DNA of 64,000 nt from assembly GCF_014641635.1 (NCBI RefSeq), contig NZ_BMIC01000004.1:1-64000 (forward strand). Direction: 5' to 3'. Positions 1 to 64,000 of this stretch are shown in pieces; positions within the stretch are counted from its first letter, which is position 1, and each line of letters begins with the position of its first letter. The translations under genes and the position numbers were made by a program. Below the pieces are notes generated by a model that worked only from the letters and a program-made list of their open reading frames with translations, was not told the DNA's origin and did no database searches. This DNA is from Aquaticitalea lipolytica (GTDB lineage Bacteria; Bacteroidota; Bacteroidia; Flavobacteriales; Flavobacteriaceae).

Positions 1-2
1 GT

Positions 3-200
3 TCAATCTTTCCTGAAAAGTTTCAATTTGAAAATCATGAGGTTCGAACCGAAGATATCAATCCGATACTTCTTAAGATTGCTAGTGTTAATAAAGGCTT
101 AAAGAGAAATAAAAAAAGGGACAAATCAAAAAAAGATGATTTGTCCCAGTTAGTACTCAAGGTGGGAATCGAACCCACACTCCGAAGAATCGGATTTTGA
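3..200 (+). CDS. C-terminal end of a probable serine recombinase (partial)
   Basis: An open frame enters from the left edge and ends at TGA 198-200, giving 65 residues. The part SIFPEKFQFE followed by a Lys-rich stretch resembles the C-terminal end of recombinase family proteins (large serine recombinases) of Bacteroidota mobile elements; this is recall of the family pattern, not a search. The last residues (KVGIEPTLRRIGF) are translated from the antisense of the tRNA-Leu 3' half, so the gene runs into the tRNA, as integrase genes beside tRNA attachment sites often do. Catalytic parts lie outside the window. It could instead be a chance open frame. Confidence 0.45.
   Translation, partial: SIFPEKFQFENHEVRTEDINPILLKIASVNKGLKRNKKRDKSKKDDLSQLVLKVGIEPTLRRIGF
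110..147 (-). terminator. Intrinsic terminator of tRNA-Leu
   Basis: A perfect 10-bp stem (118-127 with 138-147, GGGACAAATC) is followed, in the minus direction, by a T-run (the A-tract at 110-117). It lies just past the 3' end of the minus-strand tRNA. No T-run follows on the plus strand, so it serves the tRNA. Confidence 0.75.
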
Positions 201-233
201 ATCCGACGCGTCTACCAATTCCGCCACTTGAGC
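154..233 (-). tRNA. tRNA-Leu (anticodon CAA)
   Basis: The minus strand reads as an 80-nt cloverleaf: acceptor stem GCTCAAG/CTTGAGT, D arm with GGTAGA, anticodon stem TCGGA/TCCGA with loop TTCAAAA (anticodon CAA, reading UUG), an 11-nt variable arm, and T arm GTGGG-TTCGATT-CCCAC. The long variable arm fits a class II tRNA such as leucine. CCA is not encoded (the sequence continues ACTA). The first acceptor pair would be a G-U. The 3' end is where a mobile element may have integrated. Confidence 0.95.
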
Positions 234-299
234 AAATTTGGACAGCAAAATTATAAAATAATTTACTACAAACAATCAAAAATAGTGGCTTTTATACTT

Positions 300-327
300 T
301 TGCAGTCCAAATAAATTCCTAAATTTG
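300..327 (+). promoter_or_regulatory. Promoter of prs-rplY
   Basis: TTG at 300-302, a 17-nt spacer and TAAATTTG at 320-327 match the Bacteroidota sigma-A consensus (TTG-N17-23-TAnnTTTG). The start would fall about 40-50 nt before the prs ATG. Confidence 0.7.
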
Positions 328-379
328 CACCTCGTTAAGCAAAACAGAAATTAATTCATTAAATAACAACCCATTAACA

Positions 380-1321
380 ATGCCAAATGTAGTCACAGAA
401 GCTAAGATTTTTGCTTGTTCTCAAAGTAGAGAATTAGCTGAGAAAATTGCAGCAACTTTCGGAGCTCCATTAGGTAATGTAATTACTTCAACATACAGCG
501 ATGGCGAATTTCAGCCATCTTATGAAGAATCAATAAGAGGAACTCGAATTTTTATTATTGGCTCTACTCATCCTGGTGCTGAAAATTTAATGGAAATGTT
601 ATTAATGATTGATGCCGCAAAACGCGCTTCAGCAAGGCATATTACTGCTGTTTTACCTTACTTTGGTTGGGCAAGACAAGACAGAAAAGATAAGCCTAGA
701 GTACCTATTGCTGCTAAATTAGTAGCAAAAATGCTCGAAGCTGCAGGCGCAACTCGTATAATAACTATGGATTTGCATGCTGACCAAATTCAAGGGTTTT
801 TTGAAAAACCAGTAGACCATTTATTTGCTTCAACTGTGTTTTTACCTTATTTAAAAGGATTAAACCTTGATAATTTAACTATTGCTTCGCCAGATATGGG
901 AGGTTCCAAAAGAGCCTACGCATATTCAAAAGCACTAGAAAGCGATGTAGTAATTTGTTATAAGCAACGTGCTAAAGCTAATGTAATTTCTCATATGGAA
1001 TTAATTGGTGACGTTACAGGAAAAAATGTAGTATTGGTTGATGATATGGTTGATACAGCTGGAACTTTAACAAAGGCTGCAGACCTAATGATGGAAAGAG
1101 GAGCGTTAAGTGTAAGAGCAATTTGTACTCATCCTATTTTATCTGGTAGCGCATACGAAAGGCTTGAAAACTCTAAGTTAGAAGAATTAATAGTAACCGA
1201 TTCAATTCCTCTAAAACAAACAAGTAAAAAAATTAGAGTAATTAGCTGTGCTGATTTATTTGCAGAAGTAATGCATAATGTACATTACAACAAATCTATT
1301 AGTTCAAAATTTTTAATGTAA
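380..1321 (+). CDS. prs: Ribose-phosphate pyrophosphokinase
   Basis: It makes phosphoribosyl pyrophosphate from ribose 5-phosphate and ATP, the precursor for purines, pyrimidines, NAD, histidine and tryptophan. The 313-residue length is standard. The divalent cation-binding segment DLHADQIQGFF is at 131-141, and the PRPP-binding loop VLVDDMVDTAGTL is at 218-230. The ATG start gives the expected N-terminus leading to the SDGEFQPS segment around residue 40. It is the first gene of prs-rplY-pth, an order common in Bacteroidota, with a good promoter upstream. The protein is cytosolic and nothing is missing. Confidence 0.97.
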   Translation: MPNVVTEAKIFACSQSRELAEKIAATFGAPLGNVITSTYSDGEFQPSYEESIRGTRIFIIGSTHPGAENLMEMLLMIDAAKRASARHITAVLPYFGWARQDRKDKPRVPIAAKLVAKMLEAAGATRIITMDLHADQIQGFFEKPVDHLFASTVFLPYLKGLNLDNLTIASPDMGGSKRAYAYSKALESDVVICYKQRAKANVISHMELIGDVTGKNVVLVDDMVDTAGTLTKAADLMMERGALSVRAICTHPILSGSAYERLENSKLEELIVTDSIPLKQTSKKIRVISCADLFAEVMHNVHYNKSISSKFLM

Positions 1322-1346
1322 ATTAATATTAATATAAACACAAACA

Positions 1347-2000
1347 ATGAAATCAATTACAATCAATGGATCTCAAAGAGAAAGCGTGGGCAAAAAAGAT
1401 ACAAAAGCCTTACGTAATGCTGGTCAGGTTCCTTGCGTATTATACGGAGGAGACAAACCAGTGCATTTCTCTGCACCAGAATTGGCTTTCTCTAAACTTG
1501 TATACACGCCTAATGCGCATACAGTTGTGATTGCCATAGAAAACGGAAAATCTTACAATGCAATTATGCAAGATATTCAGTTTCACCCAGTAACAGACAG
1601 AATCTTGCACATAGATTTTTATCAGTTATTTGAAGACAAAGAAATCACTATGGAAATTCCAGTACACGTTATTGGAACATCTAGAGGTGTATTAAATGGA
1701 GGTGTTCTTCGTAAGAACAAGCGTAAATTAAGAATTAAAGCTTTACCAGCTAATTTACCTGATTATGTTGAGGCAGATATTACACCTTTAAAAATTGGAA
1801 GTAAATTATATATTACAGCTTTAGCTAATCCTGATTATAAATTCTTACATCCAGATAACACTGTAGTATGTCAAGTTAGACGTTCTAGAGCTAGTGTTGC
1901 TGAATTTGAAGAAGAAGAGGAAGAAGCAGCAGCTGAGGCAGCAGCAGAAGCAGCAGCTGATGGAACTGCAACAGAAGCAACTTCTGAAGGTCAAGAATAA
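1347..2000 (+). CDS. rplY: 50S ribosomal protein L25/general stress protein Ctc
   Basis: This is the L25/TL5/Ctc family of 5S rRNA-binding proteins. The 217 residues hold an N-terminal L25 beta-barrel (about 1-95, beginning [20 protein letters not shown]) and the C-terminal beta domain of the long Ctc form (about 100-185). The tail from about residue 188 is a low-complexity run of Glu and Ala, common in Bacteroidota L25. It starts 25 nt after the prs stop, so the two are probably cotranscribed, and a terminator follows. Confidence 0.95.
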
Positions 2001-2021
2001 ATCAATTTGTTTTGATATATC

Positions 2022-2056
2022 AAAAAGCATTCTGTTAATTCAGGATGCTTTTTTTA
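2022..2056 (+). terminator. Intrinsic terminator after rplY
   Basis: A 13-bp stem (2022-2034 with 2041-2053, one G-U pair) with loop TTAATT and a T-run that continues past the stem. It lies between rplY and pth and may end or attenuate the prs-rplY transcript. Confidence 0.8.
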
Positions 2057-2074
2057 TTTTTACAAAAAAGATAA

Positions 2075-2707
2075 ATGTGTAGATTTTTACTTAATCTATT
2101 TAAATCAAATAAACCTTCAATTGTAATTGAAGAAGACTCTATGAAAAAATATTTAATCGTCGGACTAGGAAATATTGGTAATGAGTATACAAATACTAGG
2201 CATAATATAGGGTTTAAAGTTCTAGACTTTTTAGCCTCTAAAGAATCATTAATTTTTGAAACTCAAAAATTAGGAGACGTAACAGTTTATAAGTTTAAAG
2301 GTCGTCAATTTATATTGCTTAAGCCAAGTACGTATATGAATTTAAGTGGCAAATCTGTTTTATATTGGCTTACAAAAGAAAATATTCCAATGGAAAATTT
2401 ATTGATAATTACTGACGATTTAAATCTCCCTTTTGGAAGTATAAGACTAAAAACTAAAGGAAGTGATGGAGGTCATAATGGTTTAAAAGATATTCAAGAT
2501 AAACTACAAACTACAAATTATAATCGCTTTAGATTTGGCATAAGTGATGCTTTTTCAAAAGGCAGACAAGTGGATTATGTTTTAGGTGAATGGAGCGATG
2601 AAGAAAATGAAAAACTATCAGAACGCCTTGAAAAATCTGTAGAACTTATTAAATCTTTTGGTACTGCAGGTGTTAATATAACTATGAATACTTTTAATGG
2701 AACATAA
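2075..2707 (+). CDS. pth: Peptidyl-tRNA hydrolase
   Basis: It cleaves the ester bond of peptidyl-tRNAs released from stalled ribosomes, recycling tRNA. The core starts [12 protein letters not shown] and shows NTRHNIGF with the catalytic His (43 in this numbering; His20 in the E. coli enzyme), then [10 protein letters not shown] and DDLNLPFG. The ATG at 2075 gives a 22-residue Lys/Ser-containing extension before the core; the ATG at 2141 ([11 protein letters not shown]) would give a protein of usual length. I kept the longer start because I recall similar extensions in related flavobacteria. Upstream are prs and rplY. Confidence 0.95.
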
Positions 2708-2739
2708 AAAAAGGGAGCTAAAATTTAGCTCCCTTTTTA
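2706..2739. terminator. Bidirectional terminator between pth and the protease gene
   Basis: An almost perfect palindrome (AAAAAGGGAGCTAAA with TTTAGCTCCCTTTTT) has an A-tract on one side and a T-tract on the other. It lies between convergent genes and suits both. Confidence 0.9.
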
Positions 2740-2756
2740 TTTATAATATCTAATTA

Positions 2757-5700
2757 TTATTTTATAATAATCTTTTTGGTTTCTGTTCTTAATCCATCAG
2801 TAACATTAATTATATACATTCCTGATTGAACATCACCTAATCTAATTACTTGATTAAAGTTTCCATTATTAGTATAACGATTATTAAATACTTTTCTACC
2901 TCTTATATCATATACATTAATTCTAATATCATCTCCAGAGTTAGAATTTAGCTTAACCGTAAACTCTCCGTTGTTTGGATTAGGGAAAATTGAGAAAGCA
3001 GAAAACTCATTCTCTTCAACACCTAAAGATCCTTGCACACATAAATCAAGTCTAAACTCATTTATTGAACCTCCATCTAAATTAAAATTATCTCTTACTG
3101 TTAATGTCCAATTTCCAGCAGACATTTCTCCATTTATTGTAGATAAGTTTCCTTCTGGTCTAAATGTTCCTGTATAAGGAGGAGACCCAGCAGTAATCAA
3201 TGTAGCAGCACTTTGGTCGAAAAGAGTATTAGTAAAATTATCACCACTTCCTCCATTCCCTGAAGACAAGTCAACAACTGTTCCATTAGGACTAGTTAAA
3301 GAAATATCTAAATCTGAAACATATGTATGAGGTATATTAATTCTTACGTTTACGTCTGTAACAGGAAAGTTTGGTGCAATGTTAATTACAGATGTATAGG
3401 TATTAGCTCCTGAAGGTGAAATTGCTATTGGAGTATCTGTAGCTGTATAAGATGCACAAGTAACATTCTCGGTTGTAAAACTAAATACACTAGATGCTGC
3501 TGCAGTTGCACAAGTATTAGAAGCTGTTACTCTCCAATAATATTGGGTATTTGCAGATAGTGATGTTGTATATGTGGTGTTTGTTACTGTAGCTGAATTA
3601 ACAATATTAGTAAAAGCTGCGTCTGTAGCAACCTCTACTAAATAGTTTTGAGCATTTGCAACTGAGTTCCATGTTAAATTCCCAGCAGCTGGTACATTTG
3701 TTGCGCCATTTGCAGGAGTAGCTAAAGTCGCTGCAGCTAATGAATTACTAAACACATTTAAAGTTACATTTGTTGTTTTTGTTGTTGATGTAGCCGTCCC
3801 TACTGCTGTAATTGTATAATTACCTGGAGCTACAGAACCAATATTAGAAACCGTCATAGTAACTGGAGTCCCATCTGCTGAAGCAGATGTTGGTGAAAAC
3901 GTTACGTTTGCACCTGCAGGAACATTAGTTGCTGAGAATGTTGTTGTTTCAGAAAACCCATTATATGCATTATATGTAAAATTATAAACTGCATTATTTG
4001 GTTGACAAACAGTAACATTAGAAGATGCAAAATTCATCAAAAATTCAGTTGTTTGAATTTGAAAGTTTGAGCTATTTGCTGCAAAAAAGATATTATTAGC
4101 TCCTTCAACAATAATACGTGCTTGTGAAGTTACATTGTTTGGTACTGTAACATTATAAGATCCATTATTAGGAACATTAGATGCTAAAACTATTGGAAAG
4201 GTTAATCCACCATCTGTTGATAATAATATATTAACATTTGCTGTATTTACTGGAGCAACATTTGTATTTGCAACATTCCAAGTCACTGTTTGAGATGAGC
4301 CTACAAACCAAATCACATTAGATGTTTGTGATGTTACAGTAAAGGGTCCTGATGCTCCATCAACTGTAATTCGCATCAAATCAAAACTAGTCTGACCGTT
4401 CAATCCAGTTGCAGTAGGTTGTCTATCCCTAACTGTTAAAGCCCAATTCATAGTTCTTGCAACACTAGGAACAGTTTCCCAAGCCGAATTAATCGTTGGG
4501 TTTGTTTGTGTTAGTTGCCCTGCAATTACTCTACTCAATCTTGGAATATATCTGTTTGGAGAAGTTGTTGGAGGTAAAGATCTATTCATTGATCCAGATG
4601 TAAGGGTTGGTCCAAAATTAGTATTTGTTACATTTCCTGAATCTGTTTGCTCCCAACAATACCTAAGTACATCACCAGCATTGGCGTCTGTGGCAGAACC
4701 TCTTAATACATATGCCGTCCCTCTTGGAATAACATAATCACTTCCAGCGTTTGCAACAGGAGGGCTATTTGTAATTACTCCTGGCGAATTACTTTGCCAA
4801 CAAGTTCTTGTAACTAATCTATTTAAGATTTGATTTATACTATGATAATGAAAATACGGATCACTATGTTGTTGAACGTTATTCGCTCCTGTAATACCTG
4901 CGTAAGCCATTATTGTAGAACCACTTCCAGGCTCAGCATTCACTCCAGTACCTTCTGTATTAAAAGCAAATGTATGATTGGCACCCATTTGGTGACCTAT
5001 CTCATGAGCTACATAGTCAATATCAAAATTATCACCTGCAGGAATACCGTCAGCAGGTGAAGTAATACCAGCTCCTTTATTTAAATCTGTAGTAGAAGCA
5101 GTATCATCAACACAAACACAACCAATACATCCTGCATTCCCACCACCTCCAGAGGCGCCAAACATATGTCCAATATCATAAAATGCATTCCCAATAACAT
5201 TAGTTAACGTATTTTGAAGCTGTAAATTCCAGTCACCTAGGTTTGTTGAATAGGGGTCTGTATTAGCATTTGTATAGATAACATTTGTAGTTTGAGCAAT
5301 AACAATAAAAGTTACTGCCATATCAGTTTCAAATGTTTCATTAACTCTAGTTATAGATGCATTTATAGCTGCTAAAGCTCCAGGAACAGTTCCTCCATGG
5401 TATGTTGTATATTCCCCATTTGTAGATACTACTAATCTAAACTTACGCAATGTTTGATCATTTGCATCTCTATTAAGTAATGAAGAGTCTAAATTTGACT
5501 CTTTAGAAAACTCATCAATTGTGGCGCAATGAAAATCTTCAGTATAATTATCTCCTCTAACTAATCTATTATATACAATATAATTTTGAGGGTCTCCATT
5601 TACTGGTTGCATAAACACAGTTGGTTTATCTAAATAGCTTATCATAGTTTGTACTCCGCTTGGAGAAACACTCATACGTAATCTTGTACCAGAATCATTA

Positions 5701-6047
5701 ACTCCAACATAGGATTTAATGTCTGGAAATTGTGCTGAAAGTTCTGCATCAAAAACTGGTGCTTCCAACATTCTAAATGTTTCTAAAACACCTTCTTCAT
5801 TAGGAACATTAATAAATGTTGTAGATACTTGATTACTTTCTCTTAAAGGCGCATTAACTAATGCTTGCCTAAATGCTTCGAAGTCTAATTGAAATACTTC
5901 GTAGTGTTTTTCATTCAATTCACTAATCGGTATTGTATTCAAACTTCCATTTGAGGTGCTTTTTTGCCAAAATTTTGTCTGACCGAAAACAGAAAATCCA
6001 ATTAATAAAACTGCTAATGTAAAAACATAATGTAGTTTTGTTTTCAT
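2757..6047 (-). CDS. Secreted metzincin (reprolysin-like) protease with P domain and T9SS sorting domain
   Basis: A 1096-residue exported zinc protease. A signal peptide (about 1-22, ending FSVFGQ) is followed by a propeptide-like region. The catalytic domain has HEIGHQMGANH (zinc ligands H348, H352, H358; base E349) and a Met-turn STIMAY (M380), the signature of metzincins close to M12B. Next come Ig-like regions, a fibronectin III-like segment (about 770-855), a proprotein-convertase P domain (about 865-1004) and a type A T9SS C-terminal domain (1018-1096, FPNPNNGEF to KKIIIK). The protein would cross the outer membrane by type IX secretion and lose or anchor through this tail. Its natural substrate is unknown; a nutritional role in degrading extracellular protein is inference. 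Confidence 0.93.
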   Translation of the reverse strand: MKTKLHYVFTLAVLLIGFSVFGQTKFWQKSTSNGSLNTIPISELNEKHYEVFQLDFEAFRQALVNAPLRESNQVSTTFINVPNEEGVLETFRMLEAPVFDAELSAQFPDIKSYVGVNDSGTRLRMSVSPSGVQTMISYLDKPTVFMQPVNGDPQNYIVYNRLVRGDNYTEDFHCATIDEFSKESNLDSSLLNRDANDQTLRKFRLVVSTNGEYTTYHGGTVPGALAAINASITRVNETFETDMAVTFIVIAQTTNVIYTNANTDPYSTNLGDWNLQLQNTLTNVIGNAFYDIGHMFGASGGGGNAGCIGCVCVDDTASTTDLNKGAGITSPADGIPAGDNFDIDYVAHEIGHQMGANHTFAFNTEGTGVNAEPGSGSTIMAYAGITGANNVQQHSDPYFHYHSINQILNRLVTRTCWQSNSPGVITNSPPVANAGSDYVIPRGTAYVLRGSATDANAGDVLRYCWEQTDSGNVTNTNFGPTLTSGSMNRSLPPTTSPNRYIPRLSRVIAGQLTQTNPTINSAWETVPSVARTMNWALTVRDRQPTATGLNGQTSFDLMRITVDGASGPFTVTSQTSNVIWFVGSSQTVTWNVANTNVAPVNTANVNILLSTDGGLTFPIVLASNVPNNGSYNVTVPNNVTSQARIIVEGANNIFFAANSSNFQIQTTEFLMNFASSNVTVCQPNNAVYNFTYNAYNGFSETTTFSATNVPAGANVTFSPTSASADGTPVTMTVSNIGSVAPGNYTITAVGTATSTTKTTNVTLNVFSNSLAAATLATPANGATNVPAAGNLTWNSVANAQNYLVEVATDAAFTNIVNSATVTNTTYTTSLSANTQYYWRVTASNTCATAAASSVFSFTTENVTCASYTATDTPIAISPSGANTYTSVINIAPNFPVTDVNVRINIPHTYVSDLDISLTSPNGTVVDLSSGNGGSGDNFTNTLFDQSAATLITAGSPPYTGTFRPEGNLSTINGEMSAGNWTLTVRDNFNLDGGSINEFRLDLCVQGSLGVEENEFSAFSIFPNPNNGEFTVKLNSNSGDDIRINVYDIRGRKVFNNRYTNNGNFNQVIRLGDVQSGMYIINVTDGLRTETKKIIIK

Positions 6048-6123
6048 AATATTACTTTTGTTAATTATATAAGCTATAAAATTAAGTTTTTTTTAGTAAA
6101 AACTAGCTAGACTTCAATTTTTT

Positions 6124-7044
6124 ATGAAAAAAAATATCAACTTCACAAACTATAATAACAGTAACGCTACTATTGTCACTATTGGCACTTTTGATGGTGT
6201 TCATATTGGGCATCAAAAAATTATTAAAAGATTAGTTGATATTGCTCATAAAAAACATTTAAACTCTGTTGTGCTTACTTTTTTCCCGCACCCAAGAATG
6301 GTGTTGCAAAACAATAATGATATTAAGCTTTTAAACACTATTGAAGAACGTGAAACAATTTTATCTGATTTAGGCTTAGACTATTTAGTTGTTAAAACGT
6401 TTACTAAAAAATTTGCAAATCTTTCAGCCGAAGAATTTGTTAAAAATATACTAGTTGATAAATTAAATGCTAAACACATTATAATAGGCTATGACCATCG
6501 TTTTGGTAAAGGCAGAAGTGCAAATATTGATGATTTAAAGAGTTTTGGAAAGCAGTATGATTTTGAAGTTGAAGAAATATCTGTTCAAGACATTGAAGAT
6601 GTTTCTGTAAGCTCTACCAAAATACGAATTGCGCTTAATGATGGAGATATATTAACCGCCAACACTTATTTAGGGTATAGTTTTTATATCACAGGTAAAG
6701 TAGTTAAAGGCAAAGGATTAGGTAGAAAAATAGGATTCCCGACAGCTAACTTAGAGATAGCTGAAGATTATAAACTTATACCAAAAAATGGCGTTTATGT
6801 GATTAAAACATCAATTGAAAACAAGTTAGTTTATGGCATGATGAACATAGGCATGAACCCAACTGTTAATGGAACAAAGAAAACTATTGAAGCTCATTTT
6901 TTTAATTTCAATAATGATATTTATAATCAAACATTAAAAATAGAATTCGTAGCTAGACTTCGTGATGAGCAAAAATTTGAATCTGTTGAGTTACTTAAAA
7001 AACAACTAAAGCTTGATGAAAAAAATGCAAAAGTTTTTATTTAA
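6124..7044 (+). CDS. ribF: Bifunctional riboflavin kinase/FAD synthetase
   Basis: It phosphorylates riboflavin to FMN and adenylates FMN to FAD. The N-terminal adenylyltransferase domain (about 15-180) shows TIGTFDGVHIGHQ (19-31) with the nucleotidyltransferase GxHxGH-type motif, and SSTKIR near 160. The C-terminal riboflavin kinase domain (about 185-306) shows GRKIGFPTANLE. The 306 residues match the family. The 3' end overlaps the start of the HTTM gene, so the two may be translationally coupled. Confidence 0.96.
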   Translation: MKKNINFTNYNNSNATIVTIGTFDGVHIGHQKIIKRLVDIAHKKHLNSVVLTFFPHPRMVLQNNNDIKLLNTIEERETILSDLGLDYLVVKTFTKKFANLSAEEFVKNILVDKLNAKHIIIGYDHRFGKGRSANIDDLKSFGKQYDFEVEEISVQDIEDVSVSSTKIRIALNDGDILTANTYLGYSFYITGKVVKGKGLGRKIGFPTANLEIAEDYKLIPKNGVYVIKTSIENKLVYGMMNIGMNPTVNGTKKTIEAHFFNFNNDIYNQTLKIEFVARLRDEQKFESVELLKKQLKLDEKNAKVFI

Positions 7045-8332
7045 ACATATAGACAATAGTGCTTTAATTGTTTTTAGAATCATTTTTGGGCTACTAATTT
7101 TTTTAGAAAGTGTTGGCGCAATTTTTACTGGTTGGGTAAAAAGAACTCTTATTGAGCCTCAATTTACCTTCTCTTTTATTGGTTTTGAATGGTTGCAACC
7201 ACTTCCTGGAAATTGGATGTATGCTTTTTATGCTATTATGGGTCTTTTTGGACTTATGGTAATGATTGGTTACAAGTACAGAATAAGTATGATTGCATTT
7301 ACGCTTATGTGGTCAGCAACATATTTTATGCAAAAAACCTCTTACAACAATCATTACTATTTATTAATGCTATTGAGTGCTATTATGGTATGTATGCCTG
7401 CAAACAAATATGCATCCATAGACGCAAAACAAAATCCAAGTATTGAAAGTGTTTCTATGCCTCAGTGGTGCAGAGTTGTATTTATTTTACAAATGTTTAT
7501 TGTTTACACATATGCTTCAATAGCTAAGTTATATCCAGATTGGCTAGACACTTCTGTTGTTGAATTATTAATGGAAAGCAAAAAAGGATACCCTTTGGTT
7601 GGTGAATTTCTTCAGATAAAGTCAGTTCATTATTTCATTGCTTATGGTGGCATTTTATTTGATGGTTTAATAATTCCTTTATTATTATGGAAACCAACAA
7701 GAAAATGGGCTTTTTTCGCTTCTATTTTCTTTCATTTGTTCAACTCAATTGTCTTTCAAATTGGAATTTTCCCTTTTCTATCTTTAGCATTTGCACTTTT
7801 CTTTTTTGAACCAAAAACAATTCAACAATTGTTTTTAAAAAAGAAACCATTTTACTCTGAGGCTGAAATTATAGTACCAAAATATAAAACGGCATTTCTA
7901 ACTGTTTTCATAACTTATTTTGTGATTCAAATTGGATTACCTTTACGTCATTGGTTTATTAAAGATGATGTATTATGGACCGAAGAAGGGCATCGTTTGT
8001 CGTGGCGAATGATGTTAAGAGCTAAAAGTGGTTATACTTATTTTAGAGTTGTTGACACAAAAACAAATGTTGAAATTCCAATAAAACTAGAAGATTACTT
8101 AACAAAAAAACAAGTAAGAACTATCTCAACTAAGCCTGATGTAATTTGGCAGTTTGCACAGTATTTAAAGAGATCATTTGCCAAAAAAGGAATGGATGTA
8201 AAAGTATACGCAAATACAACAATAAAGGTAAATAATGGCGAACTCAAACCACTTATTAATTCTGAGGTAGACCTAGCAAATACCAAATGGAATGCTTTTA
8301 AACATAACGATTGGATTTTACCTTCAAAATAG
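7025..8332 (+). CDS. HTTM domain integral membrane protein
   Basis: An integral membrane protein of the HTTM family (a transmembrane domain shared with vitamin K-dependent gamma-carboxylase). The segment MQKFLFKHIDNSALIVFRII is the usual beginning. Several hydrophobic segments run to about residue 310 of 435, followed by a soluble C-terminal part (about 320-435). I chose the ATG at 7025, which overlaps ribF by 20 nt; an ATG at 7016 and a TTG at 7013 are alternatives. The bacterial members' substrate is not established, and pairing with ribF is an observation only. Confidence 0.85.
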   Translation: MQKFLFKHIDNSALIVFRIIFGLLIFLESVGAIFTGWVKRTLIEPQFTFSFIGFEWLQPLPGNWMYAFYAIMGLFGLMVMIGYKYRISMIAFTLMWSATYFMQKTSYNNHYYLLMLLSAIMVCMPANKYASIDAKQNPSIESVSMPQWCRVVFILQMFIVYTYASIAKLYPDWLDTSVVELLMESKKGYPLVGEFLQIKSVHYFIAYGGILFDGLIIPLLLWKPTRKWAFFASIFFHLFNSIVFQIGIFPFLSLAFALFFFEPKTIQQLFLKKKPFYSEAEIIVPKYKTAFLTVFITYFVIQIGLPLRHWFIKDDVLWTEEGHRLSWRMMLRAKSGYTYFRVVDTKTNVEIPIKLEDYLTKKQVRTISTKPDVIWQFAQYLKRSFAKKGMDVKVYANTTIKVNNGELKPLINSEVDLANTKWNAFKHNDWILPSK

Positions 8333-8341
8333 CACCATATT

Positions 8342-8375
8342 TTGTTTCGCTCGTTATAAAAACTTATTACTTTTG
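8342..8375 (+). promoter_or_regulatory. Promoter of serS
   Basis: TTG at 8342-8344, a 23-nt spacer and TACTTTTG at 8368-8375 fit the Bacteroidota consensus. Transcription would begin a few bases before the serS ATG at 8393. Confidence 0.55.
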
Positions 8376-8392
8376 CTTTTCAAATTAAAATT

Positions 8393-9661
8393 ATGCTACA
8401 AGTACCATTTATTAGAGAAAACAAAGACGCAGTAATCAAAGGATTAGCAAAGAGAAACATTGATGCTACTCAAATGATTAATGATGTTATTGATTTAGAT
8501 GAAGACAGAAGGGGTTTACAAACTCAATTAGACAATATCTTAGCAGAATCTAATAGTTTATCCAAAGAGATAGGCAACTTGTATAAATCTGGCGAAACTC
8601 AAAAGGCCAATATTCTAAAAGAAAAAACGAGTCAGCTTAAAGAAGATTCAAAAGCACTTAATGAGCAGCTTAATGAAAAAGCAGAAGCATTAAACCAATT
8701 GTTATATAAAATTCCTAACGTTCCAAACACATTAGTGCCTTCAGGAAATAGTGAAGATGATAATGAAGAAGTTTTTAGAAAAGGTGATATTCCTGTATTA
8801 CATAAAGATGCAATTCCGCATTGGGAGTTAGCTAAAAAATATGATATTATCGATTTTGAGCTTGGTAACAAAATTACTGGAGCTGGCTTCCCTGTTTACA
8901 AAGGAAAAGGAGCTCGCTTACAGCGTGCTCTAATAGCTTACTTTTTAGATAAAAATACAGCTGCAGGTTACACAGAATATCAGTTACCTCATTTAGTAAA
9001 TGAAGCTTCAGGTTTTGGAACTGGACAATTACCTGATAAAGAAGGGCAAATGTATCATGTTACTGAAGATAATTTATACTTAATACCAACTGCCGAAGTA
9101 CCAGGAACCAATATTTTTAGAGACGAATTACTTAATGAAAGTGATTTACCTATAGGTATAACTGGATACACACCTTGCTTTAGACGTGAAGCTGGAAGTT
9201 ATGGTGCACATGTAAGAGGTTTAAATCGTTTACATCAGTTTGATAAAGTTGAAATATTACGTGTTGAGCATCCTTCTCGTTCTTATAAAGCATTAGACGA
9301 AATGGTTGAACATGTAAAAATGATTCTTGATGAACTTAAATTACCTTACAGAATCTTACGTTTGTGTGGTGGTGATTTAGGATTTACATCTGCATTAACT
9401 TACGATTTTGAAGTGTTCTCAACTGCACAAGACCGTTGGTTAGAAATTTCATCTGTATCAAATTTTGAAACATTTCAAGCAAATCGCTTAAAGCTACGTT
9501 TTAAAAATAGCGATGGTAAAAATGAGTTAGCTCATACACTTAATGGCAGTTCATTAGCACTACCAAGAGTTCTTGCAGGTATTTTAGAAAACTATCAAAC
9601 TGAAGATGGTATTAAAATTCCTGATGTTTTAGTGCCATATACAGGGTTTGAAAAAATATAA
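8393..9661 (+). CDS. serS: Seryl-tRNA synthetase
   Basis: A class II aminoacyl-tRNA synthetase charging tRNA-Ser. The N-terminal long coiled-coil arm (about 30-105, rich in Lys, Glu and Gln) binds the tRNA's variable arm. The catalytic core has TAEVP, motif 2 FRREAGSYG, and motif 3 LNGSSLALPRVLAGILENYQ near the C-terminus. The 422 residues are normal. In most family members motif 3 reads NGS-G/A-LA; this one is close. It has its own promoter. Confidence 0.97.
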   Translation: MLQVPFIRENKDAVIKGLAKRNIDATQMINDVIDLDEDRRGLQTQLDNILAESNSLSKEIGNLYKSGETQKANILKEKTSQLKEDSKALNEQLNEKAEALNQLLYKIPNVPNTLVPSGNSEDDNEEVFRKGDIPVLHKDAIPHWELAKKYDIIDFELGNKITGAGFPVYKGKGARLQRALIAYFLDKNTAAGYTEYQLPHLVNEASGFGTGQLPDKEGQMYHVTEDNLYLIPTAEVPGTNIFRDELLNESDLPIGITGYTPCFRREAGSYGAHVRGLNRLHQFDKVEILRVEHPSRSYKALDEMVEHVKMILDELKLPYRILRLCGGDLGFTSALTYDFEVFSTAQDRWLEISSVSNFETFQANRLKLRFKNSDGKNELAHTLNGSSLALPRVLAGILENYQTEDGIKIPDVLVPYTGFEKI

Positions 9662-9753
9662 TTTGTAAGAATTTTCATTTGATTATCTGTTGAAATGCAA
9701 AAAAAAGGTGTCGTTTAACGATTTTTTGCTGTTTTCTTTTGATTTTTAGTAAA

Positions 9754-9761
9754 TATTTTTG
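9754..9761 (+). promoter_or_regulatory. -7 element in the serS-TPR gap
   Basis: TATTTTTG matches TAnnTTTG exactly. No well-spaced TTG was found (candidates lie 12 or 25 nt upstream). It would drive the short transcript ending at the terminator at 9966-9997. Confidence 0.4.
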
Positions 9762-9794
9762 AAGTTAGTATTCTCATAAATAATCAACCTACTT

Positions 9795-9863
9795 ATGAAA
9801 AATATTATGCGAATCGTTTTACTAGTATCATTAGTCATTTTGGTTAGTAAAATTTTATTTTAA
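9795..9863 (+). CDS. Possible 22-residue hydrophobic peptide
   Basis: An ATG-TAA frame encodes MKNIMRIVLLVSLVILVSKI plus LF, with a basic N-terminus and one continuous hydrophobic segment, so it would sit in the membrane if made. It begins about 30 nt after a -7 element and is followed by folded sequence and a terminator. Only conservation in related genomes could tell a real micro-gene from a chance frame. No function is claimed. Confidence 0.35.
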   Translation: MKNIMRIVLLVSLVILVSKILF

Positions 9864-9870
9864 CGTTACA

Positions 9871-9949
9871 GGCATTTAGTGCTACGATAATAAAAAATGC
9901 CAAATCAGGATAATTGAATCATTTTTAAAAAAATAATGATTAATAGCAC
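9871..9949 (+). ncRNA. Candidate folded RNA with pseudoknot potential
   Basis: GGCATTT (9871-9877) pairs with AAATGCC (9895-9901). GTGCTA within that loop (9879-9884) can pair with TAGCAC (9944-9949), making an H-type pseudoknot. The segment contains AATGCC-N35-TGATTAATAGCA (9896-9948), a pattern found with the same spacing twice after fbp. It lies between a promoter-like element and a terminator, so a small RNA or structured 3' UTR of about 230 nt is possible. Confidence 0.4.
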
Positions 9950-9965
9950 ATTTATTTTGCTTGGT

Positions 9966-9997
9966 AATGCCCAAACTTTTGTTTGGGCATTTTTTTA
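9966..9997 (+). terminator. Strong intrinsic terminator in the serS-TPR gap
   Basis: An 11-bp perfect stem (AATGCCCAAAC 9966-9976 with 9981-9991), loop TTTT, and a T-run. It ends a transcript started upstream in the gap, or read-through from serS. Confidence 0.9.
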
Positions 9998-10144
9998 TAA
10001 TAACATTCACAATAAGAGTTATAGCATTTGTTATATTTACATAAACTTAGTTTTATGAAATGCCGACAACCACATATTTGGATGCCAAAAAAGATAATTT
10101 AGGCATTGCATCTGACCGATAAAAAAGCAAATAAATGTTAACAG
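9998..10144 (+). other. Leader region of the TPR gene
   Basis: No gene is seen here. AATGCC (10059-10064) can pair with GGCATT (10102-10107) over a 37-nt loop. TATATTTA near 10031-10040 is a one-mismatch -7 element that could serve the TPR gene. Confidence 0.3.
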
Positions 10145-11929
10145 ATGAATAAGATTTTTCTTTTTATAGCACTATTATTTAGCTCGATGTTATTTTCACA
10201 AGATGAAGATCAACAAAGTGCTGATTCTTATTTTAAAGATGGTGAGTTTGAAAAAGCATTAATAATTTATCAAAAACTATACGACCAAAATGCCAATAGC
10301 AGTAAGTACTTATTTCAGCTTATAAAAACACAACAACAATTAGAACAATACGAAATAGTTAGAAAAACTCTTCTTCAAAAAGTTGAACGCATTAAAAACC
10401 CTGTTTATTTAATAGAATTAGGTTACAATTATCAACTAATGGATAGCACCCAACTTGCTGAAAAATATTATAATGAAGCTATTCTAAAAGTTGACGAAAA
10501 CCCAAGTTTTGCCTACATGATAGCGTCTCAGTTTGAAGACCATTCGTTATTAGACAACGCCATTACTACCTACAAAAAAGCAGCAGAATTAAATCCTGAG
10601 TTTAATTTTAATATTCAGTTAGCTCGTATTTATGGTGAACAAGGTGACATTGAAAATATGTTCTCTAATTATATTGATTATATAGAAACAAAACCAGATT
10701 TTATAAATACTGCCAAAAGAGCTTTTAGCGATTTTGTTTCTGAAAACAAAGACAACGAAAACAACCTTATTTTAAAAAAATTATTACTAAAAAAAATTCA
10801 ACTTCAACCAGATGAGTATTGGTATGATTTATTAAGCTGGTTGTTTAATCAAGAGAAAGAATTTGACAAAGCCTTTACTCAAGAAAAAGCATTGTATAAA
10901 AGAAATCCTGAAAGTTTAAGTAGAATTATTGAGCTTGCAGTTACTACTATTAACGAAAAACAATATAGTACTGCTCAAGAAATTTTTAATTACATATTAG
11001 AAAACACTCAGGATATAGAAACTAAACTCATTGCTCATCAATTTTTATTAGAAATTGAAACCACTTTAGCAACTGAAAAAGATTATGCTAATATTGATAA
11101 AAAATACAACGCGCTATTTAATCAATATGGGAAATATGAGCAAACAACAGGATTGCAATTAGCATATGGTGATTTTTTAGCATTTAACCTTAAAAAGCCT
11201 GAAGAAGCTAGTAATTTTATAAAACAAAGCCTAAAACTAAAATTACCTGCTTTTCAAGAAGCTACATTTAAATTAAAATTAGGCGATATTTTAGTCTTCC
11301 AAGAAAAATTTAATGAAGCCTTAATTTATTATACACAAATTCAAGCCAATTTAAAAAATAGCACAATCTCTCAAGAAGCTCGTTTTAAAGTCGCTAAAAC
11401 CAGCTATTATAAAGGTGATTTTGATTGGGCAGAAACCCAACTTAAAATATTAAAATCTTCAACATCGCAGCTTATAGCAAATGATGCTCTAGACTTAAAG
11501 CTTTTAATTTCAGACAACAAATACAATGACTCTTTACATGTTGCTCTTAAACTATATGCTAAAGCTGACCTCATGGCATTTCAAAACAAAAACGACGAAG
11601 CTATTTCATTATTAGATAAAATATTAAAAGAACACAAAGGCGAAAGCATTGAAGATCAAGCACTATTTATGCAAGCACAGCTTTTTGAAATTAAAAAACA
11701 ATACGATAAAGCCATTGTTAATTACCAAATGATTATTGCTAATTATAAAGATGATATTTTAGCTGATGATGCATATTACTTTTTAGGTGAATTATATAAT
11801 AATATATTAGCAGAACCTGAAAAAGCGAAAGGCTTTTATGAACGTATTATTTTTGACCATAAAGACAGTATTTATTTTGTTGAGGCAAGAAAAAAATACA
11901 GAATGCTTCGTGGTGATGCCATAAATTAA
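10145..11929 (+). CDS. Exported tetratricopeptide repeat protein
   Basis: A 594-residue protein with a signal peptide (about 1-18, ending SSMLFSQ) and tetratricopeptide-like helical repeats along nearly all its length; clear units include EKALIIYQKLYDQNANSSKY and EKAKGFYERIIFDHKDSIYF. It would be a periplasmic or outer-membrane-facing scaffold. No enzymatic motif is seen. It heads a tightly spaced row (acetyltransferase, DUF4286, rsmA, mgtE), starting 8 nt before the acetyltransferase. The same protein type is common in Flavobacteriaceae, but its partner is unknown to me. Confidence 0.88.
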   Translation: MNKIFLFIALLFSSMLFSQDEDQQSADSYFKDGEFEKALIIYQKLYDQNANSSKYLFQLIKTQQQLEQYEIVRKTLLQKVERIKNPVYLIELGYNYQLMDSTQLAEKYYNEAILKVDENPSFAYMIASQFEDHSLLDNAITTYKKAAELNPEFNFNIQLARIYGEQGDIENMFSNYIDYIETKPDFINTAKRAFSDFVSENKDNENNLILKKLLLKKIQLQPDEYWYDLLSWLFNQEKEFDKAFTQEKALYKRNPESLSRIIELAVTTINEKQYSTAQEIFNYILENTQDIETKLIAHQFLLEIETTLATEKDYANIDKKYNALFNQYGKYEQTTGLQLAYGDFLAFNLKKPEEASNFIKQSLKLKLPAFQEATFKLKLGDILVFQEKFNEALIYYTQIQANLKNSTISQEARFKVAKTSYYKGDFDWAETQLKILKSSTSQLIANDALDLKLLISDNKYNDSLHVALKLYAKADLMAFQNKNDEAISLLDKILKEHKGESIEDQALFMQAQLFEIKKQYDKAIVNYQMIIANYKDDILADDAYYFLGELYNNILAEPEKAKGFYERIIFDHKDSIYFVEARKKYRMLRGDAIN

Positions 11930-11936
11930 TTAACTA

Positions 11937-12452
11937 ATGATAGCTGAAACCAACCGACTAATCATATCTAAAATTACTTTAGATGATGCAGCTTTCTTTT
12001 TGGAACTTGTAAACACTCCTAATTTTATAAAGTATATTGGAGATAGAAATCTTAAAACAGTTGAAGATGCAAAAACGTATCTAAAAAATGGAACTCTAAA
12101 AAGCTATGAAGACTTTGGGTTTGGGTTTTATAAACTCTTACTAAAGGAAGAAAACAATAAAGCCATAGGAACTTGTGGTCTTGTAAAAAGAGAACAATTA
12201 GACAATGTAGATATTGGTTTTGCAATGCTACCTAATTATGAAGGAAAAGGGTTTGGGTATGAATCTTGTATTGCTGTTTTAAAATTAGCTAAAGAGCAAT
12301 TTAAATTAAATAAAGTTTTAGCCATTACCTTACCAACAAATAATAATTCTATTAAACTATTAGAAAAAATAGGCTTATCTTATGAAAAAAGGGTAAAACC
12401 TTTTGAAGATGATGAAGAACTCCTGTTATTTGCAAAAAACTTAAACACATGA
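11937..12452 (+). CDS. GNAT N-acetyltransferase (RimJ/RimL type)
   Basis: A 171-residue acetyltransferase. It begins with the RimJ-like strand ETNRLIISKITLDDAAFF, has the acetyl-CoA loop YEGKGFGYES (Q/RxxGxG/A type), and ends with the NNNSIKLLEKIGL segment. Family members acetylate protein N-termini or small molecules; the substrate here cannot be read. Its stop overlaps the next gene's start (ATGA), suggesting coupled translation. Confidence 0.85.
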   Translation: MIAETNRLIISKITLDDAAFFLELVNTPNFIKYIGDRNLKTVEDAKTYLKNGTLKSYEDFGFGFYKLLLKEENNKAIGTCGLVKREQLDNVDIGFAMLPNYEGKGFGYESCIAVLKLAKEQFKLNKVLAITLPTNNNSIKLLEKIGLSYEKRVKPFEDDEELLLFAKNLNT

Positions 12453-12772
12453 TTATATACAATGTTACTTCAAATATAGATGAGAGCGTACATGAGCAAT
12501 GGTTAGTATGGATAAAAGAACATATTCCTCATGTACTTGCAACTGGCTGTTTTATTGAAGCCAAACTAACTCGTGTGCTTGTTGAAGAAGATTTAGGAGG
12601 TGCAACTTACTCTGTTCAATACAGAGCAAATTCACGTGAAGATTTAGAGCGTTATTATAACACTTATGCAGATGCTTTACGTCAAGAAGCATTTAAACGT
12701 TTTGCTGACAAAGTATTGGCTTTCAGAACCGAGTTGGAAGTTATTGATGAATATTCGGTAACAATAAACTAA
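12449..12772 (+). CDS. DUF4286 family protein
   Basis: A 107-residue cytosolic protein matching the DUF4286 pattern: [20 protein letters not shown] at the start, ATGCF near 30, and FRTELEVI at the end. The family is almost always found in Bacteroidota and has no established function. It overlaps the acetyltransferase by 4 nt and precedes rsmA by 2 nt, so all three are probably one transcript; a link to ribosome maturation is only a neighbour-based guess. Confidence 0.85.
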
Positions 12773-12774
12773 AC

Positions 12775-13548
12775 ATGACTGTAAAAGCAAAAAAACATTT
12801 AGGGCAACACTTCTTAAACGATGAATCCATTGCAGAAAAAATTGCAGACTCACTATCGCTTAAAGGCTACAACCATGTCTTAGAAATTGGTCCTGGAATG
12901 GGAGTTTTAACTAAATACTTGCTCAAAAAAAAAACGACAACTCATGTTATTGAGATTGACAGCGAATCGGTTGAATATCTTCAGGCAAACTACCTCAACC
13001 TTGCTGATAGAATTATTGAAAAGGATTTTTTAAAATACGATTTAAACGAAGTTTTTAATGGCGAGTCTTTTGCTATAATAGGTAATTTCCCGTATAATAT
13101 TTCGTCTCAAATACTTTTTAAAACATTAGAAATGCGCAATCAAATTCCTGAGTTTTCAGGAATGTTTCAAAAAGAAGTTGCCTTGCGCATTTGTTCTAAA
13201 GAAGGTAGTAAAGTATATGGCATATTGTCGGTATTAACACAAGCATTTTATGATGCTGAGTATTTGTTTACTGTGCCACCAAATGTTTTTAATCCACCTC
13301 CAAAAGTAGATTCTGGAGTTTTACTTCTTACTAGAAAAGAAAATTACACACTACCATGTGATGAATCTTTATTTTTCAGAGTGGTTAAAACAGGGTTTCA
13401 ACAACGAAGAAAAACACTTCGTAACAGTTTAAAAACATTCAATTTATCAGATAATTTAAAAGCAAATGTTATCTTTGACAAACGTCCTGAACAATTATCA
13501 GTCAAAGAATTTATTACACTTACACAATTAATTGAAAAGGATGCCTAA
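12775..13548 (+). CDS. rsmA: 16S rRNA dimethyladenosine transferase
   Basis: It dimethylates two adjacent adenines in the loop of helix 45 of 16S rRNA (E. coli A1518 and A1519). Visible motifs are [11 protein letters not shown] (6-16), the SAM-binding [10 protein letters not shown] (37-46) and the catalytic NFPYNIS (104-110), with a C-terminal domain holding [13 protein letters not shown]. The 257 residues are normal. It follows DUF4286 by 2 nt and precedes mgtE by 19 nt. Confidence 0.97.
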
Positions 13549-13567
13549 CCATAAAATTATATCGTAG

Positions 13568-14941
13568 TTGGCTGAAGAAAAAGAAAACATACAATTTGAA
13601 TTAACAGACGAACTTATTGAGAGAGTAGAGTTGCTTATCGAACAAAAAAACGATAAAGAGCTTCGCAAACTCCTTAATGAGTTTCACTATGCTGATATTG
13701 CCGAAATTCTTGATGAAGTCGATCTAGAAGAGGCAATGTATGTTATCAAATTGCTGGATTCTGAAACCACGTCTGATGTGTTGATGGAACTCGATGAAGA
13801 CAATCGAGAAAAAGTACTGCGTAATCTTTCAGCAAAAGAAATTGCCGAAGAAATTGAAGAACTAGATACCGATGATGCTGCCGATATTATTGCCGAATTA
13901 CCAGAAAATCGTCAACAAGAAGTTATCTCTCAAATTGAAGACGAAGAACATAAGGCCGAAATTACTGAGCTTTTAGCTTACGACGAAGATACAGCTGGTG
14001 GACTCATGGCAAAAGAGCTTGTAAAGGTTTACGAAACCTGGACAGTGGCTGGTTGTTTACGACGCATTAGAGGTCAAGCTAAAGATGTTACAAGAGTTCA
14101 CTCTATTTATGTAGTAAACAAACAAAATAAACTTATTGGTCGTTTATCATTAAAAGATTTAATCGTAGCTAAAAGTGACGAAAAAATTGCAGATATATAC
14201 ATTACTAGTGTTGATTATGTATATGTAGATGAAGATGTTGAAGACGTAGCAAAAGTAATGTCTAAATACGATTTGGAAGCCATTCCTGTAGTCGATGAAA
14301 ATATGACATTATTAGGTCGTATTACCATTGATGATATCGTCGATGTATTAAAAGAAGAAGCCGATAAAGACTACCAATTAGCAGCAGGTATTACTAGCGA
14401 TGTAGAAGCCGATGATAGTATTTGGGAACTCACTAAAGCACGATTACCTTGGTTACTTATAGGTATGTTTGGAGGTATAGGAGCTGCAAGTATCATTAAT
14501 GGATTTAGTGATGCCATGCTTAAGTTTCCAGCCTTATTAATGTTTATTCCACTCATTCAAGCAACAGCAGGTAATGTAGGTGTACAATCATCAGCAATTG
14601 TTGTTCAAGGTTTAGCAAACGATACTATAGATGGTAATATATTAAACAGACTCCTCAAAGAATTTATGTTAGGTTTAGTTAATGGTCTTGCTATTGCATG
14701 TGTAGTTTTAGTAATAAGTCATTTCGCATTCAACACAACATATCACGAATCTTTAACCATCTGTATTGCTCTTATTGCAGTTATTATTATGGCAGCATTA
14801 ATAGGCACGTTTATCCCAATATTTTTAGATAAAAGAGGCATCGATGCAGCAGTCGCTACAGGACCATTTATTACCACAAGTAATGATGTTTTTGGCATCT
14901 TAATGTACTTTATGATTGCAAAATTTATTTTAGGTTTTTAA
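13568..14941 (+). CDS. mgtE: Magnesium transporter MgtE
   Basis: A 457-residue Mg2+ channel/transporter with the full family layout: an acidic N-terminal superhelical domain (about 10-125), a CBS pair (about 130-255) that senses cytosolic Mg2+, a connecting helix, and a five-helix pore domain (about 285-457) with the QATAGNVGVQ signature. Translation must start at TTG 13568, because a TAG lies directly upstream in frame and the next Met is over 50 residues in. It ends the row that includes rsmA. Confidence 0.95.
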   Translation: MAEEKENIQFELTDELIERVELLIEQKNDKELRKLLNEFHYADIAEILDEVDLEEAMYVIKLLDSETTSDVLMELDEDNREKVLRNLSAKEIAEEIEELDTDDAADIIAELPENRQQEVISQIEDEEHKAEITELLAYDEDTAGGLMAKELVKVYETWTVAGCLRRIRGQAKDVTRVHSIYVVNKQNKLIGRLSLKDLIVAKSDEKIADIYITSVDYVYVDEDVEDVAKVMSKYDLEAIPVVDENMTLLGRITIDDIVDVLKEEADKDYQLAAGITSDVEADDSIWELTKARLPWLLIGMFGGIGAASIINGFSDAMLKFPALLMFIPLIQATAGNVGVQSSAIVVQGLANDTIDGNILNRLLKEFMLGLVNGLAIACVVLVISHFAFNTTYHESLTICIALIAVIIMAALIGTFIPIFLDKRGIDAAVATGPFITTSNDVFGILMYFMIAKFILGF

Positions 14942-14949
14942 GTTTTAAT

Positions 14950-15033
14950 GGCGTTACCTTTCAGGTCGTGCTATCCATTACAATCTTTTTGCTCGAAACT
15001 CTCAAAAAGGATTTCCATTGCTATCACTAACGC
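14950..15033. ncRNA. Folded intergenic element (Flavo-1-like, tentative)
   Basis: The ends pair (GCGTTA 14951-14956 with TAACGC 15028-15033) and an inner hairpin pairs CTTTTTG (14985-14991) with CAAAAAG (15003-15009). Between them are GCTATCC and GCTATC segments. I recall very similar intergenic sequences (GCGTTAGGGATAG...GGATAGC on the other strand) scattered in many flavobacterial genomes, possibly the Rfam Flavo-1 motif, but I cannot confirm the name. The strand of the RNA is not decided. Confidence 0.5.
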
Positions 15034-15054
15034 AAAACTTCGTAAATTTACAAG

Positions 15055-15420
15055 ATGAAAACAATCAATATCAAAGACAAATTCTCAAAATTTGATAAAA
15101 ATTGGCATCCACATCAAATTGCTTTAGTCGATAATATGCAAGTTATTTTAGCAAAGCTAAAAGGCGAGTTTGTGTGGCATAGTCACGACAATGAAGATGA
15201 ACTTTTTCAGGTTGTAAAAGGTACATTATATATGCAATTTCGTGATCGAACAGAAATTGTTAATGAAGGCGAAATTATTGTAGTTCCAAAAGGTGTTGAG
15301 CATAATCCTATGACAAAAAATAACGAAGAAGTACATGTGTTACTTTTCGAAAAACTAACAACTGCTCATACTGGTAATGTACAACACGAAAAAACTCAAA
15401 CACATTATCCAAAAATATAA
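15055..15420 (+). CDS. Cupin domain protein
   Basis: A 121-residue single-domain cupin. The metal-binding motif 1 reads WHSHDNEDELFQVVKG (His43, His45 and Glu region) and motif 2 contains PKGVEHNPM. The fold often binds Fe or Mn, but members range from sugar isomerases to sensors, so the activity is open. It abuts the dehydrogenase gene directly (stop at 15420, next ATG at 15421), so they are surely cotranscribed. The folded element lies in its upstream region. Confidence 0.88.
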   Translation: MKTINIKDKFSKFDKNWHPHQIALVDNMQVILAKLKGEFVWHSHDNEDELFQVVKGTLYMQFRDRTEIVNEGEIIVVPKGVEHNPMTKNNEEVHVLLFEKLTTAHTGNVQHEKTQTHYPKI

Positions 15421-16356
15421 ATGAAAATTCTTCATCTAGATACTAATCATCAATTACTCATTAGCCAATTAAACGATTTAGGCTTTGTTAATGACGAAGA
15501 TTACACCTCATCAAAAGATGCCATCGAAAAAAAAATTCAAAATTACGATGGTATTATTATTAGAAGTCGATTTAGTATAGACAAAACATTTCTAGATGCG
15601 GCAACCAATTTAAAATTTATAGGACGCGTAGGTGCAGGATTAGAAAACATAGATTGCGATTATGCCACTAAAAAAGGTATAACACTCATTGCAGCTCCAG
15701 AAGGCAACAGAAATGCAGTAGGCGAACACGCTTTAGGAATGTTGCTGTCATTATTCAACAAACTCAATAAAGCAGATAGAGAAATCAGAAACGGACTTTG
15801 GCAACGTGAAGCCAATAGAGGTGTTGAGCTCGACGGTAAAACCATTGGTCTAATTGGTTATGGCAATATGGGAAAAGCCTTTGCAAAAAAATTGCTTGGT
15901 TTTAATGTAGAAGTACTTTGTTATGACATAAAAGAATATGTTGGAGATAAAAATGCCAAACAAGTCACGCTTAAAGAACTGCAAGAACAAGCAGATGTTT
16001 TAAGCATACACACACCACAAACACCACAAACTGTAGGAATGATAAACACGGCGTTTATCAATCAATTTAAAAAATCATTTTGGTTTATTAATACTGCTAG
16101 AGGCAAAAGCGTTGTTACTAAAGATTTGGTTGCTGCATTACAATCAGGTAAAATATTAGGTGCTGGTTTAGATGTTTTGGAGTATGAAAAGTCATCGTTT
16201 GAAGATATGTTTTCATCTCAAATGCCTGAAGCATTTCAATACTTAATAAAAGCAGAAAATGTATTACTCACACCTCATGTTGCAGGTTGGACCATTGAAA
16301 GCAAAGAAAAATTAGCACAAACTATTGTAGATAAAATAAAGGCTAAATTTTGTTAA
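15421..16356 (+). CDS. D-2-hydroxyacid dehydrogenase (NAD)
   Basis: A 311-residue member of the D-2-hydroxyacid dehydrogenase family, related to phosphoglycerate dehydrogenase. The substrate domain holds GRVGAGLENID (68-78); the Rossmann motif is LIGYGNMG (144-151); the catalytic Arg lies in NTARGKS and the His in TPHVAGW near 281. It is too short for a SerA with a C-terminal ACT domain. The substrate (3-phosphoglycerate, glyoxylate or other) cannot be decided. It follows the cupin gene without a gap. Confidence 0.9.
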   Translation: MKILHLDTNHQLLISQLNDLGFVNDEDYTSSKDAIEKKIQNYDGIIIRSRFSIDKTFLDAATNLKFIGRVGAGLENIDCDYATKKGITLIAAPEGNRNAVGEHALGMLLSLFNKLNKADREIRNGLWQREANRGVELDGKTIGLIGYGNMGKAFAKKLLGFNVEVLCYDIKEYVGDKNAKQVTLKELQEQADVLSIHTPQTPQTVGMINTAFINQFKKSFWFINTARGKSVVTKDLVAALQSGKILGAGLDVLEYEKSSFEDMFSSQMPEAFQYLIKAENVLLTPHVAGWTIESKEKLAQTIVDKIKAKFC

Positions 16357-16380
16357 CTTTATAACTATAAAACCAAAACA

Positions 16381-16836
16381 ATGCAATACAAAGCTAATAC
16401 ACCTGAAGATTATATAAATCAAGTTCCTGAAGAACGTAAAGAAGCACTCAAAAATTTACGTAACATTATAAAAAAAAGCCTCCCAAAAGGTTTTGAAGAA
16501 GGCATACAATATGGCATGATTGGTTATTATGTGCCTCATAGTATTTATCCCGATGGCTATCATTGCACACCATCTGAACCATTACCATTTATGAGTTTTG
16601 CTTCTCAAAAAAATTCAGTCAACTTATATCATAGTGGTATATATGCAGTCCCAAAAATTAACGAATGGTTTGTAAATGAATATCCTAAACACTGCAAGCG
16701 CAAACTCGATATGGGAAAAAGCTGCATTCGTTTTAAAAATGTTGATGAAATCCCTTTAGATTTAATCGCTGAACTATGTACTAAAATGACAGTTGACGAA
16801 TGGATTACTGTCTATGAAAAAGCATTAAAAAAATAA
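16381..16836 (+). CDS. DUF1801 (YdhG-like) protein
   Basis: A 151-residue cytosolic protein with the DUF1801 layout: TPEDYINQVPEERKEALKNL at the start, the EGIQYGMIGYYVP segment, FASQKNSVNLYHSG, and KSCIRFKN near the end. The family folds like the SufE/YdhG type and has no firmly known function. It begins 25 nt after the dehydrogenase and is 5 nt before the VOC gene. Confidence 0.88.
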   Translation: MQYKANTPEDYINQVPEERKEALKNLRNIIKKSLPKGFEEGIQYGMIGYYVPHSIYPDGYHCTPSEPLPFMSFASQKNSVNLYHSGIYAVPKINEWFVNEYPKHCKRKLDMGKSCIRFKNVDEIPLDLIAELCTKMTVDEWITVYEKALKK

Positions 16837-16841
16837 TTGAA

Positions 16842-17228
16842 ATGAAAAAAAGAGTTACAGGAATTGGTGGATTATTCTTTAAAAGTAAAGATCCAAAAGC
16901 ATCTAAAGATTGGTACAAAAAACATTTAGGTTTTAACACCGACGATTATGGCTGCACTTTTTGGTGGAAAGACAAAGAAGGCAATGATTGTTCAACACAA
17001 TGGAGTCCGTTTGCTGAAGACACTAAATATTACGAGCCTTCAAAAAAAGACTTCATGTTTAACTATCGTGTAGAAAATTTGGTTGAATTATTAGCAACCT
17101 TAAAAGAAGAAGGTGTTACCATAGTTGGAAAAATGGAAGAATATGATTACGGAAAATTTGGTTGGATTTTAGATAATGATGGTAATAAAATAGAACTTTG
17201 GGAACCTGTAGATAAGGCGTTTTTGTAA
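16842..17228 (+). CDS. VOC (glyoxalase-like) protein
   Basis: A 128-residue protein of the vicinal oxygen chelate superfamily, with the beta-alpha-beta-beta-beta pattern starting GIGGLFFKSKDPKASKDWY and a matching second half ending ILDNDGNKIELWEP, where the last Glu is the usual metal ligand. Members include glyoxalases and antibiotic resistance proteins; the substrate is unknown here. It ends the cupin-to-VOC row; a gap of about 140 nt follows. Confidence 0.88.
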   Translation: MKKRVTGIGGLFFKSKDPKASKDWYKKHLGFNTDDYGCTFWWKDKEGNDCSTQWSPFAEDTKYYEPSKKDFMFNYRVENLVELLATLKEEGVTIVGKMEEYDYGKFGWILDNDGNKIELWEPVDKAFL

Positions 17229-17371
17229 CAAAACACAAATAGATGTTACTTATAAGTTGAATACTTATTTTTAATAAACAATTATAAAAAGATAAGTTCA
17301 AAATTAGAAAAATAAATTATTGTATTTTCTTTTTTTATTACCTTTAAACAACTAACCTTAAACACATTAAA

Positions 17372-17824
17372 ATGTCTGACGAAAAAAAATTAAGCGACGA
17401 CCTAAATGACATGTTAGGCGATGCAAAAGAAGGAGCAAAAAAAGCTGCGCATAAAGCTGAAGAGTTTGCTGACGAAGCTAAAGAAAAAGCCAAAGAATTT
17501 GCTAATGAGGCAAAAGAAACATTTACCGAAATTTCTAAAGACGGAAAAAATGTAGCAATAATAGCACACTTAACTTTAATTGGTTGGGTTATCGCATTAA
17601 TTATGAATAACGGTAACAAAACAGAATTAGGCTCTTTTTATATTAGACAAGTATTAGGTATAATTATTCTTGCGCTATTATCTTGGATTCCTCTTTTAGG
17701 ATGGATTATTGGTTTTGTGTGTTTTATAATGTGGATTATGAGTTTAATCAGTGCTATAAATGGTGAGAAAAAACCAGTATTTTTATTAGGCGAACAATTT
17801 CAAGATTGGTTTAAATCTTTATAA
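17372..17824 (+). CDS. Small membrane protein, DUF4870/Tic20-like
   Basis: The 150 residues start with an amphipathic Ala/Glu/Lys-rich helix (about 1-60), similar in look to YtxH or LEA-like stress proteins. Two or three membrane segments follow (about 64-82, 92-128). HLTLIGWVIALIMN and FYIRQ resemble DUF4870/Tic20-type proteins. The function is unknown. A terminator follows and about 140 nt without a gene precedes it, so it looks monocistronic. Confidence 0.75.
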   Translation: MSDEKKLSDDLNDMLGDAKEGAKKAAHKAEEFADEAKEKAKEFANEAKETFTEISKDGKNVAIIAHLTLIGWVIALIMNNGNKTELGSFYIRQVLGIIILALLSWIPLLGWIIGFVCFIMWIMSLISAINGEKKPVFLLGEQFQDWFKSL

Positions 17825-17833
17825 TAAATTAAG

Positions 17834-17860
17834 ACCATAATTAATAGTTATGGTTTTTAT
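17834..17860 (+). terminator. Intrinsic terminator
   Basis: ACCATAA (17834-17840) pairs with TTATGGT (17848-17854), followed by TTTTAT. It ends the membrane protein transcript before the ars region. Confidence 0.65.
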
Positions 17861-17875
17861 TTAAATTTTATCATC

Positions 17876-17911
17876 GTAATATTGCAATATTACATTTTTA
17901 TTGTATATTTG
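17876..17911 (+). promoter_or_regulatory. ArsR operator and promoter
   Basis: GTAATATTGCAATATTAC (17876-17893) is a perfect 18-bp palindrome. Its centre contains the TTG at 17882-17884, followed by a 19-nt spacer and TATATTTG (17904-17911), an exact -7 element. The palindrome covers the -33 region, as expected for an autoregulated ArsR-type repressor whose gene starts at 17929. Binding is inferred. Confidence 0.7.
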
Positions 17912-17928
17912 CCTTATAATTAAATAAT

Positions 17929-18252
17929 ATGGGAGCTTCCAAAGTTGATATTTACTCTGCCGAAATAAACGATATGGCAACAATTGCCAAAGTGTTTGCT
18001 CATCCTGCTCGTGTAGCTATTTTGCAATATATAAGTAAACAAGAAGGCTGCATTTGTAATGATATTGTAGATGAAATTGGCTTATCGCAACCTACAATTT
18101 CCCAGCATCTTAAAGTTATAAATGAAGCTGGCTTACTAAAAGGAAATTTTGTTGGTAAAAGCATTTGCTATTGCCTTAACATTAATCGTTTTCAAGAATT
18201 TCAAGAATTATTTAACTCATTTTTTAATAAAACAAAATCTAACTGCTGCTAG
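17929..18252 (+). CDS. ArsR-family metalloregulator
   Basis: A 107-residue winged-helix repressor of the ArsR/SmtB family. The recognition helix segment is LSQPTISQHLKVINEAGLL (52-70). Cysteines at 41 and 43 (GCICND) sit where ArsR has its arsenite-binding CxC. Further cysteines are at 80, 82, 106 and 107, the last two ending the protein. The metal is probably As(III) or a related thiophilic ion (inference from cysteines and from the ArsC-containing neighbour). The palindromic operator upstream supports autoregulation. Confidence 0.88.
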   Translation: MGASKVDIYSAEINDMATIAKVFAHPARVAILQYISKQEGCICNDIVDEIGLSQPTISQHLKVINEAGLLKGNFVGKSICYCLNINRFQEFQELFNSFFNKTKSNCC

Positions 18253-18274
18253 CCGATAATCGGCTTTTGGCAGT
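18247..18274 (+). terminator. Hairpin after arsR (terminator or attenuator)
   Basis: AGCCGAT pairs with ATCGGCT (18251-18265), extended by CTGC/GCAG at the base, and followed by TTTT. It overlaps the arsR stop codon and lies within the presumed operon, so partial termination would lower expression of the downstream genes. Confidence 0.5.
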
Positions 18275-18312
18275 TCACTCAACAGTAAAACAAAGAATTA
18301 ACTCAAGTAATT

Positions 18313-18810
18313 ATGAAAACACAAGAATTATTTAACATACTAGAACAAAATCAAGACAAATCACTTCTTTTTGAATACGCTCCTAAACAATTAGTAGGTG
18401 CCAACTATCATATTACAGAAGTAAAACACCTAACAATCGATTCGGTTGATTGTGGCGCTCAAACAGATGCTTGGAAAGAGACAATTATTCAACTTTGGGA
18501 AAGCCCTCTAGAAAGTGGTAAAACAGAATACATGACTGTTTACAAAGCTTTAGGAATACTTAAAAAAGTAGGCAAAATGAAACCTTATGTTTTAGATGCT
18601 GAAGTTAAATTTGAATATAGTAATGCATCATTTCATACTGCTCAACTATTTGTTAACGATTACGAAATACAAAACAATAATTTAATACTTATGTTAGCTG
18701 TTGAAAAAACCGATTGCAAAGCAAAAACAATTTGCGGTGTTGTTGATACGGTTAAAGAAATGGTTAAAAGCGAAGAACCTTGTTGCTCGCCAGAAGGTAA
18801 TTGTTGCTAA
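18313..18810 (+). CDS. DUF6428 family protein
   Basis: A 165-residue cytosolic protein of DUF6428, a family I recall beside arsR genes in Bacteroidota. The start KTQELFNILEQNQDKSLLFEY and the EVKHLTIDSVDCGAQTDAW segment (about 35-55) are characteristic. The C-terminus is rich in cysteine (EEPCCSPEGNCC), suggesting binding of a soft metal or As(III). The gene lies between arsR and the ArsC fusion, 4 nt before the latter, so it is probably part of the arsenic response. The molecular role is unknown. Confidence 0.82.
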   Translation: MKTQELFNILEQNQDKSLLFEYAPKQLVGANYHITEVKHLTIDSVDCGAQTDAWKETIIQLWESPLESGKTEYMTVYKALGILKKVGKMKPYVLDAEVKFEYSNASFHTAQLFVNDYEIQNNNLILMLAVEKTDCKAKTICGVVDTVKEMVKSEEPCCSPEGNCC

Positions 18811-18814
18811 ACAA

Positions 18815-19732
18815 ATGAGTATTACAATAAGACCATTAGTAAAAAAAGATTGGGATTCGGTTTCAAAAATTTATTCCGAAGGTTTAGCCACAGGAATAGC
18901 AACCTTTGAAACCGAAATTCCTGATTGGGAAGAATGGAATTCAAAGTATATTGAGTCTTGCCGAATTATAGCAGAAAAAAATAATCAGGTTGCAGGCTTT
19001 GCAGTTTTATCATTGGTTTCTAAACGTGAAGTTTATAAAGGTGTTGCCGAAGTTACTTTATATATTGGTAAAGATTTTAGAGGTCAGCATATTGGTGAAA
19101 CACTACTAAATACTCTTGTTAAAGAAAGTGAAAACAATGGGTTTTGGACTTTAAATGCAGCCATTTTTTCTGAAAATATTGCAAGCATTAACTTGCACAA
19201 AAAATGTGGTTTTAGAGTTGTTGGTATTAGAGAAAAATTAGGACAACGTCATGGCAAATGGCATGACAATTATTTATTAGAAAAACGAAGTAAAAAAACT
19301 GGAATTGATATGAAAAACATATTAGTGCTTTGCACAGGAAACTCATGTAGAAGCCAAATGGCTCATGGTTATTTAAACAAATTAGCAAAAGGAAAAGCTA
19401 CTATTTATAGCGCAGGTATTGAAACACATGGATTAAATCCTGGAGCTGTTTCAATAATGAAAGAAGATGGTATAGACATCTCTAATCACACCTCAAACCA
19501 TGTTGATGAATACTCAAACATAAATTTTGATTACATTATAACTGTTTGCGACCATGCTAATGAAAATTGCCCTTTTATACCAAGCAAAAATGCTTTAAGG
19601 CTACATCATAACTTTTTTGATCCATCAAAAGTGGTTGGTACAGATAACGAAAAACATGCTGCTTTTTTAAAAGCCAGAAATGAAATTAAATTGTATTGTG
19701 AAGAGTTTGTAGAAAAGTATTTAAACGTCTAA
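18815..19732 (+). CDS. Fused GNAT acetyltransferase (ArsN-like) - arsenate reductase ArsC
   Basis: One 305-residue frame holds two proteins that are normally separate. Residues 1-165 are a GNAT enzyme of the phosphinothricin/ArsN type (ITIRPLVKKDWDSVSKIYSE; RGQHIGETLL acetyl-CoA loop; GKWHDNYLLEKRS at the end). Residues 166-305 are a low-molecular-weight phosphatase-like ArsC, with P-loop CTGNSCRS (C173, R179) and further cysteines at VCDHANENC. The junction TGGAATTGATATGAAA keeps an internal ATG (19310) where a separate arsC would start. Adding one T would make TGA just before it, so this is either a natural fusion or the result of a one-base change. I chose ATG 18815, 4 nt after DUF6428, rather than an in-frame ATG further upstream inside that gene. 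Confidence 0.85.
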   Translation: MSITIRPLVKKDWDSVSKIYSEGLATGIATFETEIPDWEEWNSKYIESCRIIAEKNNQVAGFAVLSLVSKREVYKGVAEVTLYIGKDFRGQHIGETLLNTLVKESENNGFWTLNAAIFSENIASINLHKKCGFRVVGIREKLGQRHGKWHDNYLLEKRSKKTGIDMKNILVLCTGNSCRSQMAHGYLNKLAKGKATIYSAGIETHGLNPGAVSIMKEDGIDISNHTSNHVDEYSNINFDYIITVCDHANENCPFIPSKNALRLHHNFFDPSKVVGTDNEKHAAFLKARNEIKLYCEEFVEKYLNV

Positions 19733-21562
19733 ACTGTCTCCATTTTCAGAAAACTTGCGTTCCATTTCTGCTTGAAACTCTTCTAGTACAGGTTTTACAG
19801 TGCTTTCTGGTAAGTCTGCAATACGTATGTACATTAAACCATCTACTGCATTGTTAAATAGTGGGTCAACGTTAAACGCTACTACTTTTGCATTTTGTTT
19901 GATGTACTTTTTGATTAATACAGGTAATCGTAAACTACCTGGTTCTAATTCATCAATAATTTTATCAAACTTCATTAAGTCAGCCTCGGTTTCATCAAAC
20001 ACAAAATCTTTATCAGCATCTTTAAGCTTCACCTTAAATTCTTTCTTTGGATGCACATATTGCGCAACATAAGGATCGTAATAATGAGATTTCATAAACT
20101 CAATCATTAACGATTTAGAAAAATTGGTAAACTTGTCACTTATCGTTACACCTCCTATTAGATATTTATGTTCTGGATAACGCAATGTTGTATGTACAAT
20201 ACCTTTCCATAATAAAAACAAAGGCATTGGTTTTTGTTGATATTCGCTAATAATGAAAGCTCTACCCATTTCTATAGATTCGCTCATCATTTTGTATAAT
20301 TCTGGTTCAAAACGGAACAAATCCTGAAGATAAAAACCATCTATACCATACTCGGCAAATATTTTTGAGCCTAGTCCCATTCGGTATGCACCTGCAAGCA
20401 TGTTAGTGTCTTTATCCCATAAAAACATGTGGTGATAATAGGTATCAAAAGGGTCCAAATCTATTGCTTCATTAGTGCCTTCACCAACTTCTCTAAACGT
20501 TATTTCACGAAGTCTACCAATCTCTCGCATAATGTTAGGGATGGCTTTAGCATTTGTTAAAAACACTTCGTAGTTTTTACTTTCTAACAATCTGGCATCA
20601 CTATCTCGTAAGGCTTGAACTTCACTTTTCATAGCCTCAACACTAACAGGAGTAACTATGTTTTTAATTGGCTTTGGTACTTTTAAAGTAGAAGAAATAT
20701 TACTTAATAAATTGTCGTCTTTATCATCAAAAGAGTTTGCCAACATATAGGTTTTCTTTCTTAAAAATTCAGAAAATTCCTGAAGGGTTGTATGCTCTTT
20801 TTGGTCGTTAACTGTAATAGGTTTTCCTATTCTTACTTTAATAGTTCTTCGTTTTTGAGTTAACAATTCCGAAGGTAATTTAGCAGTCCTAAACGTATCG
20901 CTTATTTTAGAAAGTTTATAAAACAACTTACTGTTTTTTGCATGAAAGTAAATAGGCACAACAGGAACTTCTGCTTTTTGTATTAACTTCATTGCGGCTT
21001 CTTCCCAAGGCTTGTCTATTACTAATTTTCCATCTCTGTAAGTTGATACTTCTCCAGCAGGAAACACTCCTAATGGATGCCCTTCTCTTAAATGAAGAAT
21101 TGCATTTTTAAAACCAGCAACACTAGATTTAGCGTCCTTGTGATCTTCAAAAGGATTAACTGGCATTATGTATGGCTTTAAAGGCTCTATACGATGTAAT
21201 AAAAAATTAGCAATTATTTTAAAATCTTCACGCTGTTCAACCATTAACTTTAATAGTAAAATACCATCAATTCCTCCTAATGGATGATTAGAAACAGTAA
21301 TATAAGCACCATCTTTGGGCAATCGTTTAAGATCTTCTTCTGGAATTTCAAATTTAATTTGAAACTCATTTAAAATACCATCTAAAAATTCTACATCATT
21401 AAGATGTTTGTTGCGGTTATAAATTTTATTGAGCGTAGATATTTTGAGTACTTTCATAAGTATCCATCCACAAAAAGTTCCGAAAATGCCATACTTATCT
21501 GCTTTAATAGCTTTAGCTACTTCTTTGGCTGAAACTAATCCTATATCTTGTTGCTTGGTCAT
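19721..21562 (-). CDS. olsF: Bifunctional acyltransferase, OlsF-like (ornithine/amino-acid lipid synthesis)
   Basis: A 613-residue fusion. The N-terminal half (about 1-280) is a PlsC-type lysophospholipid acyltransferase with the NHPLGGID motif (HxxxxD) and PAGEVS. The C-terminal half (about 300-600) looks like the OlsB-type N-acyltransferase (GNAT-like; REITFREVGEGTNEAIDLD, AGAYRMGLG, FFLLWKGI region). This matches the layout of OlsF, reported in Flavobacterium and Serratia as making ornithine lipid: N-acylation followed by O-acylation. Which amino acid is used is not known. Its 3' end overlaps the ArsC fusion by 12 nt in a convergent arrangement. It is the last gene of a row with lysC. Confidence 0.85.
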   Translation of the reverse strand: MTKQQDIGLVSAKEVAKAIKADKYGIFGTFCGWILMKVLKISTLNKIYNRNKHLNDVEFLDGILNEFQIKFEIPEEDLKRLPKDGAYITVSNHPLGGIDGILLLKLMVEQREDFKIIANFLLHRIEPLKPYIMPVNPFEDHKDAKSSVAGFKNAILHLREGHPLGVFPAGEVSTYRDGKLVIDKPWEEAAMKLIQKAEVPVVPIYFHAKNSKLFYKLSKISDTFRTAKLPSELLTQKRRTIKVRIGKPITVNDQKEHTTLQEFSEFLRKKTYMLANSFDDKDDNLLSNISSTLKVPKPIKNIVTPVSVEAMKSEVQALRDSDARLLESKNYEVFLTNAKAIPNIMREIGRLREITFREVGEGTNEAIDLDPFDTYYHHMFLWDKDTNMLAGAYRMGLGSKIFAEYGIDGFYLQDLFRFEPELYKMMSESIEMGRAFIISEYQQKPMPLFLLWKGIVHTTLRYPEHKYLIGGVTISDKFTNFSKSLMIEFMKSHYYDPYVAQYVHPKKEFKVKLKDADKDFVFDETEADLMKFDKIIDELEPGSLRLPVLIKKYIKQNAKVVAFNVDPLFNNAVDGLMYIRIADLPESTVKPVLEEFQAEMERKFSENGDSLDV

Positions 21563-21583
21563 GTGTGTAAAAGTAATAAAATG

Positions 21584-22834
21584 TTATTTAGTAACCATTT
21601 GAACTGTTTCCTTGGTTAACTGCTTTAACAACACAGTTTTATCTTTTTCTAATTGGTCTATGTCTTCTTGATTGTAATGTCTAATAGTATATAAAGATAC
21701 ATTATCGTTACAGGTAACTTTAAATTTAGCTTTTAAGTGCTGTAGTAATTTATCTAAGTTATTATAAATATTATCCACACAAACCGAGAAGCTAATTGCC
21801 GAGTTTTGTATTACATCTACTTTCATTTTATAGAGGTGTAGTAGGGCAAAAATTTCACTTATACTTTCTTCAACAATGTAAGAAAAATCTAATGATGATA
21901 ATGATATTAGTACTTGGTTTTTTTTAACTATAAAGCAAGGTATATTAGGCTCAATACCTATACCTTTTTCAACTTTTGTGCCTTTGTTTTCAGGCTTTAA
22001 AAATGATTTTACGTATAATGGTATTTCTTTACCTTGTAATGGTTGTAATGTTTTTGGATGAATTACAGATGCTCCGTAAAAAGCTAACTCAATAGCTTCG
22101 CGATATGAAATTTTATTAAGTAGTTGCGCATTTTCAAAATACCTTGGATCGGCATTTAAAACACCTGGAACATCTTTCCAAATAGTTACACTTTCTGCAT
22201 TTAAACAATACGCAAAAATTGCTGCTGTATAATCGCTTCCTTCTCTACCTAATGTGGTTGTAAAATTGTTACTATCACTACCAATAAATCCTTGAGTGAT
22301 GTTTAATATACTTTTATCAAATTTTGAAGATATTTGCTGTTGCGTCTCATCCCAGTTAACATTTGCTCGTCTATAATAATTGTCTGTTTTTATGTATTCT
22401 CTAGCATCTAACCAATTGTTTTTTATTCCAGTTTCGTTAAGATACTCACTAATAATAGTTGTAGATATTAGCTCGCCATAACCTATTACCTGGTCGTATA
22501 TAAAATTATAATCTGGTGATTTGTTTCTGTCGAAAAAACTTTTAAGCTCTTCAAATAAACTAGACACTTTTTTAAAAACAGGATGTCTTTCATTAGAAAA
22601 TAAATCTAACAGAATTTCATTATGATACTTAATGACATCATGTATAGAGCTTTGCAACTCTCCTTTATTATTAAGATAATTATTTATAATTACTTCTATA
22701 GCATTAGTTGTTTTTCCCATTGCTGAAACAACTATCAATGTGTTTTTGTAGCCTACTTTTTGTAAAACAATTGATACATTTTTTACTCCATTAGCATCTT
22801 TTACTGATGCGCCTCCAAATTTGAATACTTGCAT
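21584..22834 (-). CDS. lysC: Aspartate kinase
   Basis: It phosphorylates aspartate, the first step to lysine, threonine and methionine. The start VFKFGGASVKDANGVK (3-18) is the KFGG ATP-binding segment; GREGSDYTAA and DVPGVLNADPRYF belong to the kinase domain; the C-terminal about 110 residues look like an ACT region. The 416 residues fit a monofunctional enzyme. It follows the acetyltransferase stop by 1 nt and precedes olsF by about 20 nt, so the three are likely cotranscribed. Confidence 0.93.
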   Translation of the reverse strand: MQVFKFGGASVKDANGVKNVSIVLQKVGYKNTLIVVSAMGKTTNAIEVIINNYLNNKGELQSSIHDVIKYHNEILLDLFSNERHPVFKKVSSLFEELKSFFDRNKSPDYNFIYDQVIGYGELISTTIISEYLNETGIKNNWLDAREYIKTDNYYRRANVNWDETQQQISSKFDKSILNITQGFIGSDSNNFTTTLGREGSDYTAAIFAYCLNAESVTIWKDVPGVLNADPRYFENAQLLNKISYREAIELAFYGASVIHPKTLQPLQGKEIPLYVKSFLKPENKGTKVEKGIGIEPNIPCFIVKKNQVLISLSSLDFSYIVEESISEIFALLHLYKMKVDVIQNSAISFSVCVDNIYNNLDKLLQHLKAKFKVTCNDNVSLYTIRHYNQEDIDQLEKDKTVLLKQLTKETVQMVTK

Positions 22835-22835
22835 G

Positions 22836-23315
22836 TTATAATTTAGATAAATAATCTTTAATTCCTTGTTCGTTTAAATGTACCACATCCCAATCTCGTT
22901 TTACATCTGCTCCTTTTTTTTCATAGAATGTGATTGCTGGTTCATTCCAATCTAATACTTCCCAACTTATACGCTTTACGCCTAATTGATGCCCAAATTT
23001 TATAACCTCATCTAAAAGCGCTGTTCCTAAACCTGTTCCTCTCATTTTTTGACTTACAACCAAGTCTTCAAGGTGTAATACTTTTCCTTTCCAAGTAGAA
23101 TATCTATTGTAAACTAACGCAATACCTTCAATTTTACCTGAAACTTCAGCTACAAAACACTTAAAAGCTGGGTTTGAATTAAATCCATCGTTTTTTAAAT
23201 CTTCAACAGATATTTCAACTGCATCTGGCTCTTTCTCAAATACTGCTAACTCAGTAATAAGGTCTAGTACCTGAGGCATATCTTTTTCTAAAGCTTTTCT
23301 AATAGTAAAGTTCAT
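22836..23315 (-). CDS. GNAT N-acetyltransferase
   Basis: A 159-residue GNAT enzyme similar to diamine/spermidine acetyltransferases. It has the start MNFTIRKALEKDMPQVLDLI, the acetyl-CoA loop SQKMRGTGLGTALLDE (about 89-104), and WEVLDWNEPAITFYEKKGA near the end. The substrate is unknown. It is the first gene of the minus-strand row with lysC and olsF, behind a TATATTTG element. Confidence 0.87.
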   Translation of the reverse strand: MNFTIRKALEKDMPQVLDLITELAVFEKEPDAVEISVEDLKNDGFNSNPAFKCFVAEVSGKIEGIALVYNRYSTWKGKVLHLEDLVVSQKMRGTGLGTALLDEVIKFGHQLGVKRISWEVLDWNEPAITFYEKKGADVKRDWDVVHLNEQGIKDYLSKL

Positions 23316-23331
23316 GTTTTATAATTGAAAT

Positions 23332-23339
23332 CAAATATA
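23332..23339 (-). promoter_or_regulatory. -7 element of the acetyltransferase-lysC-olsF row
   Basis: On the minus strand TATATTTG matches TAnnTTTG exactly, 16 nt before the start at 23315. No well-spaced -33 TTG was seen. Confidence 0.5.
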
Positions 23340-23404
23340 ATGCAAACTATCATATTTTAGACTATTAAACTTTTTCGAAAACGATGTAGTTTGCTAAAAA
23401 ATAC

Positions 23405-23412
23405 GATATTTG
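23405..23412 (+). promoter_or_regulatory. Weak -7 element of fbp
   Basis: GATATTTG differs by one base from TAnnTTTG. Transcription from it would begin about 20 nt before ATG 23436, after the upstream TTG codon at 23391, supporting the 23436 start for fbp. Confidence 0.35.
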
Positions 23413-23435
23413 CACAAACTAAATATCTGTACTTC

Positions 23436-24440
23436 ATGTCTCGTAGAAATCAAACTTTAGGCGAATTTATTATTGAAAATCAATCTTCATTTAAATACTC
23501 GTCTGGAGAGTTATCAAGGCTAATAAATTCTATACGTTTAGCTGCTAAAGTAGTAAACCATGAAGTGAATAAAGCTGGCTTGGTTGATATTATTGGTGCT
23601 GCTGGAGAAACAAACATTCAAGGTGAAGATCAGCAAAAACTAGATGTTTATGCCAATACAAAATTTATTCAGACTTTAAAAAACAGGAATATTGTTTGTG
23701 GTATTGCGAGTGAAGAAGAAGACGATTTTATTACTATAAACAGTCAGGATGAAAATAATCAAAATAAATATGTTGTTCTTATTGATCCTTTAGACGGTTC
23801 ATCAAATATAGATGTAAATGTATCTGTAGGAACTATTTTTTCAATTTACAGACGTGTAACTCCTGTTGGATCTCCTGTACAGATTGAAGATTTTTTACAA
23901 CCAGGCAACCAACAAGTAGCTGCTGGATATGTTGTTTACGGAACATCTACGATGCTAGTATATACAACTGGTGATGGTGTAAATGGTTTTACGTTAAATC
24001 CTGCAATTGGAACCTTCTATTTATCTCACCCAAAAATGAGTTTCCCTGAAAACGGAAAAATTTACTCTGTAAATGAAGGTAATTATATTCATTTTCCTCA
24101 AGGCATAAAAAACTATATTAAGTACTGCCAAATGGAAGAAGGCGACAGACCTTACACTTCTAGATATATTGGTTCTTTGGTATCAGATTTTCATAGAAAT
24201 ATGATAAAAGGTGGTATTTATCTGTATCCGAAAAGCTCAAAAGACTCTGTTGGGAAATTACGTTTATTGTATGAATGCAATCCTATGGCTTTTCTTGCCG
24301 AACAAGCTAATGGTAAAGCTAGTGACGGCTTTAATCGTATATTAGACATCCAACCTACAGAACTACACCAACGTGTTCCGTTTATCTGCGGAAGTAAAAA
24401 CATGGTTGAGAAAGCAGAAGAATTTATGAGGAATGCTTAG
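23436..24440 (+). CDS. fbp: Class 1 fructose-1,6-bisphosphatase
   Basis: It hydrolyses fructose 1,6-bisphosphate to fructose 6-phosphate, a key gluconeogenic step. Visible motifs are ASEEEDDF (metal ligands), [20 protein letters not shown] (metal and phosphate site) and GGIYLYP with the sugar phosphate site downstream. The 334 residues fit the family. A TTG at 23391 in frame would add 15 residues, but the likely promoter lies after it. Two folded direct repeats begin right after the stop. Confidence 0.96.
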
Positions 24441-24450
24441 CAAAACAAAA

Positions 24451-24520
24451 ACCCTATTTCAATGCCGAAAATTATCGGGAGAAATAAGGTTTATTTGTAA
24501 TTGATTAATAGCATTTCAAA
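24451..24520 (+). repeat. Folded direct repeat, copy A, after fbp
   Basis: The copy contains an outer stem CCTATTTC (24453-24460) with GAAATAAGG (24481-24489), an inner stem CCGA (24465-24468) with TCGG (24475-24478), and ends in TGATTAATAGCA (24502-24513). Its sequence is similar to copy B, and both stems are kept by paired changes (see finding). It lies in the 3' UTR of fbp; AATGCT (24432-24437) near the fbp stop can also pair with AGCATT (24510-24515). Confidence 0.6.
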
Positions 24521-24630
24521 AATCGTAAATTAAAACCATACTCTTACAAAAAAACTATAAGTGGTTAAAAAATCTGTATGAATGGTATTTTTTTGATATT
24601 CATTGATTTAAGAAACGTTTAAAAAGACAA

Positions 24631-24700
24631 AAAACCTGTTTCAATGCCAAAATTTTATTGGGAGAAACGAGGCTTATTTGATCTGATTAATAGCACAGTA
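24631..24700 (+). repeat. Folded direct repeat, copy B, after fbp
   Basis: The outer stem is CCTGTTTC (24635-24642) with GAAACGAGG (24664-24672); the inner stem is CCAA (24647-24650) with TTGG (24658-24661). It also ends in TGATTAATAGCA (24684-24695). No CDS lies in 24441-24765; apart from the two repeats, I see only AT-rich sequence and a weak ACCAT/ATGGT hairpin with a T-run near 24590. Confidence 0.6.
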
Positions 24701-24765
24701 AAATTACTGATTAACAATCCTTTAAATATTAATATAACACTATGTTAATGTTAAGTAATTGAATA

Positions 24766-25899
24766 CTAACTGTATTTTACTTTTCTTAAAATACGTAACG
24801 ATTCTTTAAACGTTAAATACATCTCTTCACTATAATCTTTTAAATAAGGTCTTGACTCATTTAGCTTATCAATGGCTTCATGAAATAGATTGAGATAACA
24901 TATTAAATAGGTTGCTGGAAGGTTTTTTAAATCTTGTTCTTCATTACTTGTTAAGGTTAATCCTTTTTTTAGTTTTTCTAAAATAGCATTATTAGCATTA
25001 TAAATATGATGCAATACTTTTTTATCAAACTGTGGTGGCTGAAATAATAACTTTGTATCTATATGATAATTAGCATTGTTGCCAAATTGAATAATAGTTT
25101 CTTCTAATGGATAATATTTATACGAGTTTTGCAATCCAAGAGAAACATATTCTACAATTTTAAAAGAGTCATCATCATAAGAAATAGACACCTCATCTAA
25201 AGTTGAAAAAAACAAACGTACTTGCTCGTTTACAAGCTCAATATCTACTCTACTAAAAAAAGTTTCGTCTTTAACATACTTTTTTTGTCCTGCCCAACAC
25301 AACACAAAATACTCTTTAAAAACTTTATATTGTGGTTGATAGTCTTTACGCTTGTTCATAAAATCGAAAACACCATCTAAGGTATACTCAATATTGTTTT
25401 GAGCATGTGCTTCAATAGACTCAACAATTTTAGAATTAACATCTTTAATTTCAATATCAAACACTTTAGGCATACTCATACTTCCATCTCTAAAAAAGAC
25501 AGAGCCTCCATAATATTTCCAGATGTTTTTTCGAAGTGATGTAATTTTTCCTATTGGTCGTATAGTTACTAAACCAACTACTTTATCGTCTGGCAAATGC
25601 GGAAACGGAATGTTTTCATATTGAACTATTGGAGGATTTGATAGATAAGCATTAATAAGATTTTGTATTTTACTGTCGTCAAAAAAATCGACTCCAACAA
25701 TATTATTATCTTCATCATCTACACCAATAACAATAAATGAATTGTTTTTTGGGTTGCTGTTAGATAACGCACAAATATGTTTTAAAAACTTCGCCTTTCC
25801 TTCCTTTTCACTAATATCTATTTTACGCTTTTTATCATAAAAGCTATTCTCATCGTTGTGAGCAAGTAGGTTTTTTATGAGTAGGCGTTTGTTAATCAT
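24766..25899 (-). CDS. AlbA_2 (Schlafen-type) domain protein
   Basis: A 377-residue cytosolic protein. Residues about 5-135 match the AlbA_2 / Schlafen AlbA-like domain (FYDKKRKIDISEKEGKAKFL, FIVIGVDDEDNNIVGVDF, WKYYGGSVFFRDGS), usually seen in divergent ATP-binding or transcriptional regulator-like proteins. The rest (about 140-377) is unassigned and mostly helical by look. Such domains bind nucleic acid in some members; some act in defence. Here the neighbours (SDR, aldo/keto reductase) give no clear context, so the role is unknown. Confidence 0.8.
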   Translation of the reverse strand: MINKRLLIKNLLAHNDENSFYDKKRKIDISEKEGKAKFLKHICALSNSNPKNNSFIVIGVDDEDNNIVGVDFFDDSKIQNLINAYLSNPPIVQYENIPFPHLPDDKVVGLVTIRPIGKITSLRKNIWKYYGGSVFFRDGSMSMPKVFDIEIKDVNSKIVESIEAHAQNNIEYTLDGVFDFMNKRKDYQPQYKVFKEYFVLCWAGQKKYVKDETFFSRVDIELVNEQVRLFFSTLDEVSISYDDDSFKIVEYVSLGLQNSYKYYPLEETIIQFGNNANYHIDTKLLFQPPQFDKKVLHHIYNANNAILEKLKKGLTLTSNEEQDLKNLPATYLICYLNLFHEAIDKLNESRPYLKDYSEEMYLTFKESLRILRKVKYS

Positions 25900-25932
25900 A
25901 GATACTTCCCACGAGAGTGGAAATCTTTTGGT

Positions 25933-26685
25933 TTATAAATTCTTTTTTACTGTTGTACTATTAGCCTGTGCAGTTGGAAACACTAATAAATCTGCAATGT
26001 TAACATGTGTTGGTCGAGAAATAGCAAAATAGATGATTTCTGCTATATCTTCTGGTTGCAATGCTTTGTATCCTTTATAGACTGAATCTGCAACGACATC
26101 ACCTTTAAATCGAACTTGAGAAAACTCAGTCTCAACCAATCCTGGATTAATTGCACATACTTTAATCCCAAACGGATTTAAGTCAATACGCATACCTTCA
26201 GTTATTGCTAAAACAGCATGTTTACTCGCACAATACACATTGCCTTTTGGATACACTTCTTTACCTGCTGAAGAACCAATGTTTATAATATGTCCAGATT
26301 GTCTTTCAGTCATTTGAGGTATTACAGCTTTGCTTACATACAGTAATCCTTTTACATTTATATCCATCATTGCATCCCAATCGTCTGTATTTCCTGTTTG
26401 TATTGGGTCTAATCCGTGAGCATTTCCTGCATTATTAATTAATATGTCTATACTTTTAAAATCTTCAGGAAGGGAGTTTATAGCATTAAACGTTTCATCT
26501 TTATCTCGCACATCAAAATTAAGCGTGTGCACATCTGTTTGTTTTTCTAAAGCTTTTTGTATGGTATCTAATCGTTCTTGACGTCTACCACACAAAACTA
26601 AATTTATACCATATTTAGCAAATTCGTGAGCTGTTGCTCTTCCTATTCCGCTTGTAGCTCCTGTTATTAAGGCTGTTTTTTTCAT
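25933..26685 (-). CDS. SDR-family oxidoreductase
   Basis: A 250-residue classical short-chain dehydrogenase. It has the cofactor motif TGATSGIG (8-15), LCGRR at 31-35 (Arg residues suggesting NADP), NNAG (84-87), and the catalytic Ser138/Ser139, Tyr151 and Lys155 (YCASK). It resembles YdfG-type 3-hydroxy acid/L-serine dehydrogenases. It sits 14 nt after the aldo/keto reductase gene on the same strand, so they are likely cotranscribed. Confidence 0.92.
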   Translation of the reverse strand: MKKTALITGATSGIGRATAHEFAKYGINLVLCGRRQERLDTIQKALEKQTDVHTLNFDVRDKDETFNAINSLPEDFKSIDILINNAGNAHGLDPIQTGNTDDWDAMMDINVKGLLYVSKAVIPQMTERQSGHIINIGSSAGKEVYPKGNVYCASKHAVLAITEGMRIDLNPFGIKVCAINPGLVETEFSQVRFKGDVVADSVYKGYKALQPEDIAEIIYFAISRPTHVNIADLLVFPTAQANSTTVKKNL

Positions 26686-26698
26686 TTATTATAATCTA

Positions 26699-27568
26699 TT
26701 ATGGAACTTTGTGCCCTTGGCAAGCCACTAAAATTAAAAACCAATCTTCTAGTTCTAATTTTATCTGTATTGCTTTGGTTGCATTAGTAATTCTTTTGTA
26801 ATCTGTGGTGCCAACAACTGGATGAATATTAGCAGGATGCATCATAATCCAAGCCAGTAATAATTGGTCTTCAGTAGCATTATACTTACCCATTAACTTA
26901 CCTAGCTGTTTATGTATTCGTCTTGTTTGCTCGTTATCGTCTTTAAAAACATAACCTAAAGGTGACCAAGCCATAGGAGTAATATTGTTCAGCATCATAT
27001 AATCTAAAGTTCCATCATGCATCGCATTATGCTCTGTTAATGAAAACTCTATCTGATTTACAGAAACAACTGTGCTTTTCGATATTAAGTCTACTTGAGA
27101 GTTTGTAAAATTTGAAACTCCAAATGCTTTTATTTTTCCTTGTTGTTTTAATATAGAAACTGCTTCGGCAATATCATCTGGTTGCATTAACGGACTCGGT
27201 CGATGTAATAAAAACAAATCGATATAGTCTGTTTTTAAATTTTTTAATGATTCTTCGGCAGACCAAATAATATAATCTTTAGAATAATTATAATGTTTTA
27301 CCTTATTATTTCTGTTTTCTGATATGTATTGAATGCCACATTTAGATATTAATTGAATTGTTTCACGTTTTATACCACTTTCTGCAAAAGCATTTCCAAA
27401 ATCTGTTTCTGTAGTATAACCTCCATAAATATCCGCGTGATCAAATGTAGTTATTTGATTATCAACACAATGATTTGTTAGTTTAATTATTTCTGTTTTA
27501 GAAAATTGCTTACCCCAACTTCCCCATGTCATTGCACCTGCAATAATTTTTGAAAAATTCTTTTTCAT
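26699..27568 (-). CDS. Aldo/keto reductase
   Basis: A 289-residue TIM-barrel reductase, similar to YdhF-type enzymes. Catalytic residues of the family are visible: D43 and Y48 in FDHADIYGG, K76 in ISKCGI, and the His in FLLHRPSPL; the AFGVSNF segment is at the usual place. It probably uses NADPH and an aldehyde or ketone, not further defined. It starts a three-gene minus-strand row. Confidence 0.9.
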   Translation of the reverse strand: MKKNFSKIIAGAMTWGSWGKQFSKTEIIKLTNHCVDNQITTFDHADIYGGYTTETDFGNAFAESGIKRETIQLISKCGIQYISENRNNKVKHYNYSKDYIIWSAEESLKNLKTDYIDLFLLHRPSPLMQPDDIAEAVSILKQQGKIKAFGVSNFTNSQVDLISKSTVVSVNQIEFSLTEHNAMHDGTLDYMMLNNITPMAWSPLGYVFKDDNEQTRRIHKQLGKLMGKYNATEDQLLLAWIMMHPANIHPVVGTTDYKRITNATKAIQIKLELEDWFLILVACQGHKVP

Positions 27569-27731
27569 TTTTTTAATATATTCACACCTTAAAAATAGAA
27601 AACTAAAAACTCATAAAGCCCTTTGCATACTTAAATTTTTAACCAATTATTAACAGCAACACACGAAAAATTTTAACAATTTGCGGTACTCAAAATTTAG
27701 ACACCAATTTGAGACTAATTAAATTTAAATT

Positions 27732-28736
27732 ATGATGGAAGAAACAGGTACAATTGATATTAAGACCATTAACGAGAAAATTGAAAAGGAAAGTGCTTTT
27801 ATTGATTTGCTTACGTTAGAAATGAACAAAGTAATTGTTGGCCAAAAATATATGGTAGAACGATTACTAATTGGACTATTAGGTCAAGGACACATTTTAC
27901 TTGAAGGTGTGCCTGGATTAGCAAAAACTTTAGCTATTAATACACTTTCACAAGCTGTAAGCGGAAGCTTTAGCAGAGTACAGTTTACACCAGATTTATT
28001 ACCAGCAGATGTTGTAGGTACTTTAATTTACAACATGAAGGAGAACGATTTTAAAATTAAAAAAGGTCCTATTTTTGCAAACTTCGTTTTAGCAGATGAG
28101 ATTAATAGAGCACCTGCAAAAGTGCAATCTGCATTGCTTGAAGCAATGCAAGAAAAGCAAGTAACAATTGGTGATGAAACGTTTAAATTAGACAGACCAT
28201 TTTTAGTAATGGCAACTCAAAACCCAATTGAGCAAGAGGGAACTTATCCTTTGCCAGAAGCTCAAGTTGACCGTTTTATGCTAAAAACAGTTATTGATTA
28301 TCCTACAATACAAGATGAGCAATTAATTATTAGAGCTAACTTAAAAGGCGGTTTCGAAAAAGTTAACTCTGTTGTTTCTGTTGAACAAATATTAAGAGCA
28401 CAACAAGTTGTTAGAGAAGTGTACATGGATGAGAAAATTGAAAAATATATTCTCGATATTATTTTCGCAACACGTTTCCCTGAAAAATATAAACTATCCG
28501 ATTTAAAACCGCTTATATCGTTTGGAGCATCACCTCGTGGTAGTATTAATTTAGCGTTAGCAGCAAAATGTTACGCTTTTATTAAACGTCGTGGTTATGT
28601 AATACCAGAAGATGTTCGTGCTGTTGTACATGATGTATTACGCCACAGAATCGGAATTACTTACGAAGCAGAAGCTGAAAACATCACTTCAGTTGATATC
28701 ATCAACAAAATTGTAAACGAAATAGAAGTGCCATAA
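27732..28736 (+). CDS. MoxR family AAA+ ATPase
   Basis: A 334-residue MoxR-type AAA+ ATPase, thought to act as a chaperone for VWA-domain proteins. Walker A is GVPGLAKT (59-66), Walker B is VLADEINRAP (119-128), and sensor 1 is MATQNP. It heads the classic order moxR-DUF58-batA-E, so it likely works with BatA/BatB. The intergenic stretch to DUF58 is about 115 nt. The Bat proteins are tied to stress tolerance in some Bacteroidota; the role here is inferred. Confidence 0.93.
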   Translation: MMEETGTIDIKTINEKIEKESAFIDLLTLEMNKVIVGQKYMVERLLIGLLGQGHILLEGVPGLAKTLAINTLSQAVSGSFSRVQFTPDLLPADVVGTLIYNMKENDFKIKKGPIFANFVLADEINRAPAKVQSALLEAMQEKQVTIGDETFKLDRPFLVMATQNPIEQEGTYPLPEAQVDRFMLKTVIDYPTIQDEQLIIRANLKGGFEKVNSVVSVEQILRAQQVVREVYMDEKIEKYILDIIFATRFPEKYKLSDLKPLISFGASPRGSINLALAAKCYAFIKRRGYVIPEDVRAVVHDVLRHRIGITYEAEAENITSVDIINKIVNEIEVP

Positions 28737-28850
28737 TGTGAGTTTGCTGTATTCAGTTAAAGTATGCGGTTGCTTACTTAATTCTGAATACTATATATTA
28801 AACTCAACGGTTTGCTGAAAACTGCAACTGAAAACTGTTTACTAAAAAAG

Positions 28851-29717
28851 ATGGATACTAAAGAATTACTTAAAAAAGTACGAAAAATAGAGATTAAGAC
28901 ACGTCGATTGTCTAATCATATTTTTGGAGGCGAATACCACTCAACCTTCAAAGGTCGTGGTATGACTTTTAGCGAAGTTCGTGAGTATCAATATGGTGAT
29001 GATGTTAGAAATATAGACTGGAATGTTACAGCAAGATATAACGAGCCTTACATTAAAATATTTGAGGAAGAACGTGAGCTAACCATGATGTTGATGGTTG
29101 ATATTTCTGGATCAGAATGGTTTGGTACAGGTGAGCAGTTTAAAAACGAAATCATCACAGAAATTGCAGCAACCCTTGCATTCTCTGCAACTCAAAATAA
29201 TGATAAAATTGGATTGATTTTATTTTCTGACACCATCGAGTTGTATATTCCTCCAAAAAAAGGTCGTTCTCATGTATTGCGAATAATTCGTGAATTAATT
29301 GAATTTGAGCCAAAAAGCAAACAAACAAATATTGCCGAAGCATTAAAATTTTTATCAAATGTGATGAAAAAGAAAGCCATTGTTTTTGTGCTTTCAGATT
29401 TTATTGCTGACGACTATAAACAAACACTTAAAATAGTCGCAGGAAAACATGATGTTACTGGTATAAGAGTTTATGACAAGCGCGAAGAAAATATTCCAAA
29501 TTTAGGTGTTGTACAAATGCAAGATGAAGAAACAGGTGAGCTAATGTTAGTAAACACATCATCAAAAAAAGTACGTACTAATTATGGCAAGTTTTATAAC
29601 GAAAAGGTAGACTATTATAAAGATAGCTTTACTAAATCTGGCGCTGGAGTAATTGATTGTCGTGTTGATGAAAGTTATGTAAAAAAACTATTAGGATATT
29701 TTAAACAAAGAGGATAA
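28851..29717 (+). CDS. DUF58 domain protein
   Basis: A 288-residue cytosolic protein of DUF58, which has a VWA-like fold. The conserved part FSEVREYQYGDDVRNIDW and the MIDAS-like segment MLMVDISGSEWFG are visible. The ATG at 28851 (MDTKELLKKVRKIEIKTRR) is the usual family start; an upstream in-frame start at 28812 would add 13 residues of non-matching sequence. Second gene of the Bat operon. Confidence 0.92.
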   Translation: MDTKELLKKVRKIEIKTRRLSNHIFGGEYHSTFKGRGMTFSEVREYQYGDDVRNIDWNVTARYNEPYIKIFEEERELTMMLMVDISGSEWFGTGEQFKNEIITEIAATLAFSATQNNDKIGLILFSDTIELYIPPKKGRSHVLRIIRELIEFEPKSKQTNIAEALKFLSNVMKKKAIVFVLSDFIADDYKQTLKIVAGKHDVTGIRVYDKREENIPNLGVVQMQDEETGELMLVNTSSKKVRTNYGKFYNEKVDYYKDSFTKSGAGVIDCRVDESYVKKLLGYFKQRG

Positions 29718-29724
29718 AAGATTT

Positions 29725-31371
29725 ATGATTTACGAGTTTAAATTAACAAATTTTAAAAATAGACAAATAAGAAAAAGGCTTGTTACTATTGCCTTTTGTC
29801 TTTTGTCTATACTCTCTTTTTCTCAAGTTAAATTTTCAATCGATTCAACAAAAATTAAAATAGGTGAACAAATTACCTATAAAATTGAAGTTGAAGCAGA
29901 CACTACAGATTTAGTAGTTTTCCCAGAAGGGCAAACATTTACGCCTTTAGAGATGATTGAGTCTTATAAAACAGATACAACTAAAAACAAGGCTAAATAC
30001 AATCTGATAAAAAAATATGGCTTAACACAATTCGATTCTGGCTCATATACTATACCAAGACAAAAAATTATAATAGGCACAAAAACTTTTTATACAGATT
30101 CATTAAAGGTACTTGTAAATAATATAAAGGTAGACTCTACAAAACAAGGGTTGTATGATATAAAACCATTCATACAAGTAGAAAAAAGCACAAGTAACTG
30201 GTGGAAACCTTTACTATATATATTAGCAGCCTTACTAATTGTTGGTTTCTTGTTGTACTGGTTTATATGGCGTAAAAAACCATTAACAGAAGAAGAAGAA
30301 ATTGCATTACTACCTCCTTATGAACGCGCTAAACTAGCTTTAAAAAAATTAGATGAAAGTGACTTTTTAATGCAAGCAGAATTAAAAGGCTACTATTCTG
30401 AATTGACTTTTATTATTAGACGTTATCTGGACGAAAAAGTTTATGATAGAGCTTTAGAGAGCACTACAGATGAGCTTGTCTCTAGATTAAAGCTACTTAA
30501 AGATGGTAACCAAATTGAATTGAGCCATGACGATATTAGAAACATTGAAACCATTCTTAAGCGTGCCGATTTAGTAAAATTTGCCAAATCAGAACCAGAT
30601 ATCGAATTAGCCAAAATTGATAGAAATACTATTGATATAGAAATTGACCATGTAAAAGAAGCACTACCAGAACCTACTGAAGAAGAAAAGCTTCTCGACA
30701 AACAATATAAAGAAGAACAAGAACGTAAAAAGAAACGTAAAAAAATTATTGCTACAGTAGCAATTAGTGTGTTTTTATTATTTGCAACGCTTACAGGCTT
30801 TATCATAAAGTATGGATTTAACTATGTTAAAGACTCAGTTTTTGGTCACGAAAGCAAAGAATTATTGGAAGGCGATTGGGTAAGAAGTGAGTATGGTGTG
30901 CCACCTGTTATAATTTCTACACCTAAAGTTTTAGAGCGAATGGAAGTTAAAGCTATTGACACTATTCCAAATGCTAAAACAACATATTTTAATTACGGAA
31001 CACTGTTAAGCTCATTAAACATTGGTGTTAGTACAACTAAATTTAACTTACCAGATTCAACCAAAATAGATTTAAATCTTGCAGTTGAAAGTGGTTTAAA
31101 ACTTCTTGAAAAAAACGGTGTTAAAAATATCATTACTAAACGAGAACAATTTATTACGCCTAATGCAGCAGAAGGCTTAAAAGTACATGGAACTGCAGAT
31201 TTCCCTCGTCCACTTTCATCAGGCTATCAAAAAGGGAAATATACATTTCTATTATTTACATCAGGCAATGTGCTTCAGCAAGTAATTATGGTTTGTGAAG
31301 ATGACGATGTTTATGCTAATGATATATTGGAACGTATTTTAAATTCAGTAGAACTTAATAAGGCAGAATGA
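29725..31371 (+). CDS. BatD/DUF4381-like membrane protein of the Bat operon
   Basis: A 548-residue protein with a signal peptide (about 1-34, ending LSFSQ), an Ig-like periplasmic region (about 35-145) starting VKFSIDSTKIKIGEQITYKI, a membrane segment (about 162-181), a cytosolic part with a Lys-rich stretch, and a second membrane segment (about 340-365) with a further C-terminal domain. The region is related to the BatD repeats. It lies 7 nt after DUF58 and overlaps batA by 4 nt (ATGA). Confidence 0.75.
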   Translation: MIYEFKLTNFKNRQIRKRLVTIAFCLLSILSFSQVKFSIDSTKIKIGEQITYKIEVEADTTDLVVFPEGQTFTPLEMIESYKTDTTKNKAKYNLIKKYGLTQFDSGSYTIPRQKIIIGTKTFYTDSLKVLVNNIKVDSTKQGLYDIKPFIQVEKSTSNWWKPLLYILAALLIVGFLLYWFIWRKKPLTEEEEIALLPPYERAKLALKKLDESDFLMQAELKGYYSELTFIIRRYLDEKVYDRALESTTDELVSRLKLLKDGNQIELSHDDIRNIETILKRADLVKFAKSEPDIELAKIDRNTIDIEIDHVKEALPEPTEEEKLLDKQYKEEQERKKKRKKIIATVAISVFLLFATLTGFIIKYGFNYVKDSVFGHESKELLEGDWVRSEYGVPPVIISTPKVLERMEVKAIDTIPNAKTTYFNYGTLLSSLNIGVSTTKFNLPDSTKIDLNLAVESGLKLLEKNGVKNIITKREQFITPNAAEGLKVHGTADFPRPLSSGYQKGKYTFLLFTSGNVLQQVIMVCEDDDVYANDILERILNSVELNKAE

Positions 31372-32375
31372 TGTTTGAAGGCATAGAATTTTTAAATAAA
31401 GAAATGTTTTGGCAGTTTTTATTACTTCCATTAGCAATACTATGGTATGTTTTTAAACACAAAAAACAAACTGCAGAACTTAAAATATCTAGTATTAAAG
31501 GTTTTAAATTAACAAATAGTTTTTTACCAAAAATTAAACACCTTCTTTTTGCATTAAGATTATTAGCACTAGCATTATTAATTACAGCTATTGCACGACC
31601 AAGAACATCAGATGTATCTTCTAAAACTAAAACCACAAGAGGTATAGACATTGTAATGGCAATTGATGTATCAGCAAGTATGTTGGCAAAAGATTTATTA
31701 CCTAACCGATTAGAAGCCTTAAAAAAAGTTGCAGCTCAATTTATAAAAGGACGTCCTAACGATCGTATAGGTATTGTTGAATACGCAGGAGAAAGTTATA
31801 CCAAAACACCTATTACTAGTGATAAAGCCATTGTTTTACAGTCGCTAAACAATGTTGAATATAATACTGTTATTGAAGGAGGAACTGCTATAGGAATGGG
31901 ACTTGGAACAGCAGTAAACAGAATTAAAGATAGTAAAGCAAAGAGTAAAGTCATTATTCTATTAACAGATGGTGTAAACAATTCTGGGCAAATAGATCCA
32001 AAAACAGCTAGCTCCTTAGCTGTAGAATACGGAATTAAAGTATATACAATAGGATTAGGTACAAACGGAATGGCATTATCACCAATTGGTATAACGCCAA
32101 ACGGAGCGTTTCAATATGGTCGAGTACAAGTAGAAATTGACGAAGCGCTTTTAAAAGATATAGCTAAAGTTACAGGTGGTGAATATTTTAGAGCTACAGA
32201 CAATAAAAAACTAGCTGAGATTTATAACGAAATTAATAAACTCGAAAAAACTGATGTTGAAGAATTTAAGTTTACTAACTACGAAGAAAAATATCGTCCG
32301 TTAGTATTACTTGCTGGTTTACTATTATTAATAGAAGTGCTTTTGCGCTCAACATTATTTAGAAGTTTTATATAA
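31368..32375 (+). CDS. batA: BatA, VWA-domain protein
   Basis: A 335-residue inner-membrane protein with two N-terminal helices (about 14-30 and 58-77), a VWA domain (about 92-290) with MIDAS DVSAS (D100, S102, S104), and a C-terminal helix (about 310-330). VWA domains bind partners through a metal ion. In Bacteroidota BatA acts with BatB-E, a system linked to aerotolerance in some species. It overlaps its upstream neighbour by 4 nt. Confidence 0.92.
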   Translation: MMFEGIEFLNKEMFWQFLLLPLAILWYVFKHKKQTAELKISSIKGFKLTNSFLPKIKHLLFALRLLALALLITAIARPRTSDVSSKTKTTRGIDIVMAIDVSASMLAKDLLPNRLEALKKVAAQFIKGRPNDRIGIVEYAGESYTKTPITSDKAIVLQSLNNVEYNTVIEGGTAIGMGLGTAVNRIKDSKAKSKVIILLTDGVNNSGQIDPKTASSLAVEYGIKVYTIGLGTNGMALSPIGITPNGAFQYGRVQVEIDEALLKDIAKVTGGEYFRATDNKKLAEIYNEINKLEKTDVEEFKFTNYEEKYRPLVLLAGLLLLIEVLLRSTLFRSFI

Positions 32376-32395
32376 AGAAGATTAAAAACTAAAGC

Positions 32396-33430
32396 ATGCA
32401 ATTAGAAGAGAAAATATGGTTTTGGGTTTTAGGAGTAATTCCTGTAATCTTTCTATTGTTTTTAGTACTTCAGCTCTGGAAATATAAAACGCAAAGCAAG
32501 TTTGCTAATAAATCTATGCTTAAAAAATTAAGCCCAAATAGATCTATTTTCAAATCTGTTTTAAAAATGTTAGTACTATGTTTTGTGTTCTTCTGTCTAG
32601 CTATAGCATTAGTAAACCCTAAAATTGGAACAAAATTAGAAACTGTTAAACGCGAAGGTGTAGATATTGTTTTTGCAGTCGATGTCTCTAAAAGTATGCT
32701 AGCCGAAGATATTGCACCTAACCGATTAGAAAAGTCAAAACAATTAGTAACTCAAATTATAAATAATCTAGCAAGTGACAGAGTTGGTATAATAGCATAT
32801 GCAGGGAAAGCATTTCCTCAACTACCAATAACAACAGATTACTCTTCCGCTAAAATGTTCTTACAAAGTATGAACACTGATATGTTGTCATCACAAGGAA
32901 CAGCAATTAACGAAGCTATAAAATTGGCGCGAACCTATTATGATGATGATGAGCAAACAAATAGAGTTCTAATTATTATTTCAGATGGAGAAGATCATAG
33001 TAATGTTGCTGCAAATGTTGCCGAAGAAGCCGCAGATGAAGGCATAAGAATATTTACTATAGGAGTTGGAGATATAAAAGGTGGTCCAATTCCAGAAAAG
33101 AGAAACGGAATCATTCTTAATTATAAAAAAGACAATAATGGCGAAACCGTTATAACACGCTTAGATGAAGAGACTCTTAAAAACATTGCTACAGAAGCCA
33201 ATGGCGCATATATAAATGGTAGTAATACCAATAAAGTAGTAGAAGAGATAAGAGATATTCTTAATAAAATGGATAAAAAAGAATTCGAAGCAAAGCAATT
33301 TGCCGATTTCGAATCGCAATTTCAATGGTTTTTAGGTGCTGCTATTTTCTTTTTATTTATTGATATATTCTTATTAGAAAGAAAAACAGGGTGGCTTAAA
33401 CGATTGAATTTGTTTAACGAAAACCTATAA
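32396..33430 (+). CDS. batB: BatB, VWA-domain protein
   Basis: A 344-residue paralogue of BatA with the same layout: two N-terminal helices, a VWA domain with MIDAS DVSKS (D96, S98, S100), and a C-terminal helix (about 310-330). The pair probably forms a complex; the paralogy with BatA is visible throughout (for example AEDIAPNRLEKSKQL against AKDLLPNRLEALKKV). Fifth gene of the operon. Confidence 0.92.
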   Translation: MQLEEKIWFWVLGVIPVIFLLFLVLQLWKYKTQSKFANKSMLKKLSPNRSIFKSVLKMLVLCFVFFCLAIALVNPKIGTKLETVKREGVDIVFAVDVSKSMLAEDIAPNRLEKSKQLVTQIINNLASDRVGIIAYAGKAFPQLPITTDYSSAKMFLQSMNTDMLSSQGTAINEAIKLARTYYDDDEQTNRVLIIISDGEDHSNVAANVAEEAADEGIRIFTIGVGDIKGGPIPEKRNGIILNYKKDNNGETVITRLDEETLKNIATEANGAYINGSNTNKVVEEIRDILNKMDKKEFEAKQFADFESQFQWFLGAAIFFLFIDIFLLERKTGWLKRLNLFNENL

Positions 33431-33494
33431 AACATTTAAGAAAACATTATAATTATTGTAGCATTAGATTTTTTAGTTTTATAAAATATTTTAA

Positions 33495-34283
33495 ATGAAA
33501 CACTTAGTAATCATATTAATCGCATTAACAAGCATCTTTTCTTATGCACAAGAAAAAGATGAAGAAAAACTATTGGCAATAAAAAAGGCCAATAACTATG
33601 TTTATGAAGGTAATGAGCAAGTGTCTCAAGATAAATATATTGCTGCCGAAATGGAGTATCGTAAAGCCATTTCTGAACAGCCAGCAAATGTAGCTGGAGC
33701 ATACAACTTAGGGAATTCTTATTACAAGAAAAATAAATATGATGAAGCCTTGTATCGTTATGAGCAAGCGGCAAAAAATTCAACTTCGAAATCAGAAAAA
33801 CATAAGGCTTATCATAATATTGGGAACATTTTAATGAAAAATAAAAAATGCAAAGAGGCTGTTGAAGCTTTTAAAAATGCATTACGAAACGACCCAACAG
33901 ATGATGAAACTCGCTATAATCTTGGTTTAGCTAAAGAATGTGCCGAACAACAAAAAGACGACGACAAAGGAAACGATAAAGACAAGGACAAAGACAAAAA
34001 GGACGAGGATAAAAAAGACCAAGATAAGCAAGACAATAAAGACAAAAAAGAAGGCGACGATAAAAAAGATGAAGAAGGGAAGCCTAAAGATGATAAGCAA
34101 GATAAAGGCAAAGGTGACGAGAAGAAAGATGAAAAAAAACAACAACCTCAACCTGGTCAATTATCTCCTCAACAAATAAAAAACTTGCTTGAAGCAATGA
34201 ATAATCAAGAACAAAAAGTTCAGGAAAAAATAAATGCCGAAAAACAAAAAGGTGTTAAAGTAAAAACAGAAAAAGATTGGTAA
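33495..34283 (+). CDS. batC: BatC, TPR protein with charged linker
   Basis: A 262-residue exported protein: signal peptide (about 1-18), TPR units (about 30-150; AYNLGNSYYKKNKYDEALYR), then a highly charged Lys/Asp-rich linker (about 153-215) and a short conserved end with LSPQQIKNLLEAMNNQE. TPR and tail probably bind the VWA partners. The charged run is a compositional oddity and gives false overlapping frames on both strands. Confidence 0.9.
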   Translation: MKHLVIILIALTSIFSYAQEKDEEKLLAIKKANNYVYEGNEQVSQDKYIAAEMEYRKAISEQPANVAGAYNLGNSYYKKNKYDEALYRYEQAAKNSTSKSEKHKAYHNIGNILMKNKKCKEAVEAFKNALRNDPTDDETRYNLGLAKECAEQQKDDDKGNDKDKDKDKKDEDKKDQDKQDNKDKKEGDDKKDEEGKPKDDKQDKGKGDEKKDEKKQQPQPGQLSPQQIKNLLEAMNNQEQKVQEKINAEKQKGVKVKTEKDW

Positions 34284-34306
34284 ATCAAACTTTTTAGTGA
34301 ATTAAA

Positions 34307-36082
34307 ATGAAACTTATTAAATACATATCATTATTTCTAATTCTGTTTGCAACAGGATTCGCTTCTGCTCAAATTAAATTTGAAGCAAAAGTGAGTAAAA
34401 CTAAACTTGGCGTAAACGAACGATTAAGAGTAGATTTTGAAATGAATAAAGATGGCGATAATTTTAATCCACCAGATTTTGAAAATTTTACAGTTATTGG
34501 CGGACCAAACACTTCGGTTAGTAATTCTTGGGTAAATGGTGTTCGTTCTTTTTCTAAAACATATAGCTACTTTTTAGCTCCAAAACGTCAAGGAAAATTT
34601 AGTATAAAACAAGCCACGATTGAGATTGATGGTGAAACTTACAAAACGCAAGTTGTTACTGTAGAAATTACCTCAGCTGTAGAAAGGCCAAACGATCCTG
34701 ATAATGCTATAAACGTAGCCGATGATAATATTCACTTAGTTGCCGAAATTTCTAAAACAAATCCATATCTCAACGAAGCTATAACAGTAGTTTATAAATT
34801 GTACGTATCACCAAATACTGGTGTTAGCAACTGGCGAGAAATTGACAATCCAAAATTTAATGATTTTTGGAGTCAAAATATCGACATGAAAGGCGTAAAA
34901 GTTGAAAATGGAACCTATAAAGGTGAAGATTATCGTTTTGTTGTACTACGTAAAACTGTTTTATATCCTCAAAAAACTGGAAAACTAGAAATTGAACCTC
35001 TGAGTTTAGATCTTACTGTTGAAGTACCAACAAATAGACGTGATATTTTTGGTGGTCGTTTAATGACACAAGTACATAAAACAGTTTCAGCAGGAAGCAA
35101 TACTATAACAGTTAAGCCTTTACCTGAAGAAGGTAAACCAGATAATTTTACAGGAGCTGTAGGTAAGTTCGACTTTAAAATTACTACATCTAAAACCACT
35201 TTAAATGCTACCGAATCGCTTCAGGCAAGAGTTGAAGTAAGTGGAAATGGAAATTTAAAATTGTTTCAATTACCAAAACTAACCTTACCAAGTTCCTTAG
35301 AAGTTTACGAACCTGAGCATGCTGAAAATGTCAATACTAATTTAAATGGTATGCAAGGAAATATTTCAGATAGCTATACAATAGTTCCTCAGTTTAAAGG
35401 TAAATATCCAATACCAAATGTGTCTTTTTCGTATTTCGACCTAGAAACTGGAACCTACAAAACAATGTCATCTGGCGAAATTATTATTGACGTATTAGAA
35501 GGACCAACAAACAACTCAAATTCTGATAATAATTTTGCATCAACAGGAGCAGAAAAACAAAAAGTTGTCTTAAGTACTAATCAATTTGCATTTATAAAAA
35601 GCGACCCTAATTTAACATGTACACAACCAAGTTATTTCTTTAAATCTACTTGGTTCTGGACAGCTTTATTTGCGCCACTTTTGGCAATCCCTTTAGCCAT
35701 TGTTTTTAGAAAAAAGAAAGCAGAACGTGATGCCGATGTTTTTGGAAACAAAGTGAGAAAAGCAGATAAACTTGCAAGAAAATATTTAAGCGAGGCTAAA
35801 AAAGCACTTGGGCAAAAAGAAGCGTTTTATATAGCTCTTGAAAAAGCATTACACAATTACTTAAAAGCAAAACTTTATATTGAAACCAGTGACTTAAGTA
35901 AAGATAAAATTAAAAGTTTACTTCTTGAAAAAGGAGTTGATGAGTCTAGTGTAATAGAGTTTAATAGTATTCTTAAAAATTGTGAGCTTGCTAGGTATAC
36001 ACCAATTACAAATGTTGAAATGCAAAATGACTATGAAAAAGCAGCTAGCACAATTTCAGTAATTGATAAACAAATGAATTAA
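34307..36082 (+). CDS. batD: BatD family protein
   Basis: A 591-residue exported membrane protein with signal peptide (about 1-21), several Ig-like domains of the BatD (DUF oxygen tolerance) family (about 22-400; IKFEAKVSKTKLGVNERLRV), a membrane segment (about 445-465), and a cytosolic helical region. It follows batC by 23 nt and precedes batE by 1 nt. Confidence 0.92.
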   Translation: MKLIKYISLFLILFATGFASAQIKFEAKVSKTKLGVNERLRVDFEMNKDGDNFNPPDFENFTVIGGPNTSVSNSWVNGVRSFSKTYSYFLAPKRQGKFSIKQATIEIDGETYKTQVVTVEITSAVERPNDPDNAINVADDNIHLVAEISKTNPYLNEAITVVYKLYVSPNTGVSNWREIDNPKFNDFWSQNIDMKGVKVENGTYKGEDYRFVVLRKTVLYPQKTGKLEIEPLSLDLTVEVPTNRRDIFGGRLMTQVHKTVSAGSNTITVKPLPEEGKPDNFTGAVGKFDFKITTSKTTLNATESLQARVEVSGNGNLKLFQLPKLTLPSSLEVYEPEHAENVNTNLNGMQGNISDSYTIVPQFKGKYPIPNVSFSYFDLETGTYKTMSSGEIIIDVLEGPTNNSNSDNNFASTGAEKQKVVLSTNQFAFIKSDPNLTCTQPSYFFKSTWFWTALFAPLLAIPLAIVFRKKKAERDADVFGNKVRKADKLARKYLSEAKKALGQKEAFYIALEKALHNYLKAKLYIETSDLSKDKIKSLLLEKGVDESSVIEFNSILKNCELARYTPITNVEMQNDYEKAASTISVIDKQMN

Positions 36083-36083
36083 G

Positions 36084-36842
36084 ATGAAACAGTTAATTTA
36101 CATTTTTGCATTTGTATTCAGCACAATTACCTTAGCTCAAAACGAAGTTTTGTTTGAGCAAGCAAACTCCTTATATAATGATGGTAATTATTCTGAAGCT
36201 ATAAAAAAATATGACGCTATTTTAAAAAGCGGCAAACATTCTGCCGAATTATATTTTAACCTTGGTAACTCTCATTATAAACTCAATCATGTAGCTCCAA
36301 GTATTTATTATTATGAAAAGGCTTTACAATTAGCTCCAAATGATAAGGAAATAATAAATAATATTGCCTTTGCTCGTAATATGACTATAGATGCTATTGA
36401 CACTATCCCAGAAGTAGGTTTCTCAAAATGGATAAAAAATATTACAAATACATTCTCATTTGAAACTTGGGCAAAAATATGTGTTGTATTAATGTTGCTA
36501 TTTGTGATTTTGTTTTTGATATATTACTTTACATACTCAACTGGGAAAAAGAGATTAACATTTGTAGGTAGTATTACAACACTAACCCTTTCTTGTTTGG
36601 CTTTAGTTTTTGCATTTCACAAGTACAACTTAACTAAAAATGATAAACCTGCTATTGTATTTACTCAAGAAAGTAAAGTAAAAAGTGAACCAAACTTAAG
36701 AAGCACAGAAGCTTTCACTCTTCATGAAGGCACAAAGGTTCAAGTTTTAGACACTGTAAACAATTGGAGAAAGATAAAATTAGCCGACGGGAAAATTGGT
36801 TGGATTTCTTCAGAAGACATTAAACTGTTGAATAACTTTTAA
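36084..36842 (+). CDS. batE: BatE, TPR plus SH3-like domain protein
   Basis: A 252-residue exported protein: signal peptide (about 1-18), TPR units (about 20-105), two membrane segments (about 125-150 and 158-178), and a C-terminal bacterial SH3-like domain (about 190-250; RKIKLADGKIGWISSEDI). SH3b domains often bind cell wall. This is the usual last gene of the Bat operon. Confidence 0.88.
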   Translation: MKQLIYIFAFVFSTITLAQNEVLFEQANSLYNDGNYSEAIKKYDAILKSGKHSAELYFNLGNSHYKLNHVAPSIYYYEKALQLAPNDKEIINNIAFARNMTIDAIDTIPEVGFSKWIKNITNTFSFETWAKICVVLMLLFVILFLIYYFTYSTGKKRLTFVGSITTLTLSCLALVFAFHKYNLTKNDKPAIVFTQESKVKSEPNLRSTEAFTLHEGTKVQVLDTVNNWRKIKLADGKIGWISSEDIKLLNNF

Positions 36843-36900
36843 AAATTATTTAACAATTAAATACAAACTTTGTCTTATTTTCGCGCTTTAAGTTAATTAG

Positions 36901-37203
36901 ATGTACAAAAAATCGATAGCAACTTTTTTTATTATATTATTTATGGGCTTCATAATAGCACCATCAATAATTGTTGCTTTTGATAATTCAATAGACATCT
37001 CTATTATTTATTCTTTAAACGAAGAAGAAGAAAAGGGAAGTGAAACACACAAAAATATTGTAGTTGTGTTTTCTAAAAACAATCATCTTGAATTATCTCT
37101 CTTATCTACTAATCTTAAAAATAAGCCTGGATACTTTTCTAAAAAGTACCCAAAACCACATCTCAATCTCATTTCTCCACCTCCAGAAGTACACATTTTA
37201 TAA
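36901..37203 (+). CDS. Small exported protein of unknown function
   Basis: A 100-residue protein with a signal peptide or one membrane helix (about 6-26), a short acidic stretch (NEEEEKGSETHK), a beta-like middle, and the end FSKKYPKPHLNLISPPPEVH. The compact YPKPHLN and PPPE motif looks conserved-type, and I believe similar small proteins occur in flavobacteria, but I do not recognise a named family. It lies between batE and the SulP gene; whether it belongs to either unit is open. Confidence 0.6.
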   Translation: MYKKSIATFFIILFMGFIIAPSIIVAFDNSIDISIIYSLNEEEEKGSETHKNIVVVFSKNNHLELSLLSTNLKNKPGYFSKKYPKPHLNLISPPPEVHIL

Positions 37204-37246
37204 ATCTGATAGGATTTTTTAATCCAAATTGAAAGTCAAATTTAAA

Positions 37247-37267
37247 CTCAATCTTAATAAGGTTGAG
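37247..37267 (+). promoter_or_regulatory. Hairpin before the SulP gene
   Basis: CTCAATCTT (37247-37255) pairs with AAGGTTGAG (37259-37267, one G-U) around a 3-nt loop, ending 20 nt before the SulP start. The T-run is weak, so it could be a terminator of the small gene or a leader structure. Confidence 0.35.
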
Positions 37268-37287
37268 ATAATCTATTTATTTATAAA

Positions 37288-38868
37288 ATGTTTAAACATA
37301 TTAAAAGTGACTTACCAGCGAGTATAGTCGTATTTTTTGTTGCATTACCACTTTGTCTTGGTATTGCTTTAGCTAGTGGTGCACCTCTGTTTTCTGGTCT
37401 TATTGCAGGTATTGTTGGAGGTGTTGTTGTAGGATCATTAAGTGGTTCTAAAATTGGAGTAAGTGGTCCAGCAGCTGGTTTAGCTGCAATTGTATTAACA
37501 GCTATTGGAACTTTAGGCGCTTATGAAAATTTCTTAGTTGCTGTAGTTTTAGCAGGAATTATACAGTTAATTTTTGGCCTTTTAAAAGCTGGTATTATTG
37601 GTTATTATTTTCCATCATCAGTAATTAAGGGTATGCTTACTGGTATCGGAATTATTATTATATTAAAACAGATTCCGCATTTTTTTGGTTATGATGCTGA
37701 TGCCTCAGGCGATTTTGGCCTTTTCCAATCTACAAGTAAAAATACTTTTACACATATTTTTGGGATTGTTAAATATATAACCTTAGGTTCAACTATTGTT
37801 GGTTTTGTAGGATTGGGAATTTTAATTTTTTGGGATAAAGTATTATCAAAAAAATCGAAGATATTTCAAATTATTCAAGGCCCTTTAGTTGCAGTTGCTG
37901 TAGGTATTATATTTTATGTATTAACTAAGTCTAACGACACATTTTCTATCGCAAAATCGCATTTAGTTAGTGTTCCAGTTCCTGAAGATGTTACCTCTTT
38001 TTTGGGACAGTTTAGTTTTCCAAATTTTATGGTTATTACAAATCCTGATGTTTGGGTAGTAGCATTCACATTAGCTTTAGTAGCAAGTTTAGAAACTTTG
38101 CTTTGTGTTGAAGCAACTGATAAGTTAGACCCTCACAAAAACGTAACTCCAACCAACAGAGAGTTATTTGCTCAAGGAACAGGGAATGTAATTTCAGGAT
38201 TAATTGGTGGACTTCCAATTACACAAGTTATTGTAAGAAGTTCGGCAAATATTCAATCTGGAGGACGTACAAAACTTTCAGCCATAGTCCATGGACTTTT
38301 GCTTTTAATATCTGTAGTTTTAATTCCTAGATTGTTAAACATGATTCCCTTATCAGTTTTAGCAGCTATTTTATTAATTGTAGGTTACAAACTAGCAAAA
38401 CCAGGATTGTTCAAAAAAATGTATGATCTGGGTTGGAAGCAATGGATTCCATTTAATGTTACAGTTTTTGGTATTGTATTTATTGACTTACTATACGGAA
38501 TTGGACTAGGATTAATGGTAGGGATTGTAGTTATTCTTATCAAAAGCTATCAAAATTCGCATTTTCTTCATAAAGAAGATGTAAGCAATGGTATCCAAAA
38601 AATGAAGATGACCCTAGCCGAAGAAGTTACCTTTTTCAATAAAGGAGCTATTTTAAAAGAATTAGATAGACTTCCTCATGATTCATATTTAGAATTAGAC
38701 GTCAGAAAAACTAGATATCTAGATAATGATATTATTGAGATTCTTGATGATTTTGCTTTTAAAGCAAAAGAACGAAATATTACTATAAAATTAATTTCAG
38801 AACGTGGTACTATTGAAAATCCACCAAGTTATTTGGAGTTTTTTAAATTAAGACCGCAAACAGCATAA
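37288..38868 (+). CDS. SulP family anion transporter (first copy)
   Basis: A 526-residue SulP transporter with about 11-14 membrane segments (about 10-420) and a short STAS domain at the C-terminus (about 430-526). Signature segments are GSKIGVSGPAAGLAAIV near residue 55, and GNVISGLIGGLPITQVIVRS near 300. Together with the beta-carbonic anhydrase gene 30 nt downstream, the likely cargo is bicarbonate; sulfate or chloride cannot be excluded. Inner membrane. Confidence 0.93.
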   Translation: MFKHIKSDLPASIVVFFVALPLCLGIALASGAPLFSGLIAGIVGGVVVGSLSGSKIGVSGPAAGLAAIVLTAIGTLGAYENFLVAVVLAGIIQLIFGLLKAGIIGYYFPSSVIKGMLTGIGIIIILKQIPHFFGYDADASGDFGLFQSTSKNTFTHIFGIVKYITLGSTIVGFVGLGILIFWDKVLSKKSKIFQIIQGPLVAVAVGIIFYVLTKSNDTFSIAKSHLVSVPVPEDVTSFLGQFSFPNFMVITNPDVWVVAFTLALVASLETLLCVEATDKLDPHKNVTPTNRELFAQGTGNVISGLIGGLPITQVIVRSSANIQSGGRTKLSAIVHGLLLLISVVLIPRLLNMIPLSVLAAILLIVGYKLAKPGLFKKMYDLGWKQWIPFNVTVFGIVFIDLLYGIGLGLMVGIVVILIKSYQNSHFLHKEDVSNGIQKMKMTLAEEVTFFNKGAILKELDRLPHDSYLELDVRKTRYLDNDIIEILDDFAFKAKERNITIKLISERGTIENPPSYLEFFKLRPQTA

Positions 38869-38897
38869 TAAATTATAAACTTTAAAATTAAATTAAA

Positions 38898-39524
38898 ATG
38901 AAAGCGCATACAAGAGAAACACAGGCAACAATGACTCCTCAAAAGTCATTACAGTATTTAAAAGAAGGAAACTTAAGATTCCAAAATAACTTAAAAGCAA
39001 ATAGAAACTTATTAGAGCAAGTTAATGACACGAGCGATGGTCAATTCCCTTTTGCTACAATTTTAAGTTGCATTGACTCTAGAGTTTCAGCAGAATTAGT
39101 TTTTGACCAAGGATTAGGTGATATATTTAGTGTTCGTATTGCAGGTAACTTTGTAAATGAGGATATTTTAGGTAGTATGGAATTTGCATGCAAATTGGCT
39201 GGTACAAAACTAATTGTTGTTTTAGGACACACTGCATGTGGTGCTGTAAAAGGTGCTTGTGATGATGCAAAAATGGGTAACTTAACGAAGTTAATTGAGA
39301 AAATCACTCCTGCTGTAAATGCTGTAAGTGAGCCAAAAGATGTAAGTTTAAGAAACTCTAAAAATGCTGAGTTTGTTGATACTGTTGCTGAGAAAAATGT
39401 TCAGTTAACTATTGACAGAATTCATGCAGAAAGTCCAATTCTTTCAGAAATGGAGAAAAATGGAGAAATAATGATTGTTGGAGCCATGTATGACATTAAC
39501 ACTGGTGAAGTCAAATTTTTATAA
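38898..39524 (+). CDS. Beta-carbonic anhydrase (first copy)
   Basis: A 208-residue beta-class enzyme interconverting CO2 and bicarbonate. Zinc ligands are C58, H111 and C114; the D60-R62 dyad (SCIDSRVS) is intact. GHTACGAV matches the family. It lies 30 nt after the SulP gene and 14 nt before DUF2490. A signal peptide is absent, so it is cytosolic and would trap or release imported bicarbonate. Confidence 0.94.
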   Translation: MKAHTRETQATMTPQKSLQYLKEGNLRFQNNLKANRNLLEQVNDTSDGQFPFATILSCIDSRVSAELVFDQGLGDIFSVRIAGNFVNEDILGSMEFACKLAGTKLIVVLGHTACGAVKGACDDAKMGNLTKLIEKITPAVNAVSEPKDVSLRNSKNAEFVDTVAEKNVQLTIDRIHAESPILSEMEKNGEIMIVGAMYDINTGEVKFL

Positions 39525-39538
39525 AAAGCTGAAAGAAA

Positions 39539-40213
39539 TTGACAAAAAAAAGAAAAATAATTAAATTTAAAACGGCAGCATTGGTAACTATGCTGATGCT
39601 GCCTATTTTCACTATTGCGCAAGACAGTAATTTTGGTAATTGGATGATTTATTTTGGAAATAAGCAATTGAACTCCAAATGGAACCTTCATCATGAAGTG
39701 CAATACCGAAATTACAACGCCATTGGTGATTTAGAGCAATTACTGTTACGCACAGGTTTAGGATATAATTTAACCGACAATACAAACATATTAATGGGTT
39801 ATGGTTATATTTTATCTGAAAACTATATTGCAAATACAGATGAAAAGTTTCAAGTTAATGAGCATCGTATCTATCAGCAATTAATTACAAAACAGAAATT
39901 CAAAAATATAACTATTCAGCATAGATATAGATTTGAGCAACGCTTTGTAGAAGATGATTTTAAATTACGATTTCGTTATTTTTTAGGGGTTAATGCACCT
40001 TTAAGTAAAAAAGAAACCAATAAATGGTATCTTTCAGCTTACAACGAATTATTTATAAATACAGAATCATCTGTTTTTGATAGAAATCGATTATACGGAG
40101 GATTAGGTTACAAGATTAGCAATTCTGTAAGAATGGAATTGGGCTATATGAACCAGTTTTTTGAAACCAGTAGCAGAGACCAGTTTAACATAATCACATT
40201 TGTGAATTTTTAA
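39539..40213 (+). CDS. DUF2490 outer-membrane-type protein
   Basis: A 224-residue exported protein of DUF2490. A signal peptide (about 1-25; ALVTMLMLPIFTIAQ) is followed by short beta-strands rich in aromatic residues, as in outer-membrane beta-barrels (KWNLHHEVQYRNYNAIGDLE; RFEQRFVEDDF). The start is TTG 39539; the nearest ATGs would cut into the signal peptide. It sits inside the SulP/carbonic anhydrase cluster, 14 nt after the first and 30 nt before the second transporter, so a pore or accessory role is possible but unproven. Confidence 0.8.
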   Translation: MTKKRKIIKFKTAALVTMLMLPIFTIAQDSNFGNWMIYFGNKQLNSKWNLHHEVQYRNYNAIGDLEQLLLRTGLGYNLTDNTNILMGYGYILSENYIANTDEKFQVNEHRIYQQLITKQKFKNITIQHRYRFEQRFVEDDFKLRFRYFLGVNAPLSKKETNKWYLSAYNELFINTESSVFDRNRLYGGLGYKISNSVRMELGYMNQFFETSSRDQFNIITFVNF

Positions 40214-40243
40214 AAAAAGTATAACCAACTAAAACAACAAAAA

Positions 40244-42109
40244 ATGAAAAATTTATTTTCAAACATTAAAGGAGATGCCTTTGGAGGTATCACAGCAGGA
40301 ATCGTTGCTTTGCCTTTGGCATTAGCATTTGGTGTTTCCTCTGGATTAGGACCTAGTGCAGGACTTTACGGAGCCATATTTTTAAGCTTTTTTGCTGCTT
40401 TATTTGGTGGTACAAATACACAAATTTCTGGTCCAACTGCTCCAATGACTGCTGTTAGTATGGTTGTAATTGCTGGAATAATTGCTGCAAATGATGGTGA
40501 TATTAATAAAGCATTACCAGTAATTTTAACAGTATTCCTTTTGGCTGGACTTATACAAGTTGGACTTGGGTTTCTAGGATTTGGAAAATATATTAAATAC
40601 ATTCCATATCCTGTTGTCTCTGGTTTTATGACTGCAATTGGTGTAATTATTTTGGTGACTCAAATTTTGCCTGCTGTAGGTTATTACCCAAAAGAAGATA
40701 TGCCTTATGTAGAAACCTTTAAGCCTCAAGCAGAAGAAATCATTCTTGAAAACATATTAAAAGAAGAAGCAGGTGAAGGCATTTTGGTTCTTGAAGATTT
40801 TAAAGAAACTATTAATAGAGCAGAAAGCATTTCGCAAGATGATATTTTAAAAGAATCTAAAACACTAGCCGCAAATAATGCTTCAGGTGTTTTAGGAGCA
40901 ATAAAAGTATTACCTCAAGCATTAAGGAACATAAGTTGGTTAGAACTTATACTAGCTCTTTCAACCATTTTTATAATCTACGGATTTAAACGAATTACAA
41001 CAGCTGTCCCAAGTACATTGGTGGCTTTACTTGTTGTTTCAGGTGTGGCAGTTGGTTTCGGTTTAGATTATCGTCCAATTGAAGAAATTCCATCAGGACT
41101 TCCAATTCCAAATCTAGAAATTATTACAGGATTTAGTTTAAGTAGCCTTACGCCTTATGTTTTTACTGCACTTACATTAGCGCTTTTAGGAGCCATTGAC
41201 TCATTGCTTACAAGTGTTGTAGCTGATAATATGACCAAAACAAAACACCAACCTAATAAAGAATTAATAGGTCAGGGAATTGGTAATAGTATTGGAGCAA
41301 TTTTTGGTGGTATTCCTGGAGCAGGAGCTACAATTAGAACTGTTGTAAATATTAAATCTGGAGGAAAAACTAAGTTGTCTGGAATGATTGCTGGTATTAT
41401 GTTATTATTCATTTTATTGGCTTTAGGTCCAGTTGCCTCAAGAATTCCGGCTGCTGTGTTAGCAGGAATTTTAATAACAGTTGGTATTGGTGTAATGGAC
41501 TACAAAGGTTTAAAAGCTATTCCTAGTTTACCACGAGATATGAAGATTGGTCCTTTAAAAATCAGTTCTGAAGTAGTTATCATGTTAATTGTACTTGTAC
41601 TTTCTAGCTTATGGAATTTAGTATATGCTGTAGGTATTGGTCTAATTATAGCTTCGTTAATGTTCATGAAAAAAATTGGCGATTTAACTGCTGAACGCTC
41701 TGATGTTAAATCTTTACTTAAAGAAAAAGCTTGGGATGATGAAGTTGATTTTCCTGAACGATTAAAAGAAGAAGTATTTATAAAACATATAAAAGGACCA
41801 TTGTTTTTTGGATCTACAAGTGATTTTCAACAATTAGCTGCTCAAATACCTAAGACAGCCTCTACTGTTGTAATAAGGTTAGGTAGAATGCAATATATGG
41901 ATCAGTCTGGTTTATATGCAATGGAAGACGTTTTAGTAGACTTAAGAAAAGATAATATTAATGTACTTTTTGTAGGCTTATTAAGACAGCCACAATATAT
42001 GATGGAACGAATAGATATTATTCCAGATTTAATTCCAAAAGAGCATATATTTACTACTTTTAAGGATTGCCTTACTTGGATTAAAGCTAATGTTAAGGAT
42101 AAACATTAA
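40244..42109 (+). CDS. SulP family anion transporter, BicA-like (second copy)
   Basis: A 621-residue SulP transporter with a membrane domain (about 5-475) and a full STAS domain (about 510-615; LGRMQYMDQSGLYAMEDVL). The segment GGIPGAGATIRTVVNIKSGG matches the Na-dependent bicarbonate transporter BicA more closely than the first copy does. About residues 145-215 is an extra loop with many Glu residues that is not usual. It precedes the second carbonic anhydrase by 11 nt. Confidence 0.92.
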   Translation: MKNLFSNIKGDAFGGITAGIVALPLALAFGVSSGLGPSAGLYGAIFLSFFAALFGGTNTQISGPTAPMTAVSMVVIAGIIAANDGDINKALPVILTVFLLAGLIQVGLGFLGFGKYIKYIPYPVVSGFMTAIGVIILVTQILPAVGYYPKEDMPYVETFKPQAEEIILENILKEEAGEGILVLEDFKETINRAESISQDDILKESKTLAANNASGVLGAIKVLPQALRNISWLELILALSTIFIIYGFKRITTAVPSTLVALLVVSGVAVGFGLDYRPIEEIPSGLPIPNLEIITGFSLSSLTPYVFTALTLALLGAIDSLLTSVVADNMTKTKHQPNKELIGQGIGNSIGAIFGGIPGAGATIRTVVNIKSGGKTKLSGMIAGIMLLFILLALGPVASRIPAAVLAGILITVGIGVMDYKGLKAIPSLPRDMKIGPLKISSEVVIMLIVLVLSSLWNLVYAVGIGLIIASLMFMKKIGDLTAERSDVKSLLKEKAWDDEVDFPERLKEEVFIKHIKGPLFFGSTSDFQQLAAQIPKTASTVVIRLGRMQYMDQSGLYAMEDVLVDLRKDNINVLFVGLLRQPQYMMERIDIIPDLIPKEHIFTTFKDCLTWIKANVKDKH

Positions 42110-42120
42110 ATATATCTCTT

Positions 42121-42747
42121 ATGAATTTAGACAGAGTATTTGAAAACAACGAAGTGTGGATTAAAGAAAAACTATCTACAAACCCAAAATACTTTGATGA
42201 ATTAGGAGAAGGTCAGAGTCCTGAACTTTTATTTATTGGTTGTTCAGATAGTCGTGTTACAGCAGAAGAGTTAATGGGACTTGGTCCTGGTGAAGCCTTT
42301 GTGCATCGAAACATTGCAAATATGGTTTCTGGAACAGATTTAAATGTTATGTCTGTTGTAGAATATGCTGTAGTGCACTTAAAAGTAAATCATGTGGTTG
42401 TTTGTGGTCATTATGCTTGTGGAGGAGTAAAAGCAGCCATGCAATCGGCCGATTTAGGTATTTTAAATCCTTGGTTACGTAATATTAGAGATGTATATCG
42501 TCTTCATAAAAATAAGCTTAACGCTATAGTCTCTGAAGAAGATCGTTATGACAGATTTGTTGAATTGAATGTTCAAGAACAATGTGTAAATCTTATTAAA
42601 ACAGCTGCAGTACAAAAGGCTGTAAGAGAAAGAGGCTTAAAAGTACATGGATGGGTTTTTGATATTCATACTGGGAAACTTGTAGATTTAAAAATTGATT
42701 TTGAAGCTATTCTCGAAAACATTAGAGAAATTTATCATCTAGATTAA
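42121..42747 (+). CDS. Beta-carbonic anhydrase (second copy)
   Basis: A 208-residue beta-carbonic anhydrase with C41, D43, R45, H97 and C100 (FIGCSDSRV; CGHYACGGV), typical of the E. coli Can-type subclass. The sequence is clearly different from the first copy, so the two are not a recent duplication. A terminator follows, ending the cluster. Confidence 0.95.
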   Translation: MNLDRVFENNEVWIKEKLSTNPKYFDELGEGQSPELLFIGCSDSRVTAEELMGLGPGEAFVHRNIANMVSGTDLNVMSVVEYAVVHLKVNHVVVCGHYACGGVKAAMQSADLGILNPWLRNIRDVYRLHKNKLNAIVSEEDRYDRFVELNVQEQCVNLIKTAAVQKAVRERGLKVHGWVFDIHTGKLVDLKIDFEAILENIREIYHLD

Positions 42748-42750
42748 CAT

Positions 42751-42784
42751 AAAAAAGCCACTCAAATTGAGTGGCTTTTTTTAT
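42751..42784. terminator. Bidirectional terminator between the CA and DoxX genes
   Basis: A perfect palindrome (GCCACTCAA with TTGAGTGGC) flanked by an A-tract and a T-tract lies between the convergent genes. Confidence 0.9.
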
Positions 42785-43234
42785 TTAAATAGGTTTAATC
42801 CAAAGTAAGTGTTTCCACTTTTCCTTTTCTTTTAAAACAAGAGCTATGTTAACTAAAAACAATCCTCCTGTTTGTATAAGTTCTCCTATTTCATCTGCTT
42901 CAAGAAATAAATGGAATAAGAAAATGTGTAGTGTTATTGGTAATAAAAATAAGGCTCCGATAAATCCAGTGCCTTGGATAATTAAAAGAAAACCAAAGAT
43001 AAGTTCGCAAATTCCTAACACTTGCCAGAAGTAGCCAGTTTGTTTTGCGCCACTTATATACAATACTTTTTGAAGTGTAGGCTCTTTATCAGGAGCAGAA
43101 AATTTTTCTGCCTTTTCTAAGACTTCAATAGAGCTTGGAATTGGCTTTTCAAACTTTTGAATTCCGCCATAAATCATGAATCCTCCTAAGAGTAAACGAA
43201 GTACAATAAATAAAATGCTAATTGATTTTTTCAT
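42785..43234 (-). CDS. DoxX family membrane protein
   Basis: A 149-residue protein with four membrane helices of the DoxX family (ILFIVLRLLLGGFMIYGGIQ at the start; FWQVLGICELIFGFLLIIQG). The family is often next to redox or heme-related genes. Here it is the third gene of the TonB receptor-HmuY row, with only 2 nt between it and hmuY. Function not established. Confidence 0.85.
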   Translation of the reverse strand: MKKSISILFIVLRLLLGGFMIYGGIQKFEKPIPSSIEVLEKAEKFSAPDKEPTLQKVLYISGAKQTGYFWQVLGICELIFGFLLIIQGTGFIGALFLLPITLHIFLFHLFLEADEIGELIQTGGLFLVNIALVLKEKEKWKHLLWIKPI

Positions 43235-43236
43235 AA

Positions 43237-43860
43237 TTAAAATGTTGTAACACCTGTATTTGGTTGATATACATAATTGAATGTGTAAAATTGAGAATTG
43301 CTTAAATCATCATTTGGTTGGCTGTTTTCGTAATAGCTCAAAATTTCCAATTTAGCATATCTACCATCATTGGTTTTTACAACAAGAATTTTTCCTGCAA
43401 TTGGAGAAATAATATGTGTTGATGGATTATAATGATACCATCCATTATCGGAACCTGTTGGTATTGCTAAACCGTTTGCTGAACTATCAGATGTGAATAG
43501 CTCTGTGTTAACTTCTGTAATACCTGCTAAAGTTCCTGTAACAATATAAGCACCAGCATTTGCTGTTCTTATTGGTTGATCTGCTGCAGTAGCTTCGCCA
43601 CCATTTACAATAATTGTTGAGCCTCTAAATGCAATATCCCAATTATCGCTTGTTGTGGTTGTGCCTGTTTCAAAAGAAAATTTAATGTAATCACCAGTAA
43701 TTGTTGGAGGATTTGTTGAGTAATCAGCAGTTTGTGTTGCTTGTAAGTTTGAAACTGTTTCAGATTCTATTTCTAAAACTGGTGTAGAATCATCATCATT
43801 ACTACAAGATGTGAAACCAATAAAAAGTGTTACTAATGTTAAAAATTTAAATGTGTTCAT
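43237..43860 (-). CDS. hmuY: HmuY-like heme-binding lipoprotein
   Basis: A 207-residue lipoprotein with lipobox GFTSC (Cys19). The region DYIKFSFETGTTTTSDNWDIAFRG (about 58-81) is the HmuY family pattern (HmuY binds heme and hands it to the HmuR receptor in Porphyromonas). The heme-ligand histidines of Porphyromonas HmuY cannot be confirmed from this sequence. It lies 18 nt after the TonB receptor gene. The substrate may be heme but other porphyrins are possible. Confidence 0.85.
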   Translation of the reverse strand: MNTFKFLTLVTLFIGFTSCSNDDDSTPVLEIESETVSNLQATQTADYSTNPPTITGDYIKFSFETGTTTTSDNWDIAFRGSTIIVNGGEATAADQPIRTANAGAYIVTGTLAGITEVNTELFTSDSSANGLAIPTGSDNGWYHYNPSTHIISPIAGKILVVKTNDGRYAKLEILSYYENSQPNDDLSNSQFYTFNYVYQPNTGVTTF

Positions 43861-43878
43861 AGTGTTTATATATAATTA

Positions 43879-45963
43879 TTAAAATTGAATGTTTAATTTT
43901 CCGTAAATAATCCGACCAGAAATATTGCTAATGTTTTGAGTATCTGTAAAAGCAAAAACGTTATCAATACCAAAGCCTAATTTGTAGTTTTTATAAAGTG
44001 TTTTATTAATTGCAAAGTCCCAAATACTATAACCTTCAACAAAGTCATCATAGGTATCTAAATAGGCGTTTCCATTTGTATCGTACAATCCATATTTGCT
44101 CCTGTAAGTGCCACGTATATTGGCATCTAAATTCAAAGTTGTGAATTCGTAAAATACTTTCAGGTTTGCCATATGTCGAGAACGATTGTATAACCCAAAA
44201 TAATCATCTCCTTTTAGCTGAAATGAAGGAGAACTAGGCGTTTCTCTTGCATAAACTTCTCCATTTTTAAAGGCTTTTTCTGCTGTCTTATCTTTTGCAA
44301 AAAGCAATTGGTAACCACCTGTAATTTTTAAGTTGCTATTCGGTTTCCAAGTAGAGTTGAATTCTAAACCTTGTGTGTAAACCTCGTGTACATTGTAGTA
44401 ACTAAATACATTTTGCCCATTAGTTTTATTTGCAATAACTCGTGTGTCTATTAAGTCTTCAATAGTGTTTCTAAAGACATTAAGATTTAGTTTTATTGAT
44501 GAGATTGGATTGTAATATAAGCCTATGTTGATACCAATTGAGTTTTCAGGATTTAATTCATCTTCAAACTCAGAAAGAGGTACTATTATATTTGCGATCT
44601 GCCCTTCGGCTTCTAATTCAGGAATTTTTGTAGTTACTGCATTATACCCTAAAACGGTATACCCAACGGTTGCGTTTGTAAAATCGAAATATAATTGTCT
44701 AAAATCTGGCGCTTTAAAACCGTACCCAACAGACGATTTAATTGCTAATTTTTCTGATAATTTATAACGCAAAGCAACTTTTGGGCTGAATTGAGATTTA
44801 TATGCGCTATGATTATCAAAACGAGCGCCAAAAATAATATTCATTTTCTCGGTAGGATTGGTGTCATATTGTAAATAGGCGTAAGGCGAATTAAACTCTG
44901 GTTGCGTAGAAAAATCGGTTCTGGTTAAAGTTTCATGGTTCCAACCTAAACCAGCTATAAAAGCAGATTTTTCTGTTGGATTATAAGTTGCTCTAATTTC
45001 TGGACGAACTAATAATTGATTAAAATTACTATCACTAAAACGAGAGGTATCAGTATTATTCAAATATTCATCAGCTTTGTATCGTGTGGCGTAAAATTCA
45101 AAATAGCTACTCCATTTTTGGCTATATGTATGGCTTAATTTTAAATGAGTATTCCATTCGTTTACATTGCTTTCGCCTTTTAAATCTTCTGAAGCTATGT
45201 AGTCTTGGTTTTGTGTGTAGTATCTTCCAGATAAGAATAAGCTGGTATTATCATTAAAATTATAGTTCAGTTTTGTGCTTAATGTATAATTTGAATAAGG
45301 CTCAATCGTGTTTAATGCATCATTTTCATTTAAATCATAACCATCACTTTTAAAACTATTAAGAAAAGTACTTATTGAAAAATTTTCTTTTTTATACCCT
45401 AGATTTAAACCAGTATCGTAAGTATTAAATGTTCCAACACGAGAATTTAAATCTCCTTTAAAATCATATTTAGGATTATCTGTTATAATATTTATAACAC
45501 CACCAAGAGCTTCGCTGCCATATAAACTAGACGATGCGCCTTTAACAATTTCTATCTGTTTAATATTACCAACACTTACTCTACTAATATCTAAAGTACC
45601 AGCAGAACGACCTATAAGTGGCACACCATCAACTAAAATAAGGGTGTATTGAGAATCTAACCCTTGAAGCTGAATCCCTTCTCCTCCTCCAAAATCTGGC
45701 ACAGTAATAAGTCCTGTTTGCTCGTTTAAAATGTCGCTTAAACGCGATGAATTAACACTTTGAATCTCTTTTTTTGATATCAATTGTGCAGGTAAGGGTA
45801 AAGATGATAGCTGCCTGACAGTTCGGGTTGCCGTTATAATGACTTCTTCTAAAGATTCAATTTTGGTCGAATCTTGTTTAGTTATAGTTTCTTCTTGAGA
45901 AAATGAAAAGCAACTAAAAAAAATTAAAAAAAAGATTGAAATATTATTTTTATTTAGACTCAT
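43879..45963 (-). CDS. TonB-dependent outer-membrane receptor
   Basis: A 694-residue TonB-dependent receptor: signal peptide (about 1-22; FFLIFFSCFSFSQ), plug domain (about 40-150; LSSLPLPAQLISKKEIQ and QGLDSQYTLILVDGVPLIG), and a 22-strand barrel with a C-terminal strand ending in Phe. Its neighbour hmuY suggests it imports heme or a heme complex, like HmuR. A -7 element and a palindrome overlapping its -33 region lie just upstream, so it is likely iron-regulated (inference). It diverges from the DUF6607 gene. Confidence 0.93.
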   Translation of the reverse strand: MSLNKNNISIFFLIFFSCFSFSQEETITKQDSTKIESLEEVIITATRTVRQLSSLPLPAQLISKKEIQSVNSSRLSDILNEQTGLITVPDFGGGEGIQLQGLDSQYTLILVDGVPLIGRSAGTLDISRVSVGNIKQIEIVKGASSSLYGSEALGGVINIITDNPKYDFKGDLNSRVGTFNTYDTGLNLGYKKENFSISTFLNSFKSDGYDLNENDALNTIEPYSNYTLSTKLNYNFNDNTSLFLSGRYYTQNQDYIASEDLKGESNVNEWNTHLKLSHTYSQKWSSYFEFYATRYKADEYLNNTDTSRFSDSNFNQLLVRPEIRATYNPTEKSAFIAGLGWNHETLTRTDFSTQPEFNSPYAYLQYDTNPTEKMNIIFGARFDNHSAYKSQFSPKVALRYKLSEKLAIKSSVGYGFKAPDFRQLYFDFTNATVGYTVLGYNAVTTKIPELEAEGQIANIIVPLSEFEDELNPENSIGINIGLYYNPISSIKLNLNVFRNTIEDLIDTRVIANKTNGQNVFSYYNVHEVYTQGLEFNSTWKPNSNLKITGGYQLLFAKDKTAEKAFKNGEVYARETPSSPSFQLKGDDYFGLYNRSRHMANLKVFYEFTTLNLDANIRGTYRSKYGLYDTNGNAYLDTYDDFVEGYSIWDFAINKTLYKNYKLGFGIDNVFAFTDTQNISNISGRIIYGKLNIQF

Positions 45964-45980
45964 TCTATATAAATTTGTCG

Positions 45981-46021
45981 CAAATATATAAGTTATTTTT
46001 ATTCAATCTAAATAAGAATAA
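45981..46021 (-). promoter_or_regulatory. Promoter and palindromic operator of the TonB receptor
   Basis: On the minus strand TATATTTG (45981-45988) is an exact -7 element. TTATTC (45999-46004) and GAATAA (46016-46021) form a 6-bp inverted repeat with an 11-nt centre, covering the -33 region. The layout fits a repressor such as Fur, but no consensus was matched. Confidence 0.4.
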
Positions 46022-46066
46022 TAAAAATTTTAATTTTTTTAATCTCAAAAATCAAACACTTTAAAA

Positions 46067-46978
46067 ATGAAACGATTAACACTTTTATCAATTTTTTCAT
46101 TAGCATTTATATTAAATGTTAATGCACAAAGCAAAAAAAATCAAGATCAAAAAGCTATAAAAAGCATGTGTGGTTGCTATGAAGTAAGCTTTAATTTTGC
46201 TGAAACTTTTCAATACTCAAACGATTCAACTTATAAAGCCTCTGATGTAAAACATGATACAGGTTTAGAATGGGTTGAACTATTAGAAGATTCTGAAAAC
46301 AAAATTGTAATGCAGCATTTATTAATAGTTGGAAAACCAGAAGAGCAACATGTTATTAAACATTGGAGACAAGATTGGTTGTTTGAAAACACTAACTTAT
46401 ATACATATAATGCTGACAATAAATGGAATTATGTTAGTCTTCCTAAGAGTCAAGTAAAAGGACAATGGACACAAAAAGTGTTTCAGGTAGATGATAGTCC
46501 GCGTTATGAAGGTTCAGCTACATGGATTCATGCAGATGGGAAAAGTTATTGGGAAAACACAACAGATGCTCCCTTACCAAGAAGAGAATATACAAAACGT
46601 AATGACTATAATGTAACTGTTAGAACCAACAAACATGAAATTACTAAATATGGTTGGATACATGACCAAGACAATGATAAAGTAATTAGAACGACAGGAA
46701 AAGACGATGTTGTTTTAGCACAAGAAAAGGGACTAAACACTTACACAAAAGTAGACGACAGTAAATGTAAATCTGCTCAAGATTGGTGGAAAACAAATAA
46801 TCAAAATTGGAAGTTGGTACGCAATAAATGGGATGAAGTCTTTAATAGAAAAACAGATCTAATTTTAGAAGAAAAGGTAGATGAAAAACCTCTATATAGT
46901 ATATTATTCTCAAAAGAATTTTCGAATAAAGAAGAAGATATAAATAGTATTATTGAGGCTTTTGTAAAAAAATCTTAA
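46067..46978 (+). CDS. DUF6607 family protein
   Basis: A 303-residue exported protein of DUF6607: signal peptide (about 1-20, SLAFILNVNAQ), MCGCYEVSFNFAETFQ (about 34-49), HWRQDWLFENTNLYTYN, and APLPRREYTKRNDY. The family is found near heme or TonB receptor genes in Bacteroidota (from memory). It is divergent from the TonB receptor with a 103-nt shared intergenic region, so joint control with heme uptake is plausible. No biochemical role is known to me. A terminator follows. Confidence 0.85.
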   Translation: MKRLTLLSIFSLAFILNVNAQSKKNQDQKAIKSMCGCYEVSFNFAETFQYSNDSTYKASDVKHDTGLEWVELLEDSENKIVMQHLLIVGKPEEQHVIKHWRQDWLFENTNLYTYNADNKWNYVSLPKSQVKGQWTQKVFQVDDSPRYEGSATWIHADGKSYWENTTDAPLPRREYTKRNDYNVTVRTNKHEITKYGWIHDQDNDKVIRTTGKDDVVLAQEKGLNTYTKVDDSKCKSAQDWWKTNNQNWKLVRNKWDEVFNRKTDLILEEKVDEKPLYSILFSKEFSNKEEDINSIIEAFVKKS

Positions 46979-46998
46979 TAGTGATTAGTTAATTTTTT

Positions 46999-47034
46999 GC
47001 CACTTTTTCAAAATCTTGAGGAAGTGGCTTTTTT
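46999..47034 (+). terminator. Terminator after the DUF6607 gene
   Basis: GCCACTT (46999-47005) pairs with AAGTGGC (47022-47028), followed by TTTTTT. Its T-run covers the stop of the convergent cvpA gene. Confidence 0.75.
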
Positions 47035-47557
47035 ATACAGTTTCTTCAGGTGTATTGCTATTTTCTTTAATCTCTTTTTTATTCAAAATACTAGGGAAAA
47101 TCTTAGGCGCAAATCCTTTAACAGGTTCGTAAAGTATAGAATCTTCTAAAGACTCTTCATCTGTAAAGGGGATAGTGCTATTTAAACTATCAAACACTAT
47201 TAAAACAACGCTTAATATTAACCCTATTTTTAAGGCACCGAAAAGTCCTCCTAATATTTTATTTATAATTCCTAAAGCTGCAAAATCTGCTAATTTAGTT
47301 AATGCCTTTCCTGCTAAAGCAATTACCAAAACTATCACAACAAAAGTTATTGCAAATGCAGTAATGTTAATTGTTTTCTCACTCCATTCTGTTTTATCCA
47401 TCAAAAAATTAGCCGCAAAATCACTAAAGTGTATCGCTCCATAAACACCAGCTACCAAAGCAACTAAAGAAGCGACTTCAACAAAAAGACCATTTATTAA
47501 TCCTCTTACCAATCCAAAAAGCAATAAAGCTGCCAAAACTATATCTAAAACACTCAT
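47033..47557 (-). CDS. CvpA family membrane protein
   Basis: A 174-residue CvpA protein with four membrane helices: MSVLDIVLAALLLFGLVRGL at the start, FVEVASLVALVAGVYGAIHF, ITAFAITFVVIVLVIALAGK, and GALKIGLILSVVLIVFDSL. Homologues are tied to colicin V production in E. coli and to surface or stress traits; exact function open. The gene is alone on the minus strand, with the next plus-strand gene starting 82 nt away. Confidence 0.88.
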   Translation of the reverse strand: MSVLDIVLAALLLFGLVRGLINGLFVEVASLVALVAGVYGAIHFSDFAANFLMDKTEWSEKTINITAFAITFVVIVLVIALAGKALTKLADFAALGIINKILGGLFGALKIGLILSVVLIVFDSLNSTIPFTDEESLEDSILYEPVKGFAPKIFPSILNKKEIKENSNTPEETV

Positions 47558-47585
47558 ATCGTATAGAATTTTATCAAATATAAGT

Positions 47586-47593
47586 TAACTTTG
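47586..47593 (+). promoter_or_regulatory. -7 element of the 118-aa gene
   Basis: TAACTTTG matches TAnnTTTG exactly, about 46 nt before the ATG at 47639. No well-spaced TTG was found. Confidence 0.5.
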
Positions 47594-47638
47594 CGACTTT
47601 CTAATTAATGCGATTTTCACTAAAGTGAAAAAATATAT

Positions 47639-47995
47639 ATGTCAAGAGACGAACAATTAAAACAACGTTGGGATTTAGTGGTCCAAAAATTATCTGCTCA
47701 ATTTGCTGAAGGCGATACATTAGATTTGGATGCCATAATTTACCTCATTGGAGTACAAGAATTAGGTCAGCTACATAGTAAATTTAAAAAAGACCATAAG
47801 CTAGACCTTATGCATATTGCTATTTGCCGCCTTTTAGAACCTTATGGTTATTATGAGTTTGATTTTTATGATGATGACAAATGGCCGCATTATAAGATAA
47901 AAGAACAATTACCTCCATTAAAAGCAGGTGAACAAAGCATCTTAATGAAAGAAGCTATCGTTAACTATTTTCTGGAATCAGAATATATAGAGTAA
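47639..47995 (+). CDS. Conserved flavobacterial protein upstream of pheS
   Basis: A 118-residue cytosolic protein, acidic, with the segments TLDLDAIIYLIGVQELGQLH and YYEFDFYDDDKWPHYKI. I recall the same small gene in front of pheS in many Flavobacteriaceae but know no function or family name. It starts after a -7 element and is 38 nt before pheS, which has its own -7 element. Confidence 0.75.
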   Translation: MSRDEQLKQRWDLVVQKLSAQFAEGDTLDLDAIIYLIGVQELGQLHSKFKKDHKLDLMHIAICRLLEPYGYYEFDFYDDDKWPHYKIKEQLPPLKAGEQSILMKEAIVNYFLESEYIE

Positions 47996-48002
47996 GATTT
48001 AC

Positions 48003-48010
48003 TAAATTTG
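48003..48010 (+). promoter_or_regulatory. -7 element of pheS
   Basis: TAAATTTG matches TAnnTTTG exactly, 24 nt before the pheS ATG; a -33 TTG was not found at the usual distance. Confidence 0.55.
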
Positions 48011-48033
48011 CAGTCATTTTTTGAATTGATACC

Positions 48034-49053
48034 ATGATAGACAAGATAAAAGAACTTATTGCTGAAGCAGAGTCATTTAAAGCACAATCTAAAGACGAGA
48101 TTGAAGCATTTCGTATAAAATACTTAGGCAAAAAAGGATTGCTTAACGATTATTTTGCCGAATTTAAAAACGTAGCCAACGACCAAAAGAAAGAATTCGG
48201 ACAGGTAATTAATGCGCTTAAAAAAACCGCTGAAGACAAAGTAAATGCTTTAAAAGAAGAGCTAGAAAGCAAAGAAGAAGTAAAAGGTGTTTATGGTGAT
48301 TTGTCTCGTCCTGGTGAGCCTGTTCAACTTGGTGCTCGTCATCCTATATCTATTGTAAAAAACCAAATTATTGATATCTTTTCTCGTATTGGATTTAACG
48401 TGAGTGAAGGTCCAGAAATTGAAGACGATTGGCATAATTTTACAGCTTTAAATTTACCTGAATATCATCCTGCAAGAGATATGCAGGATACTTTTTTTAT
48501 TCAAACCAATCCAGATATTTTATTACGCACACACACAAGTTCTGTACAAGTACGTTATATGGAAAACAACAAGCCTCCTATTCGTACTATTTCTCCAGGT
48601 CGTGTGTATCGTAACGAAGCTATTTCGGCACGTTCGCACTGTTTTTTCCATCAAGTAGAAGGGTTATATATTGATAAAGATGTAAGCTTTGCCGATTTAA
48701 AACAAACACTCCAATATTTTACAACCGAAATGTTTGGGAAAAGTAAAATACGTTTGCGTCCATCATACTTTCCGTTTACAGAACCAAGTGCAGAAGTAGA
48801 TGTATATTGGGGACTTGAGACTGAAGTAGATTACCGAATTACCAAAGGAACAGGTTGGTTAGAAATTATGGGGTGTGGTATGGTTGATCCTAATGTTTTA
48901 GAAAATTGTGGTATAGACTCTAAAGAATATTCAGGTTTTGCTTTTGGTATGGGAATCGATCGTATTGCGATGCTTTTACACCAAATTGGAGATATTAGAT
49001 TATTAAGTGAAAATGATGTTAGATTTTTAGAGCAGTTTAAATCATCTATCTAA
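48034..49053 (+). CDS. pheS: Phenylalanyl-tRNA synthetase, alpha subunit
   Basis: The catalytic subunit of the (alpha-beta)2 enzyme charging tRNA-Phe. The N-terminal coiled coil (about 1-85) precedes the class II core: GARHPISIVKNQI, EIEDDWHNFTALNLPEYHPA, the TSSVQVR and GRVYRNEAISARS motif 2 region, and GFAFGMGIDRIAM motif 3. The 339 residues are normal. The beta subunit gene is not in this window. Confidence 0.97.
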   Translation: MIDKIKELIAEAESFKAQSKDEIEAFRIKYLGKKGLLNDYFAEFKNVANDQKKEFGQVINALKKTAEDKVNALKEELESKEEVKGVYGDLSRPGEPVQLGARHPISIVKNQIIDIFSRIGFNVSEGPEIEDDWHNFTALNLPEYHPARDMQDTFFIQTNPDILLRTHTSSVQVRYMENNKPPIRTISPGRVYRNEAISARSHCFFHQVEGLYIDKDVSFADLKQTLQYFTTEMFGKSKIRLRPSYFPFTEPSAEVDVYWGLETEVDYRITKGTGWLEIMGCGMVDPNVLENCGIDSKEYSGFAFGMGIDRIAMLLHQIGDIRLLSENDVRFLEQFKSSI

Positions 49054-49056
49054 TTC

Positions 49057-49452
49057 ATGAAAAAAGACATTCAAATTCCAAAAGTTGAAGATGTTTATGT
49101 TGCAGTGGTTTATGAGTATAATGATATTTATAAAACCAACGATTGGAATGCCTACATTATTAATGATAAAGATGTCGATTTAGATGTTGTACTTATTGTA
49201 ACCAGTGGTTATTCTGATAAAAAAATGACGTCTATTTTCAGAAAAAAACTAGACCATCTTCCTAAAAAAAGCTACGCTAAAATTGAGCTAATGCAAGAAG
49301 ATTTGTTTGCATTAAACAACGAATTTAAAGTTACTTTTTTTGAAGGCAACACTATGTTTGAAAAAACATATTTGTTCAGAAAAAACACTATTAACGAGCG
49401 TGCTTTGCAAACCATTCCTTTAATGAAAGTAAAGGGTGTTTTGGTGAAGTAA
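49057..49452 (+). CDS. Conserved protein after pheS
   Basis: A 131-residue cytosolic protein, 3 nt after pheS. It has alternating beta-like segments (VEDVYVAVVYEYNDIYKT; LDVVLIVTSGYSDKK; FKVTFFEGNTMFEKTYLFRK). I recall it directly following pheS in other flavobacteria, with no family or function known to me. Its stop lies 4 nt from the convergent 49-aa ORF's stop. Confidence 0.75.
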   Translation: MKKDIQIPKVEDVYVAVVYEYNDIYKTNDWNAYIINDKDVDLDVVLIVTSGYSDKKMTSIFRKKLDHLPKKSYAKIELMQEDLFALNNEFKVTFFEGNTMFEKTYLFRKNTINERALQTIPLMKVKGVLVK

Positions 49453-49456
49453 CAGA

Positions 49457-49606
49457 TTAACGCTTAATAAGAGATGATAAATTTTTAATCATTAAAGTAT
49501 TATTGTGAGCTTTAAGATTTACAGTGTTCTCTCTAGATTTCATAGTTGCTGATTTAGCAACGGTTGTCTGTTTTGGGGTTAATTTAATTACTTTATTGGT
49601 TTTCAT
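49457..49606 (-). CDS. 49-residue basic protein coupled to the dCTP deaminase gene
   Basis: ATG at 49606 and TAA at 49457-49459 define a 49-residue frame (MKTNKVIKLTPKQTTVAKSA..., ending SSLIKR). It has 10 Lys and 2 Arg against one Glu and no Asp, so it is strongly basic. Its start lies inside the last codons of the upstream deaminase gene (14-nt overlap, ATG...TAA), the usual sign of translational coupling. It is too short for ordinary gene calls. It could be an inhibitor or cofactor of the deaminase, or a chance frame. AvcI inhibitors described for AvcD deaminases are RNAs placed upstream, so this is not the same arrangement. Confidence 0.55.
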   Translation of the reverse strand: MKTNKVIKLTPKQTTVAKSATMKSRENTVNLKAHNNTLMIKNLSSLIKR

Positions 49607-51209
49607 TTTTAGATGATAATTGGTCTATTCGGTCTTGTATTCTTTTAGATGCTTGTATTTCTCTATAAAAAAGTGCTTGTAAAGATAAGCTATTAATAGG
49701 TTGTAATTTTGATTTATCTCTATTCTGACATAACGATTTTCCAGAAATTTTATTTTTTCTTGAGCGATTTTTATTAAAGAAAGATAAGTATTTTTTTGGA
49801 GAAATCCCTTCAAACATCAAAATTTGTACTTTGTCATTCTTTGAATCTTTTGTTAAGATAGTATCGTCAGTTATGGAATCACTATGTAAATCTATCCCTT
49901 TACTTTTAATGTAAGGCTCAATATAATAAAGCTTTATAATTCCTGCAGCAATTATATGTCTAACACAATTATGACATGGATATGTAGTGCAGAATAATGT
50001 GCTTCCTCTTAATTTAACACCATTTAAATTAGCCGCATTGAGAATAGCATGCATTTCCGCATGTACTGACCTAGAAAATTCAATAAGAGTTTTTATCGAT
50101 GAACTTAATAAAACTTTATTCAAAACATTTAATATTTTACTTTTCTCTAAATCATCGGAAACAACTTTATCTATTTTTGCTTTAAAATCGTCTAATATTA
50201 CATTTCTTATGTTCTCTTTGTTAGAATCATTAAAACATTGACCTTTAATATAACATCTATTGTCAATTTTAGATTCGTGTGTATATAAATTCCCTCCATA
50301 TTTAGGAACGTCATTCCAGCCAACTGATATTAACTCATCTTCATTCGAAATTATAGAAGCTCCAACTTGTCTAGAGAGACAAGCAGAATTTACAGAAGCA
50401 GATTTTGCCTCATACATAGCTCTTTCTTCAATTGTAGGTGTAATGAGTTCGTTCTCAAAAATTATATTTGTAAATCTTTCTATTTTACTTTTAATCTCAG
50501 TTTCATTTTTTTTATCTACTTTAATAAAAAAATCTGCATCCACATAAACTTCTCTAACTTGTTGACCACTTTCTTTAAATTCCTGATACTCATCAATGTT
50601 TATTATTTCTATGGCCTCATTTTTAGCTATATTAGGAATTGAGATGTTTTGAATTCGTTCTGAACGTGGTGTAAAAACACTAATTAAATAAAAGGCATCA
50701 CCATAAATATCTCTTAAAGCATTTAATTCTTCTTTATGTTTAATAGAATCAATTATGTAGCATTTTCTTTGCGAAGAAATATTAGAAAAATCTTTTTCCC
50801 CACTAATTTTGAAAATTTCCATTTTTGAATTTGCTATTTCTGAAACAGACAGATTTACGAGATAATCTTTCCCATAAATTTCTCTTAAATGATTTCCTTT
50901 TTCAATCTTCCTAACAATAGTATTATATCCAGATGTTTTGTCTTGAGAGTCATTATATTTAAAATTAGGAGCATCAGCATCATCAATATGCTTACTTAAT
51001 TTTAAATCCATGAATTCATAACCATATGATTTCAATTCGGATTTCAAGGCTTTAATGACTAAATCTTTTTTTGCTCCAATTTGGGAGCAAATGCCTAAAA
51101 CTAGTTCAGATGTATGAGTTTCTTTAACTCTTTCAGACGTGGTTTTGTCTGAGTTTTTTGAAATTTGATTATCTGAAGACTGATTATTTAATTTTCTTGC
51201 AATACTCAT
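49593..51209 (-). CDS. Anti-phage dCTP deaminase (AvcD-like)
   Basis: A 538-residue two-part protein. The N-terminal region (about 33-190) resembles the degenerate P-loop-like domain of antiviral deaminases (ELVLGICSQIGAKKDLV). The zinc deaminase domain (about 260-450) has HAE (H383, E385) and PCHNC (C412, C415), the zinc-ligand set of cytidine/dCMP deaminases. In known homologues phage infection switches the enzyme on, depleting dCTP/dCMP for phage DNA synthesis. The C-terminal 65 residues are an added Lys/Ser-rich tail. It lies between pheS and gpsA in otherwise housekeeping DNA, and overlaps the 49-aa ORF. Only 72 nt separate it from gpsA, leaving little room for an upstream RNA inhibitor. 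Confidence 0.88.
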   Translation of the reverse strand: MSIARKLNNQSSDNQISKNSDKTTSERVKETHTSELVLGICSQIGAKKDLVIKALKSELKSYGYEFMDLKLSKHIDDADAPNFKYNDSQDKTSGYNTIVRKIEKGNHLREIYGKDYLVNLSVSEIANSKMEIFKISGEKDFSNISSQRKCYIIDSIKHKEELNALRDIYGDAFYLISVFTPRSERIQNISIPNIAKNEAIEIINIDEYQEFKESGQQVREVYVDADFFIKVDKKNETEIKSKIERFTNIIFENELITPTIEERAMYEAKSASVNSACLSRQVGASIISNEDELISVGWNDVPKYGGNLYTHESKIDNRCYIKGQCFNDSNKENIRNVILDDFKAKIDKVVSDDLEKSKILNVLNKVLLSSSIKTLIEFSRSVHAEMHAILNAANLNGVKLRGSTLFCTTYPCHNCVRHIIAAGIIKLYYIEPYIKSKGIDLHSDSITDDTILTKDSKNDKVQILMFEGISPKKYLSFFNKNRSRKNKISGKSLCQNRDKSKLQPINSLSLQALFYREIQASKRIQDRIDQLSSKNENQ

Positions 51210-51281
51210 AAATTGTATGAAATTTTCCTACAATAATAATTATTTATTTTGAATATCAGCATTTTAAGCCCTAAACTATAA

Positions 51282-52283
51282 CTAATCCAACTTATCGGTC
51301 AATTTTTTAAACGTTATTTTAGGGTCTTTCCCTTCATATAAAATGCCATAAACTGCCTCTATAATTGGTAATCGTGTTTTCTTTTTATTCTTTTCATTTA
51401 ACTGATGAGCACTTTTAGTGGCATAATAACCTTCGGCAACCATACTCATTTCCATTTGTGCAGATTTTACTGTGTAACCTTTACCAATCATATTACCAAA
51501 CATTCTGTTGCGAGAAAACACAGAGTAACCTGTAACAAGCAAATCGCCTAAATACGCAGAGTTGTTAATGTTGCGTTTCATCTTGTGCATCTTTTTAATA
51601 AAACGCTTCATTTCTCTAATTGCATTACTCATCAATACACTTTGAAAATTATCTCCATAACCTAATCCGTGAGCAATACCAGCAGCAATAGCGTAAATAT
51701 TTTTAAGCATTACTGCATATTCAGTACCTATAATATCGTCACTGATTTTGGTTTTTATATAGTCGCTAGATAAGTTTTTGGCAATGTCTTTTGCTTTTGC
51801 AGCATCAGCACAAGATATTGTTAAATATGATAAACGCTCTAAAGCTACCTCTTCAGCATGACAAGGTCCAGCTATAACAGCAATATTTCCAAAAGGCACA
51901 TTATATATATCATGAAAATGTTCGCCAAGTAGTTTGCCAGATTCTGGTAAAATTCCTTTTACTGCAGATACAACTGTTTTCTCTTTAAGATCAATTGTTA
52001 TTTTATCTAATTCATCTTGTATAAAAGCCGATGGTATTACAAATATTAGTACATCTGCGTAGGCTGCAATCTCATTAATATCATTGCTTAACTTTAATTG
52101 TTTTGTATTAAATTCAACCGAACTCAAATAACTTGGGTTATGCTGCTCTTTTAATAAATGCTCTTTAATGTAAACACTACGCATATACCATCCTACTTCA
52201 TCTAAATTTTCACATAACATTTTTACTATAGCAGTTGCCCAACTTCCAGACCCAAAAACAGCATATTTTACTGACTTACTCAT
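51282..52283 (-). CDS. gpsA: Glycerol-3-phosphate dehydrogenase [NAD(P)+]
   Basis: It reduces dihydroxyacetone phosphate to sn-glycerol 3-phosphate for phospholipid synthesis. The Rossmann motif FGSGSWATA (10-18) is at the N-terminus; KNIYAIAAGIAHGLGYGDN contains the catalytic Lys region. The 333 residues are normal. It shares the minus strand with the deaminase downstream; a -7 element precedes it. Confidence 0.96.
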   Translation of the reverse strand: MSKSVKYAVFGSGSWATAIVKMLCENLDEVGWYMRSVYIKEHLLKEQHNPSYLSSVEFNTKQLKLSNDINEIAAYADVLIFVIPSAFIQDELDKITIDLKEKTVVSAVKGILPESGKLLGEHFHDIYNVPFGNIAVIAGPCHAEEVALERLSYLTISCADAAKAKDIAKNLSSDYIKTKISDDIIGTEYAVMLKNIYAIAAGIAHGLGYGDNFQSVLMSNAIREMKRFIKKMHKMKRNINNSAYLGDLLVTGYSVFSRNRMFGNMIGKGYTVKSAQMEMSMVAEGYYATKSAHQLNEKNKKKTRLPIIEAVYGILYEGKDPKITFKKLTDKLD

Positions 52284-52308
52284 ATAATTTGCATTAATTA
52301 ATCACTCC

Positions 52309-52316
52309 AAAAATAC
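52309..52316 (-). promoter_or_regulatory. -7 element of gpsA
   Basis: On the minus strand TATTTTTG matches TAnnTTTG exactly, about 26 nt before the gpsA start. No well-spaced -33 TTG was found. Confidence 0.5.
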
Positions 52317-52365
52317 ATAAAATTTGAGTCTTAAGGGTTATCAAAAATTGAAGGTGTAATAATTT

Positions 52366-52382
52366 TTGGCACGCGTTTTGAA
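52366..52382 (+). promoter_or_regulatory. Sigma-54-like promoter of the lipoprotein gene
   Basis: TTGGCACGCGTTTTGAA matches the -24 box (TTGGCACG) exactly and has GG and GA 10 nt apart, where the consensus has GG-N10-GC. The start would be about 12 nt downstream, before ATG 52417. No TAnnTTTG element was seen nearby. Confidence 0.65.
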
Positions 52383-52416
52383 ACCTCATCTATTATAACC
52401 CTAAAATTGTTAGATT

Positions 52417-53361
52417 ATGAAGACAATAAAATTACTTTTCGCATTTGCTTTATCAGCAACATTATTTACTTCTTGTTATACAGAAGTATTAGTAGATGAT
52501 CATAATAATAACAATATATCGCTAAATCAGTTATTAAGCTCATATGAGTTATGGTATGTAGATATTAATCAAACCATTGGTCATGGAGAAACTCCTTTTT
52601 TACAAATTGCATTTACAATGTCGTTTAGAAACGGAACCGTTTTTGCTAATAACAATTTAGTTGGCTTTGGAAGCCAAGGAAATGGCTATGGAATAGATGT
52701 TGGAAGCTATCAGGCTTATGATATGATTTTAGATATCTACCACGATATTGATGGTTATAATACTTTTGACGTTTACCAAATAGATAATAACACTATAGAA
52801 TTATATAACCCATTTAATGATACTTCATACTTTTTACACGGTTACCAACGTAGCACGTTTGATTATGACTATGTGTTTTATGATAATATTCATTATTTCT
52901 TACAAGAGTATGAAGCATGGGAAAAAACATACACAAGCCAAGTTGGAGCTATAAATGAATTTGATAACGAAAACTACTTACAGTTTTTAGCAGGTGGAAA
53001 CGATTCAACTTTTAGAAGCTCTCAAGACACAAACATTGGGAACCCAGATAATATTTATTGGGATTACACAGGAGTTTACGGCGTTGGAGACATCTCAAAT
53101 AATATGTACTTAAAAACATTAACATTAGATTATGATTTTTTTGACAATGAATTTTTTGAGTTGAGCGTTATTAATGATCAGAGAATAGAATTATACCATC
53201 CTTCATCAGGAACTTTTTATGAGTTTACAGGAAGAGGATATATACAATATTTAAGAGAAAGTAACGCTAAAGGCGAAATCACTAAAAAAACGACAGAGCC
53301 TAAAAAACGTAAACAAAAAACCGAGAAAAAAGATAATCCTCGTATAAGTAATAGAAACTAG
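52417..53361 (+). CDS. Flavobacterial lipoprotein of unknown function
   Basis: A 314-residue lipoprotein with lipobox LFTSC (Cys20). The two middle regions repeat a layout (SSYELWYVDINQT; QRSTFDYDYVFYDNIHYFLQEYEAWEKTYTSQVGAI), rich in Asp, Asn and Tyr. Homologues in Flavobacteriaceae are, as I recall, often labelled nicotinic acid mononucleotide adenylyltransferase, but no nucleotidyltransferase motif is visible here, so that label should not be trusted. The Lys-rich end (about 285-314) is odd for a surface protein. A sigma-54-like promoter precedes it. Confidence 0.8.
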   Translation: MKTIKLLFAFALSATLFTSCYTEVLVDDHNNNNISLNQLLSSYELWYVDINQTIGHGETPFLQIAFTMSFRNGTVFANNNLVGFGSQGNGYGIDVGSYQAYDMILDIYHDIDGYNTFDVYQIDNNTIELYNPFNDTSYFLHGYQRSTFDYDYVFYDNIHYFLQEYEAWEKTYTSQVGAINEFDNENYLQFLAGGNDSTFRSSQDTNIGNPDNIYWDYTGVYGVGDISNNMYLKTLTLDYDFFDNEFFELSVINDQRIELYHPSSGTFYEFTGRGYIQYLRESNAKGEITKKTTEPKKRKQKTEKKDNPRISNRN

Positions 53362-53391
53362 ATTTTGGTTGGTTATTTAGTTTCAAAAGAA

Positions 53392-53427
53392 ACGCTCACT
53401 AATGTATTTTAGATGAGCGTTTTTTCT
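53392..53427 (+). terminator. Terminator after the lipoprotein gene
   Basis: ACGCTCA (53392-53398) pairs with TGAGCGT (53414-53420), followed by a T-run. Confidence 0.8.
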
Positions 53428-53518
53428 TTTTATAAAATTCTTATTGGCTATATATTGGAATTGAACAAGAATTTCTTGAACTTTACGTAAACTGATAACT
53501 CTTTTAAAACTAACTATT

Positions 53519-54025
53519 ATGGGATTATTTTCATTTATTAAAGATGCTGGAAATAAGATTTTTGGCATAAATAAAAAAAAAGCTGCTGCTAAAGAGGCAA
53601 ACACTAATGCAAAAGCAAATGCTGCTGCTGAGTTGCTTAAAGAAGAAGAAAATGCTGCACTTAAACTTGAAGAAACTATTAACGATTTACAACTTAAAGT
53701 TGATGGTTTAAAAGTGAAAATTAAAGGCGAAATGGCGACTGTAAAAGGTATAGCCCTAGACCAAACAACTAAAGAGAAAGTGGTTTTAGTGGTTGGTAAT
53801 AATGAAGGCATTTCTGTTGTTGATGACCAAATGACTGTTGAAAACCCTGAGCCTGAAGCTCAGTTTCATACTGTTATAAGTGGTGATACATTAGGTAAAA
53901 TAGCAAAGAAATATTATGGCAACCCAATGAAGTATCCTATTATTTTTGAAGCTAACCAACCAATGCTAACTGATCCTGATAAAATTTACCCAGGACAAGT
54001 ATTACGAATTCCGCATTTGGGTTAG
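53519..54025 (+). CDS. BON/LysM domain protein (Kbp/YgaU-like)
   Basis: A 168-residue protein with an Ala/Lys-rich N-terminal region, a BON-like domain (about 50-108; VDGLKVKIKGEMATVKGIAL), and a LysM domain (about 116-166; HTVISGDTLGKIAKKYYG). This is the layout of YgaU/Kbp, the K+-binding protein of E. coli that is induced by osmotic stress. No signal peptide is evident, as in Kbp. Confidence 0.9.
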   Translation: MGLFSFIKDAGNKIFGINKKKAAAKEANTNAKANAAAELLKEEENAALKLEETINDLQLKVDGLKVKIKGEMATVKGIALDQTTKEKVVLVVGNNEGISVVDDQMTVENPEPEAQFHTVISGDTLGKIAKKYYGNPMKYPIIFEANQPMLTDPDKIYPGQVLRIPHLG

Positions 54026-54029
54026 GCTA

Positions 54030-55349
54030 TTACAACTTACTTAACTCAACTTCTAAAGTTTCAACATCTGCAGGCTTTGCAATTATTTTTTTGTCTTTGT
54101 CTAATACAAAATAGCTTGGTGTTGCTTTTATTCCGTATTCGTTAGCTATAGTGTTATCCCACTTTGCTAGTCCTAAAACATGAATAAACTCTGGGTAATT
54201 TGTTATTGTGTTTTTCCAAGTTGAGTCATCATCTTCAAGCCCAATAGCTATTACTTTTAAATTTTTAGGATGTGCTTCAATAAATGCTTTTACTTTAGGA
54301 AGTTCGTCTAAACAATGAAAACAAGTACTACTCCAAAAAATAATTAAATAGTGGTCTGCACTATCTAGCTTGTGTAAAGATGTTTCTGTTATTTTTCCAT
54401 TTTTTGAAATTTTAATTGGAAAATCGATAGCCACTTCGCCTAATGAATTATCTCTGTATGTAACAATAGTTTCTAATAAGTCATTATTATTACTTTGCTT
54501 GGCTATTTCTAATAAGTAAGTATTAGTTATGTAGTTAGCAACATTAGATTTTTCAAGCTCTACAAATCGCCACCAAAGCATTTCTAACAATATGGACTTA
54601 ACTCCAATTTTAGTAGTGCTAATTGCTTTTGCTATATCATCAACATGTTGGTTGAAGGTGGTATCTTCTGTACTTGACGACATTCCAAAAACGTAAGCTA
54701 AAATTCTATCGGTTAAAAAATTTGAGCTTTGTAGTAACTCATTATTAAAATCTACGCGCTGCAAATAAGTGTTTTTTAAATTTTTAGAATAGGTTGAAAT
54801 ATCTTCAAACTGTGTTGGTATATAAGGCTCGTTAGCTTTAATAAAAACATTAGCCATTGTGCCTTTTGAAGCCTCATCATAACCTTTTTGAGTATCAGAA
54901 AGTGTATTGAAAATATCTTCAAAGGCCTTTTCATCTGTACTTTCTTTTGCGTAAAAATTACTTATTGCTGCGTTTATCAACTCCATACTTTTCGTATAAG
55001 AAGCCCATAATTCGTTTTCATTAGATGCTGTAAAAACCAAACCTTCTTCTAAACTAAAAGTTAACTTTACGTCTTCTTTTCCGCTATATATTAAATCGAA
55101 ATTATTTTCCTCTTGTGGCAATGCGTATACGATTTTATAAATACCTGCTGGAGCGTTAGCATCCATCTGTATTTTAAAACTACCATCCGATTGTACTACT
55201 CCTCTATTTACATACTCAGTACTTGTTGGACTTGATTTATACAACATAGCAAATGAGAATTTTTCTGCTGGTGTAAAAATGCCTTCAATACTATGCTGTG
55301 AAAACATAAGTACTGGTAGTAACACTAAAAGAAATACACTTTTTTTCAT
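54030..55349 (-). CDS. TlpA-type thioredoxin-like protein
   Basis: A 439-residue exported protein: signal peptide (about 1-18; LLVLLPVLMFSQ), a beta-rich N-terminal region of the DUF4369 type (about 19-120), a helical middle, and a thioredoxin-like domain (about 310-439) with CFHC (C343, C346; FWSSTCFHC). It probably acts as a disulfide reductase in the periplasm. CFHC differs from the common CPPC/CPPH. Convergent with the LysM gene, separated by 4 nt. Confidence 0.85.
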   Translation of the reverse strand: MKKSVFLLVLLPVLMFSQHSIEGIFTPAEKFSFAMLYKSSPTSTEYVNRGVVQSDGSFKIQMDANAPAGIYKIVYALPQEENNFDLIYSGKEDVKLTFSLEEGLVFTASNENELWASYTKSMELINAAISNFYAKESTDEKAFEDIFNTLSDTQKGYDEASKGTMANVFIKANEPYIPTQFEDISTYSKNLKNTYLQRVDFNNELLQSSNFLTDRILAYVFGMSSSTEDTTFNQHVDDIAKAISTTKIGVKSILLEMLWWRFVELEKSNVANYITNTYLLEIAKQSNNNDLLETIVTYRDNSLGEVAIDFPIKISKNGKITETSLHKLDSADHYLIIFWSSTCFHCLDELPKVKAFIEAHPKNLKVIAIGLEDDDSTWKNTITNYPEFIHVLGLAKWDNTIANEYGIKATPSYFVLDKDKKIIAKPADVETLEVELSKL

Positions 55350-55378
55350 TCTATATATTTTTATTTTTTGTTCAAAAA

Positions 55379-58300
55379 TTAAGCCACTATTGGTTGCAAC
55401 ACTACTAATGCTTGCTTTACAGATTTAATATTCTCAAATGTAAGTAATAAACGCAAACCTCCTCTTGTTTGTTTCTCTTTCATTTTTGCTGCATTAGGAT
55501 GTGTTTGTACAAATTGTAACACTTTGGTAAATCCGTGACTTTGGTAAAACGCACTTTGTTGGTCGTTAATAAAATAACCTACTAATTTGCCGTGTTTCAT
55601 GATAACCTTTTCTAAACCAATTTTTGTTGCTATCCATTTTATACGAACACTATTTAATAAATCTACAACTTGTTTTGGCAGTTCTCCAAAACGATCGATA
55701 AGTTGATTCTCAAAAACCTGAAGTTCCTCTTCTGTTTTAATAGTATTAAGCTGTGTGTAAAGATTTAATCGTTCAGTAATATTGTTTACATAGTCATCTG
55801 GAAACAACAACTCAAAATCAGAATCTATGGTAATATCTTTTACATACTCTTTATCTACACCTTCGTCTTGATATAAATCTTTAAACTCATTTTCTTTTAA
55901 TTCTTCAATAGCTTCATTTAATATTTTCTGGTAGGTATCAAAACCAATATCATTAATAAAACCACTTTGTTCTCCACCAAGTAAATCACCTGCTCCACGA
56001 ATTTCTAAATCCTTCATGGCTATATTAAATCCGCTTCCCAATTCAGAAAATTGCTCTAGTGCAGTTATACGTTTACGAGCATCATCTGTCATAGCAGAAT
56101 ATTCTGGTGTGATGAAATAGCAAAACGCTTTTTTATTACTTCGTCCTACTCGACCTCGCATTTGATGTAAATCACTTAACCCAAAATTATTAGCATTATT
56201 GATAAAAATTGTATTAGCGTTAGGTACATCTAGTCCGCTTTCTACAATAGTTGTACTTACCAACACGTCAAACTCACCATTCATAAAAGAGAGCATTAAA
56301 TTTTCAAGTTTCTTGCCATCTAATTGACCATGACCAACACCAACTTTAGCATCTGGAACTAGCCTTTGAATCATACCTGCAACTTCTTTTATGTTTTCTA
56401 TTCGATTATGAATAAAGAACACTTGTCCGCCACGTTGAATTTCATAAGTAATCGCATCTCTAATGGTCTCTTCATTAAATCTTACAACATGACTTTCTAT
56501 AGGATAACGATTTGGTGGAGGTGTTGTAATAACCGACAAATCTCTTGCTGCCATTAAGCTAAATTGAAGTGTACGCGGAATAGGAGTTGCTGTTAATGTA
56601 AGCACATCAACATTGTCTTTTAAAGTCTTTAATTTCTCTTTTACAGCAACACCAAATTTTTGCTCTTCATCAACAATAAGCAAACCTAAATCTTTAAACT
56701 TTACATTTTTATTTACGAGTTGATGTGTTCCTATAATAATATCAACATGACCATTTTCAAGGCTTTCAAGTGTTTCGCGTTTTTCTTTGGCTGTTCTAAA
56801 ACGATTCACATAATCAACAGTTACAGGAAAATCTTTTAACCGTTCTGTAAACGTTCTATAATGCTGATAAGCCAAAATAGTTGTAGGCACTAAAACCGCA
56901 ACTTGCTTACCATTATCAACGGCTTTAAATGCAGCTCTTATAGCAACTTCAGTTTTTCCAAAGCCAACATCGCCACAAACCAATCTATCCATTGGTCGTT
57001 CGCTTTCCATATCAGCTTTAATATCTGCTGTCGATGACATTTGATCAGGAGTATCTTCATACAAAAACGATGCTTCTAGCTCCAATTGCATATAGCTATC
57101 TGGTTTATACTGATAGCCTTTTTCCAGCTTGCGTTTAGCATACACCTGAATTAAATTAAAGGCAATTTCTTTAACTCTAGATTTTGTTTTCTGCTTTAAG
57201 GTTTTCCAAGCATTACTTCCAAGCTTATAAATTTTTGGAGGTTTACCATCTTTCCCATTAAACTTGGTAATTTTATGTAACGAGTGAATGCTTAAATACA
57301 GCACATCACGTTCGCCATAAATCAGTTTAATAGCTTCTTGTTTTTTGCCTTCTACATCAATTTTTTGCAAACCACCAAAACGTCCTATTCCATGATCGAT
57401 ATGTGTTACATAATCTCCAATATCGAGGTTTGTCAACTCTTTTAGAGTTATAGCTTGCTTTTTAGCGTAACCGTTTTTCAGATGAAACTTATGGTAACGC
57501 TCAAATATTTGATGATCTGTATAACAGGTAATTTTATTGTCGTGATCTATAAATCCTTGAAACAAGGATAATACAATTGTTTTATAATGTACATCTTGCT
57601 CAACATCTTCAAAAATATCGTGAAAACGTTTGGCTTGTTGTTCGCTTACACAAGCAATATAATTGGTGTAACCTTTATCATGAGATGCATTAAGGTTTTC
57701 AATTAACAAATCGAATTGTTTATTAAAAGACGGTTGAGGAGAAGTGTTGAATTGAATTGTTTCACTATTAAAATAGCTTGAAGTTCCAAACTCAACTAAT
57801 GTATATTCTAATAATTGTCGTTTAAGCAATTCTGAGTTGCAAAACAACTCGTTAGGAGACGCATGTTTTATGTCTTTTGAAAGTGTTTTAAAAGCGTCTT
57901 CAGCTTTACCAAAAAAATTATCAATTCTTGAAAATAATAAATCTGCATTTTTAGTAAATACAATTGTTTTTGAAGCAATATACTTTAAGAAACTCTCTCT
58001 GCTTTCTTCTAAAAACTTATTCTCAACATTTGGAATAATACTTATTTTTTTAATCTGTTCTGTAGATAATTGTGTTTCTACATCAAAAGTTCTAATACTA
58101 TCTACTTCGTCTCCAAAAAACTCAATTCGATAAGGTTCATCATGCGAAAATGAAAACACATCTACAATGCCTCCTCTTACAGAAAACTCGCCAGGTTCAG
58201 TCACAAAATCGACACGTTTGAATTGGTACTCAAACAACACTTCGTTTACAAAATCGATTGACAAATTATCGTTAAGTGAAATTTTAAGTGTATTTCGCTC

Positions 58301-58762
58301 AAGTTCCTTTCTTGTTACCACCTTTTCAAACAAAGCATCAGGATAGGTAACAATAATGGCTGGTTTTTTACGAGAATTGATTCGGTTTAAAACTTCAGCT
58401 CGCAACAACACGTTTGCATTATCGGTTTCTTCAATTTGATATGGACGACGATAACTTCCAGGATAAAACAATACATCTTTATCGTTAAGCAATAATTCTA
58501 AGTCATTAAGATAAAAAGCCGCTTCTTCTTTGTCATTAAAAACCAATAAAAATGGTACTTCAGATTGCTTAAATGTTTCTGAAATAATAAACGATAATGA
58601 CGACCCAACAAGTCCTTTAAGATGTAATTTGGGCTTGTCCTGAGCACTGCGACTTCGCTCAGTATAAACTCCGTCGAAAGGTTGATTTTTGGCAATAGCA
58701 ATTTGCAGATTTTGCGTTTGCAAAGTCTGTGCATAGGTTTGCGAGAGATGTGATTTACTCAA
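55379..58762 (-). CDS. mfd: Transcription-repair coupling factor
   Basis: A 1127-residue ATP-dependent translocase that removes RNA polymerase stalled at lesions and recruits UvrA. Visible parts: UvrB-homology region (about 50-330), CarD-like RNA polymerase-binding domain (DIGDYVTHIDHGIGRFGG), Walker A VCGDVGFGKTE (G597-K603), DEEQ box, and the C-terminal TRCF domain. Residues 28-44 (PFDGVYTERSRSAQDKP) come from a palindromic repeat inserted in frame (see feature at 58631) and look absent from typical family members by memory; they lie before the conserved core, so the enzyme is probably functional. A -7 element precedes the gene. Confidence 0.95.
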   Translation of the reverse strand: MSKSHLSQTYAQTLQTQNLQIAIAKNQPFDGVYTERSRSAQDKPKLHLKGLVGSSLSFIISETFKQSEVPFLLVFNDKEEAAFYLNDLELLLNDKDVLFYPGSYRRPYQIEETDNANVLLRAEVLNRINSRKKPAIIVTYPDALFEKVVTRKELERNTLKISLNDNLSIDFVNEVLFEYQFKRVDFVTEPGEFSVRGGIVDVFSFSHDEPYRIEFFGDEVDSIRTFDVETQLSTEQIKKISIIPNVENKFLEESRESFLKYIASKTIVFTKNADLLFSRIDNFFGKAEDAFKTLSKDIKHASPNELFCNSELLKRQLLEYTLVEFGTSSYFNSETIQFNTSPQPSFNKQFDLLIENLNASHDKGYTNYIACVSEQQAKRFHDIFEDVEQDVHYKTIVLSLFQGFIDHDNKITCYTDHQIFERYHKFHLKNGYAKKQAITLKELTNLDIGDYVTHIDHGIGRFGGLQKIDVEGKKQEAIKLIYGERDVLYLSIHSLHKITKFNGKDGKPPKIYKLGSNAWKTLKQKTKSRVKEIAFNLIQVYAKRKLEKGYQYKPDSYMQLELEASFLYEDTPDQMSSTADIKADMESERPMDRLVCGDVGFGKTEVAIRAAFKAVDNGKQVAVLVPTTILAYQHYRTFTERLKDFPVTVDYVNRFRTAKEKRETLESLENGHVDIIIGTHQLVNKNVKFKDLGLLIVDEEQKFGVAVKEKLKTLKDNVDVLTLTATPIPRTLQFSLMAARDLSVITTPPPNRYPIESHVVRFNEETIRDAITYEIQRGGQVFFIHNRIENIKEVAGMIQRLVPDAKVGVGHGQLDGKKLENLMLSFMNGEFDVLVSTTIVESGLDVPNANTIFINNANNFGLSDLHQMRGRVGRSNKKAFCYFITPEYSAMTDDARKRITALEQFSELGSGFNIAMKDLEIRGAGDLLGGEQSGFINDIGFDTYQKILNEAIEELKENEFKDLYQDEGVDKEYVKDITIDSDFELLFPDDYVNNITERLNLYTQLNTIKTEEELQVFENQLIDRFGELPKQVVDLLNSVRIKWIATKIGLEKVIMKHGKLVGYFINDQQSAFYQSHGFTKVLQFVQTHPNAAKMKEKQTRGGLRLLLTFENIKSVKQALVVLQPIVA
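58631..58682. repeat. Palindromic flavobacterial repeat inserted in mfd
   Basis: The sequence GGGCTTGTCCTGAGC...CTCCGTCGAAAGG includes CTGAGC and GCTCAG arms around CACTGCGACTTC. It is similar in type to short repeated elements recalled in Bacteroidota genomes (ERSRS translations). It lies in frame, adding about 17 residues to Mfd. No other copy was seen in this window. Confidence 0.65.
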
Positions 58763-58778
58763 GACAATTTATTTTGTA

Positions 58779-58786
58779 CAAATATA
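58779..58786 (-). promoter_or_regulatory. -7 element of mfd
   Basis: On the minus strand TATATTTG matches TAnnTTTG exactly, 17 nt before the mfd start. A -33 TTG at the usual spacing was not seen. Confidence 0.5.
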
Positions 58787-58920
58787 AAATTTTGTGATAG
58801 AGTTTGTTGTTAAAAAGTAATTTTAAAATTATATTTAATAGGTATTTTTCATTCTTATTATATAGGCTTATTAACCTTACTTTATAGATGATTTATATTT
58901 CAAAAGATAAAAAAAATATG

Positions 58921-58928
58921 TAGGTTTG
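58921..58928 (+). promoter_or_regulatory. -7 element of the TerB-like gene
   Basis: TAGGTTTG matches TAnnTTTG. It lies about 25 nt before ATG 58953 and covers the TTG codon at 58926, which rules out that codon as the start. Confidence 0.5.
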
Positions 58929-58952
58929 CAGAACCTTAAAAACAAGAAAATT

Positions 58953-59384
58953 ATGTCAATTTCAGATTTATTTGATAGTGGATTTAAAAAGCGTAATGAA
59001 GACCATTTTGCAGCAATAGTAAGAGTTGCTATGGATGATGGTGTTATATCTGACGATGAAAAAGCGTTTTTAGATAGATTGGCTCGTAATTTAGACATTA
59101 GCGAAAGTGATTATAAGTTAATTTTAAAAGATTACCAATCTCATCCTATTAATCCACCAACCTCTTATGACAGACGTTTAGAGCGTTTATATGATTTGGC
59201 TCGTATGGTTCAAGTTGACCATATTAAAGGAGACCATGAAGAAATTTTATTAAGAAAAATAGGAATTGGGCTAGGCTTTTCTCCAGACAATGTAAAGTAT
59301 GTTGTTGACAAAGCATTAACTTTAGTTAGTAATGGTGTTGATTTAGATACTTTTACAGAAGAAATTAAAAACATGAATAGATAA
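58953..59384 (+). CDS. TerB-like protein
   Basis: A 143-residue helical protein of the TerB (tellurite resistance-related) family. FAAIVRVAMDDGVISDDEKAFLDRLARNL is the family's acidic metal-binding helical pattern (about 21-49). The start is ATG 58953 (MSISDLFDSGFKKRNEDH); an upstream TTG at 58926 overlaps the -7 element. TerB acts with TerC/TerD in some organisms, but none is nearby, so the role is open. Confidence 0.83.
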   Translation: MSISDLFDSGFKKRNEDHFAAIVRVAMDDGVISDDEKAFLDRLARNLDISESDYKLILKDYQSHPINPPTSYDRRLERLYDLARMVQVDHIKGDHEEILLRKIGIGLGFSPDNVKYVVDKALTLVSNGVDLDTFTEEIKNMNR

Positions 59385-59401
59385 TTTATTAATCTATAAA
59401 T

Positions 59402-59434
59402 AAAAAAAGCCACATCAAATGATGTGGCTTTTTT
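59402..59434. terminator. Bidirectional terminator
   Basis: GCCACATCA (59409-59417) pairs with TGATGTGGC (59420-59428), flanked by an A-tract and a T-tract, between the TerB-like and aldehyde dehydrogenase genes. Confidence 0.9.
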
Positions 59435-59453
59435 GTTTTCTATAATTACTTAA

Positions 59454-61007
59454 TTACAAATCAAACTTAATCCCTTGTGCTAAAGGTAAGCTTGTTGTAT
59501 AATTTATGGTATTTGTTTGTCTACGCATATACACTTTCCAAGCATCAGATCCAGACTCGCGTCCTCCACCAGTTTCTTTTTCACCTCCAAAGGCTCCACC
59601 AATTTCTGCTCCTGATGTTCCAATATTTACGTTTGCTATTCCGCAATCAGAACCTTGTACTGATAAGAATGCTTCTGCTTCACGCAAATTATTAGTCATA
59701 ATGGCTGATGACAATCCTTGCGCAACACCATTTTGAATTTCTAATGCATTATGTACATCTCCTGAATATTTTAATAAGTATAAAACTGGAGCAAATGTTT
59801 CATGCTGTACAATTTTAAATTCTGGTTTTGCTTCAGCAATTGCTGGTTTTACATAACAACCACTTTCATAACCTTCGCCAGAAAGAACACCTCCTTCAAC
59901 AATAACATTTCCACCTTCTTCAACAACTTGAGTTAATGCATTTTGATACATTTTTACTGCATCCTTGTCAATTAATGGTCCAACATGATTTTTTTCATCT
60001 AATGGGTTTCCAATACGTAATTGTTTGTAAGCATCAACTACAGCATTTTTAACAGTGTCGTACATGCTTTCGTGAATAATCAATCGGCGAGTTGATGTAC
60101 AACGTTGTCCTGCTGTACCAACCGCTCCAAATACAGCTCCAATAACAGTCATTTTTACATCAGCATCTGGTGTTACAATAATTGCATTGTTACCACCTAA
60201 TTCAAGTAAAGATTTTCCTAAACGTCCTGCTACTTCTTTAGCAACTATTTTTCCCATTCTTGTACTTCCTGTTGCAGATACTAAAGGTATTCTTGTGTCT
60301 TTAGTCATCATCTCTCCAACTCTATAATCGCCATTAATTAAACAAGAAATCCCTTCTGGTAAATTATTAGCCGCAAAAACTTCAGCTGCTATATTCTGGC
60401 AAGCAATACCACACATTGGTGTTTTTTCACTTGGCTTCCAAACGCAAACATCACCACAAATCCATGCTAAAGCTGTATTCCATGACCAAACAGCTACAGG
60501 AAAATTAAATGCTGAAATAATACCAACAACACCAAGCGGATGATATTGCTCATACATTCTGTGTCCTGGACGTTCAGAGTGCATTGTTAATCCGTGAAGT
60601 TGACGAGATAAACCAACAGCAAAGTCACAGATGTCAATCATTTCTTGAACTTCTCCTAAACCTTCTTGGTATGATTTACCCATTTCATATGAAACAAGTT
60701 TTCCTAAAGCTTCTTTTTTCTCTCTTAATTTTTCACCAAACTGACGAACAATTTCTCCACGCTGTGGTGCAGGCATAGTTCTCCAAGTTTTAAAAGCTTT
60801 GGTTGCAGCATCCATTACTTTATCGTAATCTGCTTGTGTAGTTGTTTTAACTTTACCAATTAATTTACCGTCAACTGGAGAATAGCTTTCAATAATATCT
60901 CCATTAGAAAAGTTGTTAGAACCTGTTGAAGTTCCTTCATTTATATCTTTTACTCCAAGTTGTTTTAATGCTTTTTCAATTCCGAAATCGGTAGCAATTG
61001 CTTCCAT
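59454..61007 (-). CDS. Aldehyde dehydrogenase, ALDH7 (antiquitin) type
   Basis: A 517-residue ALDH with catalytic C303 (AGQRCTSTRR) and E269 (LLELGGNN). The N-terminal pattern (TDFGIEKALKQLGV; GLTMHSERPGHRMYEQYHPL) and length match the ALDH7/AmaB group, which oxidizes L-2-aminoadipate semialdehyde (its cyclic form is piperideine-6-carboxylate) in lysine degradation. Other lysine catabolism genes are not in this window, so the substrate is by analogy. Cytosolic. Confidence 0.9.
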   Translation of the reverse strand: MEAIATDFGIEKALKQLGVKDINEGTSTGSNNFSNGDIIESYSPVDGKLIGKVKTTTQADYDKVMDAATKAFKTWRTMPAPQRGEIVRQFGEKLREKKEALGKLVSYEMGKSYQEGLGEVQEMIDICDFAVGLSRQLHGLTMHSERPGHRMYEQYHPLGVVGIISAFNFPVAVWSWNTALAWICGDVCVWKPSEKTPMCGIACQNIAAEVFAANNLPEGISCLINGDYRVGEMMTKDTRIPLVSATGSTRMGKIVAKEVAGRLGKSLLELGGNNAIIVTPDADVKMTVIGAVFGAVGTAGQRCTSTRRLIIHESMYDTVKNAVVDAYKQLRIGNPLDEKNHVGPLIDKDAVKMYQNALTQVVEEGGNVIVEGGVLSGEGYESGCYVKPAIAEAKPEFKIVQHETFAPVLYLLKYSGDVHNALEIQNGVAQGLSSAIMTNNLREAEAFLSVQGSDCGIANVNIGTSGAEIGGAFGGEKETGGGRESGSDAWKVYMRRQTNTINYTTSLPLAQGIKFDL

Positions 61008-61130
61008 ATATATCTATTTTTTACGAATTATTAAATTTTGATGCGAAGATACTAATAAAATGTTGTTTTTACCTGAAGCATACATTGTAAAAAAATGTAA
61101 CTTTAGTGTTTAATCTTTTAAACATCCAAC

Positions 61131-62186
61131 ATGAGAAAATTAATGTATTGCATATCGTTTTTATTTCTTTTATCAAGCTGTAAGGACAGTGAGAAACAAC
61201 TTAAAGTTGAAAAACCTATTGAATCTCCTAAAGCTGAATTTTCTATTGTAATACACGGAGGAGCTGGTACCATATTGAGAGAAAATATGACTCCAGAAGA
61301 CGAAGCAGCTTACAAAGCAAAGCTCGAAGAAGCTATTAAAGTAGGTTACGAAATTTTAAAAAATGGAGGAAGCAGTCTAGATGCTGTTGAAAAAACTATA
61401 AACGTAATGGAAGATTCGCCTTTGTTTAATGCTGGTAAAGGCGCTGTGTTTACAAATGCTGAAACCAATGAATTAGATGCATCGATAATGGATGGAAAAA
61501 CATTAAATGCAGGTGCTTCTGCTGGTACAACTATTGTAAGAAACCCAATAAATTTAGCAAGAGCAATAATGGAAAAATCGCCTCATGTAATGTTATCTGG
61601 AAAAGGTGCTGAAGAGTTTGCTAAAGAACAAGGAATACAAATTGTTGACCCTAGTTATTTCTTTACTGAAAGACGATACAATTCACTTTTAAAAATTAAA
61701 GAAACTGAAAAAGTAGAATTAGACCACGACGACAAAACTGCTTTTTATGATCCAACTATTAAAGATTCAAAATTTGGTACTGTTGGATGTGTTGCTTTAG
61801 ATAAAAACGGAAATCTTGCTGCTGGAACTTCTACTGGTGGAATGACCAACAAACGTTGGGGACGCATTGGTGATGCTCCAATAATTGGCGCTGGAACTTA
61901 TGCAAATAATAATACATGTGCTGTATCGAGCACTGGTTGGGGAGAATTTTTTATTCGTGCTATGGTTGCCCACGACATTTCTGCTTTAATGGAATATAAA
62001 GGCTTAACACTACAAGAAGCTGCAAAAGAAGTTATACAGAAAAAAGTACCTCAACTTGGTGGTGATGGTGGTATAGTTGCTGTAGATAAAAACGGAAATA
62101 TGGTAATGGAATTTAATACTGCTGGTATGTATAGAGCATCAATGAATGACAAAGGCGAACTATATATTGGTATATACAAAGACTAA
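61131..62186 (+). CDS. Isoaspartyl peptidase/L-asparaginase, exported lipoprotein
   Basis: A 351-residue Ntn hydrolase of the plant-type asparaginase family, made as a precursor that cuts itself to expose the nucleophile T217 (FGTVGCVALD). The N-terminus has a lipobox LLSSC (Cys17), so it would be anchored in the membrane. HGGAGT (42-47) and GTSTGGMTNK belong to the substrate site. Products are free aspartate/asparagine or isoaspartyl dipeptides. It may scavenge nitrogen outside the cytoplasm, which is inference. Confidence 0.9.
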   Translation: MRKLMYCISFLFLLSSCKDSEKQLKVEKPIESPKAEFSIVIHGGAGTILRENMTPEDEAAYKAKLEEAIKVGYEILKNGGSSLDAVEKTINVMEDSPLFNAGKGAVFTNAETNELDASIMDGKTLNAGASAGTTIVRNPINLARAIMEKSPHVMLSGKGAEEFAKEQGIQIVDPSYFFTERRYNSLLKIKETEKVELDHDDKTAFYDPTIKDSKFGTVGCVALDKNGNLAAGTSTGGMTNKRWGRIGDAPIIGAGTYANNNTCAVSSTGWGEFFIRAMVAHDISALMEYKGLTLQEAAKEVIQKKVPQLGGDGGIVAVDKNGNMVMEFNTAGMYRASMNDKGELYIGIYKD

Positions 62187-62307
62187 ACTTTATGACGAAT
62201 TTAACGCTTCATAAAAGTCTAACGTATTAAAAAAACTCGTATTTTAATTAACAGGAAAACGCCTACTTTTCTTTTCGTCTAAATCATCACCAAATACCAT
62301 CAGTACT

Positions 62308-64000
62308 ATGTCTCTAAAAAAGCTTTTTGCCATCACATTTTTACTAACTCTAGTTGTTTCTTGTAAAAAAAAGGAAGTCGAAGAAGAAACCGATAATCTA
62401 TTTAAATTCAGAGAATATATTAGTTATACTACATCTGGAGTTGTGTCAATTGCCGATCCAATTGTAATTAATTTAGCTACTGATGTCGAAGGTTGGGAAG
62501 CTGGTAAAGAGATAAAAGACGCTATTGTTGCAATAGACCCTTATGTACAAGGAAAATTAACTGTTGCCAATGCTCATGCACTAACATTTACTCCAGACGA
62601 ACACCTTAAACCAGATACAGAATATACAGTTTCGGTGAAGTTGAGTAAAATTTATAAAAACTTACCTAAAGGCTTTGAAACCTATACATTTAAATTTAAA
62701 ACCATCACTCCAAATTTTAGTGTAACAACCAATAATTTACAGTCTTACAGTAAAAATTGGCAATACTTAGAAGCGGTTTTAAGAACTTCAGATATTGTAT
62801 CGCTAAAAAATGCAAAGCAACTGGTTGAAGCCTATCAGAATGGAAAAAAATTAAAACTGCAATGGAATGATGCTATTGATAATGCAACGCTTTTTGAATT
62901 TAAAATTGATAGTATTAATCGCCTTATTGAAGATAGCGATATTTTAGTGAAATGGAATGGAAAAGCTATAAACGCTGATAATGAAGGTGAAAATAAAGTA
63001 ATGATTCCTGGCATTAATAACTTTACAATTGTTAATGTAGAGGTGATTCAAACTCCAGAACAATATCTATCCATCAATTTTTCTGACCCTTTAAAAAAGC
63101 AACAAAATTTTGATGGATTAGTGACTATTCAAAATGCTAAAAGCCCAAAATATATTGTTGATGGTAATGTGTTAAAAGTATATCCAGATAATAAATTAGT
63201 TGGTAATGTTTTAGTTGACGTCTTTCAAGGTATCACTAATACAGATGGCTTTAAGCTCAAAAAACCATTCTCCGAAACGATTTCTTTTGAAGAGTTAAAA
63301 CCTCAAGTGCGTTTAATAAGTAACGGAACCATATTACCAAATTCGGAAGAATTAAAATTCAATTTTGAAGCTGTTAATTTAAAGGCTGTTGATGTAAGAG
63401 TTATTAAAATATTTGAAGATAATGTGCTTCAGTTTTTACAAGATAACGACCTACAAAGCAATAACGAAACTGCTATAAAACGTGTTGGTCGTCGTATTGC
63501 AAAACAAACCATAACATTACAAAATGATGGTGTTGAAAATGATGGTCGTTGGAAAGCATACAGCATCGATTTATCTAAATTTTTTAAAGCCGATCCAGGT
63601 GCAATATATCGTATAGAGTTGAGTATTAAAAAAGAATATTCTTTATTCAATTGTGATAATTATACGAATATTGATAATGCTGAAGATGACTATTATGAAG
63701 ATTATTATTACGAAGACGATTATTACTACAACGAAAACTATAATGAAAGTTACACAGAAGATGACGATTTAAGAGAAGAAGAATATTGGGATAATCTAAC
63801 TTACAGATATAGAAACTCAAACTATAATTGGAGAGAACGCAATAACCCTTGTCATGATGCCTATTATAACGAAAACAGAATTGTATCTCAAAACCTATTG
63901 GCTTCTAATCTCGGAGTCATTGTTAAACAAGGTGCAAATAACGCATACTATTTTGCTGTCACTAATATTTTAAACACTAATCCAGAATCTGGCGCAACTA
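62308..64000 (+). CDS. Alpha-2-macroglobulin-like lipoprotein (partial, cut by window end)
   Basis: An open frame from ATG 62308 runs to the window edge (564 codons). A lipobox LVVSC (Cys19) marks a lipoprotein. The region starting EYISYTTSGVVSIADPIVIN, with TFTPDEHLKPDTEYTVSVKL, fits the N-terminal part of Bacteroidota alpha-2-macroglobulin family proteins (protease-trapping, by analogy with E. coli YfhM). Near residues 455-500 is an unusual Tyr/Asp/Glu-rich run. The thioester region lies outside the window. The next frame continues, so the stop is not seen. Confidence 0.85.
   Translation, partial: MSLKKLFAITFLLTLVVSCKKKEVEEETDNLFKFREYISYTTSGVVSIADPIVINLATDVEGWEAGKEIKDAIVAIDPYVQGKLTVANAHALTFTPDEHLKPDTEYTVSVKLSKIYKNLPKGFETYTFKFKTITPNFSVTTNNLQSYSKNWQYLEAVLRTSDIVSLKNAKQLVEAYQNGKKLKLQWNDAIDNATLFEFKIDSINRLIEDSDILVKWNGKAINADNEGENKVMIPGINNFTIVNVEVIQTPEQYLSINFSDPLKKQQNFDGLVTIQNAKSPKYIVDGNVLKVYPDNKLVGNVLVDVFQGITNTDGFKLKKPFSETISFEELKPQVRLISNGTILPNSEELKFNFEAVNLKAVDVRVIKIFEDNVLQFLQDNDLQSNNETAIKRVGRRIAKQTITLQNDGVENDGRWKAYSIDLSKFFKADPGAIYRIELSIKKEYSLFNCDNYTNIDNAEDDYYEDYYYEDDYYYNENYNESYTEDDDLREEEYWDNLTYRYRNSNYNWRERNNPCHDAYYNENRIVSQNLLASNLGVIVKQGANNAYYFAVTNILNTNPESGAT

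Follow-up and report, generated by a model that had tools for sequence, protein, structure and literature searches.

The gene for a putative anti-phage dCTP deaminase in Aquaticitalea lipolytica appears to form, together with a 49-aa basic ORF that overlaps its end, a self-contained two-gene anti-phage module. We put at roughly one in two the probability that the small protein is the dedicated regulatory partner of the deaminase, most likely binding the enzyme and inhibiting it until infection. The DNA analyzed, called the window hereafter, is a stretch of 64,000 nucleotides from contig NZ_BMIC01000004.1, and the features discussed are collected in Table 1. A known enzyme family has here a second component that is unannotated and widely found.

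Table 1. Coordinates of the deaminase module and its surroundings in the window.
Feature	Position	Strand	Basis or remark
Anti-phage dCTP deaminase (AvcD/NF041025 family), 538 aa	49593-51209	-	ORF call, NF041025 and PADLOC dCTPase
HAE zinc/catalytic motif, residues 383-385	50055-50063	-	Invariant in 8-row alignment
PCHNC zinc motif (PCxxC), residues 411-415	49965-49979	-	Invariant, 8/8 aligned rows
P-loop-like stretch GICSQIGAKK, residues 39-48, N-terminal part	51066-51095	-	Aligned position
Basic ORF of 49 aa, the partner; treated as a divergent small-partner family member	49457-49606	-	ORF call, position, similarity to L034
14-nt overlap between the end of the deaminase gene and the beginning of the small ORF	49593-49606	-	ORF coordinates
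72-nt leader, gpsA to deaminase	51210-51281	-	Coordinates
gpsA	51282-52283	-	72 nt from deaminase
131-aa ORF	49057-49452	+	Between the deaminase/small-ORF pair and pheS
Insert of ~1.82 kb, missing from the same-genus relative G001 (locus L121)	49460-51281		blastn of L121 against the window

The identity of the enzyme as an AvcD-type deaminase, proposed in the initial annotation from the HAE and PCxxC motifs, is borne out. Both motifs are present and the protein scores 453.2 bits against the NCBIfam model NF041025 ('anti-phage dCTP deaminase'), above the curated cut-off of 400, and 508.5 bits against the dCTPase model of PADLOC. Within the P-loop-like stretch it has Ala where the seven other aligned rows show Ser or Thr. 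Action on dCTP or dCMP and protection against phages are known for the family and predicted for this copy. A Foldseek search with the model of a homologue (locus L033, not the window protein) retrieved dCMP deaminases and, lower, the adenylate-kinase-like structures 3h0k and 3lw7, whose matches appear to cover the N-terminal part of that model. When profiles were run over solved chains (E up to 0.001, 7 sequences) the matches were confined to the deaminase domain. The surroundings are largely as first described: the 14-nt overlap and the short leader were both confirmed, and the placement between pheS and gpsA is right except that the 131-aa ORF intervenes between the pair and pheS, which lies beyond it on the plus strand.

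The deaminase and the small ORF arrived, with the leader, as one unit. In the comparison with the same-genus relative, whose site is empty, homology stops at 49459 and restarts at 51283, within the gpsA stop codon; 17 nt of the relative are unmatched between the two homology blocks, so that ~1822 nt have been added in place of 17 nt. At this empty site 23 nt separate the stop of the 131-aa ORF from the stop of gpsA. The insert has a GC content of 27.5% (31.6% for the window) and, since it consists of leader, deaminase and small ORF, any restraint on the enzyme that came with it must sit inside these three elements. Its left junction is the stop codon of the small ORF, given which the very end of this ORF may or may not have been shaped by the insertion. 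The 131-aa ORF is present in 21 of 40 genomes, its own included, and seven of the ten relatives with both this ORF and gpsA in the fetched locus have 0-73 nt between the two stops; the remaining three have 470, 757 and 1193 nt, holding unrelated ORFs. This convergent junction, occupied by other, unrelated ORFs in L120, L127 and L128, is perhaps a recurrent insertion spot. Another shared spot is suggested by L003 and L004, where the same kind of gene, which from its N-terminus we take to be hemB-like, adjoins the deaminase upstream.

For the known members of the family, the available sections of two papers describe deamination of dCTP and dCMP, phage defence and a restraint by AvcI, the RNA antitoxin of the AvcID system, described as non-coding, which is lost once transcription stops (PMC10511110, PMC12409362). 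The minimum length of AvcI is given as ~171 bases in the sections available of PMC10511110, and the window has only 72 nt between gpsA and the deaminase. There is therefore no room for such an RNA upstream, and we have counted this for a protein partner. The leader itself has no notable RNA fold (z 0.33) and no Rfam match at gathering. Over the whole window Rfam recovered only one tRNA and a Flavo-1 RNA, both far from the module, and a single sub-threshold snoRNA match within the module was disregarded. The Flavo-1 RNA (RF01705; 14960-15038, minus strand; 58.2 bits, gathering 42) is a known flavobacterial RNA.

The strongest of the first observations turned out to be the pairing itself. The 49-aa product has no match in NCBIfam, Pfam or PADLOC at E up to 1, and its position is what repeats: an ATG ORF of 46-85 aa was found at the deaminase stop in all 12 intact homologues with more than ~40% identity, the window included, and so the ORF is neither absent nor broken beside close homologues, an outcome that had been set down beforehand as a refutation. 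The test required an ATG ORF of 40-100 aa starting from -25 to +10 of the deaminase stop, and four of the 12 loci (L052, L067, L068 and L069) were retrieved or inspected only once the pattern was known. As background, among ORFs of 150 aa or more such an ORF is seen at one of 50 ends in the window, namely the 49-aa ORF itself; other loci have it at 8 of 170 ends, and Markov sequence gives 1.8%. A chance ORF is ruled out by 12 of 12 against this null of 2-5%. The frame in which the small ORF begins, relative to that of the deaminase, varies between homologues.

A thirteenth relative, Flagellimonas amoyensis (L034), is the nearest to the window pair, with a best segment 54% identical to the window deaminase; no near relative was found. 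Its deaminase gene is split by an insertion at ~5371-6579 of the locus, with ORFs that by eye look transposase-like, and an intact small ORF lies directly behind the end of the split gene. The window ORF resembles this small ORF over its length (local score z 4.97, with 0 of 2000 shuffles equally high), and their ends lie no more than a few residues apart. The kinship of the window copy to the small-partner family is suggested by this similarity and by its position, and its layout also matches; it is the third shortest among the 13 Bacteroidota ORFs listed, and it is missed by the family HMM. Inspection by eye showed no such ORF beside seven distant Bacteroidota homologues (L005, L006 and L039-L043; 26-30% identity over most of the match), nor beside L049, L053, L054, L056, L057 and L059. 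The small partner is not universal across the wider deaminase family.

The combination of deaminase and small ORF extends, all the same, well beyond Bacteroidota, as seen in loci sampled from plasmid, E. coli, IMG/VR and genome sets (among viral contigs a single-protein query gave no relative, whereas alignment queries did). A tree of 50 deaminases contains a clade of 21 rows (support 93/86) with a downstream ORF in 21/21, one of them doubtful; 19 had been called before the tree, L099 is the doubtful one and the ORF of L044 (QLELPI) was found after it. In a second clade of 17 rows (100/98), made up of enteric and vibrio sequences and their relatives, a comparably long ORF lies close upstream of the deaminase in all 13 rows whose upstream DNA can be seen. 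Twelve of these were called before the tree and L092 afterwards, and L091, L095, L096 and L097, in which the contig starts at the deaminase, were not judged. The upstream ORF is also found in L098, outside the tree. The class of partner tracks the deaminase tree, with 9 changes against a shuffled mean of 26.1 and 0 of 200 shuffles equally low. In yet another clade the overlapping downstream protein is an unrelated one of ~175 aa (L058, L084, L108 and L110, and also L112 outside the tree); its fifth tree row, L109, has no such downstream ORF.

The downstream and upstream small ORFs appear to be akin. When an HMM of 19 downstream ORFs was run against 1868 ORF segments of upstream-class loci, the upstream small ORFs took ranks 1-4 and 6-8, and in the reverse search downstream ORFs took ranks 1, 3, 4 and 7 of 3577. 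Taken singly, the E-values are weak, those of the four top-ranked upstream ORFs being 0.011-0.13. A third search covered the loci of the window and of L034 (1259 segments); there the L034 ORF ranked 16, the window ORF fell outside the top 25 and a decoy segment reached E 0.004; because of this decoy single E-values of the HMM are not trustworthy, and it is the ranking that we have used as evidence. A comparison of the two profiles with hhalign was also weak (P 0.011, probability 3.9%), and the blind ranking is the better evidence for kinship, weak as its single E-values are. The family seems to share three elements: at the N-terminus a strand-like motif, in the middle one resembling V-[VI]-x-[LF], and at the C-terminus a helix (seven small-only rows, misplaced by MAFFT, were removed from the structure alignment). 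It had been suggested at first that in this lineage control may have shifted to the small protein. This found no support: similar ORFs occur through much of the family and also upstream, in the position of AvcI. Both positions look old, and judging from these distributions the partner is apparently no local replacement for the AvcI RNA antitoxin.

Selection at the codon level was assessed by Fisher's test on non-synonymous against synonymous changes in six pairs of the small-ORF family. Four pairs have significantly fewer non-synonymous changes (p 0.007 or less), so that a lack of codon-level conservation, the other outcome that would have spoken against the partner, was not what we found. They are the downstream pairs L002/L067 (dN 0.156, dS 0.531, p 5e-4) and L076/L078 (p 1e-10, dS saturated) and the upstream pairs L047/L061 (p 0.001) and L064/L088 (p 0.007). 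The other two, L055/L081 (p 0.051) and L045/L111 (p 0.12), lean in the same direction, short of significance. For L032/L033, L033/L068 and L068/L069 dN/dS is ~0.37-0.51 (no significance test was applied), and the near-copy pair L064/L065 has three changes in total. Between the window copy and L034 synonymous sites are saturated, because no nearer relative was found, so the evidence of selection comes from the other pairs of the family.

The regulator reading follows from the pairing, the overlap, the co-insertion, the selection seen in the family and the occurrence of broken deaminases beside intact partners. The last situation is found in L034 and L081 and is expected if the enzyme is the costly part. 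The 49-aa protein would be made by translational coupling from its overlapping start and would bind the deaminase, keeping it inactive; infection would disturb this complex and release the enzyme, as happens with the AvcI RNA for AvcD, and the freed deaminase would then deplete dCTP and dCMP, as is known for the family. AlphaFold2 models of read-through fusions of L033 and L076 left the small protein unplaced, with no confident docking to the deaminase and pLDDT block means for the small protein of 30-47 (L033) and 31-77 (L076). Weighing against the reading are also the failure of the family HMM to score the window copy, the two of six codon pairs that are not significant and the absence of the partner in part of the wider family. 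In L085 (2305-2490) the upstream small ORF is stopped early at codon 45 (44 aa) beside an intact deaminase, while its near copies L086, L087 and L064 keep the full ORF, a case that speaks against a protein inhibitor being strictly essential in that locus. Besides, AvcD of V. cholerae is activated by rifampicin and not by spectinomycin, according to the sections available of PMC10511110, and this suits a labile RNA better than a short-lived protein.

A motif near the N-terminus of the partners opens a different, bolder reading. Downstream partners often open with QLSLEF, QLEFDF, QLELDF and similar stretches. Motifs of the QLSLF type are the textbook sliding-clamp-binding motif of bacteria; DinB, UmuC and Hda are sliding-clamp-binding proteins, and DinB and UmuC are established to bind the clamp through such motifs. 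In a strict form (QLx[LFI]x[FLI] or QxxLF within the first 60 residues) the motif is present in 19 of 25 downstream partners, the window among the 25, against 8 of 433 background ORFs and a mean of 0.37 of 25 (maximum 3) in the residue-shuffled downstream set. L099 and L101 were counted in this set despite a weak middle motif, and L113 despite a frame-broken deaminase. All five of the ~175-aa partners examined have it near the N-terminus (QLSFNL, QLSLF, QGMLF, QALLF and QGLLF), followed by a further domain. The host genome provides a yardstick: its DinB ends in exactly QLKFEF and a UmuC-like protein has QLNLF (loci L136 and L137 for the two), both resembling the partner motif. Along these lines, the partner could tether the deaminase to the sliding clamp (DnaN), acting at replication forks or sensing phage replication, rather than or besides inhibiting the enzyme. 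We consider this somewhat unlikely, although it is the boldest reading to survive and is compatible with an inhibitor. The window copy has KVIKLTP in place of the motif, which is missing also in L034 (VISVEF), L035 and L077, is present only in a loose form in L099 and L101, and occurs in 0 of the 12 upstream-class ORFs. L109, in the same clade as the ~175-aa partners, is without their downstream ORF. The motif was first noticed in the very downstream set in which it was later counted, only the ~175-aa partners and DinB having come afterwards, and a strand of alternating hydrophobic residues, pairing with the deaminase, could give a similar pattern. The nearest clamp-related system that we have found, a pneumococcal toxin that binds DnaN (PMC12795458, from the sections available), is a different thing.

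The published role of AvcI as an RNA antitoxin (in the available sections of PMC10511110 and PMC12409362) invites a further reading, namely that the region of the small ORF acts as an AvcI-like RNA element, with a reading frame that is a by-product or of secondary importance. Between the upstream small ORF and the deaminase of L092 and L098 stands a terminator-like hairpin, which would yield a short separate transcript, and L085 retains the RNA but not the full ORF. We find this reading improbable, in view of the codon-level selection in four of six pairs on both sides of the gene and of the C-terminal residues, which are kept despite the varying frame, with respect to the deaminase, in which the ORFs begin. 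Rfam at gathering, in seven related loci, gave only RNAI (plasmid replication), in L047 and L061, two small plasmids. The short transcript of L092 and L098 would serve as AvcI-like RNA and as small messenger at once, and such a dual-function RNA would reconcile the codon conservation with the published RNA results. That the window ORF is a mere remnant, decayed or truncated by the insertion junction and leaving the deaminase without a working partner or itself dead, is very improbable: the junction does coincide with the ORF's stop codon and the copy is short, without the clamp motif and unscored by the HMM, but the closest homologue ends near the same place and is alike over its length, and the deaminase frame and zinc motifs are intact.

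The deaminase of the ETEC H10407 plasmid p58 (L055) has an upstream-class small ORF in the position of AvcI. ETEC AvcID is among the published systems in the sections available of PMC10511110, and p58 presumably carries it. A small ORF inside AvcI may have been noticed or tested already in the founding papers (Hsueh 2022, Tal 2022). Our literature search, which covered titles and the beginnings of abstracts and did not extend to these two papers, returned nothing that deals with a protein partner for the deaminase or with a clamp motif within it. The founding work may have reported a start-codon test, and that of Tal and colleagues reportedly dealt with single-gene anti-phage dCTP deaminases. 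The window enzyme belongs to the family of the latter (NF041025, PADLOC dCTPase), above the curated cut-off, but differs in having a coupled partner that no NCBIfam, Pfam or PADLOC model matches. With AvcID of V. cholerae, V. parahaemolyticus and ETEC it shares the deaminase family, and AvcID has a known restraint by a neighbouring element; that element is an RNA described as non-coding, whereas in the window it is a coding ORF, downstream and overlapping, with 72 nt upstream. As in type II toxin-antitoxin pairs, the genes overlap (by 14 nt here; all 12 loci, the window included, have an ORF at the stop), a small basic protein lies beside a toxic enzyme and the two are mobile as a unit, but the partner matches no known antitoxin family and its inhibitory role is our inference. 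The resemblance of the downstream partners to DinB, UmuC and Hda lies in a sequence motif, QLxLxF/QxxLF near the N-terminus in 19 of 25, and the window copy does not share it.

A broader scheme, which we offer tentatively as possible rather than probable, is that the clades with downstream, upstream and ~175-aa partners are all two-component systems of enzyme and partner. The downstream form would dock on the sliding clamp, reporting on replicating DNA or bringing the enzyme to it; the enteric and vibrio AvcI transcript would also be the messenger of a homologous small protein; and the lineage of the window would have kept the partner and lost the clamp motif. As to what keeps anti-phage dCTP deaminases harmless and what turns them on, the printed answer that we found rests on RNA in a few vibrio and ETEC systems. 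A conserved coding partner that flanks the gene on one side or the other, and in enterics stands in place of an antitoxin described as non-coding, together with a clamp-type motif in most downstream members examined, is a concrete alternative or addition that is cheap to test, and the motif offers a testable link between the deaminase partner and replication. If this is true, the published AvcI constructs merit another look to see whether they yield a translated product, and the defence-gene models now in use annotate just half of a two-gene system.

Other arrangements exist on separate branches. L060 (a Vibrio nigripulchritudo plasmid) and L062 (a gut phage contig) belong to a separate deaminase branch and have a different small ORF at or just past the deaminase stop, the two sharing a VE-x-WP-x-WKQE stretch. 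The deaminases of L054 and L062 are ~590 aa long, and the additional stretches at their N-termini resemble each other by eye (GSYEEIKAML.. and GSFEELKKKL..).
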